Below, piece after piece: positions 1-64,000 of a stretch of 64,000 bases of DNA. Under the pieces are notes generated by a model. The model had not been told where the DNA came from, ran no database searches, and saw only the letters and a program-made list of their open reading frames with translations. The translations under genes and the position numbers were made by a program. Within the stretch, counting starts at the first letter, position 1. Each line of letters opens with the position of its first letter. Origin of the DNA: Mollicutes bacterium (GTDB lineage Bacteria > Bacillota_I > Bacilli_A > Izemoplasmatales > Izemoplasmataceae); NCBI GenBank assembly GCA_003553945.1, contig PWEL01000013.1:1-64000 (forward strand), in the 5' to 3' direction.

Positions 1-197
1 AGTCCCTCACGGATCTGAGGCGCAATAACCGGAAGCTCTCCAAGGTCTTCACCTATAGGATACCCTAGCCTCTTATTTATTTTCCCTTTTCTGGTCTCAC
101 ATCATTTACAACTCAACAATGACCACAAAAATCAAGGTTCGAAACACCATCATCCATCCGTCCCGCCCGGAGTTCCTGAGATAAATGTTTCAAATGA

Positions 198-227
198 TTG
201 ACAGGAGTGCAAGGAGGTCCTTATAAT
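198..227 (+). promoter_or_regulatory. Sigma-A type promoter, TTGACA-18-TATAAT
   Basis: Consensus -35 at 198-203 and -10 at 222-227, immediately upstream of the rhodanese CDS. Confidence 0.75.
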
Positions 228-250
228 AACGGTTGAATGGAGTGACGCTC

Positions 251-631
251 ATGGATGATATTTTAGTCTATGTCATTGCAATCGGCCTGGGTATATTGAT
301 AGGATATTTTCTTGTCAGCAAGCAAAAGAAAGCCGAAAGCAAACACGTTGAAATCCTCGATTGGGACACCTTCAAGAAGAACATGCGCAAGGGACAGCTT
401 ATCGACATCCGAAAAGAAAAACAAAGAAACAAGGGCACCATCAAGGGCGCCCGTGCGTTTTCCCTTGGCCGTCTCAAGAACAAGCACCAGACAAAGGTGC
501 GCAAGGATTTGCCGGTATACCTCTACTGCCAGAACGGCAGAAAGTCCAAAAAGGCCGCGAGGAAGCTGGTGAGTAAGGGCTATGAAAAGGTCTTTGTCCT
601 GAAAGGCGGCTACGAAGCCACCCGGTCCTGA
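251..631 (+). CDS. Rhodanese-like domain protein with N-terminal TM helix
   Basis: ORF with hydrophobic N-terminus, DIR...VYLYCQNGRKSKKAA...VLKGGYEA rhodanese pattern; GGAG upstream of ATG 251. Confidence 0.85.
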   Translation: MDDILVYVIAIGLGILIGYFLVSKQKKAESKHVEILDWDTFKKNMRKGQLIDIRKEKQRNKGTIKGARAFSLGRLKNKHQTKVRKDLPVYLYCQNGRKSKKAARKLVSKGYEKVFVLKGGYEATRS

Positions 632-646
632 TCAATACCTGCTTAT

Positions 647-694
647 AAAAAGCTGCGTTCCGGATGCACACTTATCCGGTTCGCAGCTTTTTTA
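647..694 (+). terminator. Rho-independent terminator after rhodanese gene
   Basis: AAAAAGCTGCG...CGCAGCTTTTTT hairpin with T-run. Confidence 0.75.
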
Positions 695-752
695 CATCGG
701 TATTGCATGAGACGCTGTTTTTGAACAACTCCGAAATCGGTTGCCCGTATGG

Positions 753-1115
753 CTATTTTAATTCCCTGAGTTCGATATGCTCGAACACGACGTCGCTCAC
801 ATCGCCCCCGGAACTCTCCATCCTGAGATGTAGCCCTTCATCCGTCCGGCGCACATCCAGATCATGAAGGATGAAAAGACTGTCCTTCTCCTCCTCGGAA
901 GTCAGAGTGAACCGTTTCACACCATGAAGATAGAGGGCGACTGTCGTATCCTTGTCGAGACGCGGATTGTTGTCGGAGAGGATCTTCACCTCGAGCACAG
1001 CCTGCTCTCTTGAGAGCGTGACGCGCTTCAAAAAGCCGTCGTGGAACGTCGGCGGGCCGCCGAGCTTTTTTGCCAGCTGCGTGCTTTTGATGACATCTAG
1101 CTGATAGGTAGCCAT
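753..1115 (-). CDS. Conserved hypothetical protein, 120 aa
   Basis: ORF on the gene-bearing strand, no overlap with better candidates; family not recognised. Confidence 0.6.
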   Translation of the reverse strand: MATYQLDVIKSTQLAKKLGGPPTFHDGFLKRVTLSREQAVLEVKILSDNNPRLDKDTTVALYLHGVKRFTLTSEEEKDSLFILHDLDVRRTDEGLHLRMESSGGDVSDVVFEHIELRELK

Positions 1116-1161
1116 ATCATCACCTCATTATTATTATACCGAAACGATGTGACAATCGCAA

Positions 1162-2247
1162 CTAGAAGCGGTAGCCGTGCGATAAAAACACCTTTTGCTT
1201 TCGTTTCAGCCTTTCATAGAGTCGTGGGGGCAGGGTTCCCGAATCGAAGCGCTTGTCGATAGGATGCCGCCGACGGATATGCTCGACAGCGTCGGGGTCG
1301 GCAAGCAGAGCCTTGCCCATGGCAAAAAAGTCATATCCCAATGATTGCGCCGCTTCGAGCGCCTCGAAACTGTCGATGCTTCCGGATGCCATCATAGGGA
1401 TGTCGCCTTTTTCTGAGAGAATGACGCGGGCGATCTTCGTCGTCTTATCGCGCAGTGATGTCTGATCGTAGTGTCCGAGGGAAACATGAAGGTAATCAAG
1501 GGGCTTTTGCTTCAGATGCCTGAGAAGCTGGACGGTGTCGTTCAGTGTGATGCCGGGCGTTTCAATCTCCTCCGGCGAGAAGCGATAGCCGATGATCGCA
1601 CCGCTATCCAGTGAGCTCACCGTCTTCTCGACGCGGTCGATGACACGGTCGATGAATGTGAGACGCCTTTCCAAGGACCCGCCGTAGGCATCATCGCGGC
1701 GGTTGGAGTGCGGCGAGAAGAACTGCTGCAGGAGATAGGTGTTCGCGCCATGAAGCTCCACACCTTCAAAACCGGCTTCTATCGCGCGCCGGGCGGCCTT
1801 CTGGAAGTCATCGACTGTCCTTTCTATATCGGCTTCATCCATCGCCTTCGGCGTCACGGCGTTCTCCCTCTCCGCCCTGACGGCGCTGGCCGAAACAATG
1901 TCTTCAGGATTTTCGAAAAGCGACGGGTCGTTCATACGGCCTCCGTGATGCAGCTGGGCGATGGCTTTGGCGCCCTTTTCTTTTATACGGTCAACGAGCT
2001 TGCGCATCGGCGCGATATACGCATCATCCTTCAAGCTTATCTGCCTCGGGAACGCCTGGGCCTGACGATTCACAGCGATCGCGGCGCTGATCACCATCCC
2101 CGCGCCGGTGCTTCTTTTTGCATAGTAATCAAGTTCCTCTTTCGATGGGGTGAGGTCACTCTCGGCGCTGTAAGTCGTCATCGGCGCCATGGCGATTCTG
2201 TTTCTGAGCATCCTTTCGGAAAGTCGCGTCGGTTCAAAAGCCTGCAT
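1162..2247 (-). CDS. NADH:flavin oxidoreductase, Old Yellow Enzyme family
   Basis: IAMAPMTTYSA..., AQLHHGGR, GVELHGANTYLLQQFFSPHSNRRDDAYGGSLERR motifs. Confidence 0.9.
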   Translation of the reverse strand: MQAFEPTRLSERMLRNRIAMAPMTTYSAESDLTPSKEELDYYAKRSTGAGMVISAAIAVNRQAQAFPRQISLKDDAYIAPMRKLVDRIKEKGAKAIAQLHHGGRMNDPSLFENPEDIVSASAVRAERENAVTPKAMDEADIERTVDDFQKAARRAIEAGFEGVELHGANTYLLQQFFSPHSNRRDDAYGGSLERRLTFIDRVIDRVEKTVSSLDSGAIIGYRFSPEEIETPGITLNDTVQLLRHLKQKPLDYLHVSLGHYDQTSLRDKTTKIARVILSEKGDIPMMASGSIDSFEALEAAQSLGYDFFAMGKALLADPDAVEHIRRRHPIDKRFDSGTLPPRLYERLKRKQKVFLSHGYRF

Positions 2248-2319
2248 CGAAATCCTCCTTTCAGATATAACTATTCTACCACCCAAGCGACACATCCTCA
2301 AAACTTACGCTCCTGTTTT

Positions 2320-2356
2320 AGAAACCGTTTTCATTTCTTTCGTTTTCGTGTATAAT
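2320..2356 (+). promoter_or_regulatory. Promoter of tryptophanase gene with overlapping cre-like palindrome
   Basis: TATAAT at 2351-2356; cre-like AGAAACCGTTTTCA at 2320-2333 (minus strand TGAAAACGGTTTCT, 13/14 to TGWAANCGNTNWCA) overlapping the -35 region. Confidence 0.5.
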
Positions 2357-2393
2357 GGCAAGTGGTCACAGCTTATGAGAAAGGATGAAATCC

Positions 2394-3773
2394 ATGAAGG
2401 ATTACGCCAGCGCGCCGTATCGCATCAAGATGGTCGAGCCCATCCGGCAGAACACCAGAGCCGAAAGGGAAAAGCTGCTTGAAGAGGCCGGGCACAACCC
2501 TTTCGCGCTTCGCAGCGAAGACATCTATATCGACCTGCTCACCGATTCCGGCACCGGTACGATGAGCCAGAATCAGTGGGGCGCCATGATGCAGGGCGAT
2601 GAAGCATACGCCGGCAGCCGCAGCTTCTTCAGACTGGAAAGGACGGTCCTCGACATCACCGGATACAAATACTTCATCCCTGCCCATCAAGGCAGAGGGG
2701 CCGAACAGGTCGCGCTTCCCTATTTCGTCAAAAAGAAAGGCATGGCGTTCATCTCCAACATGCATTTCGACACCACACGTGCCCATGTCGAACTTGCCGG
2801 GGCCCGTGCCATCGACTGCATCACACCGGAAGGACTAGATACAGAAACACCGCATCCTTTCAAGGGAAATTTCGATAATGAAAAGCTCACCCGCCTCATC
2901 GAGGAAAAGGGAGAAGATAATATCGCCGGCATCATCCTCACCGTCACGAACAACTCCGCAGGCGGTCAACCTGTAAGCCTCGAGAACATGAAGGAGACAA
3001 AACGCATCGCCGACCATTACCGGATCCCCATCATCATCGACGGCGCGAGATACGCTGAAAACGCCTTTTTCATAAAGCAGCGTGAGAAGGGCCACTCCAA
3101 ACGTGACCTCAAAGACATCGCAAGAGAAATGTTCGCTTTAGGCGACCTCTTCCTGATGAGCGCCAAAAAGGACGGCCTTGTCAACATGGGCGGCATCATC
3201 ACCATCAAGGAGAGCGAAGCGCTCTTCGAACATTGCCGCACATCCATCGTCCCGCTCGAAGGCTTCCCCACCTACGGCGGCATGAGCGGGCGCGATATGG
3301 AGGCGACCGCTGTCGGCCTTTCAGAAGCGCTAGATGAGGAGTACCTCGAACACCGGACGGACCAGGTGCGCTACCTCGGCGACAAGCTGATAGAGGCCGG
3401 GGTGCCGATCCAGACCCCCACAGGCGGACATGCGGTGTTCGTCGACTGCGCCGCCTTCGCACCGCACATCCCCTATGACGCTTTCCCCGCTCAGAGCGTC
3501 GTCAATCAATTGTATCTCGAAAGCGGCGTCCGCGCCGTAGAGATCGGCTCCTTCCTGATGGGGCGGGACCCGGACACAAAAGAGAACCTCAAGAGCCCCT
3601 TCGAATTCATGCGCCTCACCATACCGAGACGCACCTATACCTATCGCCATCTCGACCATGTCGCCGAAGGCGTCAAGGCGGTCTACGCGAAAAGAGACAC
3701 TCTCAAGGGATACACCTTCGCATATGAACCCCCTGTGCTGCGCCATTTCACCGCGCGCCTTGAGCCGCTATAA
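2394..3773 (+). CDS. tnaA: Tryptophanase (beta-eliminating lyase)
   Basis: IDLLTDSGTG, GDEAYAGSRSFF, PAHQGRGAEQ, MSAKKDGLVNMGG, VRAVEIGSFLMGRDP, FAYEPPVLRHFTARL; VEIGSFLMG favours tryptophanase over tyrosine phenol-lyase. Confidence 0.9.
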   Translation: MKDYASAPYRIKMVEPIRQNTRAEREKLLEEAGHNPFALRSEDIYIDLLTDSGTGTMSQNQWGAMMQGDEAYAGSRSFFRLERTVLDITGYKYFIPAHQGRGAEQVALPYFVKKKGMAFISNMHFDTTRAHVELAGARAIDCITPEGLDTETPHPFKGNFDNEKLTRLIEEKGEDNIAGIILTVTNNSAGGQPVSLENMKETKRIADHYRIPIIIDGARYAENAFFIKQREKGHSKRDLKDIAREMFALGDLFLMSAKKDGLVNMGGIITIKESEALFEHCRTSIVPLEGFPTYGGMSGRDMEATAVGLSEALDEEYLEHRTDQVRYLGDKLIEAGVPIQTPTGGHAVFVDCAAFAPHIPYDAFPAQSVVNQLYLESGVRAVEIGSFLMGRDPDTKENLKSPFEFMRLTIPRRTYTYRHLDHVAEGVKAVYAKRDTLKGYTFAYEPPVLRHFTARLEPL

Positions 3774-3793
3774 AAGCGCTACAAGGCGCTTTT
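3772..3793 (+). terminator. Short hairpin terminator after tnaA
   Basis: AAAAGCGC-TACAAG-GCGCTTTT. Confidence 0.5.
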
Positions 3794-3824
3794 CTCTTGT
3801 AGGCGCGTTTCCCGGAATAGGGTG

Positions 3825-3853
3825 TTGTTGTGAAAACGCTACCATGTTATAAT
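3825..3853 (+). promoter_or_regulatory. Promoter of buk with cre-like sequence filling the -35/-10 spacer
   Basis: TTGTTG (3825-3830), 17-nt spacer, TATAAT (3848-3853); TGAAAACGCTACCA at 3831-3844 (13/14 to cre consensus). Confidence 0.55.
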
Positions 3854-3890
3854 CAAAATTGTTGTTAAAAAGGCAAATGAGGAGGCTACC

Positions 3891-4964
3891 ATGGCTAAGA
3901 GAATTCTCGCTATCAATCCAGGCTCCACGAGCACCAAGATTGCGGTGTTTGACGATGATTCCAGTGTATTCAACACGACCATCAAGCACGAGGCTGAGGA
4001 GGTCCAACGATTCGAACGCATCTTCGATCAGTACGCATTCCGAAGAGAGGCCATTGAAAAGACACTCGAGAGCGAAGACATCTCATTGGACTCCCTGGAC
4101 GGTGTCGTCGGCAGGGGCGGCATGCTGAAACCCCTCGAAAGCGGCACATATCTTGTCGATGACGGCATGGTGGATTTCGTCAAAAGAGCCGCGAGAGGCG
4201 AACACGCCTCCAACCTCGGCTGCGTCATCGCCAAGGAGATCGCGGATGAACAGAATATCAAGAGTTTCATCGTCGACCCCGTCGCCGTCGATGAAATGGA
4301 AGACATCGCCCGCTATACCGGCATGCCTGAGATCAAGCGTCAGAGCTTGTTCCACGCCTTGAATCAGAAAGCCGTCTCCCGCAAAGCCGCAAGGGAGCTC
4401 GGGAAAGACTACCAGGACCTCAATCTCATCGTCGCCCACCTCGGCGGCGGCATCAGTGTCGGCGCTCACCGGAAGGGACGCGTCATCGATGTCAACAACG
4501 CCCTCGACGGTGATGGTCCGATGAGTCCTGAACGCAGCGGCTCGGTCCCGCTCGGACCACTCTACAAAATGTGCTTCAGCGGAAAATATACCTTGAAGGA
4601 GATCAAACGCAAGAACTATGGTGAAGGCGGTCTTGTCGCCTATCTCGGCACCAACGACGGCGCCGAGATTGCACAGCGCATCAAAAGCGGCGACAAACGC
4701 GCAACCTTCATCTTCGAAGTCATGTGCTATCAGATCGCGAAAGAGATCGGCAGCGCCGCCGCTGTTCTGAAGGGTGATGTCGACGCGATCATATTGACCG
4801 GCGGCCTCGCCCGCGATGAGTATCTTGTCGAATTCATCAAGGAACGCGTCGGATTCATCGGCAAGCTTCTCGTCTATCCCGGGGAAGACGAGATGGAAGC
4901 ACTCGCCCTCGGTGCGCTGCGTGTGCTCAAGGGTGAGGAACAACCGAAAACCTATGAGGGGTGA
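3891..4964 (+). CDS. buk: Butyrate kinase
   Basis: ILAINPGSTSTKIAVF; AHLGGGISVGAH; ILTGGLARDE (ASKHA acetokinase family). Confidence 0.92.
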   Translation: MAKRILAINPGSTSTKIAVFDDDSSVFNTTIKHEAEEVQRFERIFDQYAFRREAIEKTLESEDISLDSLDGVVGRGGMLKPLESGTYLVDDGMVDFVKRAARGEHASNLGCVIAKEIADEQNIKSFIVDPVAVDEMEDIARYTGMPEIKRQSLFHALNQKAVSRKAARELGKDYQDLNLIVAHLGGGISVGAHRKGRVIDVNNALDGDGPMSPERSGSVPLGPLYKMCFSGKYTLKEIKRKNYGEGGLVAYLGTNDGAEIAQRIKSGDKRATFIFEVMCYQIAKEIGSAAAVLKGDVDAIILTGGLARDEYLVEFIKERVGFIGKLLVYPGEDEMEALALGALRVLKGEEQPKTYEG

Positions 4965-4968
4965 AAGC

Positions 4969-5871
4969 ATGAAACATATGGACGAACTCGTTGAAAAAGC
5001 GAAAGGAAGGCCTAAAAAGACGCTTGTCGTCGCCATGGCCGAAGATGCACATGTTCTCGAAGCCGTCGACATGGCCAGGAAGGAAGGGTTCATCGATGCC
5101 GTTCTGATCGGAGATGCCTATCAGATCGAGGAGACGCTCGATGATCTTCATATGAAGGCTTCCGACTATACCATCATCAATGAATCCGACCCGGACCGGG
5201 CTTCTCAGAAAGCCGTCAAGCGTTGTCACAAGCACAGCGACCACTTCCTCATGAAGGGGCATGTCGGCACCAGCACCATCCTTAGCGCTGCGCTTGCGAA
5301 GAACGAAGGGCTCAGGACGGGCAGGCGCCTCTCACATGTGAGTGTGCTCGAGATCCCCACTTATCACAAGCTGCTGTTGATGAGCGACGGCGCGATGAAC
5401 ATCAAACCCACCGTCGATGAAAAACAGGAGATTCTGGAGAACGCCCTGCACATAGCGAAAAGCATCGGCATTGAAACCCCTAAGGTCGGCTGCGTCGCCG
5501 CCGTGGAGAAAGTCACGAATAAAATGCAGGCGACACTCGATGCCGCCGAACTATCAAAAAGACAGCGTAACGGCCTCATAAAGGGCGCTATCGTCGACGG
5601 TCCCTTCGGACTGGACAACGCCATCGACAAGGACGCCGCAGAGCAGAAAGGCATCACATCCGACGTCGCCGGAGATGTGGACATGCTACTGATGCCTGCA
5701 ATAGATGCCGGAAATGTGTTCTATAAGAGCATGATGTTTCTAGCGAACGCAAAAAGCGCCTCGGTCATCGCCGGCGCCAAACGCCCCATCGTCCTCACGA
5801 GCCGCGCCGATTCAACCATAAGCAAATTCTATTCGATCGCTCTGTCTGCATTGGTCGCAGACACAAAATAA
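4969..5871 (+). CDS. ptb: Phosphate butyryltransferase
   Basis: Pta/Ptb family translation following buk; MKHMDELVEKAKGRPKKTLVVAMAEDAHVLEAV; DGPFGLDNAID; ATG 4969 with RBS. Confidence 0.9.
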   Translation: MKHMDELVEKAKGRPKKTLVVAMAEDAHVLEAVDMARKEGFIDAVLIGDAYQIEETLDDLHMKASDYTIINESDPDRASQKAVKRCHKHSDHFLMKGHVGTSTILSAALAKNEGLRTGRRLSHVSVLEIPTYHKLLLMSDGAMNIKPTVDEKQEILENALHIAKSIGIETPKVGCVAAVEKVTNKMQATLDAAELSKRQRNGLIKGAIVDGPFGLDNAIDKDAAEQKGITSDVAGDVDMLLMPAIDAGNVFYKSMMFLANAKSASVIAGAKRPIVLTSRADSTISKFYSIALSALVADTK

Positions 5872-5888
5872 AACAAAGGAGTGCCTAT

Positions 5889-7010
5889 ATGAACAACGCT
5901 AAACAGTTCACGGACGAAGTCTTCTCCTACACCAACGAGGGATTCGAGCAGATCATCTATTTCCACAACAAAGCCACTGGCCTGAAGGGCATCACCTGCA
6001 TCCACGATACACGGCTTGGCCCATCCTGCGGCGGCACACGGCTCTATAACTACGCCTCCGAGGAAGAAGCGCTCTACGACGTCACCCGTCTCGCCAAGGG
6101 CATGACGTATAAGAACGCCGCGGCCGGGCTCGATATCGGCGGCTGCAAGACCGTACTCATCGGAGACCCCGAGAAAGTCAAGAGCGAGGAATACTTCCGC
6201 TCCTACGGACGCTACATCCAGAGCCTGAAAGGCCGCATCTATACCGGACAGGACATGAACATCACACTTAAGGACTGCGAATACATGGACAAGGAGACCG
6301 ACTACGTCTCCGGTGTCCTCAGAAAAGGCGCAGGCAGTACGACCATCCTCACCGCCTACGGCACCTATGTCGGCATGCTCGCCGCCGTCAAGGAGAAATA
6401 CGGCCAGGACAACCTCGACGGGCTCACCATCGCCTTCCAGGGCGCCGGCGCCGTCGTACAGGAAATGGTGCAGTATTTGAAGAAGCACGACCTCAAGCGC
6501 ATCTACTTCACCGACGTCAAGGAAGAGAAGATCGAGAAATTCAAGGAGCTCCTCCCGCTCGCCAACTTCGTCGAACCCGATGAAATCTATGAAAAGAACG
6601 CCGACATCTTCTCCCCCAACGCCATCGGCGCCGTCATCAACGACGAGACAATCCCCAGACTCAAAGCGGACATCATCGCCGGCGCCGCGAACAACGTGCT
6701 CGAGGAAGAGGAGAAACACGGCAAGATGCTTGAAGAGCGCGGTATCCTCTACGCCCCCGACTTCGTCATCAACGCCGGCGGCGTCATCAATGTCTACACG
6801 GAGATGACAGGCTATCATGAACCCTCCGCCATCCAGACGACAGAGGGCATCTACGACAGACTGCTCGAAATCTTCAAAATCAGCTCTCAGGAAAAGATTC
6901 CCACATACAAAGCCGCGAACATCATGGCGGAAAGACGTATCAACCGACTTATCGAGATGCGCCAGGACACAGTGGACTCTCGCCAGCGCTTCCAATGGAA
7001 TATCGAATAG
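5889..7010 (+). CDS. Leucine/phenylalanine/valine dehydrogenase (Glu/Leu/Phe/Val dehydrogenase family)
   Basis: GPSCGGTRLYNY, LAKGMTYKNAAAGLDIGGCKTV, TGQDMN, APDFVINAGGVINV. Confidence 0.9.
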   Translation: MNNAKQFTDEVFSYTNEGFEQIIYFHNKATGLKGITCIHDTRLGPSCGGTRLYNYASEEEALYDVTRLAKGMTYKNAAAGLDIGGCKTVLIGDPEKVKSEEYFRSYGRYIQSLKGRIYTGQDMNITLKDCEYMDKETDYVSGVLRKGAGSTTILTAYGTYVGMLAAVKEKYGQDNLDGLTIAFQGAGAVVQEMVQYLKKHDLKRIYFTDVKEEKIEKFKELLPLANFVEPDEIYEKNADIFSPNAIGAVINDETIPRLKADIIAGAANNVLEEEEKHGKMLEERGILYAPDFVINAGGVINVYTEMTGYHEPSAIQTTEGIYDRLLEIFKISSQEKIPTYKAANIMAERRINRLIEMRQDTVDSRQRFQWNIE

Positions 7011-7025
7011 AAAGGATGTCCGACT

Positions 7026-8660
7026 ATGGCCACAAACAGCCATCTCCCCCGCGAAAAAATAGGCGGCGACTCACCCAAGCTCTACAGCACCCTGCGCAGC
7101 ACCATTGAGACCGCCTACCATCAGAACAACGTCATCAGGATCTCCACCCTCGAAGAAGCCTACACATTAGCCAAGAACAGCCCGGGCACCATCATCACCG
7201 ACCTGCCCGTCTACCGTCCTGAAGCGATGGGACTCCCCGACAACGCCAAGGTGCTCCTTTTCAACGACGGCGCCATCACAGGGCGTCAGGCACATGCGAG
7301 ACGCATCGCGACGGACGACAACCGGGCCTCCTACGCAAGGACGCTCAGGGAAGCGATCTATGAAAACCGTTATCGGACCCTCTATCACGCCACGGCGATC
7401 ATCGGACTCGATGAATCGTTCACCGTCAAGGCGCACCTTCTTATCCCGGAGGGGTTCGAGAACACCCTCTACTCCTGGATGCTCAACTTCCAGAACTATA
7501 CCGAGGACGTCGAGGATATGTATGAGAACTCCACCGTTTTTGAAGAAGGCGACATCCTCCTCTATTCTGACCCCGACTATTTCCTCGAAGGGTTCGAGAC
7601 AGGATTCGCCCTCTTCGACCGCGAGCACAACTGCGGCGCATTGCTCGGTCTTCGCTATTTCGGGGAGCACAAGAAAGGCTCGCTGACCATGGCCTGGACC
7701 ATCGCCGAACGTGCGGATTTCACCGCCTGCCACGGCGGCCTCAAGCGGTTCAGAAAAGGAGACGGCTCCTTTGTCATGGGCGTCTTCGGCCTGTCCGGCA
7801 GCGGCAAGTCGACCCTCACCCATGCCAAGCATGACAGCCGCTACGACATCACCGTCCTGCACGACGATGCCTTCATCATCAACAATAAAGACCTCTCGAG
7901 CGTCGCGATGGAGCCCACCTATTTCGACAAAGTCGCTGACTATCCCACCAACAGCCCGGACAACCGCTTCCTCCTCACCGTTCAGAACACGGGCGCGACA
8001 GTGGATGAGGACGGCCTCGTCGTCCCCGTCACGGAAGACATCCGCAACGGAAACGGCCGTGCCGTCAAGTCCTCCTTCTGGACCCCGGAGCGCGCCTACG
8101 CATTCACGGAAGTTTTCAACGCCGTCTTCTGGATCATGAAGGACGACACCCTCCCGCCGATTCTCAAGATCGAGGACCCGGCGCTCGCCTCGACCATGGG
8201 CGCGACACTAGCGACGAAACGTTCGAGCGCCGAAGAAGGGGCCGACCCGGACAAGCTCGCCTTCGTCCCCTATGCAAACCCCTTCCGGCTCTATCCGCTT
8301 GAAAAGGATTATGAAAGCTTCAAACGCCTCTTCAACGAGGGCGTCGATTGTTATATCCTGAACACCGGGCACTTCAGGGACAAGAAAATCACTCCCGAGA
8401 CCACGCTTTCGATCATCGAAGAGATTGTCGAGGGCAACGCCGCCTTCGAGGCGTTCGGACCCTTTGAAACCATCAAATACCGCCCCGTCGAAGGCTTCAC
8501 CCCTGATTTCAAGGACACCGCCTACACAAGCAGCCTCAAGAAACGCCTCAAAGGCCGGCTTGACTATCTCCAAGGCTTAAAAGGCGAAGAAACGCTCCCT
8601 GAAGAAGCCAAGGAAAGCCTGAGAAAGACCGCGGAAAGCATCGGAGGTGAGCATCCATGA
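7026..8660 (+). CDS. Phosphoenolpyruvate carboxykinase (ATP)-like protein, divergent
   Basis: P-loop GVFGLSGSGKSTL, VLHDDAFII, LVNTG-like YILNTGHF; 544 aa. Confidence 0.75.
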   Translation: MATNSHLPREKIGGDSPKLYSTLRSTIETAYHQNNVIRISTLEEAYTLAKNSPGTIITDLPVYRPEAMGLPDNAKVLLFNDGAITGRQAHARRIATDDNRASYARTLREAIYENRYRTLYHATAIIGLDESFTVKAHLLIPEGFENTLYSWMLNFQNYTEDVEDMYENSTVFEEGDILLYSDPDYFLEGFETGFALFDREHNCGALLGLRYFGEHKKGSLTMAWTIAERADFTACHGGLKRFRKGDGSFVMGVFGLSGSGKSTLTHAKHDSRYDITVLHDDAFIINNKDLSSVAMEPTYFDKVADYPTNSPDNRFLLTVQNTGATVDEDGLVVPVTEDIRNGNGRAVKSSFWTPERAYAFTEVFNAVFWIMKDDTLPPILKIEDPALASTMGATLATKRSSAEEGADPDKLAFVPYANPFRLYPLEKDYESFKRLFNEGVDCYILNTGHFRDKKITPETTLSIIEEIVEGNAAFEAFGPFETIKYRPVEGFTPDFKDTAYTSSLKKRLKGRLDYLQGLKGEETLPEEAKESLRKTAESIGGEHP

Positions 8661-9901
8661 AAAAGTTCCTGAGCGAGAAAGTCAATGACCAGGCCATTCT
8701 TGATGTCGTCTTCGAAGCATCCCAGAATGCCCGTGCCGCCATCAAGGAGCACGGCAGCGAGAATGTCGTCAACGGCGTCTTCGGCGCTTATTTCAAGGAA
8801 GAAGGCGGCCTTCTCACATTCGACACCGTCTATAGGACGCTCGATGAGGTCCCGGATGTTGAAAAGGCCCGCTACGCCGCGAGCATCTCGGGCGCCCCGG
8901 AATTCAAGAAGGGCGTCAAGTACTGGCTCTTCGAAAAAGCTGGTATCGAGATCGACTGCGACATCATCGCCACCCCGGGCGGGACGGGCGCACTTTCGAG
9001 CACCGTGAAGAACACACTGGCGCCCGGCGAGACTGTCATCCATCCGGAAATCGGCTGGGGCCCCTACAAGACAATCGCCAAGCAGCACAACGTTGGCATC
9101 GAGACCTACAAGAACTTCGACGGCGACAGGTTCAACCTTGAAGCGTTCTCCGCTGTATGCGAGAAAGTCATGGAAGAACAGGGAAAGGTCCTCGTCTTCA
9201 TCAACGACCCCTGCCAGAACCCCACTGGGTACACCATCGAGGATGAAGAATGGGACGCCATCACCGACTTCCTCGATACGCTGAGCGAAAAGGGCCCAAT
9301 CGTCATGCTCGTCGACATCGCCTACATCGATTTCACCCACAAGGGCGACGACTACAAGCAGACATTCAAGCGTTTCGAGAACATGAGCGACAACGTGCTC
9401 ACAGTCCTCGCCTTCTCCGCCTCGAAGACCATGACCGCCTACGGAATGCGCCTCGGCGCACAGGTACTGATCGGTTCGACGGAGGAAAGACGCACACTGT
9501 TCAAGAACGCCTGTGAAAACACCTGCAGGGGCACATGGTCCACCGTCAACAACGGTGGCATGATGACCTTCGCGTCCCTCGCACTCGAGGAGGATAAAAG
9601 GAATGCCTACATGAAGGAGAAGGAGGCCTACCTCGAACTGCTCAAAGAACGCGCAGAGATATTCACGCGCGAAGCGGAGGAGGCCGGCCTGCCCCTCTAT
9701 CCCTACAAGGAAGGGTTCTTCATCACCATCCGTATCGACGACGCCGACAGAAAGAATGCGCTGCATATGAAACTGCAGGAACACAACATCTTCTTCGTCA
9801 ATGTGAAGAACGGCCTCCGCGTCGCCATCTGCAGCATCCCGAAAGAAAAGGTCAAAGGCCTTGCACGACGCGTCAAGGAGATATACGACCCATCGACATA
9901 A
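8657..9901 (+). CDS. Class I/II PLP-dependent aminotransferase (aromatic amino acid type)
   Basis: FINDPCQNPTGYTIEDEEWDAI, FSASKTMTAYGMRLG. Confidence 0.88.
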   Translation: MKKFLSEKVNDQAILDVVFEASQNARAAIKEHGSENVVNGVFGAYFKEEGGLLTFDTVYRTLDEVPDVEKARYAASISGAPEFKKGVKYWLFEKAGIEIDCDIIATPGGTGALSSTVKNTLAPGETVIHPEIGWGPYKTIAKQHNVGIETYKNFDGDRFNLEAFSAVCEKVMEEQGKVLVFINDPCQNPTGYTIEDEEWDAITDFLDTLSEKGPIVMLVDIAYIDFTHKGDDYKQTFKRFENMSDNVLTVLAFSASKTMTAYGMRLGAQVLIGSTEERRTLFKNACENTCRGTWSTVNNGGMMTFASLALEEDKRNAYMKEKEAYLELLKERAEIFTREAEEAGLPLYPYKEGFFITIRIDDADRKNALHMKLQEHNIFFVNVKNGLRVAICSIPKEKVKGLARRVKEIYDPST

Positions 9902-9903
9902 CG

Positions 9904-9930
9904 AAAGGGCCCCGGAGGGCCCTTTTTTAT
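9904..9930. terminator. Bidirectional terminator between convergent aminotransferase and hydA
   Basis: AAAGGGCCCCGGAGGGCCCTTTTTT. Confidence 0.75.
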
Positions 9931-11687
9931 ATGCGCTCTTTAGCGCTATAGGAGGTGTGGAGGAGCTGTTTCGCCTTGAGGCTTCCCGGCGATTCAAGAT
10001 AATCTTCATACACTTTCTTGACAAGCGGGTTGTCATGGGCCTTGCGCCTCTCGGAGATGTCGTCGATATGATAGAGGGCGGCGGCACGTCTCTCGAGCCG
10101 CGATATGTCCCCATGATGGTAGGGCTGACCGCCGCCGCCGATGCAGCCGCCGGGGCAGGCCATGATCTCAATGGCGTCGAAATGGGCGTCGCCACGTTGT
10201 ATCGCTTCGAGAAGCTGACGCGCATTCCCGAGCTCATGAGCGATGCCGACGCGGAGCTTTCTATCGCCGGTCTCGATGGTGGCTTCCCGCACACCTTCGA
10301 TGCCGCGGAGCTGTCTGAATTCAAGGGTTCCGAGTTCTTTTCCCGTAATCATCTCATAAGCTGTGCGTGTCGAGGCTTCAATGACGCCGCCGGTCGTTCC
10401 GAAGATGGTGCCCGCGCCTGTCGATTCACCGAGCAATGAGTCGAAAGCGCCTTCGGCGAGCGTTCTGAAATCGATCGCCGCCTCTTTGATCATGCGGGCG
10501 AGCTCGCGTGTCGTCACCACATAGTCGACGTTGGCCAGGCCTGCCTCGCTGAGTTCTTCCCTGTCGGCTTCTGATTTCTTTGCGACACAGGGCATGATAG
10601 AGACCATGATGATATCCTCGGGGTCGACACCGGCCGTTTCCGCATAATAGGACTTACTCAAGGCGCCGACCATTGACTGCGGTGATTTGCAGGAGGAAGG
10701 CACATCGAGAAGGTCGGGGAATTGCTGCTCGATGAACTGGACCCAGGCGGGACAGCACGAGGTGAGCATCGGCAGGGGGCCGTCCGATTCAATGCGGTCG
10801 ACAAGCTCTTTCGCTTCCTCGACGACTGTAAGGTCCGCGCCGAAGATGGTGTCGAACACTGTATCGAAACCGAGTCTTCTCAAGGCGCTGACCAGTTTGC
10901 CGGTGGATATATCGCCAGGATTATAGCCGAACGATTCGCCGATGGCGACGCGTACAGCCGGCGCAACCTGGACGACTACATGCTTGTCGGGGTTGTTGAG
11001 CGCTTTCCAGACATTCGGTGTCGCGGACCGCTCCGCAAGCGCCGCCGTCGGGCAGACGCTCACACACTGACCGCAGTAGGTGCAGCTTGTCTGGTCGAGG
11101 TCGAGGTGGAACGCCGTGCCTGCGACTACATCGAATCCTCTATCCAGCGGAGACAGCACGCCGACCGTCTGCATGTCGTTGCACATGGTGATGCAGCGGC
11201 GGCACATGATGCATTTGTTCGGGTCCTTGATGATGGCCCGCGAGGAATCATCCACCGGGTGGTCCATCTTCTCTCCCTTATAGTGAATCTCCCTGATGTT
11301 CAAATCATCGGCGAGCGTCTGAAGTTCACAGTTTCTGTTCTTGACGCAGGTCAGACAATCCCGGGGATGGTTCGAAAGCAAGAGCTCCAGACTCGTCCGA
11401 CGACCCATGACTGCATTCATGGAGTCGGTCTGGATGCGCATGCCGTCATAGACATATTGCGAACAGGAGGGAATGAGATTCCCGCTGTTGTCATCCTCGA
11501 CGACACAGACCCGGCAGTTGGCCGATTGATTGACGGGGCCGAGTTCATGAAGGTCCAGATGACAGAGCGTAGGGATGTCCACACCGGCCTTCTTACCAGC
11601 ATCGAGGACTGTGGTTCCTTGCTCCACTTCCAGTTCTATATCATTGACATAACACGTGATTTTTTTATCTATCAGTTTCATCTGCAT
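9927..11687 (-). CDS. hydA: [FeFe]-hydrogenase catalytic subunit, bifurcating HydA type
   Basis: N-terminal 2Fe-2S and ferredoxin Cys motifs, H-cluster motifs TSCCPAW, MPCVAKKSEA, EIMACPGGCIGGGGQP. Confidence 0.95.
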   Translation of the reverse strand: MQMKLIDKKITCYVNDIELEVEQGTTVLDAGKKAGVDIPTLCHLDLHELGPVNQSANCRVCVVEDDNSGNLIPSCSQYVYDGMRIQTDSMNAVMGRRTSLELLLSNHPRDCLTCVKNRNCELQTLADDLNIREIHYKGEKMDHPVDDSSRAIIKDPNKCIMCRRCITMCNDMQTVGVLSPLDRGFDVVAGTAFHLDLDQTSCTYCGQCVSVCPTAALAERSATPNVWKALNNPDKHVVVQVAPAVRVAIGESFGYNPGDISTGKLVSALRRLGFDTVFDTIFGADLTVVEEAKELVDRIESDGPLPMLTSCCPAWVQFIEQQFPDLLDVPSSCKSPQSMVGALSKSYYAETAGVDPEDIIMVSIMPCVAKKSEADREELSEAGLANVDYVVTTRELARMIKEAAIDFRTLAEGAFDSLLGESTGAGTIFGTTGGVIEASTRTAYEMITGKELGTLEFRQLRGIEGVREATIETGDRKLRVGIAHELGNARQLLEAIQRGDAHFDAIEIMACPGGCIGGGGQPYHHGDISRLERRAAALYHIDDISERRKAHDNPLVKKVYEDYLESPGSLKAKQLLHTSYSAKERI

Positions 11688-11691
11688 CCTC

Positions 11692-13512
11692 CTATGGCTC
11701 TATAATAGCGTCTTTCGGACAGACTTCATGACAAGCGCCGCATGCGATGCAACTCTCAGGGTCGATGACGTGAGCGCCTCGCAACTCACCTTCTATGCAG
11801 TCGACGGGACAGACGCGTTTGCATTTCGTGCAGCCGATGCATAGCGAGAGGTCAATCTCGTAGGCCGTCCTTTTCGTCCGGTATGCATAGGCTTCATATT
11901 CCTCGGGGAAGGCCTGCATCGTGCTCATGACGGGATTGGGAGCGGATTGACCGAGACCGCAAAGCGAGGCGGTCTGAATATTATGGCCCAATGTCCTTAG
12001 TCGCTCGAGGTCTTCGGGGGTTCCTTCCATCGCAAGCAGACGGTCGAGGATTTCATACATCCGCTTGGTGCCGACGCGGCAGGGCGGGCATTTTCCGCAG
12101 GATTCCTCCTGGGTGAAATCCAGATAGAACTTCGAAATGTCCACCATGTCGCTGTCTTCATCCATGACGATCATGCCGCCGGAGCCCATCATGGCACCGA
12201 TGTCATTCAAGGAATAATAATCGATGGGGGTATCGAAATGTTCCTCGGTGATGACGCCGCCGCTCGGGCCACCGATCTGCACGGCCTTGATGGCCTTGCC
12301 TTCCGGGGCGCCGCCGCCGATCACATGCACAATGTCCCTGAACGTCGTCCCCATGGGCACTTCGACGAGACCGACGTTCCGGACGCTGCCGGCGAGGGCG
12401 AACACCTTGGTGCCGCTCGAACCTTCAGTGCCGATGCTCGAGAACCATTCCGCACCGTTGAGGATGATCTGCGGGACATTGACGAAGGTCTCTACATTGT
12501 TCACCGTCGAGGGACGTCCTCGGAAACCTTGCTGCGAGGGGAAGGGAGGCTTCGTTCTCGGTTCGCCCCGCCAACCATGCATGGAATGGATGAGCGCAGT
12601 CTCTTCTCCGCAGACGAAGGCACCGGCGCCGATCTTGATCTCAATATCAAAGTCGAAACCACTTTGAAACAGGCCTGACCCCAGAAGGCCGTATGAACGA
12701 GCGGCGGAAAGCGCGGCGCGCAAGGGCTCGATCGAGACCTCGTATTCCGCCCGGATATAGATATACCCCTGCGTCGCACCGGTGGCGTAGCCACCTATCG
12801 CCATCGCTTCTATGAGCGCATGCGGATCGCCTTCAATGAGGCTCCGGTCCATGAACGCCCCGGGATCCCCTTCATCGGCATTGCAGATGATGTATTTCTC
12901 ATCACTTTCCTCGCGGAGGGTGAAGAACCATTTTTTGCCGGTGGGGAACCCACCGCCACCGCGACCGCGGAGACCGCTTTTCTCGATTGTGTTGCACACG
13001 TCCTCCGGCGTATAGTTTTCAAGAACATCGGCCAGGGCCCTGTATCCATCCTGGGCGATGTAATCCTCGATACGCCATGGGTTGATGAGACCGCAGTTCC
13101 TGAGGGCGATGCGCTTTTGTTTCTTGTAGAAATCCATCTCATCGGCGAGCGGCACTTTCTTCTGTAATTTCGGGTCCTCATAGTAAAGCCGCTCCACACG
13201 GGTATCTTCTATAAGATGCTTCTCGACAATCTCATCAACGTCCGAAAGCGAGATCTGCGTATAGGTCGTGCCTTCAGGTTCAATGATGACAAGAGGCCCC
13301 TGACCGCAGAACCTGAGGCAGCCGGTGCGCACGACTTCAACATCTGCATCTAGATTCTTCTCATCGATCAGTATCTCAAAACGCTCCAGCAGTAGGTCGC
13401 TGCTCATCGAGAGGCAGGATGTGCCCGTGCAGACATACAAGCTGACTTTCTTCTTGTGCCCGCTGTTCGCTGTTTTTATTTCAGAGAGCTTCTCTCGTGT
13501 GTCAATCCGCAT
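11692..13512 (-). CDS. hydB: HydB/NuoF-like NADH-binding subunit of bifurcating hydrogenase
   Basis: LRGRGGGGFPTGKKW, CNADEGDPGAFMDR, CGKCPPCRVGTKRM, C-terminal 2x[4Fe-4S]; start 13512 chosen for RBS AGGGGG. Confidence 0.92.
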   Translation of the reverse strand: MRIDTREKLSEIKTANSGHKKKVSLYVCTGTSCLSMSSDLLLERFEILIDEKNLDADVEVVRTGCLRFCGQGPLVIIEPEGTTYTQISLSDVDEIVEKHLIEDTRVERLYYEDPKLQKKVPLADEMDFYKKQKRIALRNCGLINPWRIEDYIAQDGYRALADVLENYTPEDVCNTIEKSGLRGRGGGGFPTGKKWFFTLREESDEKYIICNADEGDPGAFMDRSLIEGDPHALIEAMAIGGYATGATQGYIYIRAEYEVSIEPLRAALSAARSYGLLGSGLFQSGFDFDIEIKIGAGAFVCGEETALIHSMHGWRGEPRTKPPFPSQQGFRGRPSTVNNVETFVNVPQIILNGAEWFSSIGTEGSSGTKVFALAGSVRNVGLVEVPMGTTFRDIVHVIGGGAPEGKAIKAVQIGGPSGGVITEEHFDTPIDYYSLNDIGAMMGSGGMIVMDEDSDMVDISKFYLDFTQEESCGKCPPCRVGTKRMYEILDRLLAMEGTPEDLERLRTLGHNIQTASLCGLGQSAPNPVMSTMQAFPEEYEAYAYRTKRTAYEIDLSLCIGCTKCKRVCPVDCIEGELRGAHVIDPESCIACGACHEVCPKDAIIEP

Positions 13513-14020
13513 ATTCATCCCCCTTTTTATAACGGCGGATGATATCATCCACATCGGAAGGCTTGACGTTTCCGTACACTTTATCGTTGATGGTGACAAC
13601 AGGTGCTAAACCGCAGGCGCCGATGCATCGGACATCCTGGACTGTGAAGAGGCCGTCTTCGCTCATGACGTTCTTTTCGGTGCCGGTAAGTCCGAGAATC
13701 CGGTTCAGGACCTTGTCCGCACCTTTGACAAAACAGGCAGTCCCCATGCAGACACTGACCGTGTACTTCCCTCTCGGCCTTTCACTGAACAGTGAATAGA
13801 ACGTGACAACGCCGTTGACCTTCGCAGAGGGCAGACCGAGCTTTTTAGCCACATAGCGCTGAAGATTGTAGGGCAGATAGCCGAACAGATTCTGCGCCTG
13901 GTGAAGGATATCGATCAATGCCTCTTCGACATTGCCCTCGATCGATTCAATGCGATGATCGAGCTCAGCGAGCTTCTGCTCATCGAGATTGCTTGTGTCA
14001 AGCACGTCTTGTTTTTTCAT
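13502..14020 (-). CDS. hydC: HydC/NuoE-like subunit of bifurcating hydrogenase
   Basis: GVVTFYSLFSERPRGKYTVSVCMGTACFVKGADKVL...VRCIGACGLAPVV; AGGAGG before ATG 14020. Confidence 0.92.
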   Translation of the reverse strand: MKKQDVLDTSNLDEQKLAELDHRIESIEGNVEEALIDILHQAQNLFGYLPYNLQRYVAKKLGLPSAKVNGVVTFYSLFSERPRGKYTVSVCMGTACFVKGADKVLNRILGLTGTEKNVMSEDGLFTVQDVRCIGACGLAPVVTINDKVYGNVKPSDVDDIIRRYKKGDEYAD

Positions 14021-14034
14021 AGACATCCTCCTCA

Positions 14035-14056
14035 AAAATGAATACATATTCATTTT
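14035..14056. promoter_or_regulatory. Perfect 22-bp palindrome upstream of hydC (candidate operator)
   Basis: AAAATGAATA-CA-TATTCATTTT lying just upstream of the hydC RBS. Confidence 0.55.
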
Positions 14057-14141
14057 ATAGTTTCCTCTTGGAAAAGTAAATACTATAAGCCCCTTAAATG
14101 AGAGAAAACGCTTTTATTTGTATTACAGATTTTTCTTTTGA

Positions 14142-14166
14142 ATAAAGAGCCCTTGCGGGCTCTTTA
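14142..14166. terminator. Hairpin AAAGAGCCCTTGCGGGCTCTTT
   Basis: Stable hairpin; on the minus strand followed by an A/T-rich run. Confidence 0.45.
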
Positions 14167-14309
14167 TGCGTTGAAGCGCCCTATGTGGGGTAGGAGGAAT
14201 GAACTAAAAATCGTTGGGAGGAATACATCCTCCACAACAAACGATTACACCTTGATTTTAAATCTTTTCTCCGAAAAAGTAAATAGTTTTTTAGCTTTTT
14301 TAAGGGAAA

Positions 14310-14345
14310 AATAAAAATGCTGTATGACAGGATTTCTGTCATACA
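14310..14345 (-). terminator. Terminator downstream of miaA
   Basis: 10-bp perfect stem TGTATGACAG/CTGTCATACA followed on the minus strand by GCATTTTTATTTTT. Confidence 0.7.
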
Positions 14346-14361
14346 TCCTTGCCATGGCGCT

Positions 14362-15258
14362 TTATCGGAGGTGGTCGCGTATGGATTCAACCGACGCTTC
14401 TACAGTCTGTTCGAACCGTTCGACGTCGACATGGATCCAATGGGCGTCGAACTGGTTGCGGAAATAGGTCAGCTGCCGCTTTGCGTATCGCCTGGACTTC
14501 TGCTTGATCAGGCCCTTCGCCTCTTCTAATGTGCATTCACCGCGGAAATGGGCGAAGAGCTCCTTATAACCTATGGCCTTGGACGCCTCGCATTCGGGGG
14601 CTTCCTCGAAAAGGCGCCGCGCTTCTTCTAAGAGCCCGTTCTCGAACATCTCATCGACGCGTGTCTCTATCCGCTTATAAAGACGCTCCCTCTCCATGTA
14701 GAGAACAAGCATATGATAATCGTAGACCGGCGTCTCACCGGAGCGGTCCTCGCCGATGGGACGGTTTCTTTCCGCCCGCGTGATCGCATGCAGAAGGCGT
14801 TTTTTATTATTAGGATGGATCTTTTCGGCCGCAACGGGGTCCAGACGCTCGAGATAATCGTGGAGTTTTTCTAGATTCCATGTCTTCAGCTCCCGCTCAC
14901 GATCCTCATCCCGCGAGGAGTCCTCAAAGGAGAAATCGTGAAGCGCGCTCTTGATATAATAGCCGGTGCCTCCTACTAAAAAAGGCACCCTGCCGTTTTT
15001 CTCGACGTGTTCTATCGCCTCGCGCGCGTCACGCTGAAAGCGGGCGGAACTGTAGGCTTCGTCGATATCAAGACAGTCGACGAGATGATGGCTTACACGG
15101 CGGCGACTTTCCTCCGATGGCTTATCGCTGCCTATGTCGAGGCGCTTATAGATCTGCACGCTGTCGGCCGAGATGATTTCACCATCGAAATATTCGGCAA
15201 GCCTGAGAGCGAGGCGGCTCTTTCCCACGGCCGTCGGGCCGGCGATGACGATAATCAT
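14362..15258 (-). CDS. miaA: tRNA dimethylallyltransferase
   Basis: IAGPTAVGKSRLALRLA, GEIISADSVQIYKRLDIGSDKP, VGGTGYYIKS. Confidence 0.95.
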   Translation of the reverse strand: MIIVIAGPTAVGKSRLALRLAEYFDGEIISADSVQIYKRLDIGSDKPSEESRRRVSHHLVDCLDIDEAYSSARFQRDAREAIEHVEKNGRVPFLVGGTGYYIKSALHDFSFEDSSRDEDRERELKTWNLEKLHDYLERLDPVAAEKIHPNNKKRLLHAITRAERNRPIGEDRSGETPVYDYHMLVLYMERERLYKRIETRVDEMFENGLLEEARRLFEEAPECEASKAIGYKELFAHFRGECTLEEAKGLIKQKSRRYAKRQLTYFRNQFDAHWIHVDVERFEQTVEASVESIRDHLR

Positions 15259-16982
15259 GTCTGCACCCGTTTGAACATAGTCTCTATCTCTCTTTCGCTC
15301 AGGCTCAGAAGCGTCGGCCTGCCATGCGGGCAGGTATAGGGATTTTCACAGGCGTCGAGGTCCCTGACAAGCTTGTCGATCTCATGGCGTGCGAGATGGC
15401 GGTTCGCGCGGATGGAATGCTTGCAGGCTAGCTCGGCGGCGATGTGGTCGATCATCTTTTTGATCGAGGGCGCCTTCCCTGACAGCAGCAAGCGGATCAT
15501 CGCATCGGTGAAAGCTTCCTCCTCCCCCTCGGGAAACCACCCGGGGACTGCGTGCACGGCAAGGGTGGTCGCATCGGCCGGCTCCACCTTCAACCCGAAG
15601 GCTTCCAGCCGTTTTGAGACATCCGGGAAGGCCGTCATCTCCTTGTTCGAAAGCGAGACGCTATGTGGGGTGAGCGCAGGGCGGGAGGAAGCGTCCTCCG
15701 CCATGCGGTTCAGATAGCGTTCATAACGGATGCGTTCAGCGGCCGCGTGCTGGTCGAGGAGATAGAGCGTCTCCTCACCTTGAAAGACGAGGTACGTGCC
15801 GAAAAACTGGCCGACATATTCAAAATAGGGAAGTGTCCGCCGCGTTTTTACATCCGCGTCTTCCTCTCCGGGTGATGGGTCGGGGAAAGCGTCCGGCGAA
15901 GTCGTGGACGGATGGGAGGGTGTGAATGAGAACTGCGCCTGGGATCCGGTCTTTTTCTTTTCGCTTTCACTCGGCGCTACCTTCTGTGTGAGGTTCTCCT
16001 TTTTCAGACGGGCGGCGACGGACTCTTCAATGAGGGTGGTGAGCATCCTCTCCTCCGTGAATTTCACGGTGAGCTTCTGGGGATGGATGTTCACATCGAT
16101 GAACAGGGGATCCACTTCGACTTTAAGCAGGGCTATGGGAAAGCGGTGCACCGGAAGATAGGAACGATACGCCTCCATTACGGCGTTCTTAAGGTTATGG
16201 CTCTGGATGGGCCGCCCGTTCGCGATCAGGGTGACATGGCGTCTGGAGGCGCGGGCGTGCTGGGGTTTCGCGCAATATCCCTTGACTTTATAGTAGCGGT
16301 TCTCTCCTTCAAAGAACAACATGTCCTTGATGACATCCAGAGGGTAGATGGCGCTCAGGACCTTCAGGGAATCCTCCCTGCCGTCGCTCTTCAGGAGGGT
16401 CTTCCCATCATGGACGAGGGTGAAGGCCACATCAGTGCGCGCGAGCGCAAGGGCGTTGACGAAGTCGACGACGGCGGAGAGCTCGCGCTTCTCGCTTTTT
16501 AAGTGCTTGAGGCGGGCGGGGGTGTTGTAGAAGAGTTTCTCCACTGTGATGCGCGTGCCCTTCTTCGCGGTGCCGCGCTTTTTGTCGATGATGTCGCCGG
16601 CCTCTAGGATGAGCGTGTGCCCGGGGGCGTCGGAGACACTTGTATCCACCGTCACTCTTGAAACGCTCGCGATGCTTGGAAGCGCCTCGCCGCGGAAGCC
16701 GAGCGAGGAGATATGGTGCAGGTCGTGATGCGTCCTGATCTTGCTCGTGGCATGGCGTTTGAACGCCATCTTCACATCGTCCTCGTCCATGCCGTCCCCG
16801 TCGTCGCTCACGGCGATGGATCGCAAGCCGTAATCCTTGAGCGTTATGTCCACAGAACGCGCTCCGGCGTCGAGGCTGTTCTCGACGAGTTCCTTGACAA
16901 CGCTCGCCATATTCTCGACAACCTCGCCGGCGGCGATCATGTTCGAAAGGCGTTCGTCTAGCTGGATGATTGTCATGGACAT
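15255..16982 (-). CDS. mutL: DNA mismatch repair protein MutL
   Basis: IAAGEVVENMASVVKELVENSLDAGA, GFRGEALPSIASV; 4-nt overlap with miaA. Confidence 0.95.
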   Translation of the reverse strand: MSMTIIQLDERLSNMIAAGEVVENMASVVKELVENSLDAGARSVDITLKDYGLRSIAVSDDGDGMDEDDVKMAFKRHATSKIRTHHDLHHISSLGFRGEALPSIASVSRVTVDTSVSDAPGHTLILEAGDIIDKKRGTAKKGTRITVEKLFYNTPARLKHLKSEKRELSAVVDFVNALALARTDVAFTLVHDGKTLLKSDGREDSLKVLSAIYPLDVIKDMLFFEGENRYYKVKGYCAKPQHARASRRHVTLIANGRPIQSHNLKNAVMEAYRSYLPVHRFPIALLKVEVDPLFIDVNIHPQKLTVKFTEERMLTTLIEESVAARLKKENLTQKVAPSESEKKKTGSQAQFSFTPSHPSTTSPDAFPDPSPGEEDADVKTRRTLPYFEYVGQFFGTYLVFQGEETLYLLDQHAAAERIRYERYLNRMAEDASSRPALTPHSVSLSNKEMTAFPDVSKRLEAFGLKVEPADATTLAVHAVPGWFPEGEEEAFTDAMIRLLLSGKAPSIKKMIDHIAAELACKHSIRANRHLARHEIDKLVRDLDACENPYTCPHGRPTLLSLSEREIETMFKRVQT

Positions 16983-17017
16983 GCCCCCTTTCTAGGGAAA
17001 ACGAGCTCCGCGGGAGC

Positions 17018-19573
17018 TCATCGCCTGTTTTTCAAATCCTCTTTGAGCTTATAAAGCGTGGTCAGCGCCTCGATTGGTTTCATCTCATCAAGGTCGAGGC
17101 GTTCTATGGCGCGGGCGATATCCTCATACGGATGCGATTCCTGGACGAGATGTTCAATATTGAACAGGTTGAAGTCGTTGTTGAGCCCTTGCGCCCCATT
17201 CGACCGCTCGAGTTCATTCAGAATCTGTTCGCTCCTTTTGATGAGCGAGGACGGCAGATCGGCGAGGGATGCGACATTGATGCCGTATGAACTCTTCGCG
17301 CGTCCCGGCTCAACCTTATGAAGAAATCTGATCGAGTCGCCTTCCTCTTCGGCGGCGACATGAATGTTCTTCAGGTGCTCGAGATGGTTCTCGAGATCGG
17401 TCAGTTCATGGTAATGGGTCGAGAACAGGGTCTTTGCGCCGATCCTCTCATGAATGTATTCGATGATGGCCTGTGCGATCGCCATGCCGTCGTAGGTCGA
17501 TGTCCCCCGGCCGATCTCGTCGAACAGGATGAGGGAGTCCTCCGTAGCGTTCTGGATTGCATGGTTGGCATCGAGCATCTCGACCATGAAGGTGGATTTC
17601 CCGCTGATCAGATCGTCGCTGGCGCCGATGCGTGTGAAAAGCTTGTCGAAGACCGGCAGCCTCGCCTGCGAGGCCGGGACGAACGAACCGATCTGCGCCA
17701 TGATGGCGTTCAGGGCCAGCTGCCTCATGTAGGTGGACTTGCCGCTCATGTTCGGCCCGGTGATGAGCAAGATGTCGATATCGTCGCTCATCTCGATATC
17801 GTTGGGGACGAACGGAGCGTCCATGACCTGTTCGACCACGGGATGGCGGGACTGGCTGACCTCGATGCGTCTTTCCTCGGTGAGCTCCGGACGGATCAAA
17901 TCGAGGGATTCGCTGGCGTCCGCAAGCGATAGGAACATGTCGATCTCGCTGATGATTTCGGCGTTCTTCTGAAGCACGCCGATATGGTCCGCGGCCCTCT
18001 CTCTCAAGTCCAGGAAAAGCTCGTGCTCCCTGCGGACGCTCTTCTCTTCGCTCGAGAGGATGATCTTTTCTTTTTCCTTGAGCGCTTCAGTGATATAGCG
18101 CTCCGCATTGGCGAGCGTCTGCTTGCGGGTATAGCCGAATTCATCCTTGATATGTTTGATCTGCCCCTTGGGGACTTCGATGTAATAACCGAATACGCGG
18201 TTGTAGCCGACCTTGAGATTCTTGATGCCTGTCCGCTCGCGCTCGCTCTTCTGCAGGTTTTCGAGCCATTCGCTGATGTTGAGGTGGACATCCCGTAATT
18301 CATCGAGTGTCTCGTCATACCCTTCCTTGATCATGTTGCCCTCTCTTATGGTGATGGGCGGGTCCTCCTTGAGGGCTTAGTCGAATTCCTTATGAAGCGC
18401 CTCACAGGCATCGATGGAGGCGGCTAGGAAATCGGCGTATTCAATGCCGAGCTCGGCGAGCTGCTCTTTGAAGGACGGGAGCACGGCGATGCTTTTCTTG
18501 AGCTGGACGAGGTCGCGGGCGTTGGCGTTGCCGTAGGATATGCGCCCGACGATGCGTTCAAGGTCGTAGACACTTTTCAAGCGCTCCTTGAGCTCGTTTT
18601 TGACGATAAATTCCTTGTTGAGGGCGTCAAGGAAATCGTAGCGGGTGTTCAAGGTCTCTTTATTGACTAGCGGGCGGAGCAGCTGCTGCTTGAGAAACCG
18701 TCCGCCCATGGCGGTGCTTGTGCGGTTCAAGAGCCAGAACAGGGAGCCGTTCTCCTTGTTCTTGATCATGGTGCGCACAAGCTCGAGGTGACGGATGGTG
18801 TTGGCGTCCATCTTCATGATCGAGGAGGATTCTATGTGCGTCGCCGCCTTGAGATGAAGGAGCGTTCGTTTCTGCGTCGCCATGATGTAGCTGAGCAGAC
18901 GCTTCGTGGTCTTCTTCTCGTGCGGCGTGGGGAGATGCTCGTAAAGATGTGCGAGGGTGTCGTCGACTTCCGTGTCCGCATGCAGCGATACGGTGATGCC
19001 CTCATGCGCGGTATAGGCCTCGATATAGCTTCTCTCGAAGGCATGGCCGAGGACTATCTCCCTTATGGGCAGAGTCGATAGCTCCCCGATCAGAGTGGAA
19101 GGGTCCTTGGGGACTTTCAAAGCGTACATCTCGCCGGTCGAGGCGTTGAGATACGTCAGCGTGTAGAAATATTCGCTGAGGCCGACGGAAGCGATGAAAT
19201 ACTCTTCCGCGTCGTCATCCTCGACATTGGTCCCGGGCGTGACGACACGGATGACTTCGCGACGGACGATATGCTTGGCCTTGGAAGGGTCTTCGGTCTG
19301 TTCGGCGATGGCGACCTTGTAGCCCTTGTCGGTGAGACGGGAGATATAGGATTCACTGGAATGATGGGGCACGCCGCACATCGACACTTTTTCCGGACCG
19401 CCATCACGGGCGGTGAGCTGTATCTCAAGCTCCCGGCTGGCGATGATGGCGTCCTCGAAGAACATCTCATAGAAATCGCCCAACCTAAAAAAGACTATAG
19501 CATCATTATAGTCTTCTTTAATCGAGAGATACTGTTGCATCATGGGGGTGTATGCGTCTTTTTCCCTGCTCAT
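17018..19573 (-). pseudogene. mutS: DNA mismatch repair protein MutS interrupted by one in-frame TAA stop (ORFs 19573-18377 and 18334-17018)
   Basis: N-part MMQQYLSIKEDYNDAIVFFRLGDFYEMF, C-part LLITGPNMSGKSTYMRQ...LFDEIGRGTSTYDG; same frame, HKEFD*ALKEDPPITIREGNMIKEGY. Confidence 0.85.
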
Positions 19574-19586
19574 CGTTCACACACCT

Positions 19587-20582
19587 TTAAAGCAAGTCGA
19601 ACCACACGATAATAAGGGCGGCGGCGATGATGACGAGCGCGATCAGGACTTGTCTCAGGATGCGCCGCTTGCGTTTCCGCTCTTCTGTATAGCGACGTGC
19701 GATCTCCTCGAACTTGGATTCATAGAGATATTCTTCGATATTGATGCCTTCGAAGATCTTGAGATGGTCTTCCTGCACAGGGACTGTGCGGTTTTTACGC
19801 TTCAGGATGATGAATTCGATCATATCCACTTTCCTGAGCTCTATGGAGACATTGATGTTTTTCTCCTTGGCGTAGCGCTCAAGCTCAAGAATCGGTTTCT
19901 TCTCCAGTTCTTTCTGTTCGCTTTCGTTGAGGTCGAGCTTGAGAGCGATGATTTCGATCAGCTGCTTCTTGTTGATGCGTCGGGGAATCTCCACACCATG
20001 TTTCTTTCCGAGGTCGCGGATGTCGTTGAGTGTCGTGGCGTGAACGAGGACTTCGCGCGCCTTCTGCTCGGGGCAGCCTTCAAAATAGCCCTTGGGCTCG
20101 AAATAGATGTCGCTCATGTTCTCTTTGAGGGTTTCATAGGATTCCTGTTCGCTCCGCTGATATTTCATGGTGAGGTTCTGCAGCTTGACGAACTCCAGAT
20201 TGGAGATGCCGAGGTCATTGCGGTTATGGATGATGATATCCCAGAAATCCTTCTTGTATTCCTTGGCGCTGACATTGATGCCATAGCTCTCCGCGAGACG
20301 CTCCAGCTGGAAAATCGTGAACTCGTCGAACCACTTGAGGCGATGGCGCATCTCGTCGGAGAATTTGTCATCGTTTTCAGCGTTGGCGATAGTAGGGGCG
20401 ATGTTCTTGCGGATAAGCGCCTTGTGCAGATAATTGGGAAGGAATATCTCCTTGTTCTTGAGATATTTGACAATCTCATGCGAAGGAATGACCGCGAAAG
20501 AAGCGATCAGCTTGTCGATGCGCACCTTTTTGTTGTTCAGTTCTATTGTTTCCTCGGACTTTATACGTGCTTTCATACTCAT
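19587..20582 (-). CDS. Tail-anchored hypothetical protein with SAP/LEM/Rho-N-like helical repeats
   Basis: 331 aa, three similar L-x-x-L-A/Y-x-x-x-x-I-x-V...K-x-x-x-I-x-x-I units and C-terminal hydrophobic helix VLIALVIIAAALIIVWFDLL. Confidence 0.7.
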   Translation of the reverse strand: MSMKARIKSEETIELNNKKVRIDKLIASFAVIPSHEIVKYLKNKEIFLPNYLHKALIRKNIAPTIANAENDDKFSDEMRHRLKWFDEFTIFQLERLAESYGINVSAKEYKKDFWDIIIHNRNDLGISNLEFVKLQNLTMKYQRSEQESYETLKENMSDIYFEPKGYFEGCPEQKAREVLVHATTLNDIRDLGKKHGVEIPRRINKKQLIEIIALKLDLNESEQKELEKKPILELERYAKEKNINVSIELRKVDMIEFIILKRKNRTVPVQEDHLKIFEGINIEEYLYESKFEEIARRYTEERKRKRRILRQVLIALVIIAAALIIVWFDLL

Positions 20583-20644
20583 GCCCCCAGTCGCTTATAT
20601 TCATTATACATCATGAAACACCGCAAATCAATGCGGGAAGGGCC

Positions 20645-20980
20645 TCACTCACTCTGCTTCTCGAAGGGAATGTTCAAGGCATCCTCGATCAGCTTGAACA
20701 GCATCGACAGTTCCTCGTCGACGACGCTTTGAAGCGTTAGATACTGTTCGATGAGCGGCTCGTCCATGAGTTCGCTTTTCTTTGCTTCATAGGCCTTTTT
20801 GGCATCGTGGGCGTCGGCATCGCCGGCGGCTTCTAAGCGCACGAGACGTTTCTGGACTTCTAGGAGTGAATGATACTTTTCCTTCAGCGCCGGATGCGAG
20901 AGGATTTTTTCTTCGAGCCTCTGGTAGGCCTTGATTGTCTCATCGTTTTTGAGCGCTTCGATCAGAGCGGCTTCAGACAT
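20645..20980 (-). CDS. ricA: YlbF/YmcA family protein (RicA-like)
   Basis: 111-aa helical protein directly downstream of miaB, as in Bacillus ymcB-ymcA. Confidence 0.7.
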   Translation of the reverse strand: MSEAALIEALKNDETIKAYQRLEEKILSHPALKEKYHSLLEVQKRLVRLEAAGDADAHDAKKAYEAKKSELMDEPLIEQYLTLQSVVDEELSMLFKLIEDALNIPFEKQSE

Positions 20981-22406
20981 CGGGATTTCCTTTCATGTAG
21001 AAGGCTTTCGTCTCAGTGATACGCACCGGGATGATGCTGCCGATCAGTTCGTCGCCGCCGGGGAAATGAACGAGCTTGTGATGCGGCGTATAACCTGCGA
21101 GCATCGTGTCATCGCTCTTGCTGTAGCCGTCGACAAGCACATTGACAACCTGTCCGTTGAAACGGTCATGGCCCATTTGGAATCCTTTGTTGATCAGTTT
21201 TATAAGTCTTTCAAGTCGTTCGTGCTTGACTTCATACGGGGTGTTGTCTTCATATCTGGCCGCGGGCGTGCCCTGCCGCGGAGAGAATATGAAGGTGAAC
21301 GCGCCCTCGAAGCCTGCTTGTTGAACAAGGTCCAGGGTCTCTAGGAAGTCGTCCTCGTCCTCCCCCGGGAACCCGACGATGAGGTCCGTCGTGATGGAGA
21401 CATCGGGGATCTTGTTGCGGATTCTCTGGACGAGGTCGAGAAAGGATGCCTTGGTGTACTTGCGGTTCATGCGTTTCAGCACTTTATCGCTTCCCGATTG
21501 TACGGGTAGATGGATATGCGGCATCATGTTGCCGCCTCTGGCAAGCACATCGATGGCGGCGTCATCAAAATCATTGGGATGAGACGTGGTGAACCGCACC
21601 CGGTCGATGGATGTCGCATGCATCGCCTTAAGCAGATCGGCGAACCCATAATCGCGGTCGGTGAAATCCCGGCCGTAAGCGTTGACGTTCTGGCCGAGCA
21701 GCGTCACTTCCTTGTAGCCGGCCTCGATTAGATCATCGATCTCACTCAGGATGTGCTCGGGAGAGCGCGAGCGCTCCTTCCCGCGGGTGTAGGGCACAAT
21801 GCAGTACGTGCAGAACTCGTCACATCCGTACATGATATTCACGTACGCCTTGCTATGATGGAGGCGCTTCTTGGGGAGATGTTCGACGATGGAGCCTTCC
21901 TCGCTCAGCACTTCGACCACACGCGCTTTCTCGAAAAGGGCGGATTCGATGAATTCGGGGAGCCGGTGCAGATTGTGCGTTCCGAAGATGAGGTCGACGT
22001 AAGGATAGCGTCTGTAGAGACGGTCCGTGATCGATTCGTCCTGCGGCATGCAGCCGCAGACGCCGAGGATGAGGTCAGGGTTCTTCTGCTTGTATTGCTT
22101 CAAGCGGCCTAGCTCGCCGAACACACGGTTCTCGGCGTTCTCCCTGATTGTGCATGTGTTCAAAAGGATCACATCCGCAATGGTTTCATCACGGGTTTCT
22201 TCAAAGCCTAGTGATTCGAAGATGCCGCGCATCGTCTCCGTGTCAGCCTCATTGGCCTGACATCCATAAGTCGTGATTTTATAGTAACGCCCTTCACCGA
22301 TGTTTGTAAGGTTGGCGTGTTTCGTATAGTCTATGACTGGTGTGTCCTTGCGCAGGCGCTTGCGGGCCTTCTTCATCGAGGGCGTTTTCAAGTGGCTGTA
22401 TTTCAT
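20973..22406 (-). CDS. miaB: tRNA-2-methylthio-N6-dimethylallyladenosine synthase
   Basis: YGCQANEADTE, YGCDEFCTYCIVPYTRGKERSR radical SAM motif; start MKYSHL at 22406. Confidence 0.95.
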   Translation of the reverse strand: MKYSHLKTPSMKKARKRLRKDTPVIDYTKHANLTNIGEGRYYKITTYGCQANEADTETMRGIFESLGFEETRDETIADVILLNTCTIRENAENRVFGELGRLKQYKQKNPDLILGVCGCMPQDESITDRLYRRYPYVDLIFGTHNLHRLPEFIESALFEKARVVEVLSEEGSIVEHLPKKRLHHSKAYVNIMYGCDEFCTYCIVPYTRGKERSRSPEHILSEIDDLIEAGYKEVTLLGQNVNAYGRDFTDRDYGFADLLKAMHATSIDRVRFTTSHPNDFDDAAIDVLARGGNMMPHIHLPVQSGSDKVLKRMNRKYTKASFLDLVQRIRNKIPDVSITTDLIVGFPGEDEDDFLETLDLVQQAGFEGAFTFIFSPRQGTPAARYEDNTPYEVKHERLERLIKLINKGFQMGHDRFNGQVVNVLVDGYSKSDDTMLAGYTPHHKLVHFPGGDELIGSIIPVRITETKAFYMKGNPDV

Positions 22407-22417
22407 GGAATCCCCTT

Positions 22418-23176
22418 TCAATCCTTCCAGTGGAAGGGGGTTATGCGTTGTGTCTCGAAGTCGATGAGCGCACCGGATATCTGCAGCGTGTCGCTTTTCT
22501 CGGGGCGAAGCCTCACAGGCATGCCGGTAGTGAACTTCTTGATGACAAGGTCGCGGTCGGCTCCGAGGATGCCGTATTTCGCGCCGCACATACCAAGATC
22601 GCTCATATAGAGCGTCCCTTTGGGCAGGACCATCGCATCATTCGTCGGTACATGCGTGTGCGTGCCGACGACAGCGTCGACGCGGCCGTCAAGATAATGT
22701 CCGAGAGCGAGCTTCTCACTCGTCGTCTCGGCATGGACGTCGACAACAATGTAATCCGCCTCAATGGATTCCAGGGCGTGATCGACAGCTTCAAACGGAT
22801 TATTCAGCGGATCATGCATGAACACGCGCCCCATCAGTTGAACCAACGCCACGCGCGTCTGATTGTAACGGACGATACGCACACCCTTGCCTGGAGCTTT
22901 TCGAGGGTAATTGAGGGGACGGACTATATTCGCATCCTCGATATAATCGAAAATCTCCGATTTTGAAAATGCGTGATTGCCTAAAGTCACTGCATGAAAG
23001 CCATGGGACATCAGCGTCTTGTAATCCGCCTTCTTGAGACCGATACCGCCGGAGACATTCTCGCCGTTGACGAACATGAGGTCGCTGGAATATGTCTCGC
23101 GGATCTTCGGCATAAAACGGTTCAAAGCCTTGAGACCGGCTTCACCGTACACATCCCCCAGAAACAGTATACGCAT
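22418..23176 (-). CDS. ymdB: YmdB-type metallophosphoesterase (TIGR00282-like)
   Basis: MRILFLGDVYGEAGLKAL, VNGENVSGGIGL, GNHAFSKSE, VGTHTHVPTND. Confidence 0.92.
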   Translation of the reverse strand: MRILFLGDVYGEAGLKALNRFMPKIRETYSSDLMFVNGENVSGGIGLKKADYKTLMSHGFHAVTLGNHAFSKSEIFDYIEDANIVRPLNYPRKAPGKGVRIVRYNQTRVALVQLMGRVFMHDPLNNPFEAVDHALESIEADYIVVDVHAETTSEKLALGHYLDGRVDAVVGTHTHVPTNDAMVLPKGTLYMSDLGMCGAKYGILGADRDLVIKKFTTGMPVRLRPEKSDTLQISGALIDFETQRITPFHWKD

Positions 23177-23691
23177 TATTCTCTTCCTTTCAAAAGTGAA
23201 AAATAGTCGTCTTTCTCTAGCAGGGAGGCATAATCCCAGAAATCCCCTTCACGCACCATGCGAAGAATCTCTTCAAGCGATGCAGTGTCCACAGCGCGCA
23301 CTTCGTCGCGTTCAAGGACCAGTGTGGATGGGTCTACATGCTTTCTCACGCGGTAGATATATGCGAACGTGTTATAGGCGTTTTCAGTGATGATGCGCGA
23401 AAGCAATGACAAGTCTGCTTCGATGAACCCGATGCCAAGCTCCTCCTTCGTCTCGCGCACAGCGGCCCGAGCGGGAGGTTCATTCTGCGCAACCATGCCG
23501 CTGACTGTCGCCCATTGATAGGGGGTGGGGTCGGAGGGCTTGTTGCGCTGGTGGATGAGGTATTCACCAGGAGCGGTCTCGATCCAGACATGGACGATGA
23601 GGAAGTATTCGCCCGTGCTCAGCTTGTCGTTACGGGCCGCTTTTTTCCCTAGCGGTTCCCCTTTTCGATTGTAGAGGTCATAGCGTTCCAT
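23176..23691 (-). CDS. NUDIX hydrolase (IPP isomerase-like subgroup)
   Basis: YDLYNRKGEPLGKKAAR..., AAVRETKEELGIGF Nudix-box variant. Confidence 0.85.
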   Translation of the reverse strand: MERYDLYNRKGEPLGKKAARNDKLSTGEYFLIVHVWIETAPGEYLIHQRNKPSDPTPYQWATVSGMVAQNEPPARAAVRETKEELGIGFIEADLSLLSRIITENAYNTFAYIYRVRKHVDPSTLVLERDEVRAVDTASLEEILRMVREGDFWDYASLLEKDDYFSLLKGRE

Positions 23692-23703
23692 GCGTTCTCC
23701 TTC

Positions 23704-23731
23704 TAAAAAGCCTTCCGAATGCCGGAAGGCT
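23704..23731 (-). terminator. Terminator after rny
   Basis: AAAGCCTTCCGGCATTCGGAAGGCTTTTTAG on minus strand. Confidence 0.7.
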
Positions 23732-23736
23732 TTCTT

Positions 23737-25308
23737 TTACTTAGCGACATCCTGCGCCCGGGTCTCACGGACAACGGTGACTTTGATAGTCCCTGGGTAT
23801 GAGAGTTGTTCTTCGATGTCCGCTTTGATATCGCGCGCAAGTTTGTGTGCGAGGGTGTCATCGACTTCGTCGGGCTTGACAATGACCCTGACTTCACGTC
23901 CGGCCTGGATGGCGTAAGCCTGTTCGACGCCTTCGTGGTCGCCGGAAATATGCTCGAGCTGTTCAAGGCGCTTGATATAGTTGTCGAGCGATTCACTTCG
24001 CGCACCGGGCCTAGCGGCCGAGAGAGCGTCCGATGCGGCGACGAGCGTGGCGATGAGGGTCTCGGCCTCTTCTTCTCCATGGTGGGAGCGGATGGCGTCG
24101 AGCACTTCTTTGGGTTCCTTGTACCTGGAGGCGATCTGCTCGCCGATTTCGACATGGGACCCTTCGACCTCGTGGTCGACAGCCTTGCCGACATCATGAA
24201 GCAATGCCGCGCGGCGTGCTAGGATTTCGTCTTCGCCGATCTCCGCGGCGAGCTTGCCGGCGAGATAGGCGCATTCGATAGAGGGCTGCAGGACGTTCTG
24301 TCCGTAACTTGACCTGAAATGGAGCCTTCCGAGCAATTTCACCAGGTCGGGATGGACTTTTCCGATGCCGACTTCGAAGACAGCCTCTTCACCCTTGTCA
24401 CGAATGAAACGGTCGACTTCCTCGCGCATCTTCTCGACGACTTCCTCGATGCGGCCAGGATGGATGCGGCCGTCACTCACGAGCGACTCGAGCGAGCGCT
24501 TGGCGATTTCCCTGCGCACCGGGTCGAAACCGCTCAATACGACCGCCTCGGGGGTGTCGTCAATGATGAGGTCGACACCAGTCAGGGCTTCGATGGTCCT
24601 GATGTTCCTGCCTTCACGGCCGATTATGCGGCCCTTCATGTCATCATTGGGAAGGTTTACGACGCTGACCGTCGCTTCGCCGGCGACGTCCTGTGCATAC
24701 TTCTGCATGGCGGAAGCGAGAATCTGTTTCGATTTCTTGTCCGCCTCGAGCTTGGCCTTTTCCTCCTCGTCCTTCATGTACTGGGCGATTTCATGACTCA
24801 TCTGTTCTTCAACGCGTTTGAAGATCTGTTCCTTCGCTTCTTCCTGTGTGTAGCCTGCAATGGATTGCAGCTTTTCATCCTGTTCTTGAATCATTCGCTC
24901 TAGTTTGCTGTTTTTCTCTTCGATGGCTTGCTTTTTCTGCTCAATGGATTCTTCTTTACGATCGATGTTGGATTCACGGCGATCCAGATTCTGCGAACGG
25001 TTATCGAGAGATTTCTCTCTCTCCATGAGTTTATTCTCTTGTTTGGCGATTGCATCTTTTCGCTCTTTGACTTCTTTTTCAAAATCCGCACGCAAATTGT
25101 GGATTTCCTGCTTGGTTTCAAGCAGGGATTCCTTCTTGTTCTTCTCCGCCGTCTTTATCGCATCATCAACGATCTTGTTCGCTTGAGCTTGAGCCTTGTC
25201 GAAGCCTTTTTCGACGACAATCGTCCTGATGATGATACCAATGACGATGCCGACGATCAACAACAGCAAACCGGAGACGATGAACACAACGATTCCGTCC
25301 ATGGTCAT
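23737..25308 (-). CDS. rny: Ribonuclease Y
   Basis: N-terminal TM, coiled coil, KH domain ([42 protein letters not shown]), HD motif [13 protein letters not shown]. Confidence 0.96.
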
Positions 25309-25465
25309 TCCTCCGTTTTCTGTTTTATCGGCGCTTTAGCGCTAAATCGATATAAAAGGCTTGAATATACTTGATATTCATGAAAAGTTACTTGTTCATT
25401 ATACCCCAGCGACCTTGTGAAAGTCAAACGTAATCCCTTACACTCCAGACGCCCCTCCCTCGATA

Positions 25466-25494
25466 GAAAAACCCCGCCTTGTGCAGACGGGGTT
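25466..25494 (-). terminator. Terminator after recA
   Basis: AACCCCGTCTGCACAAGGCGGGGTTTTT on minus strand. Confidence 0.75.
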
Positions 25495-25499
25495 CAGGT

Positions 25500-26510
25500 T
25501 CATATCTCAAGCTTGTCGCGGATCTGCTGTTCGAGGGACTTGTACAGTTCATCGTTCTCTTTGAGGTATTTCTTCACGTTCTCCCGGCCCTGACCGATTT
25601 TCTCGTCATTGTAGGAGAACCACGAGCCACTCTTTTTGATAAGGTCGTATTCGACCCCGAGGTCGATGACCTCGCCTTCCCGGGAGATGCCCTCTCCATA
25701 GACGATATCGACCTGGGCCTGCTTGAAGGGCGGAGCGACTTTGTTCTTGACGACTTTGATCTTGGTGCGGTTGCCGATGATATCGTTGCCGATCTTGAGC
25801 TGTTCGCCCCGGCGGATCTCAACGCGGACGCTACTATAGAATTTCAAGGCCCTGCCTCCCGGAGTGGTTTCGGGATTGCCGAACATGACACCGACTTTCT
25901 CTCTGATCTGATTGATGAAGAGCGCAGCCGTCGAGGCTTTGCTGATAGCGCCGGAGAGCTTGCGCATGGCCTGGCTCATGAGACGGGCCTGAAGACCGAC
26001 GTGGCTGCTGCCCATGTCGCCTCTGATCTCCGCTTCCGGAACCAATGCCGCGACGCTGTCGACCACGACCACATCGACGGCGTTGCTCCGGATGAGCGCT
26101 TCTGTGATCTCTAACGCCTGTTCACCGGTGTCGGGCTGGCTGATGATGAGGTTGTCCGTATCGACCCCGAGACTCCGCGAATACTGCGGGTCAAGCGCGT
26201 GCTCGGCGTCGATGAACGCTGCATAGCCGCCGGCCTTCTGCGCCTCTGCGATAGCGTGCAGGGCGAAGGTCGTCTTCCCTGATGACTCCGGGCCGTATAT
26301 CTCCACGATGCGCCCTTTGGGATAACCACCGATCCCAAGTGCCTTGTCCAGCCCCATAGAGCCGCTGTTCACCGTTTCTATGTCCTTCGGGGCACGGTCA
26401 TCCCCGAGAAGCATGACAGACCCTTTACCGTGGTCCTTCTCAATGTCCTTCATCACTTGATCAAGTGCTTTTTCCCGATTGTCTTTTGCCAAACGTAACG
26501 CCTCCTTCAT
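25500..26510 (-). CDS. recA: Recombinase RecA
   Basis: [61 protein letters not shown]. Confidence 0.97.
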
Positions 26511-26555
26511 AACGATAATAGCGTGCGGGCGTGTATATTTCTCTTTTTCTTCAAC

Positions 26556-27107
26556 TTATTTTGTCTGCTGGATGCTCGGGATATTCTTGACGACATAGTC
26601 AATCCCCGAGACGACAGTCAATGCGGCGGCGATATACATCATGATCTCACCGGGCATCATCGCGAAGGGCCACTCGATATGGAACAAAAGCAGGATGATG
26701 GCGATGAGCGTGGACGCCGTCTTATATTTCCCGAGGTCGGAAGCCGCGATGACGGCGCCGTCGCCGACGACGATCAGACGAAGGCCGGTGACGAAGATCT
26801 CGCGGGCGATGATGATGAAGACGACCCACATCGGCGTGTAGCCGATCTCTAAAAGCCAAAGCAGGGCCGCGATCACGAGAAGCTTGTCGGCGAGCGGGTC
26901 GAAGAACTTGCCGAATGTCGTGACGAGTTCATGCTTGCGGGCGATATAGCCATCGACATAATCAGTGAGTGAAGCGAGAATAAAAAGGGCGCCGCTGGCT
27001 ATGCTGAATGCATTCAGGGTCAATGGCTCGGGATCCAAATAAAAAAGAACGATAATGACCGGGATTATGAGTACACGTGCTACTGTGATCTTATTGGGCA
27101 AATTCAC
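26556..27107 (-). CDS. pgsA: CDP-diacylglycerol--glycerol-3-phosphate 3-phosphatidyltransferase
   Basis: MNLPNKITVARV, LTDYVDGYIARKHELVTTFGKFFDPLADKLLV (CDP-alcohol phosphotransferase motif). Confidence 0.95.
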   Translation of the reverse strand: MNLPNKITVARVLIIPVIIVLFYLDPEPLTLNAFSIASGALFILASLTDYVDGYIARKHELVTTFGKFFDPLADKLLVIAALLWLLEIGYTPMWVVFIIIAREIFVTGLRLIVVGDGAVIAASDLGKYKTASTLIAIILLLFHIEWPFAMMPGEIMMYIAAALTVVSGIDYVVKNIPSIQQTK

Positions 27108-27182
27108 AACCGCATCACCTCAAAGCTGATTATATCACAAAGGCTTGGCCCCTACAATGAACAATGAAAGGCACTGAAAGCC

Positions 27183-27896
27183 CTATTTCAATTCAACGTT
27201 ATGATACACCGCCTGGATGTCATCGAGGTCGTTGATGAGGCGCATGAACGTCTCGAAGGCTTCATAGTCCTCATCGTTCAGCCTTACCCGTGTCTTGGGA
27301 TACCAGCCGCTCTCGGAATCCCCGATGACGAACCCTTCAGACCTGAGCGCTTTTTCAAGCTTGTCCTGCATCTTTCCGTCCGCTACGATGCTGACGCCTT
27401 CGTCCGTGGCTTCAATCTCATGGGCATCGAGTTCATGAGCGATGATCGTCTCAAGGACGCTTTCCTCATCCGACCCTTCGACAGTGATATAGCTCAGATG
27501 GTCGTAGAGATGTTCAACCGCCCCTCGTACGCCGAGTTTGGAGCCGACTTTCGTAAAGCAGTAGCGGACGTCGCTCACCGTCCGGTTCACATTGTCTGAG
27601 AGCGCATCAATCAAAAAGGCGCTGCCGCCGGGTCCGAATCCTTCATAACGGACTTCCTCGTATTCCTCCGCGCCTTTCTCCTCTGCTTTCTTGAGGTTCC
27701 TCTCTATGATGTCGTTCGGGACATCGTCCTTCTTGGCGCGTTCGATGAGATGCTTGAGCGCATCGTTGCTTTCAAGATTCGTACCGCCCTGTCTGGCGCG
27801 CATGTAGATGGCCTTCCCGTAACGGGCGAAGAGCTTGCTGCGCTTGAGGTGCGTCTTCTGCATCGATTCTTTTCTCACAAGATATTTTCTTCCCAT
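27183..27896 (-). CDS. YebC/PmpR family protein
   Basis: MGRKYLVRKESMQKTHLKRSKLFARYGKAIYMRARQGGTNLESN; RYEGFGPGGSAFLIDALSDNVNRT. Confidence 0.9.
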   Translation of the reverse strand: MGRKYLVRKESMQKTHLKRSKLFARYGKAIYMRARQGGTNLESNDALKHLIERAKKDDVPNDIIERNLKKAEEKGAEEYEEVRYEGFGPGGSAFLIDALSDNVNRTVSDVRYCFTKVGSKLGVRGAVEHLYDHLSYITVEGSDEESVLETIIAHELDAHEIEATDEGVSIVADGKMQDKLEKALRSEGFVIGDSESGWYPKTRVRLNDEDYEAFETFMRLINDLDDIQAVYHNVELK

Positions 27897-27943
27897 GCTC
27901 TCACCCCTTGTCGAGGGTATTATAGCGGAAAAAGGACGTGCTT

Positions 27944-28795
27944 TCAATCGTTTTTCAGCCGTGTCTGATGTTTCTCGAGTTCGACATAGCCCTCTTTATA
28001 CAGTCTTCCCAGCGCCCGTTTGAACGCCGCCTTGCTCATGTGGAATGTATTGAAGATCTCCTCGGGGGCGCTTTTATCAGTGAAGGGCATGCTTCCTTCC
28101 TCCCTGAGGTATTCAAGAATCCTCGCCGCATCGTCATCGACGATTTCGCCCTTCCCGGGCAGGAGGGTGCCGTTATACCGCAATGCATCCTTCGCAACCG
28201 TGATGCGCACCGATAAAGCCTCGCCCAGGCGGTACGTCTTTCGCGTGTGCTTATAATACACGAAGATCTCATGCCCCATTTCCGTGAAGAGCACGAGCCC
28301 TTCGTCCGCGAGATAGACGACATGCGCGGACACTGTATCCCCCTCATTCAACGGCGCTTCAGCCCGCAATGCGTCAAAAAGGCGGAAACGCTGGACGGGA
28401 CGGGCGGCGATCTGATTGCGGGACACCTTGAGTTCACAAAGCAGCATGTCGTTTTCCTTCGGCCACTGTTTCTTGAGCGGAGGCAGGTCGTCCTTGGAGA
28501 CGAGCATATCCTTGGAAAGCCCTATATCCACAAAGACGCCGAGACCGAACTTCTTCTCGACGACGCGGACGAAACCGGCACGGTCCACGGCTATCGAAGG
28601 ACGCTTCATCGTCACCTGCAGGCCTTTCTTATGCACGATATAGACAAAGGCATCCACGGAAGCGCCTTCCTCGAGCGGCTGCGTGGCCTCCTTTTTTGGA
28701 AGCTTGAGTGTCGCGTCCGGATGTTTCAAAAGATAACCGTCCTTCTCGACGGACTCGACAGTGAATGTATTCACCTTGCCAATTTCCATACGCAT
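27944..28795 (-). CDS. S1-domain RNA-binding protein, CvfB-like
   Basis: VDIGLSKDMLVSKDDLPPLKKQWP S1-like repeats and C-terminal winged-helix FHMSKAAFKRALGRLYKEGYVEL. Confidence 0.88.
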   Translation of the reverse strand: MRMEIGKVNTFTVESVEKDGYLLKHPDATLKLPKKEATQPLEEGASVDAFVYIVHKKGLQVTMKRPSIAVDRAGFVRVVEKKFGLGVFVDIGLSKDMLVSKDDLPPLKKQWPKENDMLLCELKVSRNQIAARPVQRFRLFDALRAEAPLNEGDTVSAHVVYLADEGLVLFTEMGHEIFVYYKHTRKTYRLGEALSVRITVAKDALRYNGTLLPGKGEIVDDDAARILEYLREEGSMPFTDKSAPEEIFNTFHMSKAAFKRALGRLYKEGYVELEKHQTRLKND

Positions 28796-28916
28796 AGTAT
28801 CACCTATTGTATTATAACAGACGTTTCCTCCATCGCGCCGCAAAGACGCATGAAAGAATTGCGTTTTCACCGATGTTCTGATAGAATACACATGATTTCA
28901 GAAAGGAGGATGAGAC

Positions 28917-29177
28917 ATGGCGAACATCAAACAACAACAGAAACGCGTGCACCAGGACTACAAGAAGCGCATCCTGAACAAGGATTTCAAATCCGGCGTC
29001 AAGACGGCGATCAAGAACGTCGAGCGCCACATCGAGGCCGGAGACAGGGAAAAAGCGGAACAGGCCCTCCGCTTGGCCAACCGGAAACTCGACAAGGCCA
29101 GGCTGAAGAACGTCAAGCATAAGAACTTCATCAACCGCCGCAAGTCGAGGCTTCAAAAACGCATCAACGCCATGTAA
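28917..29177 (+). CDS. rpsT: 30S ribosomal protein S20
   Basis: MANIKQQQKRVHQDYKKRILNKDFKSGVKTAIKNVE...NFINRRKSRLQKRI. Confidence 0.95.
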   Translation: MANIKQQQKRVHQDYKKRILNKDFKSGVKTAIKNVERHIEAGDREKAEQALRLANRKLDKARLKNVKHKNFINRRKSRLQKRINAM

Positions 29178-29209
29178 AAAAGTCTATGCACTGACATAGA
29201 CTTTTTTTA
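29178..29209. terminator. Bidirectional terminator between rpsT and holA
   Basis: AAAAGTCTATGCACTGACATAGACTTTTTTT. Confidence 0.75.
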
Positions 29210-30175
29210 TACATTCATGATGAAGAGCTCGAGCGCCATGCGCTTTTCCAGTCTTCCGCTCTTGATGGCGTAGTCGAGGTGTTCAAGCTGAGTGAGATGG
29301 TCCTCTATCTTATCACGCGGGACCACACGGGCATTCTGCACCATATAGTAGGCGCGCCCGCTCTTGACATTGAAATGCCACTGGATATCGTCCTGCGTAT
29401 AGCCCTGGTCGAGCAGGGTCTTCACCTGAAGCATCTCGCGGTATTTCCCGACGACGACGGAAAGCACCCTGAGCGGGTCCTCGCTGTAGGTGATGAGGTC
29501 GTGATAGATCTCCACCGCCCGCTTGTGGTCCCTTGCAAGCAACGCGTTGGTGAGTTCGTAGACATTGTGCTCGATGTTCTTTGTGATGACGCGCTCGATC
29601 ATCGCCTTGTCCACGGTGCTCTCGCCTTCCGTATAAAGCAAAAGCTTCTTGAGTTCCGAATACGCCATCTCCGTGCTGGAGTGGATACGCTTCATCAGCT
29701 CATCGAGCGCGTCACTCTCGATATGGAGATTGGCATTGGCCAGCTGACGCTTCACCCAGGCTAGAAGGTCCCGCGAACGCTTGAGCCGGCATTCGACGAC
29801 CTCCGCATGCTCCTTGAGCAGCTTCACCGTCTTCGATCGCATGTCGAGTTTCTCCTTCGGCACCGTGAGAATGAAGAGCGTGTGTCCGCTGGGGTTTTCT
29901 ATATACTGCCGGAGCGCCTCCTCGCTGTGTTCGACGGAGGGGCTTTTCGCCTTCTGCGTACTTAAAAAATCCGCGTTCCTGGCGATGACAACCTTCCCCT
30001 CGCTCATGAAGGGAATGGTCATCGCATCGTTGATCGCCTCGCTGACCGGGGTCTCTTCACAATCGTAGCTCGTCACATTGAAATCATCGACGTCCCACTT
30101 TTTGATCAATTGATTGACACGGCTCCTGATATAGAAGGCGTCCTCTCCGTAGAACACCTTGATGCGATCCTGCAT
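29207..30175 (-). CDS. holA: DNA polymerase III subunit delta
   Basis: KVFYGEDAFYIRSRVNQL...; C-terminal LEHLDYAIKSGRLEKRMALELFIM typical of HolA. Confidence 0.9.
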   Translation of the reverse strand: MQDRIKVFYGEDAFYIRSRVNQLIKKWDVDDFNVTSYDCEETPVSEAINDAMTIPFMSEGKVVIARNADFLSTQKAKSPSVEHSEEALRQYIENPSGHTLFILTVPKEKLDMRSKTVKLLKEHAEVVECRLKRSRDLLAWVKRQLANANLHIESDALDELMKRIHSSTEMAYSELKKLLLYTEGESTVDKAMIERVITKNIEHNVYELTNALLARDHKRAVEIYHDLITYSEDPLRVLSVVVGKYREMLQVKTLLDQGYTQDDIQWHFNVKSGRAYYMVQNARVVPRDKIEDHLTQLEHLDYAIKSGRLEKRMALELFIMNV

Positions 30176-30210
30176 GTCATCACCTCGCCATCATTATAGC
30201 ACAAAAAACA

Positions 30211-32304
30211 CTATGGGAAAGCCGTGGATTCAAATCGGCGCGAGAAAATATAATGGAAACGCACACTCCCGTCCTCCGCGAGGGTGAACGCCTCCATGCC
30301 CCCTCTTTTCAACCGTGCGATGACTTCGGGATGCGGGTGGTCGAAGGGGTTGTCCCTGTCGGCGGGCACGAGGGCCGTATCCGCCGACACTGCACGCAGG
30401 AACGCTTCCGAGGAAGAAGTGATCGACCCATGGTGGGGTACCTTGAGCACATCCGCACCCACCTCGTAGGTATCGAGGATCGTCCGCTCCCTCGGACCCT
30501 CGATGTCGCCGGTGAAGAGATAGCGCTCCCCCGCGACATCGATCCACATCAGGATGGACCGGTCGTTCTCACCTCTATGGGGCCATTCAAGAGGATAGAT
30601 ATAGAACGAGAACGCCCCGCACGCATGCACTTCGTCCTCATAACGGTCCTGATCGACATTCGTGACGGTATTTCCGATGGAGAAATGCGCGGCCACATCG
30701 TCATATTCACCGTAGTGGTCCGTATGCCGGTGGGTGAGGAAGACATAGTCCAACCGGCGCACGTTGAGACGCTGGATCGCCCTTACAAGGGAATCATGGG
30801 GATCCCCCTCCCCCGTATCGATGAGGATGTTGCAGCGGTTGAAGGCGTCCCGGAGAAGAAACGCATCCCCTCGGACATTGAACATGGTCACCTCCGTATA
30901 GGGTGTGAGGAAGGGCGATAGCGCCACCAGGAGGAGAAACCCTGCGAACACACACACCGCGCGGAACAAGCGCGCATTTAGAATATAGGCCTGATAGACC
31001 CTCGCAAGCAGAAGGTAATAGACAAGGCGCACCCCTCCCGCCGGAATATAGAGCGCGACAGTGAATACCGTCAGCCCCAGAACATTCAGACTCCGTTCGA
31101 ACACCCCTGCCGCAAGCGCCAGAATAGGCTCAAGAAAAGGCAGACAGAACGTGAGATAGACCAAGGGCAGAAAGCACATCGTCGTGAAGACGCCATAGAC
31201 CATGTTGAAGCCGACGGCCCATGCATTCACCCCGCCCTGCATCGACAAAACGAGCGGCATGCTGATGAGGAAGGCGGTCCATGCCACCGTGAAGACCCTC
31301 CTGAAAGCACCACCCTTGAATGCGGGCCGCATGAGAAGAAGGCCTAGACTCACACCGAAACTCAAAAGGAATCCGCTGTGATAGAGCCATTCGCTCCGCA
31401 TGCCGATGAAGGCGAGCGCAAGCACTGCAAGGACATCCACAGGCGTGAAGCCGAGTGAAAAACGCTTGTTCAGAAGCAGCGCCCATGCCATGAGCACCGC
31501 TCGCATCACGGACACTTGAAACCCGCTCACAAGCAGGAAGAGAAGGAGGAACACCGAGAGCACGACATCCCTGCCCCATCCTGTGTGCACCAAGGACAAC
31601 CCTTTATAGAGCGCCGCGGATAAAAGCCCCACATGAAGTCCCGATACAGCGAAGAAATGCGCGATGCCAAGACGCGAGACCGAGCCCGTGAGATCCTCGG
31701 TGAAGAACGACCTCTCAGCGAGAACGAACGTGTACATGTACGCCTTCGTCTCGGCGAACGTCCGCTCGATATAGCGTTCGATCGCGCCCCTCAAGGCATA
31801 AGGGGTGAACGGCCTTTCAATACGCTCGATATCATCCGCGAAGAGCACGCCGTCGATGCCTTCCGCCCTCAGATGCCTGCCGTAATCGAAGCCGCCGAAG
31901 AACCCGTCGTCGGCGGTCTCTCCCCGCGTCGCCTCGATCCGCACCGCTTCCCCCGTATGGACCGGGGTCTCGCTATAGACGACGAACGTCCCCTCATCCC
32001 CCTTCAAGCGGAAGCGGGGATGCTCCCGCCCCCTCTCCGAATGCACGACCACCCCTTCATCGACCGCTTCAGCCGGCTGAGAGGGCCATAGACTCACAAG
32101 ACATATGAAAAGCGCAAAGGCGAAGAGGACCTTGTCATAGCGGAAAAGGCGCAGGAAAAAGAAAAACGACACCGCGTAGAGATAGAAAAACGTGCCCCCA
32201 TAGACAAAGAACACCACGGCAAAGAGCACGTGATGCGTAGTGCCCTTAAACCGTGATAAGGTCCTTGATGGTCTCAAGCGTGCTCTCTCCGATGTTCGCG
32301 ACAT
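30211..32304 (-). CDS. comEC: ComEC/Rec2 family DNA uptake channel
   Basis: Multiple TM, HFFAVSGLHVGLLSA competence motif, C-terminal metallo-beta-lactamase domain VFLTHRHTDHYGEYDD; start codon uncertain (possibly GTG near 32229). Confidence 0.9.
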   Translation of the reverse strand: MSRTSERARLRPSRTLSRFKGTTHHVLFAVVFFVYGGTFFYLYAVSFFFFLRLFRYDKVLFAFALFICLVSLWPSQPAEAVDEGVVVHSERGREHPRFRLKGDEGTFVVYSETPVHTGEAVRIEATRGETADDGFFGGFDYGRHLRAEGIDGVLFADDIERIERPFTPYALRGAIERYIERTFAETKAYMYTFVLAERSFFTEDLTGSVSRLGIAHFFAVSGLHVGLLSAALYKGLSLVHTGWGRDVVLSVFLLLFLLVSGFQVSVMRAVLMAWALLLNKRFSLGFTPVDVLAVLALAFIGMRSEWLYHSGFLLSFGVSLGLLLMRPAFKGGAFRRVFTVAWTAFLISMPLVLSMQGGVNAWAVGFNMVYGVFTTMCFLPLVYLTFCLPFLEPILALAAGVFERSLNVLGLTVFTVALYIPAGGVRLVYYLLLARVYQAYILNARLFRAVCVFAGFLLLVALSPFLTPYTEVTMFNVRGDAFLLRDAFNRCNILIDTGEGDPHDSLVRAIQRLNVRRLDYVFLTHRHTDHYGEYDDVAAHFSIGNTVTNVDQDRYEDEVHACGAFSFYIYPLEWPHRGENDRSILMWIDVAGERYLFTGDIEGPRERTILDTYEVGADVLKVPHHGSITSSSEAFLRAVSADTALVPADRDNPFDHPHPEVIARLKRGGMEAFTLAEDGSVRFHYIFSRRFESTAFP

Positions 32305-32800
32305 CGAGCAACCCTTCAACCGAGGTGAAATCCCCGTGCGTCCTTCGGTGCTCGATGATGTTCGCCGCCGTTGCGTCCCCGATGTTCGGAAGGGTCGTCA
32401 GCGTCCCGTGGTCCGCCCCATTGATACAGATACGTCCCGGGGATTCATCCTTTGTCCTCTCTTCCTCCGTCTCCGAGAGCGAGGGGATCCGGTATGCTTC
32501 ACCGTCTGAGAGCGTCTGTGCAAGCGACATGCTGTCCGCATCCGCATGCCGGGTCAGTCCGCCGGCCTTGGCCACGACCTGAAACAGTCGCATCGCGGGG
32601 TCGACCTTGTACACGCCGGGTTTTAAAACCTCCCCCTTGATGTCGATATAGATCGCATCCGCCGGGGCTTCCTCCACGACAGGCCTTGCCTCGAAAGGAT
32701 TCTCCTCCGGCGTCTTGTCAAGGACCGTGTTCCATAGGACGCTGAAAAGCACAAGCGCCCCCACTGCGAAACCGATTGCTATACGTTGCCATAAAGCCAT
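32246..32800 (-). CDS. comEA: ComEA family helix-hairpin-helix DNA-binding protein
   Basis: N-terminal TM, SLBB region, HhH INGADHGTLTTLPNIGDATAANIIEHRRTHGDFTSVEGLLDVANIG. Confidence 0.93.
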   Translation of the reverse strand: MALWQRIAIGFAVGALVLFSVLWNTVLDKTPEENPFEARPVVEEAPADAIYIDIKGEVLKPGVYKVDPAMRLFQVVAKAGGLTRHADADSMSLAQTLSDGEAYRIPSLSETEEERTKDESPGRICINGADHGTLTTLPNIGDATAANIIEHRRTHGDFTSVEGLLDVANIGESTLETIKDLITV

Positions 32801-32802
32801 AC

Positions 32803-32847
32803 AAAAAGCCCCCTTTCACCTAATCATTCCAGGAAAGGGGGCGTTTT
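32803..32847 (-). terminator. Terminator after rsfS
   Basis: AACGCCCCCTTTCCTGG...GAAAGGGGGCTTTTT on minus strand. Confidence 0.7.
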
Positions 32848-32852
32848 ACTTT

Positions 32853-33194
32853 CTATTTCAACGCATTTACATCAAGGGTGGGCACATCGTGCCAGATCTT
32901 TTCGAGGTTATAGTAGGCACGTTCCTCTTCAGTGAAAAGGTTCACAACCACATCCCCGCCGTCCAGAAGCACCCATTTCGCACCTTCGGCGCCTTCGACA
33001 TTGAACGTATCGAATCCGGCCTCGTCAAAAGCCTTCTTCATACGATTGATAGCACCCCTGAGCTTCCGGGGGTTGTCCGCTGTCGTCACAATCACATAAT
33101 CGAAAAACGGGGAATACGTCCTCATGTCATAGACGACAATGTGCTCGAGCTTGCTCGCTTCAAGGGTTTCGATGACGGTGGAAAGCTTACTCAT
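32853..33194 (-). CDS. rsfS: Ribosome silencing factor
   Basis: FDYVIVTTADNPRKLRGAINRMKKAF...WVLLDGGDVVVNLFTEEERAYYNLEKIW. Confidence 0.93.
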   Translation of the reverse strand: MSKLSTVIETLEASKLEHIVVYDMRTYSPFFDYVIVTTADNPRKLRGAINRMKKAFDEAGFDTFNVEGAEGAKWVLLDGGDVVVNLFTEEERAYYNLEKIWHDVPTLDVNALK

Positions 33195-33759
33195 GGGACC
33201 CTCCTCTCAATTTATAGAAATCGCGCGCCCTGTAGGCGATATCGGGCACATAATCTTCAGTCTCGAACAGTTTGATTGAATTATCCATCGCCTGGAATAC
33301 GGCGCGGTCGAGGTCCTTAAAAGCGATCTCCCGGACCTCCCTGCACGCCTCATAAGGCCTGTTCGGCTCAATATAGTCGCTGATGAAGATGATCTTCTCG
33401 AGCGTGCTCATGCGTGGACGCCCCACTACGTGCGAAGCGATCGCATTCAATATGGCCCTATCATCTATCCCGTAGCGCTCCTCTGCAAAAGCTGCGGCGC
33501 TGAACGCGTGGTAAAGAGGCGGTGTATAGATATCGAGAAGCTCTTCAGGGTAATAAAAAAGGATGAGCGTCCTGTGCCGCGAGATGCTGAAAGGCTTCGT
33601 GATATCGTGCAGAAGCGCGGCCAGCGCGGCGCGGTAGAGCGAGACCTTATGCTTGCGCGCAAGGAAAAGCGCGGTGGCGAGGACCCCCTTGATATGCGCA
33701 AGACGCCCGGGGTCATCGCTGAAGATCCTTTCCACATCGCGTTTGATCAATGCCAGCAT
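33187..33759 (-). CDS. yqeK: YqeK-type HD-domain bis(5'-nucleosyl)-tetraphosphatase
   Basis: RLAHIKGVLATALFLARKHK...ALLHDITKPFS; ATGA overlap with yqeH at 33757-33761. Confidence 0.9.
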   Translation of the reverse strand: MLALIKRDVERIFSDDPGRLAHIKGVLATALFLARKHKVSLYRAALAALLHDITKPFSISRHRTLILFYYPEELLDIYTPPLYHAFSAAAFAEERYGIDDRAILNAIASHVVGRPRMSTLEKIIFISDYIEPNRPYEACREVREIAFKDLDRAVFQAMDNSIKLFETEDYVPDIAYRARDFYKLRGGSHE

Positions 33760-34844
33760 CAGAGCAACGCCTCCCTTTGATAAGGCGTGACGCCCTTTGG
33801 GGTGTACACCCTGAGGACTCCGGACCCCTTGAGCGAGACAAACGCGAGTCCGGGGAATACAATGTCGCATTTCTCCTCCCGCTTGACGGGGAACTGATGC
33901 GCCTGCATATCGTGCACATGCGAGGAATCGAAGGGCGGTGTGAGGGTCTCTGCGGCCTTTTCGGCATATAGTTCATCCGCCTTGAGCATCTTCGTCCGAT
34001 GGATTGTCAGTCCTTCGCCGGCATGGATGATGAACGATGTAGGCAGGCCGCTGAGGAAATCTATACGGGCGAGCGCGCCGAGAAACAGTGTATGGTTGGG
34101 TTCGAGTTTGTAGCTTCTGGGTCTGATGGGCTTCCTTGGCTGAACGGCCTTCAAGGAATCCGCATCGAGGAGATTGTAATAATGATTGCGGTTGAAGAGC
34201 CCCGGCGTATCGAACAACCGCTTGTCCTCAAAGGGGATCTCGATGAAGCTCTGGGTCGTGCCGGGGGCGTAGAAAGTGGTGATGGGGGACGCCTCGGCGT
34301 CGATCATGCCGTTCACGAGCGTCGATTTCCCCACATTGGTCGCACCGACGAGATAGACATCCCTCCCCTTCGCGTGAGTGTCTATCGCCTTCAGCGCACG
34401 TTCGACGCCACGCTTTGAAAGCGCGCTTATGAGCTCTAAACCGATGGGTCGGTAGCCTTCCTCATGGAGAAGGGCATTCAAACGGTGCTTGATCTTGGCC
34501 GGATTCACCTGCCTGGGGAGAATATCGGACTTATTGGCGAGGATGAGCAGATTATCCCCCTTGTCAAGGCTCTTATAGGCAGGCACGAGCGAACCGTCCA
34601 CATCGAAGAGGTCGACGAGCAGTACAATCAACGCGTTGTCATCGATCGCACCGAGCATGTCGAGATAGTCCTCCCTGTCGAGCGATGTGCCGATGACCTC
34701 GCCGTAATGGCGCATCTTATAACAGCGCTGACAGTAGAGTCCGGCATTCTCATCGATGGCCTTCGGTGTGTAGAAAGGCTTCTCCGGGTCTTCATTCTGC
34801 AGGATGCCGCCACATCCCATGCAACGGACTTCCACAGGACTCAC
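33759..34844 (-). CDS. yqeH: Ribosome biogenesis GTPase YqeH
   Basis: N-terminal zinc finger CMGCGGILQ...YCQRCYKMRHYGE, permuted GTPase motifs NKSD...VGATNVGKSTLVNGMI...DTPGLF. Confidence 0.95.
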   Translation of the reverse strand: MSPVEVRCMGCGGILQNEDPEKPFYTPKAIDENAGLYCQRCYKMRHYGEVIGTSLDREDYLDMLGAIDDNALIVLLVDLFDVDGSLVPAYKSLDKGDNLLILANKSDILPRQVNPAKIKHRLNALLHEEGYRPIGLELISALSKRGVERALKAIDTHAKGRDVYLVGATNVGKSTLVNGMIDAEASPITTFYAPGTTQSFIEIPFEDKRLFDTPGLFNRNHYYNLLDADSLKAVQPRKPIRPRSYKLEPNHTLFLGALARIDFLSGLPTSFIIHAGEGLTIHRTKMLKADELYAEKAAETLTPPFDSSHVHDMQAHQFPVKREEKCDIVFPGLAFVSLKGSGVLRVYTPKGVTPYQREALL

Positions 34845-35392
34845 CTCTTTCCGAGTTCCAACGACGCATACCGCGCCGGCTCCTTCTTCTCGATTCTTCT
34901 GAGTATCGCGCGTTCAATGCGCCGGTTGAACTTCGTATACCATTTCTCCGTCTTCGGCTTGATAGGATGCACCAATGCCGCACGGAGATCCGCACGTTTC
35001 GCGCCGTAGACATCGGTGAGGACCTGATCACCGATGACGAGGGATTTATCCTTCTCGGCGCCTATCTTTGAAAGGGCCCGTCTGAAACCGCGTTTCAAAG
35101 GTTTCTTGGCCCTGAACACACAAGGTACATCCAGAGCATCCGCGATCGGACGGATGCGCGAAGGCGTGTTGTTCGAGATCAGCACCACGGAAAAGGTGCG
35201 CCTGAGGGAGGCGAGGAATGTCTCGAGCGTCTCATCGGGCTTAGCCAGATCATAAGGCACGAGCGTATTGTCGATATCGATCAAAAGCGCGCGGACGCCT
35301 TCGGCGTACAGCGCATCGAAATCGAGGTTTTCAATGCGTTCGGCATGATAGTCCGGGATGCATTTGTAGGGACTTATGAGATACTGCAACAT
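34841..35392 (-). CDS. yqeG: YqeG family HAD-type phosphatase
   Basis: LLIDIDNTLVPYD, LISNNTPSR, KPLKRGFRRAL, VIGDQVLTDVYGAKR. Confidence 0.93.
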   Translation of the reverse strand: MLQYLISPYKCIPDYHAERIENLDFDALYAEGVRALLIDIDNTLVPYDLAKPDETLETFLASLRRTFSVVLISNNTPSRIRPIADALDVPCVFRAKKPLKRGFRRALSKIGAEKDKSLVIGDQVLTDVYGAKRADLRAALVHPIKPKTEKWYTKFNRRIERAILRRIEKKEPARYASLELGKR

Positions 35393-35415
35393 ATCCTTCC
35401 TCCACTATCATTATA

Positions 35416-36156
35416 CTAAAGGGCCGGCGTTTTGTCATGTGCGATCGTCACATAGTCCGCATGCCGGCGCTCGAGTTCACGGTATAGACTCTGATGGTCC
35501 GGACAGAGCGTCTTGAGCACACGGTAGAAGGCTCGGGAATGGTTCGCTTCTAGAAGATGCGCGAGCTCATGCGCGACGATGTAGGCGAGGAAGCGCCCAG
35601 GGTAATGAATCAGCACGAGATTCAGATTGATGTGCGCCTTCTTCGGGATGCAGCTTCCGAACTTGCTTTTCATGTACTGCGCCTTGAAGCGGACGGAGAA
35701 TTCAGAAAGCTCGGGGACACGCTCCGCGTAGTGTTCATAAAGCGCCCGGGCGTCCTTGAGAAGTGTATCGCGGAGAAAGCGCCGCATCGCTTCGATGCGC
35801 TTCTGAGGGGATTGATCCCTGCTATAGAGGACAAGACTGTCCCCGTGTTTCTCGACGCGCCTCGGCCTCCCCTCGCGGATGAAGACGGGGAACGGCTCGC
35901 CGTAAAGATGGATTTCATCCTCTAGGAGGCGCTCTTTGGGGTCTAGGAGCGATGGGAGGCGGAGAATCGACGCCGCTTGCGCTTTCACCGCACGCTCGAT
36001 CATTTCCCTGTCCGCAAAAATCGGCGCACTCACCTGATAGTGAAGGCGCCTGAAAGGCTTGATATATATACGTCGCTGGTTGCGGTTCTTTTTGACATCG
36101 AAGGTGAGGGTGCGCCCGTCTATATCGACATGAAGCCTTAAAGATGCCCAACCCAA
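35416..36156 (-). CDS. YgjP-like zinc metallopeptidase (DUF45/SprT-like)
   Basis: FGSCIPKKAHINLNLVLIHYP...YIVAHELAHLLEANHSRAFYRVL. Confidence 0.9.
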   Translation of the reverse strand: MGWASLRLHVDIDGRTLTFDVKKNRNQRRIYIKPFRRLHYQVSAPIFADREMIERAVKAQAASILRLPSLLDPKERLLEDEIHLYGEPFPVFIREGRPRRVEKHGDSLVLYSRDQSPQKRIEAMRRFLRDTLLKDARALYEHYAERVPELSEFSVRFKAQYMKSKFGSCIPKKAHINLNLVLIHYPGRFLAYIVAHELAHLLEANHSRAFYRVLKTLCPDHQSLYRELERRHADYVTIAHDKTPAL

Positions 36157-36821
36157 TGCGATACGGCTTCAGTGACACTATTGAGCGCGCGGACGACGCG
36201 TTGCTCGTGGTCGTCAAGCTGGTCTGCTTCCCCCAGGATGTCGGAAATCCCACGGACGGCCAGGAAAGACGCATCATGAAGTGTGGCCGTATGTGCGATC
36301 GCCGCCGATTCCATATCCACTGCGGCGATGTCCTGATATCTTTCATAGAAGGGGCGCAGCGGCACATCGTCGGTGAGGAACTGATCCCCCGTGGCGATGA
36401 GGCCGACCGTATAGCGGTAGGCCAGAGTATCCAACGTTCTCTTCATGGACGCAAGGTGGGTCTCGTCGCTCAAAAACACTGTATCGTGTCCGGGAATCTG
36501 CCCCGGAGCATAGCCGAAAGGGGGGACATCCACATCATGATAGAAAGCGCCGCGGGCGAGGACGATGCCGCCGAGAGGGGCATGGACGCCGCCGGCGATG
36601 CCGACGCTCATGAACACATCCACATCGAAAGAGCACGCGACGCGGGTGAGTGCCTGCGCGGCATGCACCTTTCCTATCTTCGTGCGGAACATGCGGAGGG
36701 TGTGCGCACCGATTTCCGCTTCATAATACACAGTATCATGGAAGGATCTCCTTGCGAAGTCGAAAAGCTCCAAAAACGCCTGTTCCTCTTCTTCCATCGC
36801 CACAAACAACACAATATCCAC
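36138..36821 (-). CDS. mtnN: 5'-methylthioadenosine/S-adenosylhomocysteine nucleosidase family protein
   Basis: IGKVHAAQALTRV, GIAGGVHAPLGGIVLA, VDMESAAIAHTATLHDASFLAVRGISD. Confidence 0.88.
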   Translation of the reverse strand: MDIVLFVAMEEEEQAFLELFDFARRSFHDTVYYEAEIGAHTLRMFRTKIGKVHAAQALTRVACSFDVDVFMSVGIAGGVHAPLGGIVLARGAFYHDVDVPPFGYAPGQIPGHDTVFLSDETHLASMKRTLDTLAYRYTVGLIATGDQFLTDDVPLRPFYERYQDIAAVDMESAAIAHTATLHDASFLAVRGISDILGEADQLDDHEQRVVRALNSVTEAVSHWVGHL

Positions 36822-36841
36822 TACATTCTACCCCCTGCAAT

Positions 36842-36867
36842 GAAAAAAAGAATGACAGGCATTCTTT
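36842..36867 (-). terminator. Terminator after greA
   Basis: AAAGAATGCCTGTCATTCTTTTTTT on minus strand. Confidence 0.7.
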
Positions 36868-37339
36868 ATTTCACATCGACAATAGTGATGTTGAGCTCGC
36901 GGTTGGACTGGGTGCGGACGATTTTCGAATCGCCCTTTTTCATGCCGAGGACAGCCTTCCCGATAGGTGATTCGTTGGAGATCTTGTTGTCGAAGGGGTC
37001 GGCCTCGAGCGATCCGACGATGCTGTATTGCTTCGGGTCTTCGCCATTGATCTGCATCGTGACAGTCTTCCCGATATTGACTTGATTGTTGTTGCCGTCG
37101 TCCTTGATGAGCTCGGCATTCTTGAGAATATGCTCGATCTCCTTGATGCGCGCCTCGATAAGCGCCTGCTCGTCGCGAGCCGCGTCATAGTCCGCGTTCT
37201 CGCTGAGATCGCCCATTGCTCTCGCTTCCTTGAGCGCTTCACGGTTCCGCTCGCGTTCAGTTGTCTTGAGATGCTCGAGTTCGCTCTTGAGCTTCTCTAT
37301 CCCTTTGCGGGTGAGTTTATGTACATTATTGTTGTCCAT
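36866..37339 (-). CDS. greA: Transcription elongation factor GreA
   Basis: LTRKGIEKLKSELEHLK...RNREALKEARAMGDLSENADYDAARDEQ...SPIGKAVLGMKKGD. Confidence 0.96.
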   Translation of the reverse strand: MDNNNVHKLTRKGIEKLKSELEHLKTTERERNREALKEARAMGDLSENADYDAARDEQALIEARIKEIEHILKNAELIKDDGNNNQVNIGKTVTMQINGEDPKQYSIVGSLEADPFDNKISNESPIGKAVLGMKKGDSKIVRTQSNRELNITIVDVK

Positions 37340-37401
37340 GGGTAACCTCCTTTTGAATTAAAGGCATTATATCATGTTTTAATGCTTGTGACAATCGATT
37401 T

Positions 37402-38589
37402 TTAACCCGCTTTGCGCAGGATGTCATAGGGCTTTAATGCGACAGGGCTCTTCAATGTTATACGTTGCTGGGGATGCCGGGCAGTCTGCACGCTCCGGCC
37501 TTCCTCGTCCCACATGGCGAGGGGCTTGAACGTCGCAGGTTCTCCTTCGGGAGAGAAGCGTTCGAGGATGTCGCCGGCGGTGAAATGGTTGCGCTGCTCG
37601 ATGAGGGCGAGCCCTGAGTCCTCGTCGTATTCGAGCACTAGAGCGGCGAAATCCTGCGTCGGCCGCTGCCTGTCTATATTGTAGAGCTGCTGCTTTCCGA
37701 GAGGGTCCCCGCCGAGAAAACCGGGGCCCACCTCGCGGTTCATCGCTTTTGAAAGCATTGATCGATACGCCTCTATATCAACCGTTTCTCCTCTGCAGAC
37801 ATCGTCGATGAGACGGCGATAGGTGTTGACGATTGTGGCGATATAATGGAGGCTCTTCATCCGTCCCTCGATTTTCACACTGTCGACACCGGCCTCTATG
37901 AGGGCGGGAAGATGCGGAAGCGCCGCAAGGTCTTTCGACCCCATGAGGAACGGCTGGGAGCGGTTAAGCCTCACCCCGTCGCTATAGAGGTCGTACTCCC
38001 AGCGGCATGAATGCGCGCAGCCGCCCCTGTTGGCGTCCCGTCCGGTCATCGTGTTCGACAGCGTGCATCGGCCCGAGAAGGCCACGCACATGCCGCCATG
38101 GATGAAGATCTCGAGTGACATGCGCGTCTTCGCCTTTATACGGCGGATGCTTTCTAGATCAAGTTCACGTGCCAGAATGACGCGCTTTGCACCATGCGCC
38201 TCCCAGAAGCGTACCGCTTCGCTGTTGGTGAGAGACTGCTGGGTGGAGATGTGGAAGGGAAGCGCCGTCAGATGACGGATTTTCTGCGCCACGGCGAACG
38301 AAGCGCAGATGAGGGCGTCCACACCGAGCGCCTCGAGTTGTTCAATGTATGCTTCGAAATGCTTCAGATCCTCCGGATGGGGCAAGACATTCACCGTGAC
38401 ATAAATCCGCCTCCCGCGTTCATGTGCATAGGAGACAGCCTGCTCGATGTCCTCCAGGGTGAAATTCGAAGCTCTCGCCCGCAGCGAGAACGATTTGCCG
38501 CCGATATAAGCGGCATCGGCGCCGTAGGCGAACGCCATCTTCAGTTTTTCAAGATTGCCGGCCGGCGCCAGTAGCTCTGGTCTTTTCAT
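37402..38589 (-). CDS. Peptidase U32 family protein (YrrO/RlhA-like)
   Basis: RPELLAPAGNLEKLKMAFAYGADAAYIGG, EIFIHGGMCVAFSGRCTLSNTMTGRDANRGGCAHSCRW. Confidence 0.93.
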   Translation of the reverse strand: MKRPELLAPAGNLEKLKMAFAYGADAAYIGGKSFSLRARASNFTLEDIEQAVSYAHERGRRIYVTVNVLPHPEDLKHFEAYIEQLEALGVDALICASFAVAQKIRHLTALPFHISTQQSLTNSEAVRFWEAHGAKRVILARELDLESIRRIKAKTRMSLEIFIHGGMCVAFSGRCTLSNTMTGRDANRGGCAHSCRWEYDLYSDGVRLNRSQPFLMGSKDLAALPHLPALIEAGVDSVKIEGRMKSLHYIATIVNTYRRLIDDVCRGETVDIEAYRSMLSKAMNREVGPGFLGGDPLGKQQLYNIDRQRPTQDFAALVLEYDEDSGLALIEQRNHFTAGDILERFSPEGEPATFKPLAMWDEEGRSVQTARHPQQRITLKSPVALKPYDILRKAG

Positions 38590-39470
38590 CCCGCATCCCC
38601 CTTCCTCTCATGGGTCGGGAGGCGGAGGAATCCTTCATCATGGTCGCTATATCGTTCATGAAGCGCATCGGGGGTTTCTCCTTTATTCAAGGTGATATAA
38701 TCATCGACGATATCGAGCACGCGTTTCCTCTCATAGAAAAGCGTATCGATGAAAAAATAATCAAGCACTTCCCCGAGGCGGTCGAACGCATTGAAGGAGG
38801 CACGGGGAAGGGTCCTGTAGACATGCGTCCCGTGAGCGTCCTGGACGAAAGGGTACTCTGTTTCGCGCTCCCTTTCAAGGAGGGAAAGACGCACCCCTTC
38901 ATAACAATCCGCATCGAAATCCCCGGTGTGCTCCGCAAATGTCTTGAGAAGACGGCGGTATGAATGAAACACGTTCACATAGCCGTGACCGACGAACGCC
39001 AGCGGCAGCGCGGAGGTTTCGGCGAATGCCTCAATCGCATCCAGCGTAAGCTCCCTTGAGAGCACTACGGCGTGGATGTCCGCGGGGGCGAAAAAAGAAA
39101 CATCCCCGGGATGGGTGGTGTATGTTTCAGGATGGTAGATGAGATAGTTCTCAAGACCGAGACGGCGAGCGATGTTCAGCACGGCCAGATCGGCGAAGAT
39201 GATGCCGTCGAATAACATAGAGCGCACAGCGTCGAGTCTTTCTTCAAGATGCGGAAGGTCATCCTCGAACATCACAGCGTTCATCATGAAGAACACCTTT
39301 TTTCCAGCCCTTTTGGCCCGCGCCGAAAGTCCCGCCAAAACATCGGGCGAGAACGCCCCCCTGACGCGATGCGCGAAAGGGGCGACCCCCAGGATGATGC
39401 CGTCTATCTCCTTATCAAGCAATTCCTCAAGCAGTGAATCATCACTCATCACATAGAGTTGCATCGCCAT
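38586..39470 (-). CDS. Peptidase U32-like protein (YrrN-like)
   Basis: Partner of the U32 ORF; TIM-barrel-like translation without the Cys cluster; start near MAMQLYVM. Confidence 0.7.
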   Translation of the reverse strand: MAMQLYVMSDDSLLEELLDKEIDGIILGVAPFAHRVRGAFSPDVLAGLSARAKRAGKKVFFMMNAVMFEDDLPHLEERLDAVRSMLFDGIIFADLAVLNIARRLGLENYLIYHPETYTTHPGDVSFFAPADIHAVVLSRELTLDAIEAFAETSALPLAFVGHGYVNVFHSYRRLLKTFAEHTGDFDADCYEGVRLSLLERERETEYPFVQDAHGTHVYRTLPRASFNAFDRLGEVLDYFFIDTLFYERKRVLDIVDDYITLNKGETPDALHERYSDHDEGFLRLPTHERKGDAG

Positions 39471-40041
39471 CCTCCTTGATCGCAAGCAACATCCCGTCAT
39501 CAATGTCGTAGACATGCGCATCGAAACGCCTGTCCCGCTCCAGGCGCTCGTTGAACGCCGTCATCCGCTCGATCAGTCTGTGATGACGTTTCGGCGCCTC
39601 GCTTTTATCCAGATTCATGAATCGCGCATTGTCGGCGAGAAGAACGCCGCCCTCGGCGAGATAAGGGGAGAGGTGTTCAAAAAACGTTTCATAATGCGCC
39701 TTGCCTGCATCTATGAATAAAAAATCGAACGGGACATCGAAAGGATTGTCGGCTATATCGCGCGCATCCGCGCAGACAACCTCGATGCGTTCGAAGAGCC
39801 CCGCTTCGCGGATGTACCCGCGCGCTCTATCCGCGAGAGCCTCGTCCTTCTCAAACGTCTTGATGTGAACATCAGGATGCGCCTTCGCCATAAGAATGGC
39901 GCTGTAACCGATCGCAGTGCCTATCTCGAGGACCCGGGAGGGCTTGGCGAGTCTGACGATATGCGTTAAAAAACGGGCACTCCCGGAGGAGAGGACCGGT
40001 ATCCCCTCGCGCCGGGCGTGCGCACGCATGGTGGAAAGCAT
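39442..40041 (-). CDS. O-methyltransferase (YrrM-like)
   Basis: RVLEIGTAIGYSAILMAKAHP, FDFLFIDAGKAHYETFFEHLSPYLAEGGVLLADN. Confidence 0.88.
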   Translation of the reverse strand: MLSTMRAHARREGIPVLSSGSARFLTHIVRLAKPSRVLEIGTAIGYSAILMAKAHPDVHIKTFEKDEALADRARGYIREAGLFERIEVVCADARDIADNPFDVPFDFLFIDAGKAHYETFFEHLSPYLAEGGVLLADNARFMNLDKSEAPKRHHRLIERMTAFNERLERDRRFDAHVYDIDDGMLLAIKEDGDATLCDE

Positions 40042-40046
40042 GTGGC

Positions 40047-40319
40047 TCACTCCTGGCCTTCCTCTTCTTCTAGAAACGTATTGAGCACTTCTTCGACGAT
40101 GTCCCATTCCTCATCCGATTCAATCGGCATGAGGCGGCCCCCGTCCGTATCCTCTTCGTTATAGATCGCGGCGAAGACTTCATCGGAATCCCCGGGCTCC
40201 TTGTATACGACATAATTCTTCTGGGTCTTGTCGGACTTGAAAGTCAGAACGATCTCATAATCGTGCTCATTGCCTTCTTCGTCGATGACGCGGAGTGTCT
40301 TATCGTCCCCCATCATCAC
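40047..40319 (-). CDS. DUF1292 family protein (YrzB-like)
   Basis: DEEGNEHDYEIVLTFKSDKTQKNYVVYKEP...RLMPIESDEEWDIVEEVLNTF. Confidence 0.88.
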   Translation of the reverse strand: MMMGDDKTLRVIDEEGNEHDYEIVLTFKSDKTQKNYVVYKEPGDSDEVFAAIYNEEDTDGGRLMPIESDEEWDIVEEVLNTFLEEEEGQE

Positions 40320-40731
40320 GCTCCTTATCCAAATAGTCTTGAAGCAGCACCACGGCCGCCTCCTGATCCAAGGTCCTCTGGCGCTTCTTGCGGGAACGCC
40401 CCGCCTCCCGCATGCGGGAGGCGGCCATTCTCGTCGTCAGTCTTTCGTCATACAGCGTTATTGTAACATCAACGCGCGTTTCCAACAACGCCTTGAACGC
40501 CTCGACCTTCTCGGCCTGCTCGCCCCGCGTGCCGTCCATGTTCCTCGGGTAGCCCAGTATGATCTCATCGACCGGCTCGTCCGCGAGGACCTCCGATACG
40601 CGTTCGGTCATGGCGGCATAGTCACCGCTTGCGAAGCGGGCGTTCTCAAGTCCCCTGGCGAGCATGCCGTGGGCATCGCTGATCGCGATGCCGAGCGAGG
40701 CGTCGCCGAGATCCAGAGCGAGTTTCTTCAC
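40300..40731 (-). CDS. ruvX: Holliday junction resolvase RuvX/YqgF
   Basis: LALDLGDASLGIAISDAHGMLARGLE...DEIILGYPRNMDGTRGEQAEKVEAF...LYDERLTTRMA. Confidence 0.93.
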   Translation of the reverse strand: MKKLALDLGDASLGIAISDAHGMLARGLENARFASGDYAAMTERVSEVLADEPVDEIILGYPRNMDGTRGEQAEKVEAFKALLETRVDVTITLYDERLTTRMAASRMREAGRSRKKRQRTLDQEAAVVLLQDYLDKERDDGGR

Positions 40732-43343
40732 GAAAGCTTCTCCTTGACGAAGGCGATGACATCATCCACCTTCTCCGGCTGCTTAGCGCCGGCCTGGGCG
40801 AAATCCGGGCGGCCGCCGCCCCCGCCACCGGCGATCTGCGCCGCTTCCTTGATCAGATTGCCGGCGTGGACATCGCTTTTGGATTTCGCCACGCAGATGA
40901 GCTTTTCACCCGCTACATTCGCAAGGAACACCACGCCGCGCTGTGTATGTTCCATCAGGCGGTCGGCGAGTGATTTCAGACTCTCGCTGTCGAGCCCTTC
41001 GGTCCTGGCGACGATATTGCCTTCCTCATCCGCTAAGTCGAGATACTGCTCGACATCGGCGAGGTTCTTCTCCTTGCGCTTTTGTTCAAAGGTCTTCTCG
41101 AGATTCTTGACATCCTTCTGGAAGCGTTCGACGAGGGCGCGCATGTTGAGTACGTCCCGGTAGGAGCCTTCAATATCGAACGTCGCGTCAGTATCGAAGT
41201 CGAGGAGGATGCCCTCCGCCTCCGCGGAGGCGAGGATATTCTCGGCCTTGTTCCGGAGGTGGGAGAGCTGTGATTCGAAGCCATGGAGATAGTCCCTTAT
41301 CTGAGAGACCCTATCCCCCGCGAGGGCGACGATGCGGTAGATGCCCGACCCCTTGCTTTCGACATGGGCGATGGCGAAACGGCCGATCTCTTTCGTATTG
41401 TCCACATGCGTGCCGCCGCAGAGGTCGAGGGTCTCGCCCATGTTGACCATGCGGACCTCGTCGTCGTATTTCTCGCCGAATTCAGCGACGGCGCCGCGCG
41501 CCTTGGCGTCTTCGACACTGCCGTGCTCGACGTCGACATCGATTGCGGCCTGTATCTTCTCATTGACCGCATCCTCGATTGAGAGGATCGTCTCATCATC
41601 CGGGAGTTCAAGATGGTTGAAGTCGAAACGGAGATAATCCGGGCCGACGAGGCTGCCCTGCTGGGTGATGTGGTCGCCGAAGACCTCCCTCAGCGTGCTG
41701 TAGAGAAGATGGGTCGCCGAATGGTGCGCCTTGGTGGCTTCTCTGGCCATCTCGTCGACATGCAGCGTCACCATGTCCCCCTCTTCGATATCGTGGTCCT
41801 CGAGGACGTGCAGATGCTGGCCGTTGGGCAGACGCTGCACGTCGACGACTGTATAGACCTTTTCCTCCTTGACGATCACGCCGCTGTCGGCGACCTGGCC
41901 GCCGCTTTCGGCGTAGAACGGGGTCTTTTGTGTCACTATGCCTTCATCGAACACTTTGATGACCCGGCTTTCAACCCGCGTGGTCTCGTAGCCGACGAAG
42001 GTGCTCTCCTCCTTGAAGGCGAGGAAGGCCTTGTTCTGATCGTGCATCGAAGCCTTCTCCCGCCTGGCCTCGCGTGCGCGTTCCTTCTGTTCGGCCATGT
42101 ATGCATGGAAGCCTTCCTTGTCGACAGTGAACCCTTCGGCCTCGGCGTATTCCTCCGTGAGCTCGACAGGGAAGCCGTAGGTATCGTAGAGCTTGAAGGC
42201 GTCCTTGCCGTCGATGATATTGGTGTCGCCCTGCATGAGGTCCTCGAGAATCTTCTCTCCGTAGTGGAGGGTCTCGAGGAATTTATTCTCTTCCTTCTCG
42301 ATGAGCTTCTCGGTGAACGACTGCGTATTCCTGAGATAGGGGTAGGTCTCCTCCATCATCGAGACCACCGTCTCGACAAGGTCCTTGAGGAACGCCTTCT
42401 CGATGCCGAGATGGCGGCCGTGCTTGACTGCGCGCCTCAACAGGCGCCTGAGCACATAGCCGCGTTTCTCATTGGAGAAGGTCGCGCCGTCGCTGACCGC
42501 GAAGACGACACTGCGGATATGATCGGCGATGACCTTGAAGGACATCTGGCCTTCATAGGGCACGCCGCTCAATGATTCTACCGCCTCGATGATGGGATAG
42601 AAGAGATCCGTCTCGAAATTCGTCTGCGCATCCTGCATGACGGCGGCCATGCGTTCAAGCCCCATACCGGTGTCGATGTTCTTACTGGGGAGTTCGGGAT
42701 ATTCCTCCCTTGAAAGGCCTTCCTTGGCGTTGAACTGCGAGAATACGATGTTCCATATCTCCACGTAGCGGTCGTTGTCGACATCATTCTCGATCAGGGA
42801 GAGATCCGCTTCGCCGTAGGCATCCCCGCGGTCGTAGAAGACTTCGCTCGAAGGGCCGCAGGGGCCGGGGCCTATCTCCCAGAAACACTCTTCACTGTAG
42901 AGGATGTGGTCCTCCTTCACGCCGACCTCCATCCATTTCCGCCTGGTTTCCTCGTCCGTCGGATACACCGTCATGTAGAGCCGGTCGGGGTCCAGGCCGA
43001 AATAGTCTCCGGATGTGAGAATATCATACGCCCACTCGATGGCCTTATCGCGGAAGTAATCACCAATGGAGAAATTCCCGAGCATCTCGAAGAACGTGTG
43101 ATGCCGCGCGGTCCTGCCCACGTTCTCGATGTCATTCGTGCGGATGCATTTCTGCACATTGACCATGCGCGGGTTCTTCGGCACCCTCGTGCCGTCGAAA
43201 TAATCCTTGAGCGGTGCGACGCCGGCATTGATGAAAAGCAGCGTGGGGTCGTTGATCGGAACAAGTGAAGCGCTCTCTTCCACGCGGTGCCCTCTCTCCT
43301 TGAAATAATTCAACCAGGTCTTCTTGATTTCATGTCCTCGCAT
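40728..43343 (-). CDS. alaS: Alanyl-tRNA synthetase
   Basis: LVPINDPTLLFINAGVAPLKDYFDGTRVPKNPRMVNVQKCIRTNDIENVGRTARHHTFFEMLGNFSIGDYF; C-terminal DHHA1. Confidence 0.97.
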   Translation of the reverse strand: MRGHEIKKTWLNYFKERGHRVEESASLVPINDPTLLFINAGVAPLKDYFDGTRVPKNPRMVNVQKCIRTNDIENVGRTARHHTFFEMLGNFSIGDYFRDKAIEWAYDILTSGDYFGLDPDRLYMTVYPTDEETRRKWMEVGVKEDHILYSEECFWEIGPGPCGPSSEVFYDRGDAYGEADLSLIENDVDNDRYVEIWNIVFSQFNAKEGLSREEYPELPSKNIDTGMGLERMAAVMQDAQTNFETDLFYPIIEAVESLSGVPYEGQMSFKVIADHIRSVVFAVSDGATFSNEKRGYVLRRLLRRAVKHGRHLGIEKAFLKDLVETVVSMMEETYPYLRNTQSFTEKLIEKEENKFLETLHYGEKILEDLMQGDTNIIDGKDAFKLYDTYGFPVELTEEYAEAEGFTVDKEGFHAYMAEQKERAREARREKASMHDQNKAFLAFKEESTFVGYETTRVESRVIKVFDEGIVTQKTPFYAESGGQVADSGVIVKEEKVYTVVDVQRLPNGQHLHVLEDHDIEEGDMVTLHVDEMAREATKAHHSATHLLYSTLREVFGDHITQQGSLVGPDYLRFDFNHLELPDDETILSIEDAVNEKIQAAIDVDVEHGSVEDAKARGAVAEFGEKYDDEVRMVNMGETLDLCGGTHVDNTKEIGRFAIAHVESKGSGIYRIVALAGDRVSQIRDYLHGFESQLSHLRNKAENILASAEAEGILLDFDTDATFDIEGSYRDVLNMRALVERFQKDVKNLEKTFEQKRKEKNLADVEQYLDLADEEGNIVARTEGLDSESLKSLADRLMEHTQRGVVFLANVAGEKLICVAKSKSDVHAGNLIKEAAQIAGGGGGGRPDFAQAGAKQPEKVDDVIAFVKEKLS

Positions 43344-43364
43344 GTGCGATCCTCTCCTTTTCAA

Positions 43365-43575
43365 TAAAAAACGCCCTTAAAAACATCCTAAGGACGAACG
43401 TTGCCGCGGTACCACCTTGGTTCTATCGCTAGCACTCTAAAGCATTAACGCTGCAGCACGGACGTTTTCAGACGTCACTTAGAAGCAGCTTCGGCGGGGA
43501 CGCGGCCCGTTTCCACCGGCCACGGGCTCTCTGTGACACGTCAATCCACGTACTCGACTTCTTCATCGATTTAAT
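43365..43575 (-). promoter_or_regulatory. T-box leader of alaS with antiterminator and terminator
   Basis: Minus strand AAGGTGGTACCGCGG (43403-43418 core) then CGTCCTTAGGATGTTTTTAAGGGCGTTTTTT terminator; AGAGAG element in 5' half. Confidence 0.92.
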
Positions 43576-43578
43576 CGT

Positions 43579-43607
43579 ATACTACACGATTTATGCCGGA
43601 TATGCAA
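43579..43607 (-). promoter_or_regulatory. Promoter of the alaS T-box transcript, TTGCAT-17-TAGTAT
   Basis: Minus-strand -35 at 43607-43602 and -10 at 43584-43579. Confidence 0.65.
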
Positions 43608-43616
43608 GGAATTCCC

Positions 43617-44195
43617 TCATGAGCCGGCGTCGGTGCCGGAATCCTCCGGCGTGAAAAAGCGCATGCCGATCCCATAGTCCTCGACGAGCGTGCTTTTCGG
43701 CATGCGCATGAGCTTGTAGGTGACATAGAAATCCCCGGCGCACCCGGATATATGCAGCGCAAAAAGACAGTAGAACAGGACGAAGACGCCACCGCTCGTA
43801 AGCGGAAGGATGAGGGCGAAGACCGCGGTGAGCACGAAGAACGGCGCAAGGCCGACGATCAGGAAATGCGGCTTCGTGAGATACGCATCAGGCGCGGCCG
43901 CGCTTGCCGCGAACCCGTGGAACTGATAGCGGACCTTGAGGTTTCTGTCCAGACGGAAGAAGATCCCGTGGATGATCTCATGCGCGACGATATAGAGCAC
44001 GATGCCTACGAACAGAAAAAATATCCCCGGCAGTGTCACACTGATGTCTATGCCGATTACGGGCAGGAATGCAAATACCCCCAGAAACAGCGCGATAGTC
44101 ATGACATTCAGCCATATCGCCCGCTTCTTGTCCTTCTCCAGGTCGATATGCTCGTGCAGGGTGTATCCTTCCGGCAATTCCCTATATGCTTTCAT
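43617..44195 (-). CDS. DUF3267-like membrane zincin-like protein
   Basis: TM helices plus YIVAHEIIHGIFFR metallopeptidase-like HExxH motif. Confidence 0.78.
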   Translation of the reverse strand: MKAYRELPEGYTLHEHIDLEKDKKRAIWLNVMTIALFLGVFAFLPVIGIDISVTLPGIFFLFVGIVLYIVAHEIIHGIFFRLDRNLKVRYQFHGFAASAAAPDAYLTKPHFLIVGLAPFFVLTAVFALILPLTSGGVFVLFYCLFALHISGCAGDFYVTYKLMRMPKSTLVEDYGIGMRFFTPEDSGTDAGS

Positions 44196-44205
44196 GACGT
44201 CCCTC

Positions 44206-44976
44206 CTAGGTGTTTTTCCCGAGAAAGTCCAGTATCGCCTCGTTGACCGCCTTCGGCGCATCCTGGTTCGGCAGGTGCGCGGCGTTGACAACTGTCAGCC
44301 TCCTGGCCTCTGGTGCATTTTTGTCAGTGGCTTCGATGAGCATCTTCCGCTCCCGTTCACCGTGAATCATGAACCAGGGAACATCGATCGAGCGCTCGAT
44401 AGGTTTCGGGAGTTCTCTGAAGATCTCTTTGCTGGTTTCAATGAAGCGCTGCTTGCCCGACTTGAAGGCCTGTTTATAGAGATATTCCCTCACGGGCGCC
44501 TTGACGCTGTTCTTCTTCGCGAACATTTTGGCCATGCGCTTGTTCGTCAGAACCTTGATGAAATGCATGAAGAAGGACCCCATCTTCGCCTTGAAGGGGG
44601 ACATGCTTCCGTAAAGCGGCATGGACCCGATATCGATGAGGCCATGAATCCGCCCCGGGCGATGCATGGCGATGTATTGTCCGACGAAGCCGCCGAGGGA
44701 CACGCCGACATGGAAGACGCCATCGAGGGCCAGTTCATCGAGCATCGCTTCAAAGGCGTCCGCCGCCTTCTTAAAAGTGAAAGGGCCGGTCTCTTTCGAT
44801 AGCCCGTGCCCCGGAAGGTCCCATACAACCACCCGGTAACTTGGTTTCAGACGCTTCACTTGAGCGTCGAACGAACGGTGATTGAGGCCCATGCCATGGG
44901 TGAACACCACCGGAACCCCGTTCTTCGGTCCATGCACAGCACAGTAGATTTCGCCGTGAGACGTTTCTATTTTCAT
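44206..44976 (-). CDS. Alpha/beta hydrolase
   Basis: VVFTHGMGLNHRSFD, VGVSLGGFVGQYIAMHRP nucleophile elbow. Confidence 0.9.
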   Translation of the reverse strand: MKIETSHGEIYCAVHGPKNGVPVVFTHGMGLNHRSFDAQVKRLKPSYRVVVWDLPGHGLSKETGPFTFKKAADAFEAMLDELALDGVFHVGVSLGGFVGQYIAMHRPGRIHGLIDIGSMPLYGSMSPFKAKMGSFFMHFIKVLTNKRMAKMFAKKNSVKAPVREYLYKQAFKSGKQRFIETSKEIFRELPKPIERSIDVPWFMIHGERERKMLIEATDKNAPEARRLTVVNAAHLPNQDAPKAVNEAILDFLGKNT

Positions 44977-45154
44977 GCAATCCTCCCCCGGAACCAGTCT
45001 TCGAGACAAGTGTATTATAGCATCCGCGCATCCACTTTAAAAGCACAAACGGTAAAATGGGACGACGCGACATTTACAAAGAATATCGCTTGCAGGAGAG
45101 GGGGAAACTCTATAGAATAAGCCTATAGAAGTAAAGACAAAAGGAGTCGAGGCC

Positions 45155-45814
45155 ATGAGGTTCATTTTTAATGTGATTGAATTATATCGCGAACGGACGG
45201 CGTTCTTCCTCGATCTACTTTTAGAGCATATCTACCTCACAGGCGTCGCCATTCTCTTCATCACAATCATCGGAGTGAGCCTCGGGGTGCTCATGACCTA
45301 TCATAAAGGGGTTGCGAACACCGTCCTCTCCCTCACCAACTTCTTCTACACCATCCCCTCGATCGCCATGTTCGGCTTCTTGGTCACATTCACAGGCATC
45401 GGCAACACCCCCGCCATCATCGCATTGACCATCTACGGCGTACTGCCCGTCATCCGCAACACCTACGTCGGCATCAGCGAAGTCGACGACACCATCATCG
45501 AAGCGGCTACGGGCATGGGCGTCACCGTGCGACAGCTTCTCTTTAAGATCCAGCTTCCGCTCGCACTCCCCGTAATCATCGCCGGGTTCCGCACCATGGT
45601 CATCATGACCATCGCCCTCGGCGGCATCGCCTCGTTCATCGGTGCCGGAGGCCTCGGCATCGCCATCTGGCGGGGAATCTCCAACAACCACAATGAACTC
45701 ATCGCCGCGGGCAGTCTGCTCGTCGCCCTGCTCGCAGTCATCACAGACCTCGTCCTGAATTTCATCGAGAGAGGCATTCGCATCAAAATCTATGGAACCG
45801 CAAAGGAGCGTTGA
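45155..45814 (+). CDS. Osmoprotectant (glycine betaine/carnitine/choline) ABC transporter permease
   Basis: OpuCB-like; TYVGISEVDDTIIEAATGMGVTVRQLLFKIQLPLALPVIIAGFRT EAA motif. Confidence 0.9.
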   Translation: MRFIFNVIELYRERTAFFLDLLLEHIYLTGVAILFITIIGVSLGVLMTYHKGVANTVLSLTNFFYTIPSIAMFGFLVTFTGIGNTPAIIALTIYGVLPVIRNTYVGISEVDDTIIEAATGMGVTVRQLLFKIQLPLALPVIIAGFRTMVIMTIALGGIASFIGAGGLGIAIWRGISNNHNELIAAGSLLVALLAVITDLVLNFIERGIRIKIYGTAKER

Positions 45815-45818
45815 TACC

Positions 45819-46703
45819 ATGAAGAAAATCCTCACAGTCCTCACCATCATAGCGGGCGTCTTCGCCTTCACTGCGTGTGAAGAGCGGGACGAGGTCACGC
45901 TCGCAAGCAAACCAATGCCCGAGCAATACGTCCTCGCCCAGATCATGATAGAACTGATCGAAAGCGAGACCGACATCTCCGTCGACTACAGGTCCGGCAT
46001 CGGCGGCGGTACGAACAACATCCACCCCGGCATGGTCGAAGGCCAGTTCGACATCTACCCCGAATACACCGGCACCGGATGGATGGAAGTCCTCCGGGAG
46101 GACTTGATCCGGGACCCCGATGCACTAACGGAAGCCGTCAGGGAGGCCTACAGGGAGGAATTCGACATCGAATGGCTCGAACTCTACGGCTTCAACAACA
46201 CCTACGGGCTCGCCATGAAGGAGGACAAGGCTGACGAAATGGGCATCGAGACCTACAGCGACCTCGCCGAGAAGGCGGATGACCTCCATTTCGCGGCCGA
46301 ATATGATTTCTTCGAGCGCGAGGATGGCATGATCGGCCTTGAAGCGGCCTACGGCCTCGAGTTCGGTGAGAACAGCGAACTCGAAACCGGTCTGAAATAC
46401 ACTGCCATAGGAGACGACGAGGTCGATGTCATCAACGTCTGGTCCACGGACGGAAGGCTTAAGGAATACGACCTGCGCCTTCTTGAAGACGATGAGGATT
46501 TCTTTCCCTCCTATTACGCCGCGACATTGATCCGTCAGGAGACCCTTGAAGAATACCCTGAACTCGAGGATGTCCTCAACATTCTCGGCGGAAGGATAGA
46601 CAACGAGACCATCACTGCCATCAACTACCGCGTAGAGGTCGACAACGACGACCCCTACCAAGTCGCCATGGACTTCATCGAGTCGGAAGGACTGCTTGAT
46701 TGA
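45819..46703 (+). CDS. Osmoprotectant ABC transporter substrate-binding lipoprotein (OpuCC-like)
   Basis: Lipobox FAFTAC, GQFDIYPEYTGTGW, FNNTYGLAM. Confidence 0.88.
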   Translation: MKKILTVLTIIAGVFAFTACEERDEVTLASKPMPEQYVLAQIMIELIESETDISVDYRSGIGGGTNNIHPGMVEGQFDIYPEYTGTGWMEVLREDLIRDPDALTEAVREAYREEFDIEWLELYGFNNTYGLAMKEDKADEMGIETYSDLAEKADDLHFAAEYDFFEREDGMIGLEAAYGLEFGENSELETGLKYTAIGDDEVDVINVWSTDGRLKEYDLRLLEDDEDFFPSYYAATLIRQETLEEYPELEDVLNILGGRIDNETITAINYRVEVDNDDPYQVAMDFIESEGLLD

Positions 46704-47524
46704 TGTCGGTCATTTCCTTTCAGAATATCCACAAGGCCTACACTGAAGACGCCCCGGTCCTGAAGGGCATCAGCTTCGACGTCGAAGATGGCGAGTTCGT
46801 CGTGCTGCTCGGGACATCCGGTTGCGGCAAGACCACGACGCTCAAGCTCATCAACAAGCTCATCGATTTCGACACGGGCTATATCTTCTTCAAGGGGCAT
46901 CCGATCAAACAGTGGCCGAAAGTGTCCCTGCGACGCTCGATCGGCTATGTCATCCAGCAAGTCGGGCTCTTTCCGCACATGGACATCGCCGCGAACATCA
47001 CTTTCGTGCTCGACCTGCAAAAACACGATAAGCACCATGCCCGTGAAAGGGCGAAGACGCTCATCGACCTTGTCGGTCTCGACGAAAGCTACCTCCCGCG
47101 CTATCCGAGAGAGCTCTCGGGCGGAGAGAAACAGCGCGTCGGCGTCGCGCGGGCCCTCGCAGCCGACCCCGAGATCCTCCTCATGGACGAGCCCTTCGGC
47201 GCTGTGGACGAGATCACCCGCAGGCACCTGCAGAACGAGATGAAAAGCATCTACGCCAAACTGAAAAAGACTGTGCTCTTCGTCACCCACGACATCGAGG
47301 AGGCCGTGCGCCTCGCGGACAAGATCATCCTCTTCAAGGACGGCCGCATCGAACAAAGCGGCTCTCCGAGGGACCTCGTTTTCACGCCGGCGACCCCCTA
47401 TGTCAAGGAGTTCTTCGGGCTGAAAGGGTTCAAGGCCTCCCTCGATGACGCATCCCTGGAAAAAGTCTATCGGCAGATCCTCTCCGGGGAAAAGACGTTC
47501 AACGATATCTTCAACACCGTCTGA
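46703..47524 (+). CDS. Osmoprotectant ABC transporter ATP-binding protein
   Basis: LLGTSGCGKTTTLKLINKL, LSGGEKQRVGVARALAADPEILLMDEPFGAVD; no C-terminal CBS domains visible. Confidence 0.92.
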   Translation: MSVISFQNIHKAYTEDAPVLKGISFDVEDGEFVVLLGTSGCGKTTTLKLINKLIDFDTGYIFFKGHPIKQWPKVSLRRSIGYVIQQVGLFPHMDIAANITFVLDLQKHDKHHARERAKTLIDLVGLDESYLPRYPRELSGGEKQRVGVARALAADPEILLMDEPFGAVDEITRRHLQNEMKSIYAKLKKTVLFVTHDIEEAVRLADKIILFKDGRIEQSGSPRDLVFTPATPYVKEFFGLKGFKASLDDASLEKVYRQILSGEKTFNDIFNTV

Positions 47525-47589
47525 AGGTTGGCATAGCTCTGTGGATATAGTACAATCACACACGAAAACAAAAGAAAGCGGTGTTCTGC

Positions 47590-49272
47590 ATGGAAAAATG
47601 GTGGCAAAGCGCAATCATCTATCAGGTCTACCTGCGCAGCTTCAAAGATGCGAACAATGACGGCATCGGCGACATCAAAGGCCTGATCGGCAAGATAGAC
47701 TATCTCGAGGAGATCGGCGTCGACACCATCTGGGTCTCTCCGCACTATGATTCGCCCATGGACGATAACGGCTACGACATCCGCGACTTCTACAAGGTCA
47801 GCGAGGACTACGGCACTCTCGAAGATTTCAAGGAGCTGTTGAAAGAGGCGCATGAAAGGGACATGAAAGTCATCACCGACCTCGTCCTCAACCACACCTC
47901 CGATGAACATCCGTGGTTCGAGGCGGCGAAGGATCCGAATCATCCGGAGCATGAATACTACCACGATTTCTATATCTGGCACGAACCGAAATACGAAGAC
48001 GGGAAGCGCAAGCGCCCGACCCGCTGGATCGGCTGGTTCGGCAACCCGGCATGGACCTACAACGAAGCCACGGATGAATACTATCTCCACATATTCAGCC
48101 GCAAGATGCCCGACCTCAACTGGCGCAACCCCGAGATGCGCAAGGCCATGAAAAAAGTCATCCAGTTCTGGATCGACCTCGGCGTGGACGGATTCCGCGT
48201 CGACGCCACCAACCATCTGGAGAAGAACTGGGACTTCCCCGACGGCTATCCGGGATACGAGAACTTCTCCAGCCTCCCCAAACATCATGAATACCTTCAG
48301 GAACTGGGCAGGGAGCTCTTCCACCCCAACGACCTCATGATCATCGGAGAGGCCGGCGGCGCCACACGCGAAGAGGCCCTTCAATACGCCGGATTCGATT
48401 CCGAGGAATTCAACATGCTCATCCATTTCGAGCACTGCTGGGTCGATACGGATGAGACGAACACGCTCACGCCCGGCAAATGGGCGAAGGGCACTGTCGA
48501 CATCACCCGGTTGAAAGAGAGCTTCTACCGCTGGTACAAAGTCTTCAAGGACAAGGGCTGGAACGCCATCTACTGGCACAACCACGACCAGCCGCGCATC
48601 GTCAGCCATTATGGCGACGACGAAACGCACTGGGAGCGAAGCGCCAAGATGCTGGCATGCGCCCTGTACCTCATCCCCGGCACGCCGATCGTCTATTACG
48701 GCGAGGAGATCGGCATGACCAACGTCGACTACGAAAACCTCGAGGACTTCAGGGATGTCGAGGTCTTCACCGAATACGAGAACTTCCGCCGAAACGGCGC
48801 ATCCCATGAGACCGCCATGCAGGCGCTCAGGGACCGCTCCCGCGATTCAGCGCGCTCCCCCATGCAATGGAGCGACGCCCCTTACGCAGGGTTCTCCGAA
48901 GTAAAGCCGTGGATACCGATCAACAGCAACTATGAAACCATCAACGTCGAAAGACAACAGCAATCGAAGTCCTCCATCCTCTCCACCTACAAGACCCTGC
49001 TCGCTCTCAGAGCGAAAGAGAATCTCAATTTCGCCGATCTCACATTCTACGACATCAGCCATCCCCAAAGCTTCAACTATCTGAGCACGGGGGAGCATCA
49101 CGAATACCTCGTCCTCTGCAATTTCTCAGAAAAGCCACTCACTATGGAATTCCCACTGGACCTGCAAACGTTCGATGTCTACTACTCCAATGTCGATATC
49201 GGGAAGGCTGAAAGGAAGAGCGAAGAATTCGCACCTTATGAGGCGCGCATATATAAAAGAAAGCGCCAGTGA
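47590..49272 (+). CDS. GH13 alpha-glucosidase/oligo-1,6-glucosidase (cytoplasmic)
   Basis: WWQSAIIYQVYLRSFKDANNDGIGDIKGLI...DLVLNHTSDEHPWF...GVDGFRVDAT...IIGEAGG...HNHDQPR. Confidence 0.93.
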   Translation: MEKWWQSAIIYQVYLRSFKDANNDGIGDIKGLIGKIDYLEEIGVDTIWVSPHYDSPMDDNGYDIRDFYKVSEDYGTLEDFKELLKEAHERDMKVITDLVLNHTSDEHPWFEAAKDPNHPEHEYYHDFYIWHEPKYEDGKRKRPTRWIGWFGNPAWTYNEATDEYYLHIFSRKMPDLNWRNPEMRKAMKKVIQFWIDLGVDGFRVDATNHLEKNWDFPDGYPGYENFSSLPKHHEYLQELGRELFHPNDLMIIGEAGGATREEALQYAGFDSEEFNMLIHFEHCWVDTDETNTLTPGKWAKGTVDITRLKESFYRWYKVFKDKGWNAIYWHNHDQPRIVSHYGDDETHWERSAKMLACALYLIPGTPIVYYGEEIGMTNVDYENLEDFRDVEVFTEYENFRRNGASHETAMQALRDRSRDSARSPMQWSDAPYAGFSEVKPWIPINSNYETINVERQQQSKSSILSTYKTLLALRAKENLNFADLTFYDISHPQSFNYLSTGEHHEYLVLCNFSEKPLTMEFPLDLQTFDVYYSNVDIGKAERKSEEFAPYEARIYKRKRQ

Positions 49273-49350
49273 TGAATGGCATGAAAACCGCTTTCAATTT
49301 CACCTCCCCTCCACAACAGCTTTGATATGTCTGAACACCTCTGTCAAGGC

Positions 49351-49377
49351 AAAGAGAGCCCTCACGGCTCTCTTTTT
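49351..49377 (+). terminator. Terminator after GH13 glucosidase
   Basis: AAAGAGAGCCCTCACGGCTCTCTTTTT. Confidence 0.75.
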
Positions 49378-49488
49378 ACAGAGTATGTGCGAAGAAGGGC
49401 CGAAATCGATGTTCAAACAAATGCAAAGCGCTTTTTGAGTATTCAGAAAGGATTTAGCACTTGAGGTTTTTGAGTGATAAACCGTAGC

Positions 49489-49525
49489 CAAAAGCGTTTA
49501 CAAACAGCCCTCTTTTTGATAGGAT
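49489..49525 (+). promoter_or_regulatory. Promoter of maltodextrin transport operon with overlapping cre-like site
   Basis: TTTACA (49497-49502), 17-nt spacer, TAGGAT (49520-49525); CAAAAGCGTTTACA at 49489-49502 (12/14 to cre). Confidence 0.45.
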
Positions 49526-49579
49526 TTAACTGTAAGTGAGACAAAACACTATAGAGCATTACGTGAAGGGATTGGAACA

Positions 49580-51262
49580 ATGGAGTTTTTTGAACGCTTA
49601 AAAAAATGGATTGGCAAGCAATCAAGACGCTTTGTGTTTTTTTTGAGGAATAAAGCGGTCGGTTTCGTCCGCGGCATCTTCCGTTTCTTCCGGGCGATCG
49701 TTCTTGGAGTCCGGAATTTCTTCATCAGCATCTATAAGGCCGCGAAAGAACATCCGAAGTCTTTCCGCAAGGGCCTCATGAGCTTTTTTCTCATGGGACT
49801 CGGCCAGTTCCGCAACAAGCAATGGTACAAGGGAGGTATCTTTCTAGGCATTTTCCTTGTCTTCCTCATTGTCGAATTCGTCACTTCTGACTATATCTAC
49901 GCCCCGGCTGAACTCTCGCAGTACCCTGCCGACGATCAACTGTATTTCTTCAGAGATTACGGAGGGATCATCACACGAGGTATCTGGGGCTTTTTCTCTT
50001 TAGGTGCCTTGTCGATGGGCGACGCCTATCGCGGCATCACTATCGTGGGCGAGGACGCCCGTTACTCGTGGATGCTCGCAGATAACTCGAGGACCCTGAT
50101 GGGCGAAGGCATCATCATCGCAGTGCTGATGGTCGTCCTGATCGGTCTCTGGATCGCAAACATCCGCGATGCCTATAAGACAGACCTTAGGATCAGGGCC
50201 GGCGAAAAGGTCGAAAGCGCTAAAGAATGGGTCCGCTCCATCTGGGACCGGAACTTCGCCTATATCATCACCCTCCCCGGCGCGATCCTCGTGCTCTTCT
50301 TCATACTGATGCCGTTCCTGTTCTCCTTCCTCGTCGCCTTTACGAGCTATGACGCGGCGATCACACTGAGGATGGACCTCATCGCCTGGGAGACTGAAAC
50401 GTTCACCGACGTGCTTTTCGGCGGTGAACCCGCATGGCGAAGCTTCTTCTTCGATGTACTTAGGTGGACGGTCTTCTACGCTATCCTGAGCAGTGTCACC
50501 GTATACATACTCGGCTTCATCCAGGCACTGATCATCAACAGTAAATACGTGAAGTTCAAAAAAGTCTGGCGACTGATCCTCATCCTGCCCTGGGCCGTTC
50601 CCGGCATGGTCAGCCTGCTGGTCTTCTCCAACATATTCGGAGGCACCCACGGCCTCATGAACAATATTCTCGCAGATTTTGGAATCGTGGATAATGTAAG
50701 GGAGTTCCTTCGGACTATCGGACTCATCGGTTCACCGCGCGAGGAAGGCAACATCCAATGGTTCACGCATCCCGATAACGCCAACCTCGCCAGGGCGATC
50801 GTCCTTACGGTGAACCTGTGGATGGGCTTCCCCTATTTCATGTTGCTGATCACAGGGGTGCTCGGCACCATACCGCAAGAGCTCTATGAAGCGGCCGATA
50901 TCGACGGCGGGTCGGCACCGCAGAAATTCCGCTTCATCACCTTCCCCTGGGTCCTAAGGGCCACGGCTCCCGTCATCATCACGACCTTCACCTTCAACTT
51001 CAACAACTTCGGGGCCATCTACTTCCTCACCGGAGGTGGTCCTAGATACCACACCGCCGATGTCCCCAATGCCCTGCGGGGCATCGAACCCGGTCAGACG
51101 GATATTCTCATCTCCTGGATCTACACCATGGCCTTCGAATCCGGGGACCACGATGCCTACAACCTCGCAGCGGTCTACTCCATTCTCGTCTTCATCATGA
51201 TCGCTGTCGTGTCGCTCTATTATCTCTCCAAGCTCAAGTCGTTCTGGGAGGAAGATGATTGA
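49580..51262 (+). CDS. MalF-like sugar ABC transporter permease
   Basis: EAADIDGGSAPQKFRFITFP EAA loop, multi-TM, long basic N-terminal extension. Confidence 0.9.
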   Translation: MEFFERLKKWIGKQSRRFVFFLRNKAVGFVRGIFRFFRAIVLGVRNFFISIYKAAKEHPKSFRKGLMSFFLMGLGQFRNKQWYKGGIFLGIFLVFLIVEFVTSDYIYAPAELSQYPADDQLYFFRDYGGIITRGIWGFFSLGALSMGDAYRGITIVGEDARYSWMLADNSRTLMGEGIIIAVLMVVLIGLWIANIRDAYKTDLRIRAGEKVESAKEWVRSIWDRNFAYIITLPGAILVLFFILMPFLFSFLVAFTSYDAAITLRMDLIAWETETFTDVLFGGEPAWRSFFFDVLRWTVFYAILSSVTVYILGFIQALIINSKYVKFKKVWRLILILPWAVPGMVSLLVFSNIFGGTHGLMNNILADFGIVDNVREFLRTIGLIGSPREEGNIQWFTHPDNANLARAIVLTVNLWMGFPYFMLLITGVLGTIPQELYEAADIDGGSAPQKFRFITFPWVLRATAPVIITTFTFNFNNFGAIYFLTGGGPRYHTADVPNALRGIEPGQTDILISWIYTMAFESGDHDAYNLAAVYSILVFIMIAVVSLYYLSKLKSFWEEDD

Positions 51263-52130
51263 TATGAAAATGCTGAAGTTCAAAAAAGGTCTTGCTGGAA
51301 CCCTTATACACATATGGCTGATAATCTCAGTGATTATCTGTCTGGTCCCCATTCTGTGGATGCTTTCCGCGGCGTTCTCCGATGTGCCGCATATCGGCAG
51401 GGTGCCGATCATCCCCAACATCACTGAACTATCGCTCACCAATTTTGAAGAGATCTTCACGTACCGTTCGAGGTCGGGACAGATGTTCCCCGACTATATA
51501 AGGTCGTTCCTGGTCACGCTGGCCGTTGCGACAATCTCGACGACGCTCGTTGTGATCTTCTCCTCCCTTGTCGGTTTCGCCGTCACGCGTTTCCGCTTCA
51601 GAGCGAAAAAACCGGCGCTTCTCTTGATGATGGGACTCCAGATGTTCCCGGGCTTCATGGGCATGATCGCCCTCTTCATCATCTTCCGCGTATTCGGATG
51701 GCTGAACAACCCCTTCTTCCTCGCTCTGATCTATGTAGCGGGAGCTATCCCCTTCAATACATTCATCGTGCGCGGATTCATGCGCAATGTCCCCAAGTCT
51801 CTTGATGAGGCCGCCGCGATCGACGGCGCCACGAACCTGCAGATACTCGTCAAGATCATCGTCCCCCTGGCAGCGCCCATCATGGGATTCATCGCTGTCA
51901 ACGCCTTCATGGGACCCTGGATGGACTACATCCTACCATCAATCCTCATGCCCAACAATGAAACGGTCGCCATGTGGCTCTTCCGCATGAACGCCCCCGA
52001 CACACAACCGCATGAACCCATGTGGTTCATGGCCGGCGCCTTGTTCGTGACGGTTCCGATCATGATCGTGCAGATCTACATGCAGAAATACGTCACGTAC
52101 GGACTGACAGCCGGTGCTGAAAAAGGCTGA
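51255..52130 (+). CDS. MalG-like sugar ABC transporter permease
   Basis: DEAAAIDGATNLQILVKIIVPLAAPIMGF EAA loop. Confidence 0.9.
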   Translation: MIDMKMLKFKKGLAGTLIHIWLIISVIICLVPILWMLSAAFSDVPHIGRVPIIPNITELSLTNFEEIFTYRSRSGQMFPDYIRSFLVTLAVATISTTLVVIFSSLVGFAVTRFRFRAKKPALLLMMGLQMFPGFMGMIALFIIFRVFGWLNNPFFLALIYVAGAIPFNTFIVRGFMRNVPKSLDEAAAIDGATNLQILVKIIVPLAAPIMGFIAVNAFMGPWMDYILPSILMPNNETVAMWLFRMNAPDTQPHEPMWFMAGALFVTVPIMIVQIYMQKYVTYGLTAGAEKG

Positions 52131-52155
52131 TGAAGACACAGAAATGGTGTGAACT

Positions 52156-53019
52156 ATGAAACAGAAATGGCTTACGTTCTTCAAGATGCTCTATAATCAT
52201 AATCTAGTACTCAGAGCCTACAAAGCGCCTTTTATCATCGTCATCATCCTTTTCCTCGTCAACATTGCCATGATTGCGGCTCCGGGCATCTTCGCCCACT
52301 TGCAGAACACCCACATGCCTGATTCTCTGGATGATGTGGATACTGCTTTCGTCGAACTCTATAAAGATGAAATCGACTGCCGCATCGAGGACAACCGGCT
52401 TGATTGCGATGCCTCCTACGACACCTATTACGGCGATTACCGCTTCTATACGACGGAGGGCCTCCCGAATGTCGAGGACATCGATGAATCGGCGATCATC
52501 CTTGGAGAGAGCCAGGCCGCCGCTGTGTTCATCGAGAACCGTGGCGAAGAGGACGAAATCTTCCGCGCCGTAGGTGGCGATTATCGTCTTCTGGATGAGT
52601 TTGATTTCTCGGATATCCGTGAACGGGCGGAAGCGTCTGAAGACAAGGACGCCTACTACGAAGAGACGACGAATATGTTCCTGATGAACCTCATGTACGC
52701 AGACATCGGACAGAACATGCTCATGAACTATATGCTGCAGGGTGCGCAGATGCTTCTCTATATCGTGTTCATCTCCGCCCTCTATCTGCTCACTAATTTC
52801 CGCGCGAGGATCAAGAAGGTCAACTACACCTCCGCCTTTAAAATGGCGGTATTCGCCATGACAGGGCCGGCGCTCGTCACAGCCGTCTTCTCGTTGATCA
52901 CCTTCCTCGCCGACTCAGCCCTTACGACCTGGGCCACATTGTTCTTCACCATGCTATACCTCATCAGAGTCATTCTTGTCTACAATAGGATCAACGAGAG
53001 TGAAAAACCGCTCTATTGA
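52156..53019 (+). CDS. DUF1189-like membrane protein
   Basis: N-terminal TM, extracytoplasmic acidic domain, three or more C-terminal TM helices; located inside maltodextrin operon. Confidence 0.65.
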   Translation: MKQKWLTFFKMLYNHNLVLRAYKAPFIIVIILFLVNIAMIAAPGIFAHLQNTHMPDSLDDVDTAFVELYKDEIDCRIEDNRLDCDASYDTYYGDYRFYTTEGLPNVEDIDESAIILGESQAAAVFIENRGEEDEIFRAVGGDYRLLDEFDFSDIRERAEASEDKDAYYEETTNMFLMNLMYADIGQNMLMNYMLQGAQMLLYIVFISALYLLTNFRARIKKVNYTSAFKMAVFAMTGPALVTAVFSLITFLADSALTTWATLFFTMLYLIRVILVYNRINESEKPLY

Positions 53020-53151
53020 CGCCGATGAATTTTCAGGAGCTGATGCTATCGAAGCATAAGAAAGTGTATTGAAGCGTATCGAGGAGTTCTTAAAAGGACA
53101 GTCAGTAATATAACAAAAAATTAGTATCCAAATTTAGGAGGGTTTAGAATC

Positions 53152-54540
53152 ATGAAAAAATTCCTGGTCATGTTTGTTGCAGCCTTGATGGTCTTCACTG
53201 TTGCAGCATGTGAACGTGAGGAAGAGGAACCGAGCGTCGTATTCGATGAAGACGCCGGCCGGTTCGAAATTGAAGAAGACGCCGATGAAATCGTCGTCGG
53301 CGTGGACAGCGACCCCATGCGTGAAGCGCTCGAAGCGCAATGGGCGGAGGACTATCCTGAATACGAGGACCTTCTCGTCGTTGAGGACTATGAATCAGTC
53401 AACTCAGAGGACAGCGGCATGGAAGGGCTTGAACTCATGGAGGACGAAGCCCCTGACGTAGCGCTTGTCATTGACAACGAAGTAATCGGCCGCGAACCCG
53501 CGGTCCGCAGATTGCATGAGTATCACGAGCAGGTAGGCGAAGAACAGACACACAGCATCTATCATGACATCAGCGATCACGGCAACTTCTTCCTGCCGAT
53601 CTTCATCGACGGCATGGTGTTCTCCTGGAATAAGACCATGCTCGACGAGATGGGCGTCGATGTAGACGACAGGACAGAAGACAATCTCCCGAGCGAACTG
53701 GCATCGTGGAAGGATATCTTCGAATTCGCAGATGAATTCGGCGAAGACCCTGACGACCGTCCTGAGTTCGAAGACCGTGAAATCCTCGAATTCTTCCCGC
53801 TCAGCGTTGCGGAGGTATGGTCCGGGTATATGCAGCTCTCTTCCGGTGGCTGGCAGATCTATGAAGACGAGGTCTACAATGAGCCCGGCTTTGACGATCC
53901 CGCTTTCCTCGAAGGTCTTGAATTCCTCGATGAATTCTCCAACACCAACATGAGCGTTGATGAGACCGGATCCATCCGCGGCGGCGACGCTATGGACTGG
54001 CGCTGGGAGAACTACCTTGACGGTGACTATCCCTTCGGCCTCGTCGGAACCTGGATGGACGTCGAGGAAGCCATGGTGGATTATGGCTACGAATTCCAAT
54101 TCAGCCGCGTGCCCACCTGGGAAGGTGAGCATCCTTCAACGCTATACAAGACCAAGGGCTTCGTCATCAACAGCGCCACTGAATATCCTTCTGCAGCCAA
54201 CGAAGTTCTGAGATGGCTCTATGAACAATCCACCATTGAAACGATGATCGACAACTCGACCTATATCCCTGCGCTGCAGGAAGACGCTGACATCTACCCC
54301 GACATGGCGGATGACTACAAGGACGACATGACTGAAGCCATGATGGCGGACGGATGGCTCGAATCAGCCGAGACACTTCCGAACAATCCTTCAAGACGTG
54401 CGATGAGTGTCCTTTATGACATCGGCGTGGAAGACTACATGGTTGAAGTCTGGGATGGTTATTTGACTCCTGAAGAAGCGCAGGACGCCATCGTCGACGC
54501 TGCTGATCACTGGATTGAAGAGAACGATACGCTCGACTAA
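53152..54540 (+). CDS. Maltodextrin ABC transporter substrate-binding lipoprotein (MalE-like), highly acidic
   Basis: Lipobox FTVAAC; SBP family 1 layout (DGMVFSWNKTMLDEMGVD, FGLVGTW, TKGFVINSAT). Confidence 0.9.
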   Translation: MKKFLVMFVAALMVFTVAACEREEEEPSVVFDEDAGRFEIEEDADEIVVGVDSDPMREALEAQWAEDYPEYEDLLVVEDYESVNSEDSGMEGLELMEDEAPDVALVIDNEVIGREPAVRRLHEYHEQVGEEQTHSIYHDISDHGNFFLPIFIDGMVFSWNKTMLDEMGVDVDDRTEDNLPSELASWKDIFEFADEFGEDPDDRPEFEDREILEFFPLSVAEVWSGYMQLSSGGWQIYEDEVYNEPGFDDPAFLEGLEFLDEFSNTNMSVDETGSIRGGDAMDWRWENYLDGDYPFGLVGTWMDVEEAMVDYGYEFQFSRVPTWEGEHPSTLYKTKGFVINSATEYPSAANEVLRWLYEQSTIETMIDNSTYIPALQEDADIYPDMADDYKDDMTEAMMADGWLESAETLPNNPSRRAMSVLYDIGVEDYMVEVWDGYLTPEEAQDAIVDAADHWIEENDTLD

Positions 54541-54546
54541 ACCACA

Positions 54547-54576
54547 CAAAGGGCTCCGCTCTGGAGCCCTTTTTAA
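54547..54576 (+). terminator. Terminator between malE-like and amylase genes
   Basis: AAAGGGCTCCGCTCTGGAGCCCTTTTT. Confidence 0.75.
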
Positions 54577-54590
54577 AAAGGATGATTTAC

Positions 54591-56174
54591 ATGAAAAGTC
54601 TTATTGCCGCAACTTTGTTTCTAGTCATATTCACACTCGCAGCCTGTGATCCGGAAACGCCGGACGATGAGTTCACAGCGGATGATATCGCCCCCGCCTC
54701 GACGGCATTCCAAGAAGATGTCGATGTCTGTTATCAGATCTTCCCCATCTCCTATGCTGACAGCACCTCCGACGGCGACGGCGACCTGATGGGCATCGTG
54801 GAGAACGTGGAATACCTGAGCGAGGACCTCGGCGTGGACTGCGTATGGCTCAACCCCATCAACCCCTCCCCGAGCTATCATAAGTACAACGTCAGGGATT
54901 ATTACGACATCGATGAGACGTTCGGCGACATGGATGATTTCGAGACCTTCGCCGAAACCATGGAAGAACACGACATAAAGATCGTCAAGGACCTTGTCAT
55001 CAACCACACCGATTTCGGTCATATCTGGTTCCGTCGCTCCCGAGAGGATGAAGGGGACATGCGCGATTGGTACAGCTGGCGTGACGAACCGGGGCATAAC
55101 TGGCATGAGTACAACGGCGAATATTACTACGGCTCCTTCTGGGACCAGATGCCCGAACTCAATTTCGACAACCCCGATGTCAGGGAGAGAGTCTATCATA
55201 TCGCTGAATACTGGCTCGAGAGAGGCGTGGATGGATTCAGGATCGATGCCGCACGGCATATCTACGATGACCATCAATATCCTGATGACGTCGATACCAC
55301 GCAGGAGAACGTGGACTTCTTCCGCGAATTCAACGCAGAGATCAAAAACATCGATGAAGATGCCTTCATCGTCGGAGAGATCTGGAGTGAAAGCGAGCGT
55401 TACGTCAGTCAGTATTACGAAGGTATGGATTCGGCGTTCAACTTCAAATTCGCCGACGAGATTGTCGGCGCTATCTCCAACGACCGCGACAACGGTGCGA
55501 TCGAAGGCCTTATCGACAGCCGGAATGCCTATGAGGAAGTGCGGGAGGACTACATCGATTCCGTATTCCTCTCCAACCACGACCAAAGACGCATCATGAA
55601 CGCCTTCCAATACAACGAGGACCGGGCGAAACTCGCAGCGCACGTGCTCATGACAATGCCCGGCATCTCCTGGATCTATTACGGCGAGGAGATCGGCATG
55701 TCCGGCTCGGGCAGCGACCCGGAAAAAAGGCAGCCGTTCGTCTGGGAGACGGACAGTCCGTACCATGCCGAAGGCGTGATGGATGGCCACCACGATTCCA
55801 TCGCCGGCTGGGATGATCACAACCAGGACCTCCCAGGTGCCTACGAACAGCTCGAGGATGAAGATTCACTGCTCAACACCTACATCGAACTCATCGAACT
55901 AAAGCAGACGCGTGATGTGCTCGGCAACACTTCATCGATCAGCGCTCTTGAAACCGACAGCAACGCGTTCATGGCCTATGAACGTGGCGGGGGCGATGAC
56001 AGATATCTCGTTGTGCACAACCTCAATGCGCAGGAGAGAACTACACCCTTCCAGGCTGATAGCTACGATATTGTCTATACCTCACATGATGCAGAAATCG
56101 AGGAAGACATTACCATGCAGGGTCGCTCAACAGTCATTCTGGATGTTGAAGGCGACGCATCGTTGATTGAATAA
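54591..56174 (+). CDS. GH13 alpha-amylase lipoprotein
   Basis: Lipobox FTLAAC; DLVINHTDFGHIWF, GVDGFRIDAARHI, VGEIWSES, FLSNHDQRR. Confidence 0.92.
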   Translation: MKSLIAATLFLVIFTLAACDPETPDDEFTADDIAPASTAFQEDVDVCYQIFPISYADSTSDGDGDLMGIVENVEYLSEDLGVDCVWLNPINPSPSYHKYNVRDYYDIDETFGDMDDFETFAETMEEHDIKIVKDLVINHTDFGHIWFRRSREDEGDMRDWYSWRDEPGHNWHEYNGEYYYGSFWDQMPELNFDNPDVRERVYHIAEYWLERGVDGFRIDAARHIYDDHQYPDDVDTTQENVDFFREFNAEIKNIDEDAFIVGEIWSESERYVSQYYEGMDSAFNFKFADEIVGAISNDRDNGAIEGLIDSRNAYEEVREDYIDSVFLSNHDQRRIMNAFQYNEDRAKLAAHVLMTMPGISWIYYGEEIGMSGSGSDPEKRQPFVWETDSPYHAEGVMDGHHDSIAGWDDHNQDLPGAYEQLEDEDSLLNTYIELIELKQTRDVLGNTSSISALETDSNAFMAYERGGGDDRYLVVHNLNAQERTTPFQADSYDIVYTSHDAEIEEDITMQGRSTVILDVEGDASLIE

Positions 56175-56277
56175 GCACCATCCAACCTTCCGATATCAGA
56201 CAAAAAAGGACCAGGCTTTTTGAACTGCACCCCGAAACTTGGACACTAACAATCCAAGAAAGGGGTGCAGTTTTTCT

Positions 56278-56748
56278 ATGAAAAACTATACAGCGACATT
56301 CAAGAAGAAAGGGGTAGAGAATTACTTCCGAAACGGCCTATCCCATACGAAAAGCGTGTATAATGTGGATGACAGCAGCATCTACAAATGGGTCAGGCGG
56401 CTGAAAGGAGGAAAAGGGCTTATGCGGAAGAAGAGTGAATCCTACAGCTTGGAGAAGAAACTGGAGATTCTCTCCTACTACAGGAAGCGTGGCAAAGCGG
56501 CCACGAAAGAAAGATATGACATCGAAGCCAGCGTCTTTTACAAGTGGGAACGCATCCTGCATGAGAAAGGGGAGGCAGCATTGGCGGAGGAGCGCCGTGG
56601 TCGTCCCAAAAAGAAAGTGAAGAAAGATGTGAACCAAGACAAAGACCTTCTCGAAGAGAACCGTCGGTTGCGATTGGAGGTGGAGTATCTAAAAAAGCTC
56701 GACGCCTTGATTCGCGAACGGGAAGAGCGCGAAAAGAAGAAAAAGTGA
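56278..56748 (+). CDS. IS3-family transposase OrfA (HTH, leucine-zipper-like C-terminus)
   Basis: YSLEKKLEILSYYRKRGKAATKERYDIEASVFYKWERIL; C-terminal RLRLEVEYLKKLDAL. Confidence 0.88.
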   Translation: MKNYTATFKKKGVENYFRNGLSHTKSVYNVDDSSIYKWVRRLKGGKGLMRKKSESYSLEKKLEILSYYRKRGKAATKERYDIEASVFYKWERILHEKGEAALAEERRGRPKKKVKKDVNQDKDLLEENRRLRLEVEYLKKLDALIREREEREKKKK

Positions 56749-57604
56749 GAATCATCGAGGAACTGAGGCGAAAGTACCGCTGTGCGCTCCGGATACTACT
56801 CATCATATCCGAGATGCGGCGTTCGACCTTCTATGAGGTCAAAAGCCGCCTCGGGAGAGAAGACAAGGACAAAGCGTTGCGAGAGCTGATCGGGGAAATC
56901 TATCACCACCATCACGGTCGTTATGGCTATCGACGAATCACGCTGACATTACGCAAGCGCCACCAGCTCGCTGTCAACCACAAGAAAGTCTATAGAATCA
57001 TGAAGGAAGAGGGCTTGGCAGCACGGATTCGCCGCAAGAAGTAGCGTTCCTACAAAGGCGAAGTCGGCCGGGGGCACCCAATCTTCTGAATCGCGATTTC
57101 GACACCCTGCATACCGATGAGAAATGGGTGATGGACGTCACTGAGTTCCATCTCTTGGGACGACGTATCTATCTATCTTCCATCCTCGATCTTCACAGTC
57201 GGGAGGTTGTCGGCCACGCCACAAGCTTCACTCCGAGTGTCCCTTTCGTGATGCAGTCTCTCGAAAAGGCCCTGCAAAAGCGGAAGACCCGCCCCCATAT
57301 CCTTCATTCCGATCAAGGTTTCCAATACCAGAATCGCAGATTCATCACCAAGCTCCGGGAAAGCGGTATCGATCAGAGCATGTCGAGAAAGGGGAATTGT
57401 CTCGACAATGCCGTCATCGAGAACTTCTTCAGCATTCTCAAGACAGAATTCTATCATGGCGAAAGATTCACCTCTATCAATCAGTTCCTCAGGTCTCTTC
57501 ATGCCTATATCGACTACTATAACAACGAGCGCATCTCACTCAAACTGAAAGGACTGACTCCTGCGGAAGTCCGGAATCAGTCCTCTCAAGTACAGCTCTA
57601 TTAG
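56745..57604 (+). pseudogene. IS3-family transposase OrfB, disrupted by TAG (57042-57044) and a 1-nt deletion
   Basis: N-part IGEIYHHHHGRYGYRRITLTLRK; C-part WVMDVTEFHLLGRRIYLSSILDL...HSDQGFQYQNRRF...CLDNAVIENFFSILKTE (DDE). Confidence 0.85.
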
Positions 57605-57685
57605 ACTATCGTTTTTCTGTCCAACTTTTGGGGGTCAGTGCATTCGCGCCTGGTTCTTATTTTTATGAATCCGCTCGTTCCCTTG

Positions 57686-60577
57686 TTATGAAGGACGTGT
57701 GACCTTGTAGATGACACCTGCGGCGACAGCGATGACTACGACGCCGCCGGCGACAGAAATAATGATGCCCCAAGGTGTCTCATCCTCAACCGGATCCGGT
57801 TCATAATCGTCCGGATCGGCGAAGACGTTGATATCCTCTTCGGTGTACATGATGCGTGATTCGTTAGCCGCAAGCTCGATGGTCTCGCCGCCGTCTTGTT
57901 CGAAGAGCGTCGTAAGGGTCGTCTCGTCATCCAAGTCGCCGATCTCATCGGTCGTGGCCACCACATTCCATGTGCCGCCAGGCATGTCGAAGTCCCGCGC
58001 CTCTGTGCCGTTATTATGCACGACAAGCGTCGTGGTCCAGAGGTCGTCGTCGGCTTCGAAGGCATAGGCGACCATGCCGTCTTCCTGCGACATAAGACGC
58101 AGGGTGCCCTGGACATCCTCCTGCGAGGGCAGCGTGAGGAAGTCCTTCTCCTTGCGGAGCTCGATCAGGTTTCTATAGTATTCGAACGTGTCGTGATACT
58201 CGACCTTCCTGTCCCAATCGAGCTGGTTGGTCTCGTCGGGGGAGCGATACGAGTTGGGGTCGAACGGCATGTCCTCATCCTCAAAGTAATCCGACTGCAT
58301 CTCCGGGTCGAGCAGCGGCTTCGTCCGGAGGAAGTCGGCACCGGCATGCAGGAACGAGATTCCCTGCGAGGTCAGGACGATATTGTTGGCCTGGCGCTGC
58401 ATGCGCACGATGCCCGCCATGTCGTCGGGGTCGTCCATGTCGGCGCCGGTGCTGTAGACGAGCTTGTCATGCAGGGTCATATCGTCATGCACGGAGACAT
58501 AGTTGACGGTCTGCGTCGGCTCCACGGCCCAGGGGTTCTGGTAGCCGAGGCCGGGGATGTCGACCGCGCCTGTGACGCCGAGCAACACATCATCATCGGC
58601 GTTATCGTCGCCCTGGACGAAGCCAATTTCCATGTGGTCCGCCCAGTGTCCCTGCGCGATACCGTCGCGAGAATCGTCATTGAACACGGCGATATCGGGC
58701 ATCTCGTCGAGGTTACCCTTGTTCGCTGCATCCTCATCGGGAAGCTCTGAAGCGCCGCCCGTCCAGGGTTCGCCGTAGAGGACGATGTCCTCATCAATCT
58801 CCTGTAGCTCTTCCGCCACGGTGTTCATGGTCTCGACATCATGCAGGGCCATTAGGTCGAAGCGGAAGCCGTCGACATTGTATTCCTCGACGAAGAATGT
58901 CATGGAGTCGACCATGAACTTCCTGAACATCTCCCTATCAGACGCTGTCTCGTTGCCTGTACCGCTGCCGTCGGAGAAATTGCCCTGGTCATCGAAGCGG
59001 TGATAATAGCCAGGGACGATCTGATGGAAGTTCGATTCGGCGGATTGTCCCGTATGGTTGTAGACGACGTCCATGATTACGCCGATATCGTTCTCGTGGA
59101 ATTCCTGCACCATCTTTTTGAACTCATTGACGACGACCTCGCCGTTATAGGGGTCCGTGCTGTAGCTGCCCTCGAGCGAGTTGAAGTGCCTGGGCATGTA
59201 GCCCCAGTTGAAGATGCCGTTATAGACACCGTGGATCTCTTCGTCGTCGAGACGGGATTCATCGACCATGCCGAAGTCCATCACCGGAAGCAGATGGACG
59301 TGCGTCACGCCGAGTTCCTTGATGTGGTCGAAGCCGGTGGTGACGCCTTCATGGCTTGTGCCCTCCTCGACAAGGCCGAGGAACTTGCCACGGTAGTCCT
59401 CCGTGCCGTCCCACGCCTCGTGCGAGGTCAAGTCGCGTGTATGCAGTTCGTAGATGATGGCGTCGGCCGGGGAATCCATATCATGCGGTGAACGTCCGTA
59501 CTCCCAGCCGTCCGGGTTCTGGCGCTCGAAATCGACGACCATCGAGCGCTGACCGTTCAGACCGGTGGCGTAGGAATAGGGGTCGGTAACCTCGTGCGGG
59601 CCGCCGCGGTCACCGTTGTCCACGGTGTAGGTGAAATACGTACCGTGCAGGTCGCCCTCGACAGTCGTCGACCACACGCCCTGTTCACCTTCGCTCATCT
59701 CGATGGTCTCATACGGATCATCGACACCATCGTTGCCGTCATAGTCCTCATAGCTCGATGTATGGCCCTTCTCATAGAGATTGAGCTCGACGGATTCGCT
59801 CAAGGGCGCCCAGAGCTTGAACTCCGTCTCGTCCTCGCTGTATATGGGGCCGAGCTCGCCGTCATAGCCGTATTCCTCGTGGAATTCGTCGCTGTCGAAC
59901 ACACCGTGCAGGTCAATCACGCGCTCCGCGGGTTCTTCTTCGCCAAGGTCGGCGCTGAGGGTGTATTCATACTCGAGGTCGACCTCCTCCTCGAGCGTGA
60001 TGGTGCCGGTGTCGTTGTCGGAGGAGAATTCATCGATAGCGACGGAAGTGCCGTTCGCAAGCACCTCCACGTCCTCCTCACCCACTGGAAGCGTGGTCCG
60101 ATAGCTGATGGTCGAGGTGTCATCGAACATTGCGGACAGTATCCTGTGCGAGGTGTCGACCTCGTCCTCATCATAATAGATGGTCGGGTCGCCCTGCACC
60201 ATGAAGACTTCGACGACACCGTCTTCATCGGGGTCGGTCATGTCGATATGAAGGTCCTGAGGGACATCGCGGTTGTCCCAGTCATCCCCGCGGACGATGA
60301 CGCCGATCTCGGTTGAATCCTCAAGGTTCGTCCCCTCAAGGTCGAGTTCAAGCTGCCTGCCGAAATCCGTCTCGTCCGTCCAGTGATAACGTTCGCCTTC
60401 CCCCGATTCCGGTTCATGCGGCCAGAGCCACACGGAATCGAAGAAGGAGAAATCATCGTCGAAACGGAAATAATTGATGACGAGTGTGTCAGTATCGGTC
60501 GCGGAGACTGTCATGCTTGCAAGCATAAGGGCGATGACAAAAACCCCTGCGGTCAGGAACCGCTTGATTAAATACAT
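57686..60577 (-). CDS. Type I pullulanase (CBM41-like N-terminus, GH13_14), signal peptide and C-terminal TM anchor
   Basis: IYELHTRDLTSHE, VDGFRFDLMALHDVETM, IVLYGEPWTGG, NYVSVHDDMTLHDKL; C-terminal WGIIISVAGGVVVIAVAAGVIYKVTRPS. Confidence 0.93.
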   Translation of the reverse strand: MYLIKRFLTAGVFVIALMLASMTVSATDTDTLVINYFRFDDDFSFFDSVWLWPHEPESGEGERYHWTDETDFGRQLELDLEGTNLEDSTEIGVIVRGDDWDNRDVPQDLHIDMTDPDEDGVVEVFMVQGDPTIYYDEDEVDTSHRILSAMFDDTSTISYRTTLPVGEEDVEVLANGTSVAIDEFSSDNDTGTITLEEEVDLEYEYTLSADLGEEEPAERVIDLHGVFDSDEFHEEYGYDGELGPIYSEDETEFKLWAPLSESVELNLYEKGHTSSYEDYDGNDGVDDPYETIEMSEGEQGVWSTTVEGDLHGTYFTYTVDNGDRGGPHEVTDPYSYATGLNGQRSMVVDFERQNPDGWEYGRSPHDMDSPADAIIYELHTRDLTSHEAWDGTEDYRGKFLGLVEEGTSHEGVTTGFDHIKELGVTHVHLLPVMDFGMVDESRLDDEEIHGVYNGIFNWGYMPRHFNSLEGSYSTDPYNGEVVVNEFKKMVQEFHENDIGVIMDVVYNHTGQSAESNFHQIVPGYYHRFDDQGNFSDGSGTGNETASDREMFRKFMVDSMTFFVEEYNVDGFRFDLMALHDVETMNTVAEELQEIDEDIVLYGEPWTGGASELPDEDAANKGNLDEMPDIAVFNDDSRDGIAQGHWADHMEIGFVQGDDNADDDVLLGVTGAVDIPGLGYQNPWAVEPTQTVNYVSVHDDMTLHDKLVYSTGADMDDPDDMAGIVRMQRQANNIVLTSQGISFLHAGADFLRTKPLLDPEMQSDYFEDEDMPFDPNSYRSPDETNQLDWDRKVEYHDTFEYYRNLIELRKEKDFLTLPSQEDVQGTLRLMSQEDGMVAYAFEADDDLWTTTLVVHNNGTEARDFDMPGGTWNVVATTDEIGDLDDETTLTTLFEQDGGETIELAANESRIMYTEEDINVFADPDDYEPDPVEDETPWGIIISVAGGVVVIAVAAGVIYKVTRPS

Positions 60578-60615
60578 GTATAAACCTCCAAGTTAGTTTT
60601 GTTGGATACAATTAG

Positions 60616-60653
60616 AGAAAAAGGCAAATCCGCCCAGGCGAATTTGCCTTTTA
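60616..60653 (-). terminator. Terminator between multi-repeat lipoprotein gene and pullulanase gene
   Basis: AAAGGCAAATTCGCCTGGGCGGATTTGCCTTTTT on minus strand. Confidence 0.75.
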
Positions 60654-60674
60654 AACATTTCCTAGGTAGGCCGA

Positions 60675-63140
60675 TCAGTCAGCAATATGATTCTCTGCGT
60701 CATCCATGCTTTCGAAGATTTCACCGTCGACAGTGACGTAGGCATGATCGGAATCGATCAATTCTACTTCGCCGGTGCCGACTTCATCATCTTCAGCATT
60801 GATGAAATCCACAAAGGGGACCTGTTCTGAGTCAGGATCGACCGGCAGTTCTACGTAGTACCAGCCGTCTTCTTCGGCTTCGTCAATCTCAGGGCCGGGC
60901 CATTCAAGGTCGGCTTCAGGATAGCCATCGAACGGGTCAGTCCAGACTTCTTCGTCGCCGAAATGCATCCATGACCATACTTGGACTGCGTCCCAGTCGT
61001 CACTGTTATAGAAGTAGACGGTGAAGAGATCCTCGTCATAGTCGGTCCAGATCGTCGCTTGTTCGAGTGTGGGGAAGCGATCGACCAATGACATGTAGAG
61101 ATCCGTCTCTTCATAGGCGACAGTGTAAGGGTCGCTTTCAGCATCGTCGCCGTCATGGAACGTTATATCAAATGATTCGTTCTCTTCAAGCGCCCAAGGG
61201 ACTGAGATGAGATACCAATCTTCGAACGGTGCGTCCTCGTTGACAACACCCTCAATTTCATGTACCTCTTCGCCATCGTCGACTGTTGCATGGACTGCGT
61301 CCCAGCCTTCACTGTTGTAGAAGTGGACCTGGGTCTCGGCGAGATAGTCCTCGGTCGCCTCTTCAGCGTCTTCCTTGCTGGTATAAGCTACATTGTCGAT
61401 AGCTATATAGACATGGTCGCTATCAGGAATCTCGACATCGTCGGTCTGAACCTCTTGCTCATCCTCATCTTCAATTTCAGGATCGATGCCATTGAAGATG
61501 AAATCTGTTCCTTGGGCTTCAAGGTCGAGGCCGGGCACATCTATATAGTACCAATTGCCTTCATCATGTTCTGCTTCACCGCCGGGCCATCCGCCTAGCA
61601 ATTCAGCGGGGTCCCAAAGGTAGCCGCCTAGTTCATCCCATTCATGCACATTGTAGAAATAGATTGTCTCATAGACGTCGTTGACTTCTTTCTCTGCCAG
61701 TGCAGTCGCTTCAACCATGTCGTTATAGAGGTCTATTTCGGTGAGATAGATATATTCTTCATCGTCGATGGTTGCGTCGACACTGTTGTCGTTGCCGTCA
61801 TCGACAGTGATGTCGAATGATTCATCCTCTTCAAGGACTGTGGGAACGATGATCTCATACCATTCGTTTTGGGACCAGTCGAATTCTCCTGCATCGTCAT
61901 AGGGGTCTATGGTGGTTTCTTCATCGAGCGCTTCATCGTCTGTGATTTCGACATAGACATTGTCCCAGCCAGCTGCGTCATAGAAGTAGACAACTGTTAC
62001 GCCGGCTGCGGTAAGTTCTGCATCTTCTCTGGAAGCGAAGAGCTCATTGTAGATGACATAGTTGTCAGTTTCCTCGGTGATGGTCTGGGTCTCAGCTTCT
62101 TCGCCGTTGCCATCATGGAATGTGACTTCGAAATAGGCATCGTTGTTCTCTTCTTCGTCGTTTTCTTCGTCATTTTCTTCCTCGTCATTGAAAACAAAGG
62201 GGATGTAGGCTGGATGCCAGTTGCCGAAGTGTTCTTCGACTTCTTCGTCTTCGACAAGGACTTCGCCTTCATGATCGACAGCATCCACATAGACTTCGTC
62301 CCAGCCTTCAAAATCCGTGCCTTCTACCGCGTAATTGTAGAAGTTGACTGTAGTGGTTTCGTCCATGACATCGAATACATGCTCGGCCGTCTCATAAGAC
62401 CTGTAGGCATAGGATTCATCAGGGATATCGGGATGTGTGTAGACGAGTTCGGAATCGTTGATCAGAATATCTTCGGTCTGTACATCTTCGCCTTCTTCGT
62501 CTTCACCATTGATGATAAAGCCGATCTCGACTTCATCCACTTCTTCGGGAACCTCGACATAATACCAATCTTCCCTGTCGTCCTCCTGGACGGCGTCGGA
62601 AGAGCCCGGCCAATCACCGAAATATTGATCGCCGGCGTCATTCCAGGCATACGCGCCGAGATTCTCCCATCCGTACGCGTTGTAGAAATAGACCGTGGTT
62701 TCTTCAACTTCTCTCATGGCGAAAGCCGCATCAGCTCTTGAGCCATAGGGGCCTTCCCCATCGTAAGTCACAAAGTAATGGTCGGGGTGGTTAACTGTCA
62801 CTGGCTCGCTTTCTTCTTCGTCACCGTCATTGAAAGAGATGGTGACAGGATTGTCGAAAAGGTCCTCAACAGGGACATCGATAGCGTAGAAATCTTCATC
62901 CGCATCTTCAACATCGACATCCTCCAACAATGTTGCCTCTTCCCCAGGGAATTCGCCTAGGAGTTCCTCTCCATCAGCGTCCTGAGCAGTGGCATAAACC
63001 TCGTCCCAGCCTTCGCTGTTATAGAATTGAATCTCGGTAGGGTCGATGTCCGGTTCAGGTTCTTCTTCTTCGAACAGACCACATGCCGCAAACAGTCCTA
63101 ATGATAGAACTAATACTAGTGCTAGTAAACCTTTCTTCAT
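60675..63140 (-). CDS. Hyperacidic lipoprotein made of about seven tandem CBM26/CBM25-like starch-binding repeats, no catalytic domain
   Basis: Lipobox LFAAC; seven FYN/FYD...W-D/E...WPG-like...WYY-V-VP units separated by S-x-E-D-A linkers. Confidence 0.8.
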   Translation of the reverse strand: MKKGLLALVLVLSLGLFAACGLFEEEEPEPDIDPTEIQFYNSEGWDEVYATAQDADGEELLGEFPGEEATLLEDVDVEDADEDFYAIDVPVEDLFDNPVTISFNDGDEEESEPVTVNHPDHYFVTYDGEGPYGSRADAAFAMREVEETTVYFYNAYGWENLGAYAWNDAGDQYFGDWPGSSDAVQEDDREDWYYVEVPEEVDEVEIGFIINGEDEEGEDVQTEDILINDSELVYTHPDIPDESYAYRSYETAEHVFDVMDETTTVNFYNYAVEGTDFEGWDEVYVDAVDHEGEVLVEDEEVEEHFGNWHPAYIPFVFNDEEENDEENDEEENNDAYFEVTFHDGNGEEAETQTITEETDNYVIYNELFASREDAELTAAGVTVVYFYDAAGWDNVYVEITDDEALDEETTIDPYDDAGEFDWSQNEWYEIIVPTVLEEDESFDITVDDGNDNSVDATIDDEEYIYLTEIDLYNDMVEATALAEKEVNDVYETIYFYNVHEWDELGGYLWDPAELLGGWPGGEAEHDEGNWYYIDVPGLDLEAQGTDFIFNGIDPEIEDEDEQEVQTDDVEIPDSDHVYIAIDNVAYTSKEDAEEATEDYLAETQVHFYNSEGWDAVHATVDDGEEVHEIEGVVNEDAPFEDWYLISVPWALEENESFDITFHDGDDAESDPYTVAYEETDLYMSLVDRFPTLEQATIWTDYDEDLFTVYFYNSDDWDAVQVWSWMHFGDEEVWTDPFDGYPEADLEWPGPEIDEAEEDGWYYVELPVDPDSEQVPFVDFINAEDDEVGTGEVELIDSDHAYVTVDGEIFESMDDAENHIAD
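60680..63040 (-). repeat. About seven protein-level tandem repeats of roughly 112 aa within the lipoprotein
   Basis: IQFYNSEGW, VYFYNAYGW, VNFYNYAVEGTDFEGW, VYFYDAAGW, IYFYNVHEW, VHFYNSEGW, VYFYNSDDW. Confidence 0.85.
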
Positions 63141-63163
63141 CGTGCATACCTCTCCTTTCATAT

Positions 63164-63199
63164 TTTGTTTCCATTGATTCCATTGTTTCCTTGTTTCTT
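63164..63199 (-). repeat. Four tandem 9-bp direct repeats (minus-strand consensus GGAAACAAT) in the 5' leader of the lipoprotein gene
   Basis: AAGAAACAA|GGAAACAAT|GGAATCAAT|GGAAACAAA read on minus strand. Confidence 0.65.
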
Positions 63200-63331
63200 A
63201 CATATCCCGTCCATCGAAATGGACGGACTGGCGGATGAACGCTTCATCCTCAGGTTGTTTCCATGGACAACTTAATAACTCTGCCTCTTGTTTTTACCCC
63301 CCCTTGAACAGAATGTATATCCCTTTCGCAT

Positions 63332-63619
63332 CTACTGTGAGAATGCGAACATTGCCACAAAAGCAAGTCCCAGGACAATAGCGATGAATGTACTGATGAT
63401 GACGCCGATCAAGATGAATCTCGCACCCTCGGGATGTCTTTGTCTGAACGCGATATAGATCAAGAACCCTACGAACGGAAACAAAAATCCCAGAAAGGCA
63501 AAGCCGACGTGCCCCTTGCCGTATAGCTGATAGGACTTGACAGCGTCGGCGAGGGTGTCGCAATAGATGCATCTTTGTCCATCGAGCTCTCTACCGCAGT
63601 TAGAACAGCGTTCTGCCAT
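63332..63619 (-). CDS. Zinc-ribbon membrane protein, 95 aa
   Basis: CSNCGRELDGQRCIYC followed by two TM helices. Confidence 0.75.
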   Translation of the reverse strand: MAERCSNCGRELDGQRCIYCDTLADAVKSYQLYGKGHVGFAFLGFLFPFVGFLIYIAFRQRHPEGARFILIGVIISTFIAIVLGLAFVAMFAFSQ

Positions 63620-63639
63620 AGAACCCCTCCTACGGAGGC

Positions 63640-64000
63640 TTAATTGATGCGTTGTTCATCCTCCGAGTCGAAGAAATGGGCGCGTTCCATATCAAAGATG
63701 AAGTTCACTGTGTCGCCGATAGCGACATCCGTACGGGCATCGACGCGGGCGATGAGCTCCTCATCCCCTTTTGAAGCGGTGATGTTGGTCTCCGAGCCCA
63801 TGAGCTCGGCGATGGAGACCTCCGCCTCGAAAAAATCGTCGGGGTTCGCTTCAATCAGATCGTCCGCGCGTTCGTCATGAATATCCTGGGGACGTATGCC
63901 GAGTGTTACTTTCTTGCCGACATAGCCCTTATCTTTCATGAGAGTGAAGTGCTCATCAGAGACATGGACTTCGAAGTCCCTGGACTTGAAAGTCTGATTG
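63640..64000 (-). CDS. C-terminal part of MsmK/UgpC/MalK-type ABC ATPase (TOBE domain), truncated by window edge
   Basis: VTLGIRPQDIHDE...AEVSIAELMGSETNITASKGDEELIARVDARTDVAIGDTVNFIFDMERAHFFD; frame open to 64000. Confidence 0.88.
   Translation of the reverse strand, partial: NQTFKSRDFEVHVSDEHFTLMKDKGYVGKKVTLGIRPQDIHDERADDLIEANPDDFFEAEVSIAELMGSETNITASKGDEELIARVDARTDVAIGDTVNFIFDMERAHFFDSEDEQRIN

Follow-up and report, generated by a model that had tools for sequence, protein, structure and literature searches.

What might a long, repetitive lipoprotein contribute to a bacterium whose neighbouring genes degrade and import starch? The question is raised by a gene in a Mollicutes bacterium (Izemoplasmataceae; assembly GCA_003553945.1), for which we analysed a stretch of 64,000 nt, positions 1 to 64,000 of contig PWEL01000013.1, hereafter the window. 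A first-pass annotation had read the product as a non-catalytic array of about seven starch-binding-like modules that captures starch or glycogen at the cell surface; we have evaluated that reading through profile searches, structural models and comparison with related genomes.

The gene and its product

The array gene lies whole at 60675..63140 on the reverse strand and encodes 821 aa from an ATG at 63140, with a Pfam CBM26 match of 2.2e-22. Its reading frame can be opened to 63161 (828 aa, the start chosen by the ORF finder), and residues are numbered here on that 828-aa frame. A Shine-Dalgarno-like site, AAGGAGAGGT, lies 7 nt ahead of the ATG at 63140 and fits that start, hence the gene end at 63140 is taken to be right, as are the coordinates 60675-63140 first given for it. 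A signal peptide with the lipobox LFAAC occupies 63081..63140 (reverse strand), the predicted lipidated cysteine being Cys27 (63081-63083), in agreement with the lipobox originally noted; the full-length AlphaFold model places a helix at residues 5-27, over the signal peptide. Pfam and NCBIfam scans found no glycoside hydrolase domain in the protein, consistent with the absence of a catalytic motif from the earlier reading, and the Pfam scan found neither dockerin nor cohesin. With an anchoring signal, no hydrolase domain and linked starch-use genes, the protein would fit the non-catalytic type of starch adherence protein.

Seven tandem modules

The modules start at residues 44, 157, 272, 391, 500, 612 and 715. 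A family HMM built solely on modules from other genomes, with the window sequence left out, recognised exactly seven domains (44-148, 157-252, 285-384, 391-488, 500-604, 612-706 and 715-825) scoring 26.3-82.2 bits, against a maximum of 8.2 bits among 1000 composition-preserving shuffles; the seven repeats are therefore real and not due to composition or chance. The full-length model (pLDDT 70) likewise comprises seven beta-rich units with one helix after each, the helices starting within the S-x-x-D-A linkers; it was used for counting repeat units alone, since pLDDT 70 is too weak for a fold search. The linkers described in the first-pass annotation are present as S-x-x-(D/T)-A, five of the seven strictly, and the FPG or WPG turns that it had attributed to four repeats are those of modules 1, 2, 5 and 7.

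All seven modules are encoded on the reverse strand and fall into three classes, A, B and N, in the order N-A-B-B-A-B-A. Module 1 (62718..63032; N class) has an FPG turn and an FNDGDEEES loop. The A class comprises module 2 (62406..62693), a canonical CBM26 with the motifs GAYAW, DWPG and VQTED, module 5 (61350..61664), with GGYLW, GWPG and VQTDD, and module 7 (60687..61019). The B class comprises module 3 (62010..62348), which lacks the WPG loop and has an FHDGN loop, module 4 (61698..61991), and module 6 (61044..61328), with an FHDGDDAES loop.

Relationship of the modules to CBM26

The starch-binding-like character proposed for the repeats was upheld, both by the Pfam profile and by fold. 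Against PF16738 (CBM26), the whole protein scored 79.4 bits (cut-off 28.1; E 2.2e-22) over four stretches, the best being residues 157-218, in module 2. When the search was made repeat by repeat, modules 2 and 5 exceeded the cut-off alone and module 7 did so together with the adjoining modules; modules 1 and 6 fell below it, modules 3 and 4 went undetected, and no B module reached it. An AlphaFold model was built for modules 5-6 from 15 related pairs (pLDDT 89.1). Its single PDB match below 1e-3 was the pair of CBM26 modules in Eubacterium rectale Amy13K, entry 6b15 (E 5.5e-10, probability 1.00), with an alignment covering both modules. TM-scores for the pair were low (0.33-0.34), probably due to a differing orientation between the modules. 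The Amy13K CBM26 structure has been described with bound maltotetraose (PMC9112005).

Profile-profile comparison matched A to B modules with 98.7% probability, and B modules are therefore relatives of CBM26. By fold and by this match, modules 1, 3, 4 and 6 are all CBM26 relatives and not canonical binders. Profiles of the A modules were needed for an informative PDB match; Y-x-[YWF], WPG and Gln proved common to the A class and to the CBM26 modules of Amy13K and of R. bromii Amy16. A single-sequence search with the whole protein was insufficient and returned a polyamine-binding protein by chance (E 0.7), which we rejected. Also set aside was a weak match of the B profile to a biofilm-associated surface protein (3.2e-5 over the whole sequence; about 0.5-0.8 for single stretches), judged to reflect similar Asp-rich beta repeats because B is tied to A at 98.7%. 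No non-carbohydrate fold emerged: the model of modules 5-6 matches a CBM26 pair, and modules 2, 5 and 7 appear to retain the binding triad considered below.

Loss of the aromatic platform from four modules

The array modules were aligned with modules from nine related proteins. In this alignment the CBM26 aromatic triad (Y/W-x-W and the WPG Trp) appears to be kept in modules 2, 5 and 7 only, as YWW, YWW and WWW, and the QT glutamine of the Amy13K and Amy16 modules is kept in 2 and 5 and replaced by Gly in 7. Modules 1, 3, 4 and 6 lack the aromatic pair, the WPG Trp and the Gln; their triad positions read T/Q/F, D/V/gap, E/T/E and T/D/I respectively. Across the arrays of soda-lake Mollicutes and Izimaplasma, loss of the aromatic pair is generally accompanied by loss of the Trp and Gln; the separation is less clean in modules of Lachnospiraceae amylases (L054_m4, for example, has Y, E, W, N). 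Three of these amylases (L054, L055 and L057) likewise have a first CBM26-like module without WPG or triad, which indicates that the platform has been lost outside the soda-lake lineage too.

We take Trp32 of the Lactobacillus amylovorus CBM26 to be the WPG Trp. In LaCBM26 the single change W32L is reported to abolish starch binding (PMC6260227), so binding of the CBM26 kind is unlikely for the B modules. The proposal of starch capture by seven modules would therefore hold for modules 2, 5 and 7, which keep the triad, and does not extend to modules 1, 3, 4 and 6, which have lost it; not all seven are likely binders.

Platform-free modules are shared between genomes. A tree of 53 modules places all 11 B modules to one side of a branch with support of 94/98, and 92% of bootstrap trees recover them as a single clade. 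They derive from the window and from L048, L049, L050 and L052, four further soda-lake genomes; modules 3, 4 and 6 thus belong to one B clade, which is restricted to related soda-lake arrays. Module order is N-A-B-A-B-A in L048 and L050, and A-B-B-A-B-A in L049, the start of which is lost at a contig end. The shared clade and interleaved orders indicate that the platform-free modules are old and kept, and the occurrence of the clade in five genomes with its own conserved motifs indicates that B has been maintained and is not the product of random decay.

Such maintenance would also be expected if all seven modules bound, the B and N modules by a different surface, giving an array of mixed specificity, perhaps with branched glycogen, the ends of chains or a different glycan among its targets. 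A candidate surface exists in their own FHDGD-x-x-ES loop and the conserved tyrosine of VY-A, and Sas20d1, whose fold is CBM26-like, has its own mode of glucan binding (PMC9112005). However, in the B modules of the array the Y-x-W pair has disappeared along with WPG and Gln and, as noted, no B module reaches the Pfam cut-off; we regard this reading as unlikely, though not negligible.

Genomic neighbourhood

The adjacent lipoprotein amylase, anchored pullulanase and Mal-type importer of the first-pass annotation are present, the importer being of MalFG type, and their arrangement is conserved in relatives. On the forward strand lie, in order, MalF-like and MalG-like permeases (49580..52130; PF00528, with NCBIfam MalF and MalG similarity below cut-off), a membrane protein, an acidic lipoprotein (53152..54540) and a lipoprotein GH13 amylase without CBM26 (54582..56174; PF00128, 5.5e-85). 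The acidic lipoprotein is probably the solute-binding protein of the importer, given its position between permeases and amylase; no family in Pfam or NCBIfam exceeded its cut-off, and it is 63-66% identical in L035 and L036, two soda-lake genomes of the same genus in which the cluster is conserved. After the amylase, on the reverse strand, come a type I pullulanase (57686..60577; TIGR02104, 1.3e-200) with PUD (CBM41) and CBM48 domains by Pfam and a C-terminal membrane anchor, the array gene, a small zinc-ribbon membrane protein, and the C-terminal part (TOBE/OB_MalK) of a probable importer ATPase (63640..63999), cut by the window edge. The whole ATPase homologue in L036 matches the UgpC/MalK family. 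L036 has the same gene order throughout and L035 as far as the zinc-ribbon gene; the pullulanase, directly downstream of the array gene on the same strand, is adjacent to it also in L035, L036 and L037. Within the host genome, which is incomplete (64%), CBM26 was found solely in the array protein.

Several further features of this region were observed. The MalF-like permease (49580-51262) matches the MalF model over residues 283-549 only, and its N-terminal part is long, with extra hydrophobic segments. The membrane protein at 52156-53019 has a weak DUF1189 likeness, and in L035 and L036 too it separates the solute-binding protein from MalG. An IS3-type transposase pair (56239-57604) separates the convergent amylase and pullulanase genes and is missing from that place in L035 and L036. 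The zinc-ribbon protein (63332-63619; 95 aa, with a membrane helix), just upstream of the array gene, is kept in L035, L036 and L045. A further GH13 enzyme, of phosphotrehalase/oligoglucosidase type, is encoded at 47581-49272.

The adjoining pullulanase, the conserved linkage of the amylase and the interleaving of A and B in arrays of the genus would suit an array that acts as a scaffold, its B and N modules docking amylase or pullulanase to glucan held by the A modules, much like a dockerin-free amylosome. This we consider improbable: no dockerin- or cohesin-like domain was detected by Pfam, amylase and pullulanase each have their own anchor, and the strongly like charges of the partners make direct docking less likely.

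Acidity

The mature protein contains 254 D/E and 8 K/R in 801 aa, and a recount of the first 100 residues after the Cys reproduced the 37 D/E and no K/R reported earlier. Cytoplasmic proteins in the window mostly have about 12-18% D/E and comparable K/R. Among exported proteins, D/E amounts to 26% in the solute-binding protein, 22.5% in the amylase, 23% in the pullulanase, 24% in a glycine-betaine-binding lipoprotein and 31% in the array protein, relatives of which span 18% (L051) to 32% (G004). Since neighbouring exported proteins are also acidic, acidity marks export and nothing specific to starch, and the idea of a special role for it in glucan capture was rejected. The acidity of the array reads as haloadaptation, and acidic exported proteins are as we would expect for a user of compatible solutes. 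The betaine-binding lipoprotein (45792-46703) is similar to OsmF, in agreement with such a lifestyle.

That the array has no part in carbohydrate use and is a generic salt-tolerant, Ig-like adhesin or surface layer, for which its extreme acidity (31% D/E) and a weak similarity of B modules to bacterial Ig-type repeats might speak, is most improbable in view of modules 2, 5 and 7, which show the profile, fold and triad specific to CBM26, and of the linkage to starch genes.

Distribution and comparison with known systems

CBM26 is carried by 17 of 199 genomes of the class, including, by eye, enzyme-appended examples such as those in G128 and G200. Non-catalytic proteins were also found, classed by eye within the class (L062-L066) and by Pfam in two Clostridia lipoproteins outside it (L058 and L059). 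They include a lipoprotein of another family (L064:5993-9244) with about 10 CBM26 modules, nearly all with WPG, that by eye is not strongly acidic; a four-module protein with a membrane helix beside importer genes (L065); a two-module lipoprotein beside a pullulanase-like lipoprotein (L066); and three-module proteins (L062/L063). Like the array protein, these seven begin with a signal peptide and are anchored by a lipobox or C-terminal membrane helix, with between 2 and about 10 CBM26 modules; unlike it, they are much less acidic and have no recognised B-class modules. Non-catalytic multi-CBM26 surface proteins thus occur in several Mollicutes-related and Clostridia lineages, and the array architecture is not unique. 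No viral relatives were found among IMG/VR contigs.

The SusE and SusF proteins of Bacteroides work with outer-membrane SusC/D import. They resemble the array in role, as non-catalytic surface starch proteins alongside amylase and uptake proteins, but their modules are of the X25 type (PMC9112005) whereas those of the array are CBM26 and its import is by an ABC system. The parallel drawn in the first-pass annotation, with an unrelated architecture, holds on both of these points; the architecture nevertheless recurs elsewhere. The Amy13K pair shares its fold and tandem arrangement with the array, and its YxW, WPG and QT with modules 2, 5 and 7, but is attached to an amylase, whereas the array modules are the whole protein and four lack the triad. 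The L. amylovorus amylase also carries CBM26 in tandem, as five identical copies (PMC6260227), whereas those of the array are divergent and non-catalytic. Doc22 of the Ruminococcus bromii amylosome, listed as CBM26-CBM26-DUF-dockerin, and Sas20, a surface alpha-glucan binder (PMC9112005), are likewise non-catalytic; both are dockerin-assembled, unlike the lipid-anchored array without dockerin. In the part of the literature covered, we found no paper on such a lipoprotein in this group. The array is a variant of this known kind, in which familiar modules of types A and B are combined in one lipid-anchored protein without catalytic function, in a haloalkaliphile that probably has no wall.

The host and its envelope

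Relatives in the same genus are MAGs named 'Mollicutes bacterium', with isolate names that match those of a soda-lake sediment study (PMC6146748), in which Tenericutes MAGs are described as free-living fermenters of simple sugars; a more distant relative is a 'Candidatus Izimaplasma' MAG. One contig (L047; PUKU01000013.1) is identical to window positions 59637-63499 at 3859 of 3863 sites and belongs to a B1Sed10 MAG labelled Candidatus Aenigmatarchaeota, B1Sed10 being among the high-salinity datasets (PMC6146748). It is most likely a misbinned bacterial contig. Although it was the one strong archaeal hit, it was rejected as a sign of transfer, because its sequence is all but identical and only its bin is archaeal.

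The PF00905 transpeptidase was detected in none of six genomes of the genus (three at least 90% complete) and in 10 of 14 control genomes; with penicillin-binding proteins lacking, a peptidoglycan wall is probably absent. Each genome has one Mur-ligase-domain gene of 426-522 aa, presumably folylpolyglutamate synthase, which this single copy fits, and it was not counted as a wall pathway. The absence of PF00905 agrees with the peptidoglycan loss predicted in Izemoplasmatales (PMC10868615).

Discussion

From the predicted fold, the anchoring signal, the module classes, the gene linkage and the lack of a catalytic domain, we judge the array quite likely to be a non-enzymatic, membrane-anchored alpha-glucan capture protein that feeds the adjacent enzymes and importer; from these we infer the binding itself, its ligand, the avidity and the spacer role. 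The N-terminal lipid would tether the seven CBM26-fold modules, as a flexible string, to the cell surface of a haloalkaliphile. Modules 2, 5 and 7, with their CBM26 aromatic platform, would be expected to bind helical alpha-1,4-glucan weakly singly and with avidity jointly, and modules 1, 3, 4 and 6, which keep the fold and have lost the platform, would most likely serve as spacers or solubility modules. Two co-encoded enzymes, the lipoprotein amylase and the membrane-anchored pullulanase, would cleave the held glucan to oligosaccharides, which would then enter through the solute-binding protein and the MalFG/ATPase importer. More tentatively, and with considerable doubt on our part, arrays of the genus may combine A binders with interleaved, conserved, platform-free B modules to offer spaced sites, or B sites with a second and so far undescribed specificity, on a naked membrane in near-saturated brine.

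The array suggests how bacteria with neither wall nor outer membrane may hold polysaccharide, through a dedicated binding lipoprotein apart from the enzymes, and this division of labour between binding and catalysis recurs in relatives. Its interleaved platform-free modules offer a clean test of the role of non-binding modules in CBM arrays, and the protein, as a strongly acidic, salt-adapted putative starch binder, may be of practical use.
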